Of a stretch of 17,265 nt of DNA, positions 1 to 17,265 are shown in pieces. Source of the DNA: Mycobacterium sp. (GTDB lineage: Bacteria > Actinomycetota > Actinomycetes > Mycobacteriales > Mycobacteriaceae); the NCBI GenBank assembly GCA_025965815.1, contig JAOPWF010000334.1, positions 1-17,265 of the forward strand, in the 5' to 3' direction. The position numbers and the translations under genes were made by a program. Position 1 is the stretch's first letter, and every line of letters begins with the position of its first letter. The notes under the pieces were generated by a model that did no database searches, was not told the origin of the DNA, and was given only the letters and a program-made list of their open reading frames with translations.

Positions 1-1
1 C

Positions 2-994
2 CGCCACGAGTATCTGCGGCAGGTGCCGACGATCACCGACATCCCCGAGGCGCTGCGGACCTTCGCCAGGCGCATCCCGGACTTCCAGCCCGACTCGTGG
101 ATCACGCACGTGTCCGGACATCCGCCCGGCGCACTGCTGACGTTCGTGTGGCTGGACCGCATCGGCCTTTCAGGTGGCGCCTGGGCCGGCACGCTGTGCC
201 TGCTGGTGGGGTCGAGCGCGGCCGCCGCGGTCATCGTCGCGGTGCGCGCGCTGGCCGACCAGCAGACCGCGCGCTGGGCCGCGCCGTTCGTCGCGGTCGC
301 GCCGACGGCGATCTGGGTGGCGGTGTCCGCCGACGGCTATTTCGCCGGCGTGGCCGCCTGGGGCATCGCGCTGCTGGCGCTGGCCGCACGCCAGACCGTG
401 CGCTACCCGGTGCTCGCCGCCGCCGGCGCGGGCCTGCTCCTGGGCTGGGGGATCTTCTTGAACTACGGGCTGGGCCTGGTAGCAGTGCTTGCGCTGGCGA
501 TACTGGCGGCGGCGACAGATTGGCGCGCGGCCCTGCGCGCGCTGGTTCCGGCCGTCGTGCTGGCGCTGGCGGTGGTCGGCGTGTTCGCGATCGCCGGGTT
601 CTGGTGGTTCGACGGCTACACCCTGGTGCAGCAGCGCTATTGGCAGGGCATCGCGAACGACCGACCGTTCCAGTACTGGGTCTGGGGCAACCTGGCCTCG
701 GTGGTCTGCGCTATCGGCCTGGGCAGCGTGGCAGGCATCGGCCGGGCGTTCGACATCGCGGCCATCCGCCGCCGCGCGGGCTTGAATCTGGTGGTGCTCG
801 GTGCGCTGGCCGCAATCCTGTGCGCCGACATGAGCATGCTGAGCAAGGCCGAGACCGAACGCATCTGGCTGCCGTTCATGGTTTGGCTGACCGCCGCCCC
901 CGCACTGTTGCCGCCACGCTCACACCGTTGGTGGCTGGCCCTCAACGTCATCGGCGCCCTGCTGCTGAACCACTACATCTTTACGAACTGGTAG
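2..994 (+). CDS. Polytopic integral membrane protein, GT-C glycosyltransferase-like (Rv0541c-like), 5' end outside window
   Basis: The reading frame is open from the window edge, so the GTG at 23 is probably an internal valine and the gene starts upstream. About 330 C-terminal residues are visible; I recall the M. tuberculosis counterpart Rv0541c as about 450. Near the visible start is the motif HVSGHPPGALL. After it come roughly eight hydrophobic helices separated by short loops, then the charged, conserved-looking stretch KAETERIWLPF just before the last two helices, and the end LLLNHYIFTNW. That layout suits GT-C-type polyprenyl-phosphate-sugar-dependent transferases, but the catalytic first loop lies outside the window, so activity is inferred. 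It is transcribed towards the minus-strand GT2/DUF2064/methyltransferase/Mo-oxidoreductase operon and its last 75 bp overlap the opposing gene. Confident as a real membrane protein gene, less so about the enzyme class. Confidence 0.82.
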   Translation, partial: RHEYLRQVPTITDIPEALRTFARRIPDFQPDSWITHVSGHPPGALLTFVWLDRIGLSGGAWAGTLCLLVGSSAAAAVIVAVRALADQQTARWAAPFVAVAPTAIWVAVSADGYFAGVAAWGIALLALAARQTVRYPVLAAAGAGLLLGWGIFLNYGLGLVAVLALAILAAATDWRAALRALVPAVVLALAVVGVFAIAGFWWFDGYTLVQQRYWQGIANDRPFQYWVWGNLASVVCAIGLGSVAGIGRAFDIAAIRRRAGLNLVVLGALAAILCADMSMLSKAETERIWLPFMVWLTAAPALLPPRSHRWWLALNVIGALLLNHYIFTNW

Positions 995-1387
995 CAGACG
1001 CGCCGCCACCACATACACCGCGGCGCAAACCCACACGATGGCCAGCGAGATCCACAGGCCCAGCGGATAATTGCGATCCAGCACGGTCATGTTGGTCGGC
1101 CGCATACCCGGCTTGTCGAACACCGGCACCGAGAGCAGCACCAGCACCACGCTGCACAAGGCGGCCGCCGCGACCGGCACCCACAGCGCACGCGGCAGAA
1201 TGCGGCGCCCGGCGAAGCCCAGTGCCGCGGACACCGGCGCGAAGACGAAGTCGTGGAGCACCACACCGGCGGCCGCCCACACCGCGATCCGCAACAGGAT
1301 CTGCCACGGGTTCTCGAGCAGCAGCGCTGCCCCGTAGACGCCGAGCGCCAGGCCGCCGAGCATCAGGATCACCCGCACGGCGGTCAC
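920..1387 (-). CDS. Small four-helix integral membrane protein, unknown function
   Basis: This 155-residue protein starts at GTG 1387, which overlaps the TGA of the upstream molybdopterin oxidoreductase as GTGA. A longer upstream reading is only a shadow of that oxidoreductase. Four hydrophobic segments are visible, at about residues 4-24 (ILMLGGLALGVYGAALLL), 29-50, 68-88 and 113-135. The loop between the third and fourth is polar and contains PGMRPTNMTVLDRNYPLG, and the tail is hydrophilic and glutamine-rich. There are no enzyme motifs. Being last in the operon and translationally coupled to the Mo enzyme, it may be a membrane partner or anchor for it; this is inference from position only. 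Its final 75 bp lie antisense to the end of the GT-C-like gene. I do not recognise a named family. Confidence 0.8.
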   Translation of the reverse strand: MTAVRVILMLGGLALGVYGAALLLENPWQILLRIAVWAAAGVVLHDFVFAPVSAALGFAGRRILPRALWVPVAAAALCSVVLVLLSVPVFDKPGMRPTNMTVLDRNYPLGLWISLAIVWVCAAVYVVAARLLPVRKDVVVQQQGADDVEGQPPTV

Positions 1388-2514
1388 TGCACGACCTCGA
1401 TCCGGGTCAGCCACTTCGTTTGCAGCACACCGGGTCTGGTGGGGGCGATCAGCCGGCAGGGGTAACCGTGATCGACACTCAGGGCCTGCCCGTTGATCTT
1501 CAGCGCAATGAGCGTGTTCGAGTCGCGGGCGTGCCGGGCCGGCAGTACCGTGCGTGAATACGGGCCGGGCGGCTCCAGCGAGATCATCCGGACGTCGGCG
1601 TCCGCCGAGGCGCCGACGCTGGCCACCAGGTCCGCCAACACCACCCCGGTCCACTCGGCGTTTGCACTCCAGCCCTCGACGCAGGAAATCGGCAACGAGC
1701 GGGTGGTCTGCGGCAGCGCGCCGAGTTCATCGACGGTGAAGGTGCGGGTGTTGGCCCCGTTGGTCAGTGTCAGCCGGTAGTCCGGCGACTGCGCAGTGCG
1801 CACCACCCCGGCCTCGAGGGCGCTGCGGTTGATCGGAACCCCTTGCGGGCCATGGCCGGAGCGCGGAGCCAGCACCGACACCTTGCGCAGGAGCGGAACC
1901 GTCTGGCCCACCGTCGCCGCGGTGGCGATCCCGACCGCGACCCAGGTGCCGCGCATGATCGCGCGCCGCGACAGGCCGGGACGCGGATGAACGGGCACAC
2001 TGCCGTCGTCGAGCGGCTCCCCGAGTGCGCGGCGGATCGTCGGCAATTTCACGGCGATGTGCACCAGCACCGCGCCGATGGCCACGTACGCCATCGCGTA
2101 ATGCGTTGTGGTGAAGAACCATTTGAACGCGTACCACTGCGCGATGTTGAGCAGCCCGGTGCTGAGCTGAAAGATCACCGATGCCACCAGCACCAGGATC
2201 GAGGCACGCTCGAGCGCGCGGACCGGTGAGCCGATGACGGGGCGCTCGAACAGCTTCGGCCACACCGACCACAGCTTGACCACCAGCAGCGGTATCGCGG
2301 CGATACCGGTCGCGACGTGCATTCCCTGGGTGATCCGGTAGAGCCACACCGGGTGGGTCGGCCAGACGGCTAGGAACCACGGTTGTGGGTGCTGGGTGAG
2401 GTGGCTGATCAGTCCCGTGAGAAAGCAGACGGCGATGGCGATGCCCAGCGCGGTTCCCACCCGCGCCGTGAGCGGCGTCCGGGTCTCACTGAGCTGTCTG
2501 GTCTGATCGGTCAC
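1384..2514 (-). CDS. Membrane-anchored molybdopterin-dependent oxidoreductase (sulfite oxidase/YedY-like fold)
   Basis: 376 residues from GTG 2514, chosen because it overlaps the methyltransferase TGA as GTGA; the 40 residues upstream in frame are a shadow. Residues about 20-165 form four hydrophobic helices resembling a cytochrome b561-like anchor, with histidines at 66, 138 and 152 that could ligate haem. A cytoplasmic-looking linker with SRRAIMRG precedes another hydrophobic stretch at about 190-210, which could be an anchor or export signal. Residues 225-376 match the oxidoreductase molybdopterin-binding domain. It has a cysteine in LPISCVEGW (C278) where the Mo ligand is expected, and the closing GYPCRLIAPTRPG...KWLTRIEV typical of the family. 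It probably transfers electrons between the membrane and an unidentified substrate outside the cell. The substrate cannot be read from sequence. It sits in an operon with glycosyltransferases and a methyltransferase. Confidence 0.9.
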   Translation of the reverse strand: MTDQTRQLSETRTPLTARVGTALGIAIAVCFLTGLISHLTQHPQPWFLAVWPTHPVWLYRITQGMHVATGIAAIPLLVVKLWSVWPKLFERPVIGSPVRALERASILVLVASVIFQLSTGLLNIAQWYAFKWFFTTTHYAMAYVAIGAVLVHIAVKLPTIRRALGEPLDDGSVPVHPRPGLSRRAIMRGTWVAVGIATAATVGQTVPLLRKVSVLAPRSGHGPQGVPINRSALEAGVVRTAQSPDYRLTLTNGANTRTFTVDELGALPQTTRSLPISCVEGWSANAEWTGVVLADLVASVGASADADVRMISLEPPGPYSRTVLPARHARDSNTLIALKINGQALSVDHGYPCRLIAPTRPGVLQTKWLTRIEVVQ

Positions 2515-3140
2515 ACCGCCGCCAGGCTGGCCACCACACGCCCTCCGATCGGGTGGATCGCGGACAGAACCAGGCCGACCTCCTCGGCCAGGGCAGCCGC
2601 GCAGTCGATACCCACTGACGCCCACCGGAACCACGGGCCGATGGTCCGCGACGATTCCAGTCGCACCCAGTCTGAACGGATGCCCGTCGCCTCGGAGTCG
2701 AATTCGGCCACACAGCGGCCACCGCGGCGCAGCAGTTCGGCCGCACGCCGCAGCACCCGGAGCGGGTCGCCGCCGAGCCCGACGTTGCCGTCGGCCAGCA
2801 GCACCGTCTGCCAGCGACCGGTGCCCGGCAGCGGCCCGAAGACGTCACGCCGCAGCGCCGGGGCGCCGCTGCGGCGCGCCAGCCCGATCGCCGTCGCCGA
2901 CTGGTCGACGCCGAGCGCCGGAACTCCGCGCTGAATCAGGTGGGCGACCAACCGTCCGGGCCCACACCCCAGGTCGATGGTCGGGCCGTGGCACAGATCC
3001 ACGATCTAGTTGTCGAACACCTGGTCCGCGTGCCGGCCACCCAGCCAGCTGTGCACCGGCAGCCGATCCAGCGTGCCGTCGTCGTGGCGCACCCAACAGC
3101 GCTCACCGGTCAGCGCCTGGTCGTAGAGATTGCCAAGCAC
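2511..3140 (-). pseudogene. Class I SAM-dependent methyltransferase interrupted by an in-frame TAG
   Basis: Read from GTG 3140, two bases after the TGA of the DUF2064 gene, the frame gives 44 family-like residues (NLYDQALTGERCWVRHDDG, then LPVHSWLGG and DQVFDN). It then meets TAG at 3008-3006 and continues in the same frame to TGA at 2511. Downstream of the TAG come IVDLCHGPTIDLGCGPGRL, with SAM motif I DLGCGPG, then GVDQS, the FGPLPG stretch and the RRGGRCVAEF strand. Without the stop the product would be 209 codons, the expected family size, so this is a single nonsense change and not a fusion of pieces. A GTG at 3002 lies three bases after the TAG and could allow coupled re-initiation of a 163-residue core. 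That core lacks the N-terminal cap but keeps the SAM site. An automatic annotation would probably call only 3002-2511. Substrate unknown. Confidence 0.8.
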
Positions 3141-3141
3141 G

Positions 3142-3813
3142 TCAGATCCCCGCCGCGCGGGTGACCCGATCGAACCGGCTGTCCGGCCCGCATTCCCGCC
3201 GCACCGTGTCGACGTCGCCGACGGTGTCCACGTCCGCCAACTCCTCGACCAACCGCACGTCGATGCCCTGGTCCCGCAGGGCCTTACAGGTCAGATCGCC
3301 CGTGTCCGGCTGGGACATCGGCACCCCTCTCAAACAGTCGGCCAACATCGCCGAGCGGACACCGAGTACCCACCAACCGCCGTCGCGGGCCATACCCAGC
3401 ACCGCCTCGGCGTCGAGCAACGCCGTCGCGCACCGGGTGAGCAGGTCCGCGCTGACCTGGGGGGTGTCCATTCCTATCTGCAGTACCGGCCGATCCCCGG
3501 CCGCGGTGACGGCGTCGACATAGGCGTTGGCGAGCCGGTCGGCGAAGTCGTGGCCGCGCTGGCCGACCACCGTGAAGGCCTCGAGGCGACGCCGGATCTC
3601 GACCGCCGCGCTGGCGTCGTCGAGTTCGCCGGTGAGCGCGACCACCTGGGCGGCAACCGGTGTGGCGGCGACCGCGTCGAGGGTGTCGAGCAGTGCGGCG
3701 GCGGCGATATCGGCGGCGGTCCGGTCGCCGACGGCGGCTGCCAGCCGGGTCTTGGCCAGGCCGGGAACCGGCGCCTTGGCCACGACCAGTGCCGTCACCG
3801 CAACGGACATCAT
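3142..3813 (-). CDS. DUF2064 / TIGR04282-family GT-A-like glycosyltransferase (Rv0540-like)
   Basis: 223 residues from ATG 3813, which overlaps the upstream GT2 stop as ATGA; a second ATG follows immediately. The N-terminus VTALVVAKAPVPGLAKTRLA is the signature of this family, a nucleotide-binding segment resembling nucleotidyltransferases of the GT-A fold. IGMDTPQVS around residues 113-121 is the expected acidic metal-site segment, and LGMARDGGWWVLGV at about 139-152 is the second conserved block. Databases name relatives 'arsenosugar biosynthesis glycosyltransferase', but nothing arsenic-related is nearby, so that name should not be transferred. The tight link to GT2 and the methyltransferase suggests a shared glycan pathway. 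Family assignment is firm, reaction unknown. Confidence 0.9.
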   Translation of the reverse strand: MMSVAVTALVVAKAPVPGLAKTRLAAAVGDRTAADIAAAALLDTLDAVAATPVAAQVVALTGELDDASAAVEIRRRLEAFTVVGQRGHDFADRLANAYVDAVTAAGDRPVLQIGMDTPQVSADLLTRCATALLDAEAVLGMARDGGWWVLGVRSAMLADCLRGVPMSQPDTGDLTCKALRDQGIDVRLVEELADVDTVGDVDTVRRECGPDSRFDRVTRAAGI

Positions 3814-4466
3814 GAGATCACCCGCCAGAAGTCGACGGCCGCGACGACGCTACCGCGCACCGAGCCGCTGACCTTTGACTTGCCACCAGTGCGGGGGCCG
3901 TATGCCACGTCGCGTTCGACTACCCGCCAGCCCGCCGCGGCCGCGCGCACCAGCAATTCGAGCGGATACCCAGACCGGCGGTCGGTTACACCCAGTTCCA
4001 GCAAAGCCTCGCGGCGCGCAACCCGCATCGGAGCGATGTCGTGCACCGGCAGGCCGTGCTTATGACGCAGCCGCCAGGCGACCGCCGCGGTGCCCAACCG
4101 GGCGTGCCACGGCCAGCGCACTCCACGCACCGGGCGCCTGCGGCCGATCGCCATGTCGGCGCCGCGATCGAGTTCGTCGACCAGTCGCGGCAGGTCGCGC
4201 GGGTCGAGCGATCCGTCGCCGTCGATGACCGCGACGATCGGCGTCGCCGCCGCCACCACGCCGGCGTGCACGGCCGAGCCGTAGCCGGGCCGCGCTTCGG
4301 CGACCACGTCGGCGCCGTGGCGACGCGCCACCTCAGCGGTGTCGTCGGTGCTGTTGTTGTCGACCACGAGCGGCCGGTAACCCGTCGGCATCGCGGAAAG
4401 TACTCCGGGGAGCGAGGCTGCCTCGTTGAGACACGGGAGCACCACCGTGACGGGACAGTCGGGCAT
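3810..4466 (-). CDS. Family 2 glycosyltransferase, dolichyl/polyprenyl-phosphate sugar synthase-like (Rv0539-like)
   Basis: 218 residues from ATG 4466. The GT-A nucleotide-sugar site is clear: VTVVLPCLNEAASLPGVL at about 6-23, VVDNNSTDDTAEVA at 34-47, and the metal-binding IDGDGSLDP at 81-89 with D82 and D84. Later YPLELLVRAAAAGWRVVERD matches the acceptor-side region of polyprenyl-phosphate mannosyl/glucosyl transferases. There is no transmembrane helix, so it would act at the inner face of the membrane, plausibly loading a sugar on polyprenyl phosphate for a GT-C enzyme such as the protein at 2-994. It is first in the five-gene operon, with a 105-bp divergent intergenic region shared with the response regulator. 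The sugar specificity cannot be told. Confidence 0.92.
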   Translation of the reverse strand: MPDCPVTVVLPCLNEAASLPGVLSAMPTGYRPLVVDNNSTDDTAEVARRHGADVVAEARPGYGSAVHAGVVAAATPIVAVIDGDGSLDPRDLPRLVDELDRGADMAIGRRRPVRGVRWPWHARLGTAAVAWRLRHKHGLPVHDIAPMRVARREALLELGVTDRRSGYPLELLVRAAAAGWRVVERDVAYGPRTGGKSKVSGSVRGSVVAAVDFWRVIS

Positions 4467-4571
4467 GGATTCAAACGTTAGTCAACCTTTTGAACCAGTG
4501 CGCGCGAGAACCGTGACGAATCGATGACATCACTGCTGGTAGACCCACCTCTTTAGCCCATAACCCGGCTA
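4467..4571. promoter_or_regulatory. Divergent intergenic region between GT2 operon and two-component system, with TTCAAA/TTTGAA inverted repeat
   Basis: This 105-bp AT-richer gap must hold promoters for both directions. An inverted repeat, TTCAAA at 4470-4475 and TTTGAA at 4489-4494, lies 3 to 28 bp upstream of the GT2 start. On the minus strand a TAACGT hexamer sits about 8 bp before the GT2 ATG and could be a -10 element of a nearly leaderless transcript. On the plus strand TAATGT at 4570-4575 could be a -10 for a leaderless start at GTG 4584. These are eye-level matches without conserved -35 boxes, so they are candidates only. Confidence 0.4.
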
Positions 4572-5297
4572 ATGTCAGCAATTGTGACCCGCGTACTCAT
4601 CGCTGACGACGACATTGTCGTGCGCGATGTGGTGCGCCGTTACCTGGAACGCGACGGCCTGGAAGTCTCCGTCGCCCACGACGGCGCCGAAGCGCTGCGG
4701 CTGCTCGGCACCGGACGCATCGACGTCGCGGTACTCGACGTGATGATGCCCGGCCCCGACGGCCTGACGTTGTGCCGGAGTCTGCGGCAGCGCGCGGAAG
4801 GCGGCGGCGACTACTCCGTCCCGGTGATCCTGCTGACCGCGCTCGGCGAAGAGGACGACCGGATCGCCGGACTGGAGGCCGGCGCCGACGACTACCTGAC
4901 CAAGCCGTTCAGCCCCCGGGAGTTGGCCCTGCGGGTCCGTTCGGTGCTGCGCCGCGTCCCTCCGCCGGTGGGCGCGCTGGCGGTGGAGATCACCGTGGGC
5001 GACCTGACCGTCGCCACCGCGGCGCGCGCCGTGCACATCGGCGGTCGGCCGATCGGACTGACCAACCGGGAGTTCGACCTGTTGCTGTTCTTCATCACCC
5101 ACGCCGATACGGTGTTCTCCCGCGAGGAGCTGCTGCAACGGGTGTGGCGGTGGGACTTCGGCGATCTCTCGACGGTGACGGTGCACGTGAAGCGACTGCG
5201 CTCCAAGCTCGGCGACCAGCAGCGGGTTCAGACCGTGTGGGGCCGCGGCTACCTGTGGAGCGGAAGTTGCAGCGGGGGTGAGGATGCGGACAAATGA
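4572..5297 (+). CDS. OmpR/PhoB-family response regulator
   Basis: 241 residues from ATG 4572. The GTG at 4584 would give the equally family-like start VTRVLIADDD, and an A/T-rich TAATGT sits just before it, so the true start is uncertain by four residues. The receiver domain spans about 5-122, with acidic pocket D12-D14, phospho-acceptor D56 in VLDVMMPGPDG, T89 and K111 in YLTKPFSP. A winged-helix domain follows at about 142-232, with LTNREFDLLLFF, SREELLQRVW, the recognition-helix segment STVTVHVKRLRSKLG and the wing VWGRGYLW. It therefore should be a phosphorylation-controlled DNA-binding regulator. Its 3' end overlaps the kinase gene by 20 bp, so they form a cognate pair. Divergent from the GT2 operon, which is a plausible target. 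I cannot equate it with a named M. tuberculosis regulator. Confidence 0.96.
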   Translation: MSAIVTRVLIADDDIVVRDVVRRYLERDGLEVSVAHDGAEALRLLGTGRIDVAVLDVMMPGPDGLTLCRSLRQRAEGGGDYSVPVILLTALGEEDDRIAGLEAGADDYLTKPFSPRELALRVRSVLRRVPPPVGALAVEITVGDLTVATAARAVHIGGRPIGLTNREFDLLLFFITHADTVFSREELLQRVWRWDFGDLSTVTVHVKRLRSKLGDQQRVQTVWGRGYLWSGSCSGGEDADK

Positions 5298-6312
5298 CCT
5301 GTGGGAGATAGTCGGCTGGGCGCTGGCCTGCTCGCTGCCGGTAGTGCTGACCGGTGCGATCGTCATCCGGCTGGCCCGGTCGTGGTCGTTGACCGTCAGC
5401 ATGGTGGCGCTGGTACTGATCCCGGTGGTGGCGACATTCACCGGCATCGTCGGCGCCAGCGGGTTCATGATCAGCGACACGTTCCAGCAGACCGCGGTGG
5501 TGTTGATCATCGTGTCGGTGGTGACCATCCCTGCAGCCGTGATGCTGGCCCGCTACCAGGCCCGAAGGACGGTGTGGGAGCAGCAGATTCGCGACTCCGA
5601 GCGCGCCGCCGAGCAGTCCCGGCGCCGGCTGGTGGCGTTCGTCAGTCATGACCTGCGCACGCCGCTGGCCGGCATCCGCGCGGTTTCCGAGGCCATCGCC
5701 GACGGCGTCGTCCGCGACGGTGAAGTCCGCTCACACGCCAAAACCATTGAACAGGAATCGATTCGGCTCTCTGAGATGGTCGACGACCTGTTCGAGATGT
5801 CGAAGATCAACGCCGGGGCGGTCCAGCCGGCCTACGACAAGGTCGCGCTCGACGAGGTGGTGGACGACGTGCTGTCGGCGCACCGGATCGCCGCCGAGCG
5901 GGCCGGGATTATGCTGAAGGCCCGGCTGCCCGAGACGCCGGTCCGGGTGGTGGGCAGCGGCCGGGCACTGGTTCGGGTGCTGTCGAACCTGGTGGCCAAC
6001 GCCATCGCGCACACCCCCGAGGGCGGCAAGGTCGAACTGGCGCTCGGGTCCGACGAGAACGGGGCCTGGGCGCGGGTCGACGACACCGGGGTCGGGATCG
6101 ACGAGGCCGACCTCGCCCGGGTGTTCGACGTCGCCTACCGCGGCTCCAACGGCCGGATGCCGCGCGCGGACTCGTCGCTGCCCAGCGGTTCGGGCCTCGG
6201 CCTGGCCATCGCCGCGGGCCTGGTGCAGGCGCACCGCGGCACGCTGTCCGCGCACAACCTCGGCACCGGAGCACGCTTCGAGGTGCGGCTGCCGCTGGCC
6301 GCGGAGGATTAG
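5278..6312 (+). CDS. Sensor histidine kinase, three transmembrane helices, no HAMP seen
   Basis: 344 residues from GTG 5278; ATG 5284 is two codons in and has GGGGG about 6 bp before it, so it may be the real start. Hydrophobic helices lie at about 10-31, 38-62 and 70-92. The RLARSW loop between the first two is positively charged, so the N-terminus probably faces outside and only two very short loops leave the membrane. A short helical linker leads to the dimerisation motif FVSHDLRTPLAG with phospho-histidine H124. The ATPase domain has the N box (SNLVANAIAHTPEGG, about 236-250), the G1 box DDTGVGID around 268-275 and the G2 box SGSGLGLAIA around 303-312. Lacking both a sensor domain and a recognisable HAMP, it may sense a change within the membrane or a partner protein. 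Overlaps the response regulator by 20 bp. Confidence 0.95.
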   Translation: MRMRTNDLWEIVGWALACSLPVVLTGAIVIRLARSWSLTVSMVALVLIPVVATFTGIVGASGFMISDTFQQTAVVLIIVSVVTIPAAVMLARYQARRTVWEQQIRDSERAAEQSRRRLVAFVSHDLRTPLAGIRAVSEAIADGVVRDGEVRSHAKTIEQESIRLSEMVDDLFEMSKINAGAVQPAYDKVALDEVVDDVLSAHRIAAERAGIMLKARLPETPVRVVGSGRALVRVLSNLVANAIAHTPEGGKVELALGSDENGAWARVDDTGVGIDEADLARVFDVAYRGSNGRMPRADSSLPSGSGLGLAIAAGLVQAHRGTLSAHNLGTGARFEVRLPLAAED

Positions 6313-6345
6313 CACCGTCGGACCCTTGCTCTAGACCAGTCGTTC

Positions 6346-6380
6346 TATTAACGTCGTTAACCTCAGCCGTCCCGCGGAGG
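6346..6380 (+). promoter_or_regulatory. Candidate promoter/operator palindrome and ribosome binding site upstream of the nitroreductase-family gene
   Basis: In the 74-bp gap after the kinase gene, TATTAA at 6346-6351 could serve as a -10 box. It is overlapped by the perfect odd palindrome TTAACG-T-CGTTAA at 6348-6360. That arrangement suits a repressor operator, for example of a TetR- or MarR-type dimer, but no regulator gene of those classes is adjacent. GGAGG at 6376-6380, six bases before ATG 6387, is a strong Shine-Dalgarno sequence and fixes the downstream start. The promoter role is inferred; the palindrome and RBS are read directly. Confidence 0.45.
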
Positions 6381-6386
6381 TAAACG

Positions 6387-6803
6387 ATGTCCGGCAAAGG
6401 TCTGCGCAAGTTCAAATTGGAGCGGCAACTGGGCCGCACTTTCATGAACCCGATGGTCTCCGCGCTCGACCGCGTCGGCATCCGGTCGGCGAAGGTGGTC
6501 GAACTGGAAACCACCGGCCGCAAGTCGGGAGCCCCGCGTCGCGTCCCGCTCGCCGCGACCACCGACGCCAAAGGTGTCTGGGTTATCTCCCAGCACGGGC
6601 ACCGGTCCGGGTGGGCGCACAACATCGAGGCCGAGCCGGGGGTCCGGGTCCGCGTCAACAACCAATGGCGCTCCGCGACGGCGACCTTTGAACCCCACGA
6701 CGACGTCGTCGCACGCGGTCGAACCTTCGGGTCCGCCACTGCCGTCGCGCTCAAAGCGATGCAGAGCGACCCCATCTCGGTGCGCCTGACCTTCACCGAT
6801 TAG
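6387..6803 (+). CDS. Nitroreductase/deazaflavin (F420)-dependent oxidoreductase family protein, DUF385-like
   Basis: 138 residues from ATG 6387, supported by GGAGG six bases upstream. The central motif VVELETTGRKSGAPRRVPL (about 37-55), followed by VWVISQHGHRSGWAHNIEA, is characteristic of the mycobacterial Ddn-like family of the split-barrel flavin/F420 fold. In that family the GRKSG segment and the W-H-N region line the cofactor site. Members reduce quinones or nitro compounds with reduced F420, and some bind FMN or haem instead, so the cofactor is inferred. It appears to be a single-gene unit. Its TAG stop directly abuts the opposing nitronate monooxygenase stop. Family assignment is strong, substrate unknown. 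Confidence 0.9.
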   Translation: MSGKGLRKFKLERQLGRTFMNPMVSALDRVGIRSAKVVELETTGRKSGAPRRVPLAATTDAKGVWVISQHGHRSGWAHNIEAEPGVRVRVNNQWRSATATFEPHDDVVARGRTFGSATAVALKAMQSDPISVRLTFTD

Positions 6804-7955
6804 CTAATCCGGCAGCGAGTTACTCAATCGCTCGGTGGCGGCGAGGTAGTCCTGGATGAACGCCAGCACCACGTCGCGGGCCGGCATCACCTCGTTCATC
6901 AGCCCGACGCCCTGCCCGACCCAGTAGGTGGCCAACGCTTGCGCACCGGGATGCCCCTTAGCGGCCAGGGCGTCGACGCGGCGCAACGCGGGCTCGCTGA
7001 TCATCGACTGCAACGGCAGCGGCAGCGGCTGCTTCCCGCCAGCCCAGTCAGGTGGGTGCGGCTGCCACGCATCGGTCCACTCCGACACCAGTTGCCGGGA
7101 TGGTTTCCCGGTGCGCCCGGCCGAGCGGACGGTGTCGCGTGACGTCGCGGCAAGCATCCGTTCGACGGTGTACGGCGCGGTCTCGGCTTCTTCGGTGGTG
7201 AGCCACACCGAGCCCGTCCACGCACCGGCCGCACCCATCGCCACCGCGGCGGCCATCTGCCTGCCGGTGACGATGCCACCCGCTGCCAATACCGGCACCG
7301 CGTCGTCAATCGCCTCCAGCACCTCGGGGATCAGGACCATGGTGGTGACCTCGCCGCAGTGCCCACCGGCCTCGGTGCCCTGCGCGACGATCAGGTCCAC
7401 GCCGGCGTCCACCTGCTTGATTGCGTGCTCTCTGGCGCCGACCAGTGCGGCCACCGGGATGCCGCGCTCCTTGCCCGCCTCGATCATGTAATCCGGTGGC
7501 ACCCCAAGCGCATTCGCGATCAACTTGATCGGATGACTCATCGCCACGTCCAGCAGTTCGCGGCCGGTGTCGCCGGTCAGCGACGGCGCGCCGACCCGGG
7601 CGGTCCGCTCGGTGTCGATGTCGTGGCGGGCCAGCAGGTCGGCGACGAATCTTCGGTAGTCGTCCGGGATCCGCCCGGCGAGCTCGCCGCGGGACAGCTT
7701 CTCGCCCTTGCCCTCGAACTTCGCGGGCACGATGATGTCGGCGCCGTACGGCTTGCCGCGTACGTGGTCGTCGATCCAGGACAGCTCCTGCTCGAGCTGA
7801 TCGGGCGTGTACGCGGTGGCGCCGAGCACACCGAAGCCGCCGGCATTCGTCACCGCCGCAACGACGTCGCGGCAGTGACTGAACGCGAAGAGCGGGAAAT
7901 CGATACCGAACTGCTGACAGATGGCTGGCTTCACGCGCCCAGTATCGCTAGCCAC
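6804..7955 (-). CDS. Nitronate monooxygenase / 2-nitropropane dioxygenase-like FMN enzyme
   Basis: 383 residues if read from GTG 7955, which overlaps the galE3 stop by eight bases. A GTG at 7934 would give the start VKPAICQQFGIDFPLFAFS, closer to my memory of homologues, so the first seven residues are doubtful. The TIM-barrel flavoprotein signatures are visible: AVTNAGGFGVLGA at about 35-46, AQGTEAGGH at 191-199 and the FMN phosphate-binding VLAAGGIVTGRQ followed by GAAGAWTGSVWL at about 222-252. The family oxidises alkyl nitronates using FMN and oxygen, but many mycobacterial members have unknown physiological substrates. It is last of the mtnP-galE3 operon and converges on the nitroreductase-family gene, so two flavin/deazaflavin redox genes meet tail to tail. 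Confidence 0.93.
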   Translation of the reverse strand: MASDTGRVKPAICQQFGIDFPLFAFSHCRDVVAAVTNAGGFGVLGATAYTPDQLEQELSWIDDHVRGKPYGADIIVPAKFEGKGEKLSRGELAGRIPDDYRRFVADLLARHDIDTERTARVGAPSLTGDTGRELLDVAMSHPIKLIANALGVPPDYMIEAGKERGIPVAALVGAREHAIKQVDAGVDLIVAQGTEAGGHCGEVTTMVLIPEVLEAIDDAVPVLAAGGIVTGRQMAAAVAMGAAGAWTGSVWLTTEEAETAPYTVERMLAATSRDTVRSAGRTGKPSRQLVSEWTDAWQPHPPDWAGGKQPLPLPLQSMISEPALRRVDALAAKGHPGAQALATYWVGQGVGLMNEVMPARDVVLAFIQDYLAATERLSNSLPD

Positions 7956-8991
7956 GCAGGGGGGCGAACGCGAATTCGCGCAGCCCGTCGTGCGGGGTCA
8001 CCGCGGCCCGGAAACCGAGCAGCTTCGCCGCCTGCGCCGGGTCGGCGACGATGTGGCGCACGTCGCCACTGCGGTACTGGCCGGTGATTACGGGTGCCAA
8101 CACATGCTCCGCGTCGGAACGGATCTTGCACAGCTCCGCGGCCACCTCCATGATCGAGATGGGCCGTCCGGAGCAGACATTGGCGGCGGTGAAACCGTCG
8201 GGTGCGGCGGTCACCGCGGCCAGGTTGGCCGCCGCGATGTCGTCGACGTGAATGAAATCGCGCATCTGTCCACCGTCTTCGAAAACTTTTGGCGCTTCCC
8301 CCTTTTCGAGAGCGGACCGGAATATCGCGGCGACGCCGGAGTACGGGGTGTCGCGCGGCATACCCGGCCCGTAGACGTTGTGATACCGCAGCGCGACGAC
8401 AGAGCCACCCGTCGCCTCGGCCCACGCCAGCGCGTAGTGCTCCTGAGCGGTCTTGCTGGCGGCGTACAGGCTGCGGGGCCGCAACGGGGCGTCCTCGCCG
8501 ACCAGCCGCCACTGCAGCTCTTCACCGCCCAGCGGGCAACGGTGCTCGAAGATGCCCGCGTCGAGGTCGGCGCGGGTGCGGGGCAGCGGGTCGACCGGTC
8601 CGTGTTCGGGACAGTCGTAGCCGCCCTGGCCGTAGACCACCATCGAGGACGCCAGCACCAGGCGTTCGACGCCCGCGGCGAACATCTGCGCCAGCAGCAC
8701 CGTGGTGCCGTAGTCGTTGTGGCTGCCGTAGGACGGCGCGTCGGCGGCGTTCACCCCGGCCCCCACCACCGCGGCCTGGTGGCACACCACGTCGACGCCG
8801 TCGAGCAGCGGCGCCAGTGCGTCGGCATCGCGGACGTCGAGCCGGTGACAGCCCGGCGGCACCTGGGCCCACGGCCCGTGTGCGGCGGTGAGCATCGCGT
8901 CGACGGCGACCACCTCATGGCCGGCGTCACGCAGCGCGGTGTTCACCTGTGCGCCGATGAAGCCGGCGGCCCCAGTCAGCAGCACCCTCAT
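7948..8991 (-). CDS. galE3: NAD-dependent epimerase/dehydratase (extended SDR), galE3/Rv0536-like
   Basis: 347 residues from ATG 8991, which overlaps the mtnP stop as ATGA. The Rossmann nucleotide-binding motif TGAAGFIGA is at 6-14, with acidic D31 after the second strand as expected for NAD preference. ASSMVVYG at 114-121 carries the catalytic-region serine, and the catalytic pair Y176 and K180 lies in SLYAASKTAQ. RYHNVYGPGMPRDTPYSGV and GGQMRDFIHVDDIA are the substrate-side motifs of UDP-sugar epimerases/dehydratases. The product closely resembles, from memory, M. tuberculosis Rv0536 (galE3). The reaction is probably interconversion of a nucleotide sugar; the exact sugar is not shown. At about 151-156 the stretch is CPLGGEE, where I recall CPxCG in relatives, so one cysteine of a possible zinc knuckle is missing. 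It may supply the glycan genes to the left. Confidence 0.93.
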   Translation of the reverse strand: MRVLLTGAAGFIGAQVNTALRDAGHEVVAVDAMLTAAHGPWAQVPPGCHRLDVRDADALAPLLDGVDVVCHQAAVVGAGVNAADAPSYGSHNDYGTTVLLAQMFAAGVERLVLASSMVVYGQGGYDCPEHGPVDPLPRTRADLDAGIFEHRCPLGGEELQWRLVGEDAPLRPRSLYAASKTAQEHYALAWAEATGGSVVALRYHNVYGPGMPRDTPYSGVAAIFRSALEKGEAPKVFEDGGQMRDFIHVDDIAAANLAAVTAAPDGFTAANVCSGRPISIMEVAAELCKIRSDAEHVLAPVITGQYRSGDVRHIVADPAQAAKLLGFRAAVTPHDGLREFAFAPLRG

Positions 8992-9773
8992 GGCAGGTCG
9001 ATCGGCAGCTTGACGCCCTCGTGCGGCACGCAGTGGGTGCAGGTCCGCTCGGACGCCACCTGGTCGATCGCCTCGTGGACCAGCTTCTTGAACGGCACCA
9101 GGTTGCGCTCGAACTCAGCGAACACATCGACGGCCTTCACGCCGCTGCCGACGTCGATACCGGCGTCCAGATCCGTCACCAGAGCGATTGCGGCGTAACA
9201 CATTTCAAGCTCGCGAGCCAGCACCGCCTCGGGGTAGCCGGTCATGTTGACCAGCGTGAAGCCCTGCGACGCGAACCACCGGCTCTCGGCGCGGGTGGAG
9301 AACCGCGGCCCCTGGATCACTACCATGGTGCCGCCGTCGACGACGCCGGGCAGGTCTGCCGCGGCGGCGCGCAACGTCGGGCAGTACGGGTCGGCGAACT
9401 CGACGTGGATACCGCCGGAGTCGAAATAGGTGTCGGCGCGGGCGCTGGTCCGATCGACCAGCTGATCGGGCACCACCATGGAGCCCGGGCCGAGGTCCGG
9501 CGTGAGGCTGCCGACCGCGCATGGTCCGAAGACGCGCCGCACCCCCAACGCGCGCAGCGCCCACATGTTGGCCCGGTAGGGCACGGTGTGCGGCGAGAAC
9601 TCGTGGTTCACGCCGTGCCGCGGCAGGAACGCCACCTCATGTTCGCCAACGGTGCCGACCGTGATCGGAGCGCTGGGCTCGCCGTACGGGGTGTCGAGGT
9701 TGATGCTGCGGGCGTCCGAACCGAAGAAGGTATAGAAGCCGCTGCCGCCGATGACTCCGAGCATGCCGACCAT
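8988..9773 (-). CDS. mtnP: S-methyl-5'-thioadenosine phosphorylase
   Basis: 261 residues from ATG 9773; a second ATG three codons later (MLGVIGGSGFY) is an alternative start. Family motifs occur in order: phosphate-binding GGSGFY (9-14), PRHG (51-54), GPRFSTRAES (155-164), substrate-side NMTGYPEA (176-183) and the acidic DLD at 201-203 that contacts the adenine base in MTA phosphorylases. The reaction is phosphorolysis of methylthioadenosine to adenine and 5-methylthioribose-1-phosphate in methionine/purine salvage. The M. tuberculosis orthologue (Rv0535) is labelled pnp, but I judge it to be of the MTA phosphorylase type. A cysteine pair (CTHC, 245-248) near the C-terminus is also typical. 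First gene of the mtnP-galE3-NMO operon and divergent from menA with only 30 bp between starts. Confidence 0.97.
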   Translation of the reverse strand: MVGMLGVIGGSGFYTFFGSDARSINLDTPYGEPSAPITVGTVGEHEVAFLPRHGVNHEFSPHTVPYRANMWALRALGVRRVFGPCAVGSLTPDLGPGSMVVPDQLVDRTSARADTYFDSGGIHVEFADPYCPTLRAAAADLPGVVDGGTMVVIQGPRFSTRAESRWFASQGFTLVNMTGYPEAVLARELEMCYAAIALVTDLDAGIDVGSGVKAVDVFAEFERNLVPFKKLVHEAIDQVASERTCTHCVPHEGVKLPIDLP

Positions 9774-9803
9774 TCTGGTTCACGCCGCGTGGGACCATGA
9801 CTC

Positions 9804-10676
9804 GTGGCCACCTTTGCCCAGTGGATCGAGGGCGCGCGTCCGCGAACGCTGCCCAACGCCGTCGCCCCGGTGATCGCCGGAACCGGCGCCGCGGCCTGGT
9901 TCGACTCCGCGGTCTGGTGGAAGGCGCTGCTGGCGCTGGTGGTCGCGGTGGCCCTGATCATCGGCGTGAACTACGCCAACGACTACTCCGACGGCATCCG
10001 TGGCACCGACGATGTGCGCGCCGGTCCGCTGCGGCTGGTCGGCTCCCGGCTGGCCGCGCCGCGGGCGGTGCTGACGGCAGCGGTGGTGTGCCTAAGTATC
10101 GCCGCGGTGGCCGGGCTGGTGCTGGCGGCATTCAGCGCGCCGTGGTTGATCGCGGTCGGCGCGGTGTGCATCGCCGGTGCGTGGCTCTACACCGGCGGGT
10201 CGAAGCCATACGGCTACCTCGGCTTCGGCGAGGTAGCGGTGTTCGTTTTCTTCGGTCTGGTGGCCGTGCTGGGCACGCAGTACACCCAGGCACTGCGCAT
10301 CGACTCGGTCGGCGTCGTGCTCGCGGTGGTGATGGGCGCGCTGTCCAGCGCGGTGCTGGTGGCCAATAATTTGCGCGACATTCCGACCGACACCACCGCG
10401 GGCAAGATGACGCTGGCGGTGCGGCTCGGCGACGCCCGCACCCGACTGCTGTACCAGGGTTTGCTGGCGCTGGCCGGGGTGCTGACGCTGGTGCTGATGT
10501 TGACGACGCCATGGTGCGCGGCGGGGCTGGTGGCGGCGCCGCTGGCGATTCGCGCCGCGCTGCCGGTACGCCGCGGACTGGGCGGCAGGGAGCTGATTCC
10601 GGTGCTGCGCGACACCGGCCTGACCATGCTGGTGTGGTCGGTGGCCGTGTCGGCGGCGCTGGCGCTAGCCGGCTGA
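9804..10676 (+). CDS. menA: 1,4-dihydroxy-2-naphthoate polyprenyltransferase
   Basis: 290 residues from GTG 9804, close to the 292 I recall for M. tuberculosis MenA. It is a UbiA-family membrane prenyltransferase with eight or nine hydrophobic helices. The start [20 protein letters not shown] is typical of MenA. The first aspartate-rich motif is [15 protein letters not shown] at 57-70 and the second lies in [14 protein letters not shown] at 188-201; both bind the Mg-diphosphate of the prenyl donor. It joins dihydroxynaphthoate to a polyprenyl chain, giving demethylmenaquinone, the menaquinone precursor. An ATG at 9797 is in another frame and is not the start. No clear ribosome binding site is visible, so a leaderless transcript is possible. 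It fits functionally with the cytochrome c maturation genes at the right. Confidence 0.97.
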
Positions 10677-10699
10677 GGTGCCTACGTCGCCGTCCGTCG

Positions 10700-10752
10700 A
10701 GTGTGTGTTGAGGGCGGCCATCGGCTTGAAGTCGCCGCCGTGAGTGCACACT
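10700..10752. repeat. Imperfect 53-bp inverted repeat downstream of menA, possible terminator
   Basis: Two perfectly co-axial stems can be seen. AGTGTG at 10700-10705 pairs with CACACT at 10747-10752, and GGCGGC at 10713-10718 pairs with GCCGCC at 10734-10739. Two 7-base mismatched strands separate the stems and a 15-base loop lies in the middle. It starts 24 bp after the menA stop and lies between menA and the remnant of the opposing DUF4185 gene, so it could act as a bidirectional transcription terminator without a U-tract. It also could be a dispersed mycobacterial intergenic palindrome. Confidence 0.5.
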
Positions 10753-10765
10753 GAACGCGCGGGCG

Positions 10766-11133
10766 TTCCGCAGCAGGTCCGACGGGATCACCGTGCCGAT
10801 GCCGCCGCGACTCCAGCCGGAGTGCGCGTCGTCGTGGCCGTAGTCCCACAGTTGGCGCGCGTAGTGCGGGTCAGGGCCGCCGGCCCGCTCGTAGATGATC
10901 GCGTGGGTGTGCGTCCCTGGTGCCGATCAACACCACCGGTGAGCGCCAGTCACCGCGTCCCACCCTCTTGCCCGAGAAGGTGTCCCCGAAGACCGAGACG
11001 ATCCGGCCGTCCGGCGCCAGGACTGAAGCGGCGAGGTCGGCGGCCTTGACACCCCAGCGGCCGGTGAGCCGGGACGGGGGAGGTCGGCGACCTTGCCGGT
11101 CTGCGACGTCGTCGGCTGCCGTCGGGCCGGCAT
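10766..11133 (-). pseudogene. Decayed DUF4185-domain gene (truncated, two opposing frameshifts)
   Basis: From ATG 11133, six bases after the aminotransferase stop, the first frame gives MPARRQPTTSQTGKVADL. At about 11068-11072 one base appears missing and homology continues one frame over: LTGRWGVKAADLAAS, GRIVSVFGDTFSGKRVG and DWRSPVVLIGTRDAH. At about 10904-10907 (GTGGG on the plus strand) one extra base returns the coding to the original frame, which reads HAIIYERAGGPDPHYARQLW, DYGHDDAHSGWSRGGIGTVI and PSDLLR. There the resemblance stops, so at least half of a normal DUF4185 protein (usually several hundred residues) is missing. DUF4185 proteins are actinobacterial proteins of unknown function. 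Sequencing error could explain one frameshift but not the missing C-terminal half. This and the inverted repeat fill the only gene-free stretch longer than 300 bases. Confidence 0.75.
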
Positions 11134-11138
11134 CGGGC

Positions 11139-12194
11139 TCAGTCCACGAGGGCGTTGAGCAGTCGGTCGAGGTCGTCGTCGGTGTTGTAGAGATGGAAGC
11201 CGACCCGGACCGCGCCCGCGCGGATCGATGCCCGCAGCGCGGCCCGCTCGAGCCGGTCCGCGGCACCGGCATGTTGCCCGGCCGGGATGGACACGATGGC
11301 CGACGCGTCGTGCGGCAACTGCAGTTCGGTGCGCAGCCGGTTGGCCAGACCGACGGTGTGCGCCTCGACCGCAGCGCGATCCAGCGACGCCAGCCAGGGC
11401 AGCGTCAGACCTGCGGCCAGCGCACTGAACCAGGCCGGCGAGGCGTCGAACCGGCGCGCGCCGCCGGCCAGCCTCAGCGGCAGTCCGTACACCGTGGACC
11501 AGGGTTGTTCGCCGGCATACCAATTGGCGGCGTGCGGGATGAGGCCGTCGATGAGCCGGTCGCTCAGCGACATCCACGCGGTGCCGCGCGGCGCGAGCAG
11601 CCACTTGTAGCCGGCCGCGGCGGTGACGTCGACCCACGCCAGATCGACGCTCTTCCAGCCGAGCGCCTGGGTGACGTCGATGACCGTGAGGGTGTCCGAA
11701 CCGGCCAGGTTGGCCCGAAGCGCACCAAGGTCGATGGTGTTGCCGTTCGCGGACTGCACCAGGCTCGCGGTGACGACGTCGAAGCCGGCCGCGGCGTCGA
11801 TGAGCTCATCGCGGGTGAATTCGGTGACGGTCACGCCGCGGCGGGCCTGGGCCGCGAATGGGAAAGTCACGCTGGTGAATTCACCGACCAGGGTGGCGAC
11901 GCGGCTGCCGTCCGGGATGCCCGCGGCGACCAGGCCCAGTACCGCCGAGACGCTGCCCCCCATCGCAACGGCCTCCACCGGGACACCCGTCAGTGCGGCG
12001 TAGCCTTCGCGGGCGGCGCGCACCGGGTCATCGAACGATGTCGCGTCGAGCGTCCCGGCTTCCCACGAAGCCAGACATCGGTGCAGTGCGTCCATGCTGA
12101 AGCGCGGCGGTAGGCCGAAGGTGGGCGTGTTCAGGAATCCTTCGGCGCCAACGAATTCAGCGCCGAACGCCTGGCGCACGGTGTTGCCCGCCAT
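11139..12194 (-). CDS. Class V aminotransferase-fold PLP-dependent enzyme (cysteine desulfurase/EgtE-like superfamily)
   Basis: 351 residues from ATG 12194, whose A is shared with the TGA of the DUF4229 gene (TGATG). GTG 12197 directly before it is an alternative. Fold-type I features are present: a glycine/serine turn AMGGSVSAVLGLV, the cofactor aspartate segment TVIDVTQALG (DxxQ, about residues 173-176) and the Schiff-base lysine in TAAAGYKWLLAPRGTAW (about residue 197). The later part WYAGEQPWSTVYGLPLRLA and GARRFDASPAW resembles class V enzymes. Relatives include cysteine desulfurases, kynureninase and the ergothioneine C-S lyase EgtE, but no other ergothioneine genes are here, so the substrate is open. 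M. tuberculosis does not, as I recall, carry this gene at the equivalent place. Confidence 0.88.
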   Translation of the reverse strand: MAGNTVRQAFGAEFVGAEGFLNTPTFGLPPRFSMDALHRCLASWEAGTLDATSFDDPVRAAREGYAALTGVPVEAVAMGGSVSAVLGLVAAGIPDGSRVATLVGEFTSVTFPFAAQARRGVTVTEFTRDELIDAAAGFDVVTASLVQSANGNTIDLGALRANLAGSDTLTVIDVTQALGWKSVDLAWVDVTAAAGYKWLLAPRGTAWMSLSDRLIDGLIPHAANWYAGEQPWSTVYGLPLRLAGGARRFDASPAWFSALAAGLTLPWLASLDRAAVEAHTVGLANRLRTELQLPHDASAIVSIPAGQHAGAADRLERAALRASIRAGAVRVGFHLYNTDDDLDRLLNALVD

Positions 12195-12502
12195 CACTCG
12201 TCGGGTGGCGCTTCGCCGCGAAGCCGCGCCCTGAGTTGGTCGCGGTCCTTGCGCCGGCGCTCGTCGACCAGCGCAATGCTGGCGGTGGCGCGTCGGCGCA
12301 GTGGCGCGAAGATCCAGATACCCAGCGGGAGTGCGATCACCAGGGCGAACAGAATCGCGACGACCAGCGGGAAGTCCTCGATGCCGAGCAGTTGGGCCGC
12401 CACGAAGATCGCAGCGCTCAGGACGACAACCAACAGCAGCCGTGCCGCGGTGTAGACCAGCACGTCGATGACCATGCGTGACGTGGAAGGGCGCTCAGAC
12501 AC
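12194..12502 (-). CDS. DUF4229 small membrane protein (Rv0531-like)
   Basis: 102 residues from GTG 12502. Two hydrophobic helices, at about 10-38 (VLVYTAARLLLVVVLSAAIF) and 43-65 (FPLVVAILFALVIALPLGIW), are followed by a basic, highly charged tail (RRKDRDQLRARLRG) that should face the cytoplasm. Size, layout and position beside the Rv0530/Rv0530A-like genes match Rv0531 and the DUF4229 family of unknown function. Its stop overlaps the aminotransferase start, so the two are probably cotranscribed. It is divergent from the 54-residue gene, with 49 bp between starts. No strong ribosome binding site is visible before the GTG. Confidence 0.87.
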   Translation of the reverse strand: MSERPSTSRMVIDVLVYTAARLLLVVVLSAAIFVAAQLLGIEDFPLVVAILFALVIALPLGIWIFAPLRRRATASIALVDERRRKDRDQLRARLRGEAPPDE

Positions 12503-12526
12503 TCAACTGAGCCTACCGACGACGCG

Positions 12527-12545
12527 TATATTCGGAGCAAGGAGG
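12527..12545 (+). promoter_or_regulatory. Candidate -10 box and strong Shine-Dalgarno for the 54-residue gene
   Basis: TATATT at 12527-12532 is a plausible -10 element in the 49-bp divergent gap after the DUF4229 start. AAGGAGG at 12539-12545 is a near-perfect Shine-Dalgarno six bases before GTG 12552 and is the best evidence that the tiny reading frame is translated. The spacing would give a very short leader, so the -10 call is tentative. Confidence 0.5.
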
Positions 12546-12551
12546 TTTTGA

Positions 12552-12716
12552 GTGCTATACCTGCTCCTCATCATCGTCTTGGCGGGTTTGGTCTACGGGG
12601 GCTGGCGGCTGAGCCGCGCGTACGCCAACCGGCCGAAGACACGCGTCATCGGTCCGGACGACGATCCGGAATTTCTGTGGCGACTTGGTCATGGGGATAA
12701 CAACCCCCGGACCTGA
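12552..12716 (+). CDS. 54-residue single-pass membrane protein (Rv0530A-like)
   Basis: GTG 12552 opens a 54-codon frame ending in TGA at 12716. The N-terminus is a hydrophobic helix with no leading charge (LYLLLIIVLAGLVYGGWRL, residues 2-20). A basic segment SRAYANRPKTR follows, then an acidic turn VIGPDDDPEF and the end WRLGHGDNNPRT. This matches the size and place I recall for Rv0530A, a conserved mycobacterial protein of unknown function. AAGGAGG six bases upstream supports translation. The helix followed by positive residues predicts an outside N-terminus and a cytoplasmic tail. It converges on the ParA-like gene with 11 bp between the stops and is divergent from the DUF4229 gene. Easily missed by gene finders because of its length. 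Confidence 0.8.
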   Translation: MLYLLLIIVLAGLVYGGWRLSRAYANRPKTRVIGPDDDPEFLWRLGHGDNNPRT

Positions 12717-12740
12717 GGCCACGGGTCCTAGGCCGACAGG
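12712..12740. terminator. Possible bidirectional hairpin between converging small gene and ParA-like gene
   Basis: CCTG (12712-12715) pairs with CAGG (12737-12740) and GGCC (12717-12720) with GGCC (12731-12734), with a small bulge and a ten-base loop. The hairpin contains the TAG stop of the ParA-like gene and overlaps the last bases of the 54-residue gene. Being at a convergent junction it could stop transcription from both sides, but it has no U-tract and the stems are short. Confidence 0.3.
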
Positions 12741-13981
12741 TCGTTGGGTCGACTCGCACCGGGGAAACCGTCTGCCACCACTGCGGCGAGTTCGATGAGT
12801 ACCTCCCGTGTTTCCCGCCGCAGACGTTCCAGGCTGATCTCGGCGCCCTCTTCGAGGTGCGGGTCGAACGGCACCAACCGCACGGCACGGCAGCGGCGCG
12901 AGAAGTGGTCGACGACCTTCTGCAAGTCGACCTTGCCCGAGCGCGGCCGGACCGCGTTGACGACCGCGATGGACCGGCGCACCAACTCCTCGTGACCGTG
13001 CGCGTCGAGCCAGTCCAGCGTCGCCGACGCGCTACGGGCCCCGTCAACGGATCCGGAACTGATCACCACCAGCACATCGGCCTTCGCCAGCACCGCTGAC
13101 ATCGCCGAGTGCATCAGCCCGGTGCCGCAGTCGGTGAGCACCAGGGTGTAGAACCGTTCCAGAACCTCCAGCGTGCGCTCGTAATCGTCCGAGCTGAACG
13201 CCTCGGAGACGGCGGGATCGCTTTCGGACGCCAGTACCTCCAGCCGGTTCGGCCCCTGCGATGTGTAACTGCGGACATCGCTGTAGCGCTCGATCCCCTC
13301 AGCGTCACGGAGCAGATGACGCACGGTCGCCGGGGTCTCCAGCGGCACCTTCTGACTCAGCGTGCCGCGGTCGGGGTTGGCGTCCACGGCGATGACCCGG
13401 TCGCCGCGGATCGAGGCGAAGGTCGCGCCCAGCGTCGCGGTGATCGTCGTCTTGCCGACGCCGCCCTTCAGGCTCAGCAGCGCAATCCGGTAGCAGCCCT
13501 GCAGCGGCTGATTCACCTGGGCCAGTAGGTTGTGGTACTCGGCGGCGCGCGGGCTGTCGCCGACGTTGATCAGCTTGCCCGAAAGCACATACAGCCACTT
13601 GCGCCAGCCTTCCGACGGCGGCGGCTTCACCTGGCGCAGCAGCTCCGCGTTGGACAGGTCGGGGAAAGGCGGCGGCACGTGTTGCGCCGCGCCGGAGGGC
13701 GCGATCGGTGATGTCGTGTAGTACGGCACGCCAGGCTGATTCGGGTCGATGATCTGCGGCATGCCGGTTGGCGGGGTCATCGCGGTCCACTCCGGCGGCG
13801 GTCCGGCCGGATGGCTGAAGCGCTGCTGGGAGCGGAAGCCGCCGGTGGACGGGTTGTCGTTGTATTGCACCGGCGGGGCGGAATTCCATTCGGGCGGCGT
13901 GGTCGGCTGCGCGGGCCAGGCCGTCGCTGGGGTGGTGTCGCGGCCAGGATCCCCAGCGCGGTGCGTCGGATGGTCAGACAC
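12728..13981 (-). CDS. ParA/MinD-like P-loop ATPase with proline-rich N-terminus (Rv0530-like)
   Basis: 417 residues from GTG 13981, preceded by GGGAGGA at 13994-13988, a good ribosome binding site. Residues 1-110 are disordered-looking and rich in Pro, Gly and Gln (TTPPEWNSAPP, AGPPPEWTAMTPP). The deviant Walker A motif KGGVGKTT is at 172-179, AVDANPDRGTL follows at 198-208, and the Walker B-like VLTDCGTGLMHSAM lies about 100 residues further on. This is the ParA/MinD/SIMIBI fold. The N-terminal extension resembles ESX-associated ATPase-like proteins (EspI type), yet no ESX genes are present. It matches M. tuberculosis Rv0530, a protein of unknown function always next to cytochrome c maturation genes in my recollection. 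It is 33 bp downstream of ccsB, possibly the last gene of that operon. Confidence 0.9.
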   Translation of the reverse strand: MSDHPTHRAGDPGRDTTPATAWPAQPTTPPEWNSAPPVQYNDNPSTGGFRSQQRFSHPAGPPPEWTAMTPPTGMPQIIDPNQPGVPYYTTSPIAPSGAAQHVPPPFPDLSNAELLRQVKPPPSEGWRKWLYVLSGKLINVGDSPRAAEYHNLLAQVNQPLQGCYRIALLSLKGGVGKTTITATLGATFASIRGDRVIAVDANPDRGTLSQKVPLETPATVRHLLRDAEGIERYSDVRSYTSQGPNRLEVLASESDPAVSEAFSSDDYERTLEVLERFYTLVLTDCGTGLMHSAMSAVLAKADVLVVISSGSVDGARSASATLDWLDAHGHEELVRRSIAVVNAVRPRSGKVDLQKVVDHFSRRCRAVRLVPFDPHLEEGAEISLERLRRETREVLIELAAVVADGFPGASRPNDLSA

Positions 13982-14014
13982 GGTCGATCCTCCCTCGGTC
14001 GTGGTTCACGTGTG

Positions 14015-15034
14015 TCAGCCGACGCCGGCGTACGAATGCAACCCGACGGTGACCAGGTTGATGAAGAACAGGTTGAACACCATGGCGACGAACCCGACGA
14101 CGTTGATCCACGCGGCCTTCTTGTCGCGCCAGCCCGCCGTCGAGCGGGCGTGCAGATAGGCGGCGTAGACCACCCAGGCGATGAACGCGACGGTCTCCTT
14201 GGGGTCCCAACCCCAGTAGCGGCCCCACGCCTCCTCGGCCCAGATCGCGCCGAAGATGACGCCGAACCCGAACACCGGGAACGCGAAGATGGTCGTGCGG
14301 TAGGCGATGCGGTCCAGTGTCTGGGCGTCGGGCATCCGCGCCACGATCCGCGCCAGCGGCCCGGCGGCCTGCCCCTCGGTTACGGCCTGGCCGAACTTCG
14401 ACATCTTGACCAGGAACAGGATGCTGGCGACGCCGGCCACCAGGAACACCCCCGAGCCGAGGCTGACCACCGACACGTGGATGGGCAGCCAGTAGGACTG
14501 CAGGGCCGGCATCACCGGTGCCGCGTTGGTGTAGAGCCACCGACCCGACACCGTCAGCAGGATCAGCACCGGAACCAGCACAAAGGCCCACAGCGCGCGG
14601 TACTGCGGGCGGCGCAGCACGATCGCCGCGGCGACCAGACCGCAGAAGCACGTCAGGTTGATGAACTCGTACATGTTGCCCCACGGCACCCGCGAGGTCG
14701 CCAGACCGCGCAGCACGATGCACACCAGCAGCAGCCCGATGCCGACATAGACCAGCGTCAGCCCCGCCTTGCCGGCCCGCTCGTCCAACGACCGGCGCGG
14801 GGCATCGACGACGACGCCGGGGGTGGCGCTGTCCGCGGTCACGATTCCGGCCGAGACCTGGCGGATCGGCGCCCCGGCCATCTGCTCTTCGCGCAAGCGC
14901 TCATCGCGGCGGCTGCGGCTGTAGGCCAACTCGACCGCCAGCAACAGCAGCGCCGCGACGAGTATCACCACCGAGGAGGTGAATGCCCAGTCGGAATACC
15001 TGGCCAAGCCGATGTCGATGTGCTCGGTGTTCAT
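14015..15034 (-). CDS. ccsB: System II cytochrome c biogenesis haem transporter/ligase subunit (CcsA-type; named ccsB or ccsA)
   Basis: 339 residues from ATG 15034, which overlaps the resB TGA as TGATGA; the longer upstream frame is a shadow of resB. About eight membrane helices are visible, and the hallmark tryptophan-rich haem-binding loop WAEEAWGRYWGWDPKE is at 265-280. Histidines at 186, 295 and 333 are candidates for the paired external haem ligands of CcsA proteins. With ResB it carries haem across the membrane and attaches it to CXXCH apocytochromes outside the cell. A charged cytoplasmic insertion at about 40-88 between the first two helices is larger than the hydrophobic core needs and is low complexity. 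The M. tuberculosis counterpart is Rv0529, labelled ccsA; TIGR03144-based annotation calls it CcsB. Confidence 0.96.
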   Translation of the reverse strand: MNTEHIDIGLARYSDWAFTSSVVILVAALLLLAVELAYSRSRRDERLREEQMAGAPIRQVSAGIVTADSATPGVVVDAPRRSLDERAGKAGLTLVYVGIGLLLVCIVLRGLATSRVPWGNMYEFINLTCFCGLVAAAIVLRRPQYRALWAFVLVPVLILLTVSGRWLYTNAAPVMPALQSYWLPIHVSVVSLGSGVFLVAGVASILFLVKMSKFGQAVTEGQAAGPLARIVARMPDAQTLDRIAYRTTIFAFPVFGFGVIFGAIWAEEAWGRYWGWDPKETVAFIAWVVYAAYLHARSTAGWRDKKAAWINVVGFVAMVFNLFFINLVTVGLHSYAGVG

Positions 15035-16725
15035 CAGATCTTCCTTCCGGCTGGCTCGGCGGGCGTGCCGGCGACGGCATCGGCCGACTCCTTTTGGCTG
15101 GTCAGCAGCCGCTCGGTCAGCCGCTCGAACTCGTCGCCCCATCCCGAGTTGTCGGTGCGCGCCAGGCCGCCCAACTCGAGGCTTACCGTACCCGCCGCTG
15201 CGGCCGGGGCAATTCGAACCCATACCCGCCGTCGGCGCACCACCAGCGACACCAGCAGACCCGCCATCATGGTCATCGCGAACACCAGCACCCAGACCTG
15301 CGCGGGGTCGTGCGAGACCTGCACGTTGACGAACGGCTGCGCCCCGTCGAACCGGACGACGATTCCGTCGTCCAGCCGGATCTGGTCGCCGGCGCGCAGG
15401 TTGACCCGGTTCACCCGCGTCAGCCGGCCCTGGTCGATGAGCCTGGGATCGAGCGAGAACAGCGACTGTGGTCGCCCGGTGTCAAGGCCGGTGTCGCCGC
15501 GGTAGATGTCGACGGCGACCGCCGGGTTGTTCAGTGCCGGAAAGCTGGACGACAGCAGCTTGCCGTCGAGCTGCTCGGTCGGGGCGAACAGCCCCTGGAT
15601 GGCGATCTGATGCTTACGGCGTTCGTCCGGATTGGGATAGGTGCCGCCGGGCGGGTCGATGCGCACCACACCGGACGACAGCAGGGTGAGTGGGTTGTCG
15701 GGCCGCCACTGCACGGTGGAGGTGCGGGTCTGCCCGTCGGGGAAGGTGAAGCTGAAGCTCGGGGCATAACCGTGGCCCTGCAGGTAGATGCGGTCGCCGC
15801 CGATCCGCAGCGGGTGATTGACCTCGAGCCGGTAGGGCCGCCACATACCGGCCGTCAGGTCGTCACCGGCCTGGTAGTCGATATCGGCGGCGAACGAGGT
15901 GGCCTGCCCGGACGGCAGATAGTGGGCCTGGAAGTCGTTGACCCGCAAGCAGATCGGATGCAGCGATGTGCCGTCGACGGTGTTGCCCGCGCGGAAGGAG
16001 TCGAACGCGGCCGGTGACGCCGAACAGAAGCCGGGACCGCCGTCGGCGACGACGATGACGTTTCCCTCGTAGCCGAACAGCTTTCCGACGGCAACCGCGA
16101 CCAGCAGTCCCAGCAGGGAGAAGTGGAAGACGAGGTTGCCGAATTCGCGCAGGTAGCCCTTCTCCGCTGATATCTCGATGGTGTCGGCGGCGTCTGATGT
16201 CGCCGGCCCGGCGGCTCCGGTGGTGCGGACGACCTGCCGCCAGCCGCGCAGCCGCTCGGACACCTCGGCCGCCACCACGTCGGGCTCCCCCGGCGCCTCG
16301 GCGCTGTGGTGCTTGGGCAGCCTGCCCAGGTTGCGGGGGGCGGCCACCGGCACGGCCCGCACGGTGCGCGCCTGCTCGATCATTCGCGGGGTGAGGCAGC
16401 CCACCAGCGATACGAACAGCAGCGCATAGATCGCGGTGAACCAGAAGCTGGAGAACACTCCGAAGGCCTGCAGTCGGTCCAGCACCGGGCCGAGTGTCGG
16501 ATGCTCCGCCAGATACTCGGTCACCTTGGCCTCGTTCAGGCTGCGCTGCGGCAGCAGCGCGCCCGGGACGGCGCCCAGCGCCAACAGGAACAGCAGCACC
16601 AGCGCGGTGCCCATCGAGGTCAGGGTGCGCCAGGTGTTGCGCGCATACGCGACCAGCCGGCTCAAACCCCGGGTCGCTTCGCTCGCCCCCGCAAGCGGGT
16701 GGTGCCCCCAGCCCTCCGAACTCAT
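15034..16725 (-). CDS. resB: Cytochrome c biogenesis protein ResB
   Basis: 563 residues from ATG 16725, overlapping the ccdA TGA as ATGA. The 102 in-frame residues upstream are a shadow of ccdA. Hydrophobic helices lie at about 39-60, 93-113 and 195-216, and a fourth at about 477-496 follows a large extracytoplasmic domain. The region [20 protein letters not shown] and the basic RRRRVWVRI after it are typical. Near the first helix [24 protein letters not shown] matches the ResB/Ccs1 start. ResB works with the CcsA-type protein encoded just downstream to bind apocytochrome and haem outside the membrane. The hydrophilic C-terminal tail of about 67 residues is cytoplasmic. Central gene of a tight ccdA-resB-ccsB operon. 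Confidence 0.96.
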
Positions 16726-17265
16726 ATCGGCAGCCTCGCGTCGCTGACGAACGCATCGCGGATCCAGGAGACGAAGTCGTTCCACACCCCGCTGACCAGT
16801 GCGACGCCGACCACGATCAGCAGCACGCCGCCGAAGATCTGGATGGCCCGGGTGTGCCTGCGCAGCCAGCCCAGCCCCTGCACCGCACGCGCGGACCCGA
16901 AGGCCAACAGCACGAACGGAATTCCCAGCCCCAGGCAGTAGGCGATCACCAACGCGACGCCGCGAGCCACGTTCGCGCCGTCGGTGGCCGACGCGACGGC
17001 GATCACCCCGGTCAGCGTCGGGCCAAGGCACGGTGTCCAGCCGAGCCCGAACACGGCGCCCAACAGCGGCGCGCCCGCGACGGTGCTCAACTGGCGGGGG
17101 GTGAACCGCGCCTGCCGCTGCAGCGCCGGAATGAACCCGACGAACACCAGGCCCATCACGATGGTCACCACTCCCCCGATGCGTTGCAGCAGCATCTGGT
17201 TGGTGATCAGCGTTGTGGTCACGCCCAGTACCGCGACGGTCCCGAGCACGAACACCGCGGTGAAC
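16722..17265 (-). CDS. ccdA: Cytochrome c biogenesis thiol-disulfide transporter CcdA, N-terminus outside window
   Basis: About 180 C-terminal residues are present; the frame is open to the window edge ([14 protein letters not shown]), so the GTG at 17255 is internal. Five hydrophobic helices are visible. The second redox cysteine lies in [16 protein letters not shown], the DsbD/CcdA family motif; its partner should be in the first helix, outside the window. The protein carries reducing equivalents from cytoplasmic thioredoxin across the membrane to keep apocytochrome cysteines reduced for haem attachment. It overlaps resB by ATGA, which is strong evidence for a common operon. The M. tuberculosis equivalent is Rv0527, about 260 residues. 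Confidence 0.95.

What the first reader, a model, noticed from the sequence alone, without database searches (positions are those of the whole stretch)
2..6312. Uncharacterised glycan-type locus joining two GT-A enzymes, a methyltransferase, a membrane Mo oxidoreductase, a GT-C-like protein and a two-component system
Five minus-strand genes are chained by stop/start overlaps or a 1-base gap. A GT-C-like membrane protein converges on them and a two-component system diverges from their promoter. A polyprenyl-phosphate-sugar synthase-like GT2 plus a GT-C-like protein is a known logic for building extracytoplasmic glycans. A membrane-bound molybdopterin enzyme in the same unit is unexpected and suggests an oxidised or reduced glycan/lipid product outside the cell. 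I recall similar gene sets in other actinobacteria, but no assigned product.
Basis: partly seen in the sequence, partly recalled or inferred. Interest (0 to 1): 0.7.

Follow-up and report, generated by a model that had tools for sequence, protein, structure and literature searches.

The report
Sulfur-sugar cap locus with molybdenum enzyme
This looks like an enlarged version of the gene set that puts a sulfur-containing sugar (methylthioxylose) on the surface of mycobacteria, with a built-in membrane molybdenum enzyme and its own sensor system, and much the same set turns up in distant actinobacteria such as Streptomyces.

Summary
The gene set is real and strongly conserved, but its core most likely has a known product. 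The GT2 and the GT-C protein stand where MtxS (Rv0539) and MtxT (Rv0541c), which put methylthioxylose (MTX) on M. tuberculosis lipoarabinomannan, are expected; the locus goes on past the given end to a GalE-like epimerase and an MTA phosphorylase, which fit a sulfur pentose. New are the extra parts: a cytochrome-b-like/sulfite-oxidase-fold fusion (MOX), a 4-TM partner, a methyltransferase (interrupted by a stop in this MAG) and a two-component system. In 151 genomes of the family GT2 and GT-C occur in the same 59; MOX occurs in 55 of those and in no other (E <= 1e-20). In 296 genomes of the phylum 27 of 32 with MOX have the GT-C; the other five have MOX beside at least one other gene of the set. 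A TGAC-N7-TGAC repeat lies before GT2 in 82 of 85 loci with the regulator nearby and 2 of 15 without. Best reading: MOX is a quinone-linked sulfur-redox enzyme outside the membrane that works on the MTX cap or its sulfoxide, more likely as a reductase. That step is inferred.

The parts
2..994 (+). GT-C glycosyltransferase, MtxT-like (5' end cut by contig)
   Evidence: alignment A1; model of the M. rhodesiae copy matches GT-C enzymes ArnT, AftA, AftB, AftD, Emb, PimE; eight of the 120 listed relatives of the M. simulans copy are named methylthioxylose transferase by one source, JGI
920..1387 (-). 4-TM membrane partner of MOX (MEM); overlaps the GT-C 3' end
   Evidence: follows MOX type A; homologous to the small membrane protein that follows MOX type B (hhalign prob 96.3, E 1.7e-9)
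1384..2514 (-). MOX: cytochrome-b-like membrane domain fused to a sulfite-oxidase-fold molybdopterin domain
2511..3002 (-). SAM methyltransferase core (C-terminal piece)
   Evidence: PF13649 28.3 bits, cut-off 27; conserved neighbour
3006..3008 (-). in-frame TAG that interrupts the methyltransferase gene
3009..3140 (-). cut-off N-terminal piece of the methyltransferase frame
3142..3813 (-). DUF2064 / TIGR04282-like GT-A-fold protein, proposed pentose-1-phosphate nucleotidyltransferase
   Evidence: PF09837 101 bits; TIGR04282 121.5 bits, below its 134 cut-off; PDB 3cgx
3810..4466 (-). GT2, MtxS-like polyprenyl-phosphate-sugar synthase
   Evidence: PF00535 69 bits; same 59 genomes as the GT-C
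4514..4528 (+). direct repeat TGAC-N7-TGAC, predicted operator of the response regulator
   Evidence: 63 of 65 GT2/RR gaps, window included; present in 82 of 85 loci with RR within 8 kb, 2 of 15 without
4572..5297 (+). OmpR/PhoB-type response regulator
   Evidence: PF00072, PF00486
5278..6312 (+). membrane histidine kinase
   Evidence: PF00512, PF02518
7948..8991 (-). GalE-like NAD-dependent epimerase, proposed ribo-to-xylo epimerase
   Evidence: TIGR01179 115.7 bits, below its 262 cut-off; near the core in 58 of 80 named loci and 18 of 20 distant ones
8988..9773 (-). 5'-methylthioadenosine phosphorylase
   Evidence: NF005876 484 bits, cut-off 306
9804..10676 (+). menA, syntenic anchor, not part of the pathway
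   Evidence: NF004751 428 bits

Best explanation
An enlarged methylthioxylose-type (MTX) surface-cap locus. Proposed path: MTA phosphorylase frees 5-methylthioribose-1-phosphate; the DUF2064 protein activates it with a nucleotide; the GalE-like enzyme turns ribo into xylo; the GT2 (MtxS-like) moves it to polyprenyl phosphate; after flipping, the GT-C (MtxT-like) adds it to an envelope glycan. MOX, with its 4-TM partner, then works on the sulfur of that cap outside the membrane: electrons pass between the quinone pool, the cytochrome-b-like part and the Mo site, most likely reducing the sulfoxide (MSX) back to MTX, less likely oxidising MTX. The two-component system controls the unit through TGAC-N7-TGAC. 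Shown: gene content, linkage, co-occurrence, MTAP family, folds of models, motif. Inferred: order of steps, nucleotide, substrate and direction of MOX, haem and quinone, binding of the regulator, role of the methyltransferase (perhaps methylation of the sugar).
For: MtxS=Rv0539 and MtxT=Rv0541c are the named MTX enzymes (passage of PMC8780516). M. simulans carries GT-C, DUF2064, GT2, epimerase, MTAP and menA in the window's order and orientation, and eight listed relatives of its GT-C are named methylthioxylose transferase by JGI. MTAP is an equivalog hit. MTX and its sulfoxide MSX both occur on M. tuberculosis LAM (passages of PMC8531672). MOX (E <= 1e-20) occurs in 55 of the 59 family genomes with GT-C and in 0 of 92 without; in at least seven genera one sampled genome lacks both while congeners have both (rows). 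In the phylum sample 27 of 32 MOX genomes have the GT-C (p 3e-26), and the other five have MOX by at least one other gene of the set, four of them by GT2 and epimerase. Two MOX types (B is 36-39% identical to the window's A in the named loci) stand between GT-C and methyltransferase with homologous membrane partners. Fold: sulfite-oxidase/MsrP domain plus a di-haem-cytochrome-b-like domain. The repeat tracks the regulator and lies between MOX and GT-C in 6 of 7 Streptomyces-type loci.
Against: No chemistry. [quoted passage not shown] its MTX-directed antibody S4-20 gave no detectable signal with M. fortuitum, M. smegmatis LAM, nor the Gordonia, Nocardia, Rhodococcus and Tsukamurella strains tested, yet M. 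peregrinum, a fast grower, has the whole locus, so the product may differ or be modified. MTAP is in only 2 of 20 distant loci and in 15 family genomes without GT-C. MOX is dispensable: 17 of 80 named loci lack it nearby, and 9 of the 15 of these that were searched have no type B match in the genome, many of them drafts; 4 of 59 family and 8 of 35 phylum genomes with GT-C lack MOX. MOX is far below the curated MsrP and sulfite-dehydrogenase cut-offs. The cytochrome-b match is weak taken alone. Direct alignment with Rv0539/Rv0541c was not done.
Confidence: 0.5

Rival explanations
1. The pathway makes an MTX-type cap, but MOX oxidises MTX to the sulfoxide MSX as a maturation step instead of repairing it.
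For: MSX is reported on all four M. tuberculosis LAM samples of PMC8531672 (passages); most sulfite-oxidase-fold enzymes that match are oxidases or dehydrogenases by name; absence of an MTX-antibody signal in fast growers would fit a modified cap.
Against: The Mo-ligand stretch is CVEGW in 103 of 103 loci, like the CVE-W of MsrP and unlike CAGNR of sulfite oxidases (both recalled); sources name Streptomyces relatives DMSO/TMAO reductase YedYZ (by similarity only).
Confidence: 0.25
2. MOX is a general extracytoplasmic methionine-sulfoxide reductase (MsrPQ-like) that only shares regulation with the cap genes.
For: Fold and fused cytochrome-b-like part resemble MsrP plus MsrQ; an adjoining two-component system recalls E. 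coli HprRS-msrPQ (recalled).
Against: All 55 family genomes with MOX have the GT-C/GT2 pair although in 17 of them MOX is more than 10 kb away or on another contig, which is odd for a general repair enzyme; MsrP cut-off not met (34 of 207 bits).
Confidence: 0.15
3. Outside slow-growing mycobacteria the pathway makes another pentofuranose cap without sulfur; MTAP is a syntenic neighbour by chance and MOX acts on another group.
For: MTAP missing from 18 of 20 distant loci; extracytoplasmic pentofuranose systems with auxiliary epimerases are known (PMC11127046, passages); little MTX in fast growers.
Against: MTAP is within 10 kb of the GT-C in 36 of 53 family genomes with both; the M. simulans GT-C and GT2 are 76% and 77% identical to the window's.
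Confidence: 0.2

Closest known systems
MtxS/MtxT methylthioxylose capping of LAM (M. tuberculosis Rv0539, Rv0541c)
   Same: GT2 plus GT-C, DUF2064 between them, epimerase, MTA phosphorylase and menA in the same order (M. simulans as stand-in)
   Different: Adds MOX, 4-TM partner, methyltransferase, two-component system and direct repeat at the locus; found also in Streptomyces-type genomes
MsrPQ with HprRS (E. coli; recalled)
   Same: Sulfite-oxidase-fold Mo enzyme with haem membrane part and an OmpR-type two-component system
   Different: Both parts fused in one chain, own 4-TM partner, tied to a glycan pathway; below the MsrP cut-off
Three-component pentofuranose systems (PMC11127046, passages)
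   Same: Polyprenyl-phosphate pentofuranose donor, epimerase, GT-C transferase outside the membrane
   Different: Their lipid donor comes from PRPP through a UbiA-type enzyme; here a GT2 and a DUF2064 protein
'Arsenosugar' families TIGR04282/TIGR04283 (NCBIfam names)
   Same: DUF2064 and GT2 relatives; a 5-heteroatom pentose is handled in both (inference)
   Different: DUF2064 here is below the TIGR04282 cut-off; sulfur instead of arsenic proposed

Membership tests
MTX capping pathway (MtxS/MtxT) | MtxT-type GT-C protein | tested here: met
   82% identical to the M. rhodesiae copy, 76% to the M. simulans copy, eight listed relatives of which JGI names methylthioxylose transferase
MTX capping pathway (MtxS/MtxT) | direct alignment with Rv0539 and Rv0541c | not tested
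   those sequences were not fetched; correspondence rests on synteny and recalled gene order
MTX capping pathway (MtxS/MtxT) | MTA phosphorylase in the locus | tested here: met
   NF005876 484 of 306 bits; but only 2 of 20 in distant loci
MTX capping pathway (MtxS/MtxT) | MTX on an envelope glycan | not testable with these tools
   no chemistry; fast growers reported with little if any MTX
Sulfite-oxidase-fold Mo enzymes (PF00174) | domain and fold | tested here: met
Sulfite-oxidase-fold Mo enzymes (PF00174) | conserved Mo-ligand Cys | tested here: met
   Cys278 in CVEGW, 103 of 103; ligand role recalled
MsrP (NF003767) | curated equivalog score | tested here: not met
   34.2 of 207 bits
SoxC / SorA / SorT sulfite dehydrogenases | curated equivalog scores | tested here: not met
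   54.4/420, 36.9/600, 24.3/570 bits
b-type cytochrome membrane domain | fold and conserved His ligands | tested here: inconclusive
GT-C superfamily | fold | tested here: met
PpgS polyprenyl-phospho-GalNAc synthase | curated equivalog score | tested here: not met
   49.7 of 370 bits
TIGR04282 (DUF2064) | curated score | tested here: not met
   121.5 of 134 bits; PF09837 met with 101 of 25.8

The most novel reading that the evidence does not exclude
Actinobacteria carry a renewable antioxidant sugar coat: a thioether pentose cap takes up oxidant as sulfoxide, and a dedicated quinol-driven cytochrome-b/molybdenum enzyme reduces it back, the whole set being switched by its own two-component system through TGAC-N7-TGAC. 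The methylthioxylose of M. tuberculosis would be a remnant of this phylum-wide system, with its Mo enzyme moved elsewhere (gene neighbourhood in M. simulans and M. lacus fits Rv0218-Rv0219, recalled).
Probability: 0.3. Interest if true: 0.85.

Novelty: new variant of a known kind. Interest (0 to 1): 0.7.

Why it matters
MTX is targeted in tuberculosis diagnosis (PMC6258851, passages), yet, as far as I know, its early steps, the origin of its sulfoxide form and its purpose are open; the founding paper (Angala 2017) was not held, so I cannot say what it already assigns to the neighbouring genes. The locus gives a candidate for each: DUF2064 and epimerase for activation, MOX for the sulfoxide/thioether balance, a sensor pair for control. 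It also predicts a related envelope pathway in Streptomyces and other actinobacteria; the listings (16 of 17, 40 of 165 and 15 of 96 papers shown) held no title on MTX outside mycobacteria.

Tried and rejected
A wider regulon: the strict repeat pattern occurs four times in the MAG (reversed control 0), once just before a secreted thioredoxin-like gene beside a DsbD_TM gene, but that site is not conserved: 2 of 28 orthologue loci, own included, and the second has another spacer; 2 of 30 loci could not be read. Dropped. The other two sites lie near MlaE-type and GlgE/GlgB genes and were not followed. Repeat before MOX genes (24 loci, mostly MOX away from GT2): within 200 bases upstream of MOX in two (L051, and L038 with a poor spacer), about 780 bases upstream between GT-C and methyltransferase in two (L043, L045); 16 of 24 have no site in the fetched stretch. 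The repeat was not found in the 13 distant loci L237-L249 outside the Streptomyces group, apart from one in L238 away from these promoters. A viral origin: 33 pattern matches but no GT2 relative in viral contigs. A search for arsenosugar with MTA phosphorylase found no paper. The control genomes of one family search did not give me M. tuberculosis (one search names only four that match). An older review (PMC3229680, passages) proposed Rv0541c as a candidate PIM mannosyltransferase; the MtxT naming is later. Plain sulfite dehydrogenase or MsrP membership: cut-offs not met. Rows left out of the count: second fragments of one match or weaker second copies (13 MOX, 4 GT-C and 9 MTAP rows); no genome was dropped. 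Loci L035 and L075 are the same genome, so counts over loci hold that genome twice; two of the 20 distant loci (L231, L232) are from one genome.
Full report
What is there. The window is a contig of an 81%-complete MAG (5.66 Mb, 877 contigs); its proteins are most like those of Mycobacterium/Mycolicibacterium loci (GT-C up to 84% identical). The methyltransferase frame is interrupted by a TAG at 3006-3008; 70 of 70 fetched relatives with 60% identity or more are open there, so intact copies exist and this one is broken or mis-assembled.

The core is most likely the MTX pathway. A figure legend in PMC8780516 (passage) names MtxS = Rv0539 (makes the lipid-linked MTX) and MtxT = Rv0541c (transfers it to LAM caps). 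I did not fetch the M. tuberculosis genes. In M. simulans the order GT-C, (permease-like insertion), DUF2064, GT2, two further long ORFs, epimerase, MTA phosphorylase, menA matches what I recall of Rv0541c-Rv0534c. One source (JGI) names eight of the 120 listed relatives (81-84% identical) of the M. simulans GT-C 'methylthioxylose transferase'. The window's GT-C aligns along its 330 residues with 82% identity to the M. rhodesiae protein, whose model (12 sequences, pLDDT 79) has the GT-C fold. The MTA phosphorylase is a clear equivalog hit and the neighbour is a GalE-like epimerase below the GalE cut-off. MTA phosphorylase plus a ribo/xylo epimerase is what a 5-methylthio-xylose needs (inference).

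Linkage and co-occurrence. In 151 genomes of the family (own included) GT2 and GT-C each occur in 59, the same 59, within 10 kb in 58. MOX (E <= 1e-20, both types) occurs in 55, all among the 59; 38 of 55 lie within 10 kb of the GT-C, 17 are farther away or on another contig. The methyltransferase: 52, of which 51 among the 59. MTA phosphorylase: 68, of which 53 among the 59; 36 of 53 within 10 kb. Relatedness inflates Fisher values, so note that one sampled genome of each of genera g1, g6, g9, g11, g16, g22 and g30 lacks both MOX and GT-C while congeners have both (rows), and that three of these (G099, G015, G030) keep MTA phosphorylase. In 80 named loci (best 80 of 584 found) MOX type A stands in 44, a 36-39% identical type B in 19, none nearby in 17; some loci end at contig ends, so counts are lower bounds. 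Type B sits between GT-C and methyltransferase on the other strand, followed by a membrane protein homologous to the one after type A (14 of 19 loci in exactly this order). Of the 17 without MOX nearby, 15 were searched genome-wide with type B: 6 have it elsewhere, 9 show no match.

Phylum. With the GT-C profile 35 of 296 sampled genomes (22 of 198 genera) match. In 20 loci fetched around these matches (19 genomes) profiles find MOX in 17 (one weak), GT2, DUF2064 and epimerase in 18 each, methyltransferase and regulator in 16 each, MTA phosphorylase in 2. One group is Streptomyces, by the names of 79-92% identical relatives of one of its MOX proteins. With the MOX profile 32 of 296 match; 27 overlap with the GT-C set, eight genomes have only the GT-C, five only MOX. 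MOX of those five still lies beside other genes of the set: GT2 and epimerase in four, with methyltransferase, DUF2064 and both regulator genes in two of them; in the fifth, on a 4-kb contig, only a kinase and the 4-TM gene.

Why the sulfur of the cap. PMC8531672 (passages) reports MTX and the sulfoxide MSX on all four M. tuberculosis LAM samples; PMC10503756 (passages) notes proposed anti-oxidative properties of MTX and lists a paper whose title, cut in the passage, speaks of a natural carbohydrate substrate for an M. tuberculosis methionine sulfoxide enzyme (title only seen). A Mo enzyme of a fold known for S-oxide chemistry that is found only with the MTX-type genes is therefore most simply an MTX/MSX redox enzyme. 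This is a lead, not a test.

Control. The 77-111-base gap between GT2 and the regulator holds TGAC-N7-TGAC in 63 of 65 sequences, window included (shuffle expectation 0.055; other spacings from 3 to 15 found in 0-4). Within 250 bases upstream of GT2 it is found in 82 of 85 loci with the regulator within 8 kb and in 2 of 15 without; one of the two (L128) ends just past GT2. In Streptomyces-type loci TGACGAA-N4-TGAC lies between MOX and GT-C in 6 of 7; it was not found in the promoters of the 13 other distant loci. An 11-base direct repeat is usual for OmpR/PhoB regulators (recalled).

Against. [quoted passage not shown] fortuitum, M. smegmatis LAM, Gordonia, Nocardia, Rhodococcus or Tsukamurella. 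The locus is nevertheless present in many fast growers, M. peregrinum among them. Either the cap is masked (sulfoxide, extra methyl), sits on another glycan, is not expressed, or is another sugar. Streptomyces is not known to me to make LAM, so the acceptor must differ there. The founding MTX paper (Angala 2017) was not held, so part of the pathway proposed here may already be in it.

Verdict. A real, conserved, enlarged variant of a known capping pathway. The core assignment is fairly safe (about 0.7), the MOX substrate is a good guess (about 0.5), its direction is open.

Noticed in passing
window 3006-3008: In-frame TAG in the methyltransferase, absent from 70 of 70 fetched relatives; lesion or assembly error
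   Followed up: partly
window 6387-7955: F420H2-dependent quinone-reductase-like gene and a FabK/nitronate-monooxygenase-like gene are frequent neighbours (18 and 58 of 80 loci); role unknown
   Followed up: no
L131:11361-12611: M. simulans has a permease-like gene inserted between GT-C and DUF2064
   Followed up: no
L133 6024-7013 and 10364-11353: M. sediminis has two GT-C copies about 4 kb apart
   Followed up: no
L231 and L232 (both G343): One Streptomyces-type genome has two GT-C/MOX loci with split gene content
   Followed up: no
L176:1501 (own genome C71:14688): Strict copy of the repeat just before a secreted thioredoxin-like gene; not conserved in relatives
   Followed up: yes
window 11139-12197: Class V aminotransferase-like gene on the minus strand; no NCBIfam cut-off reached
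   Followed up: no
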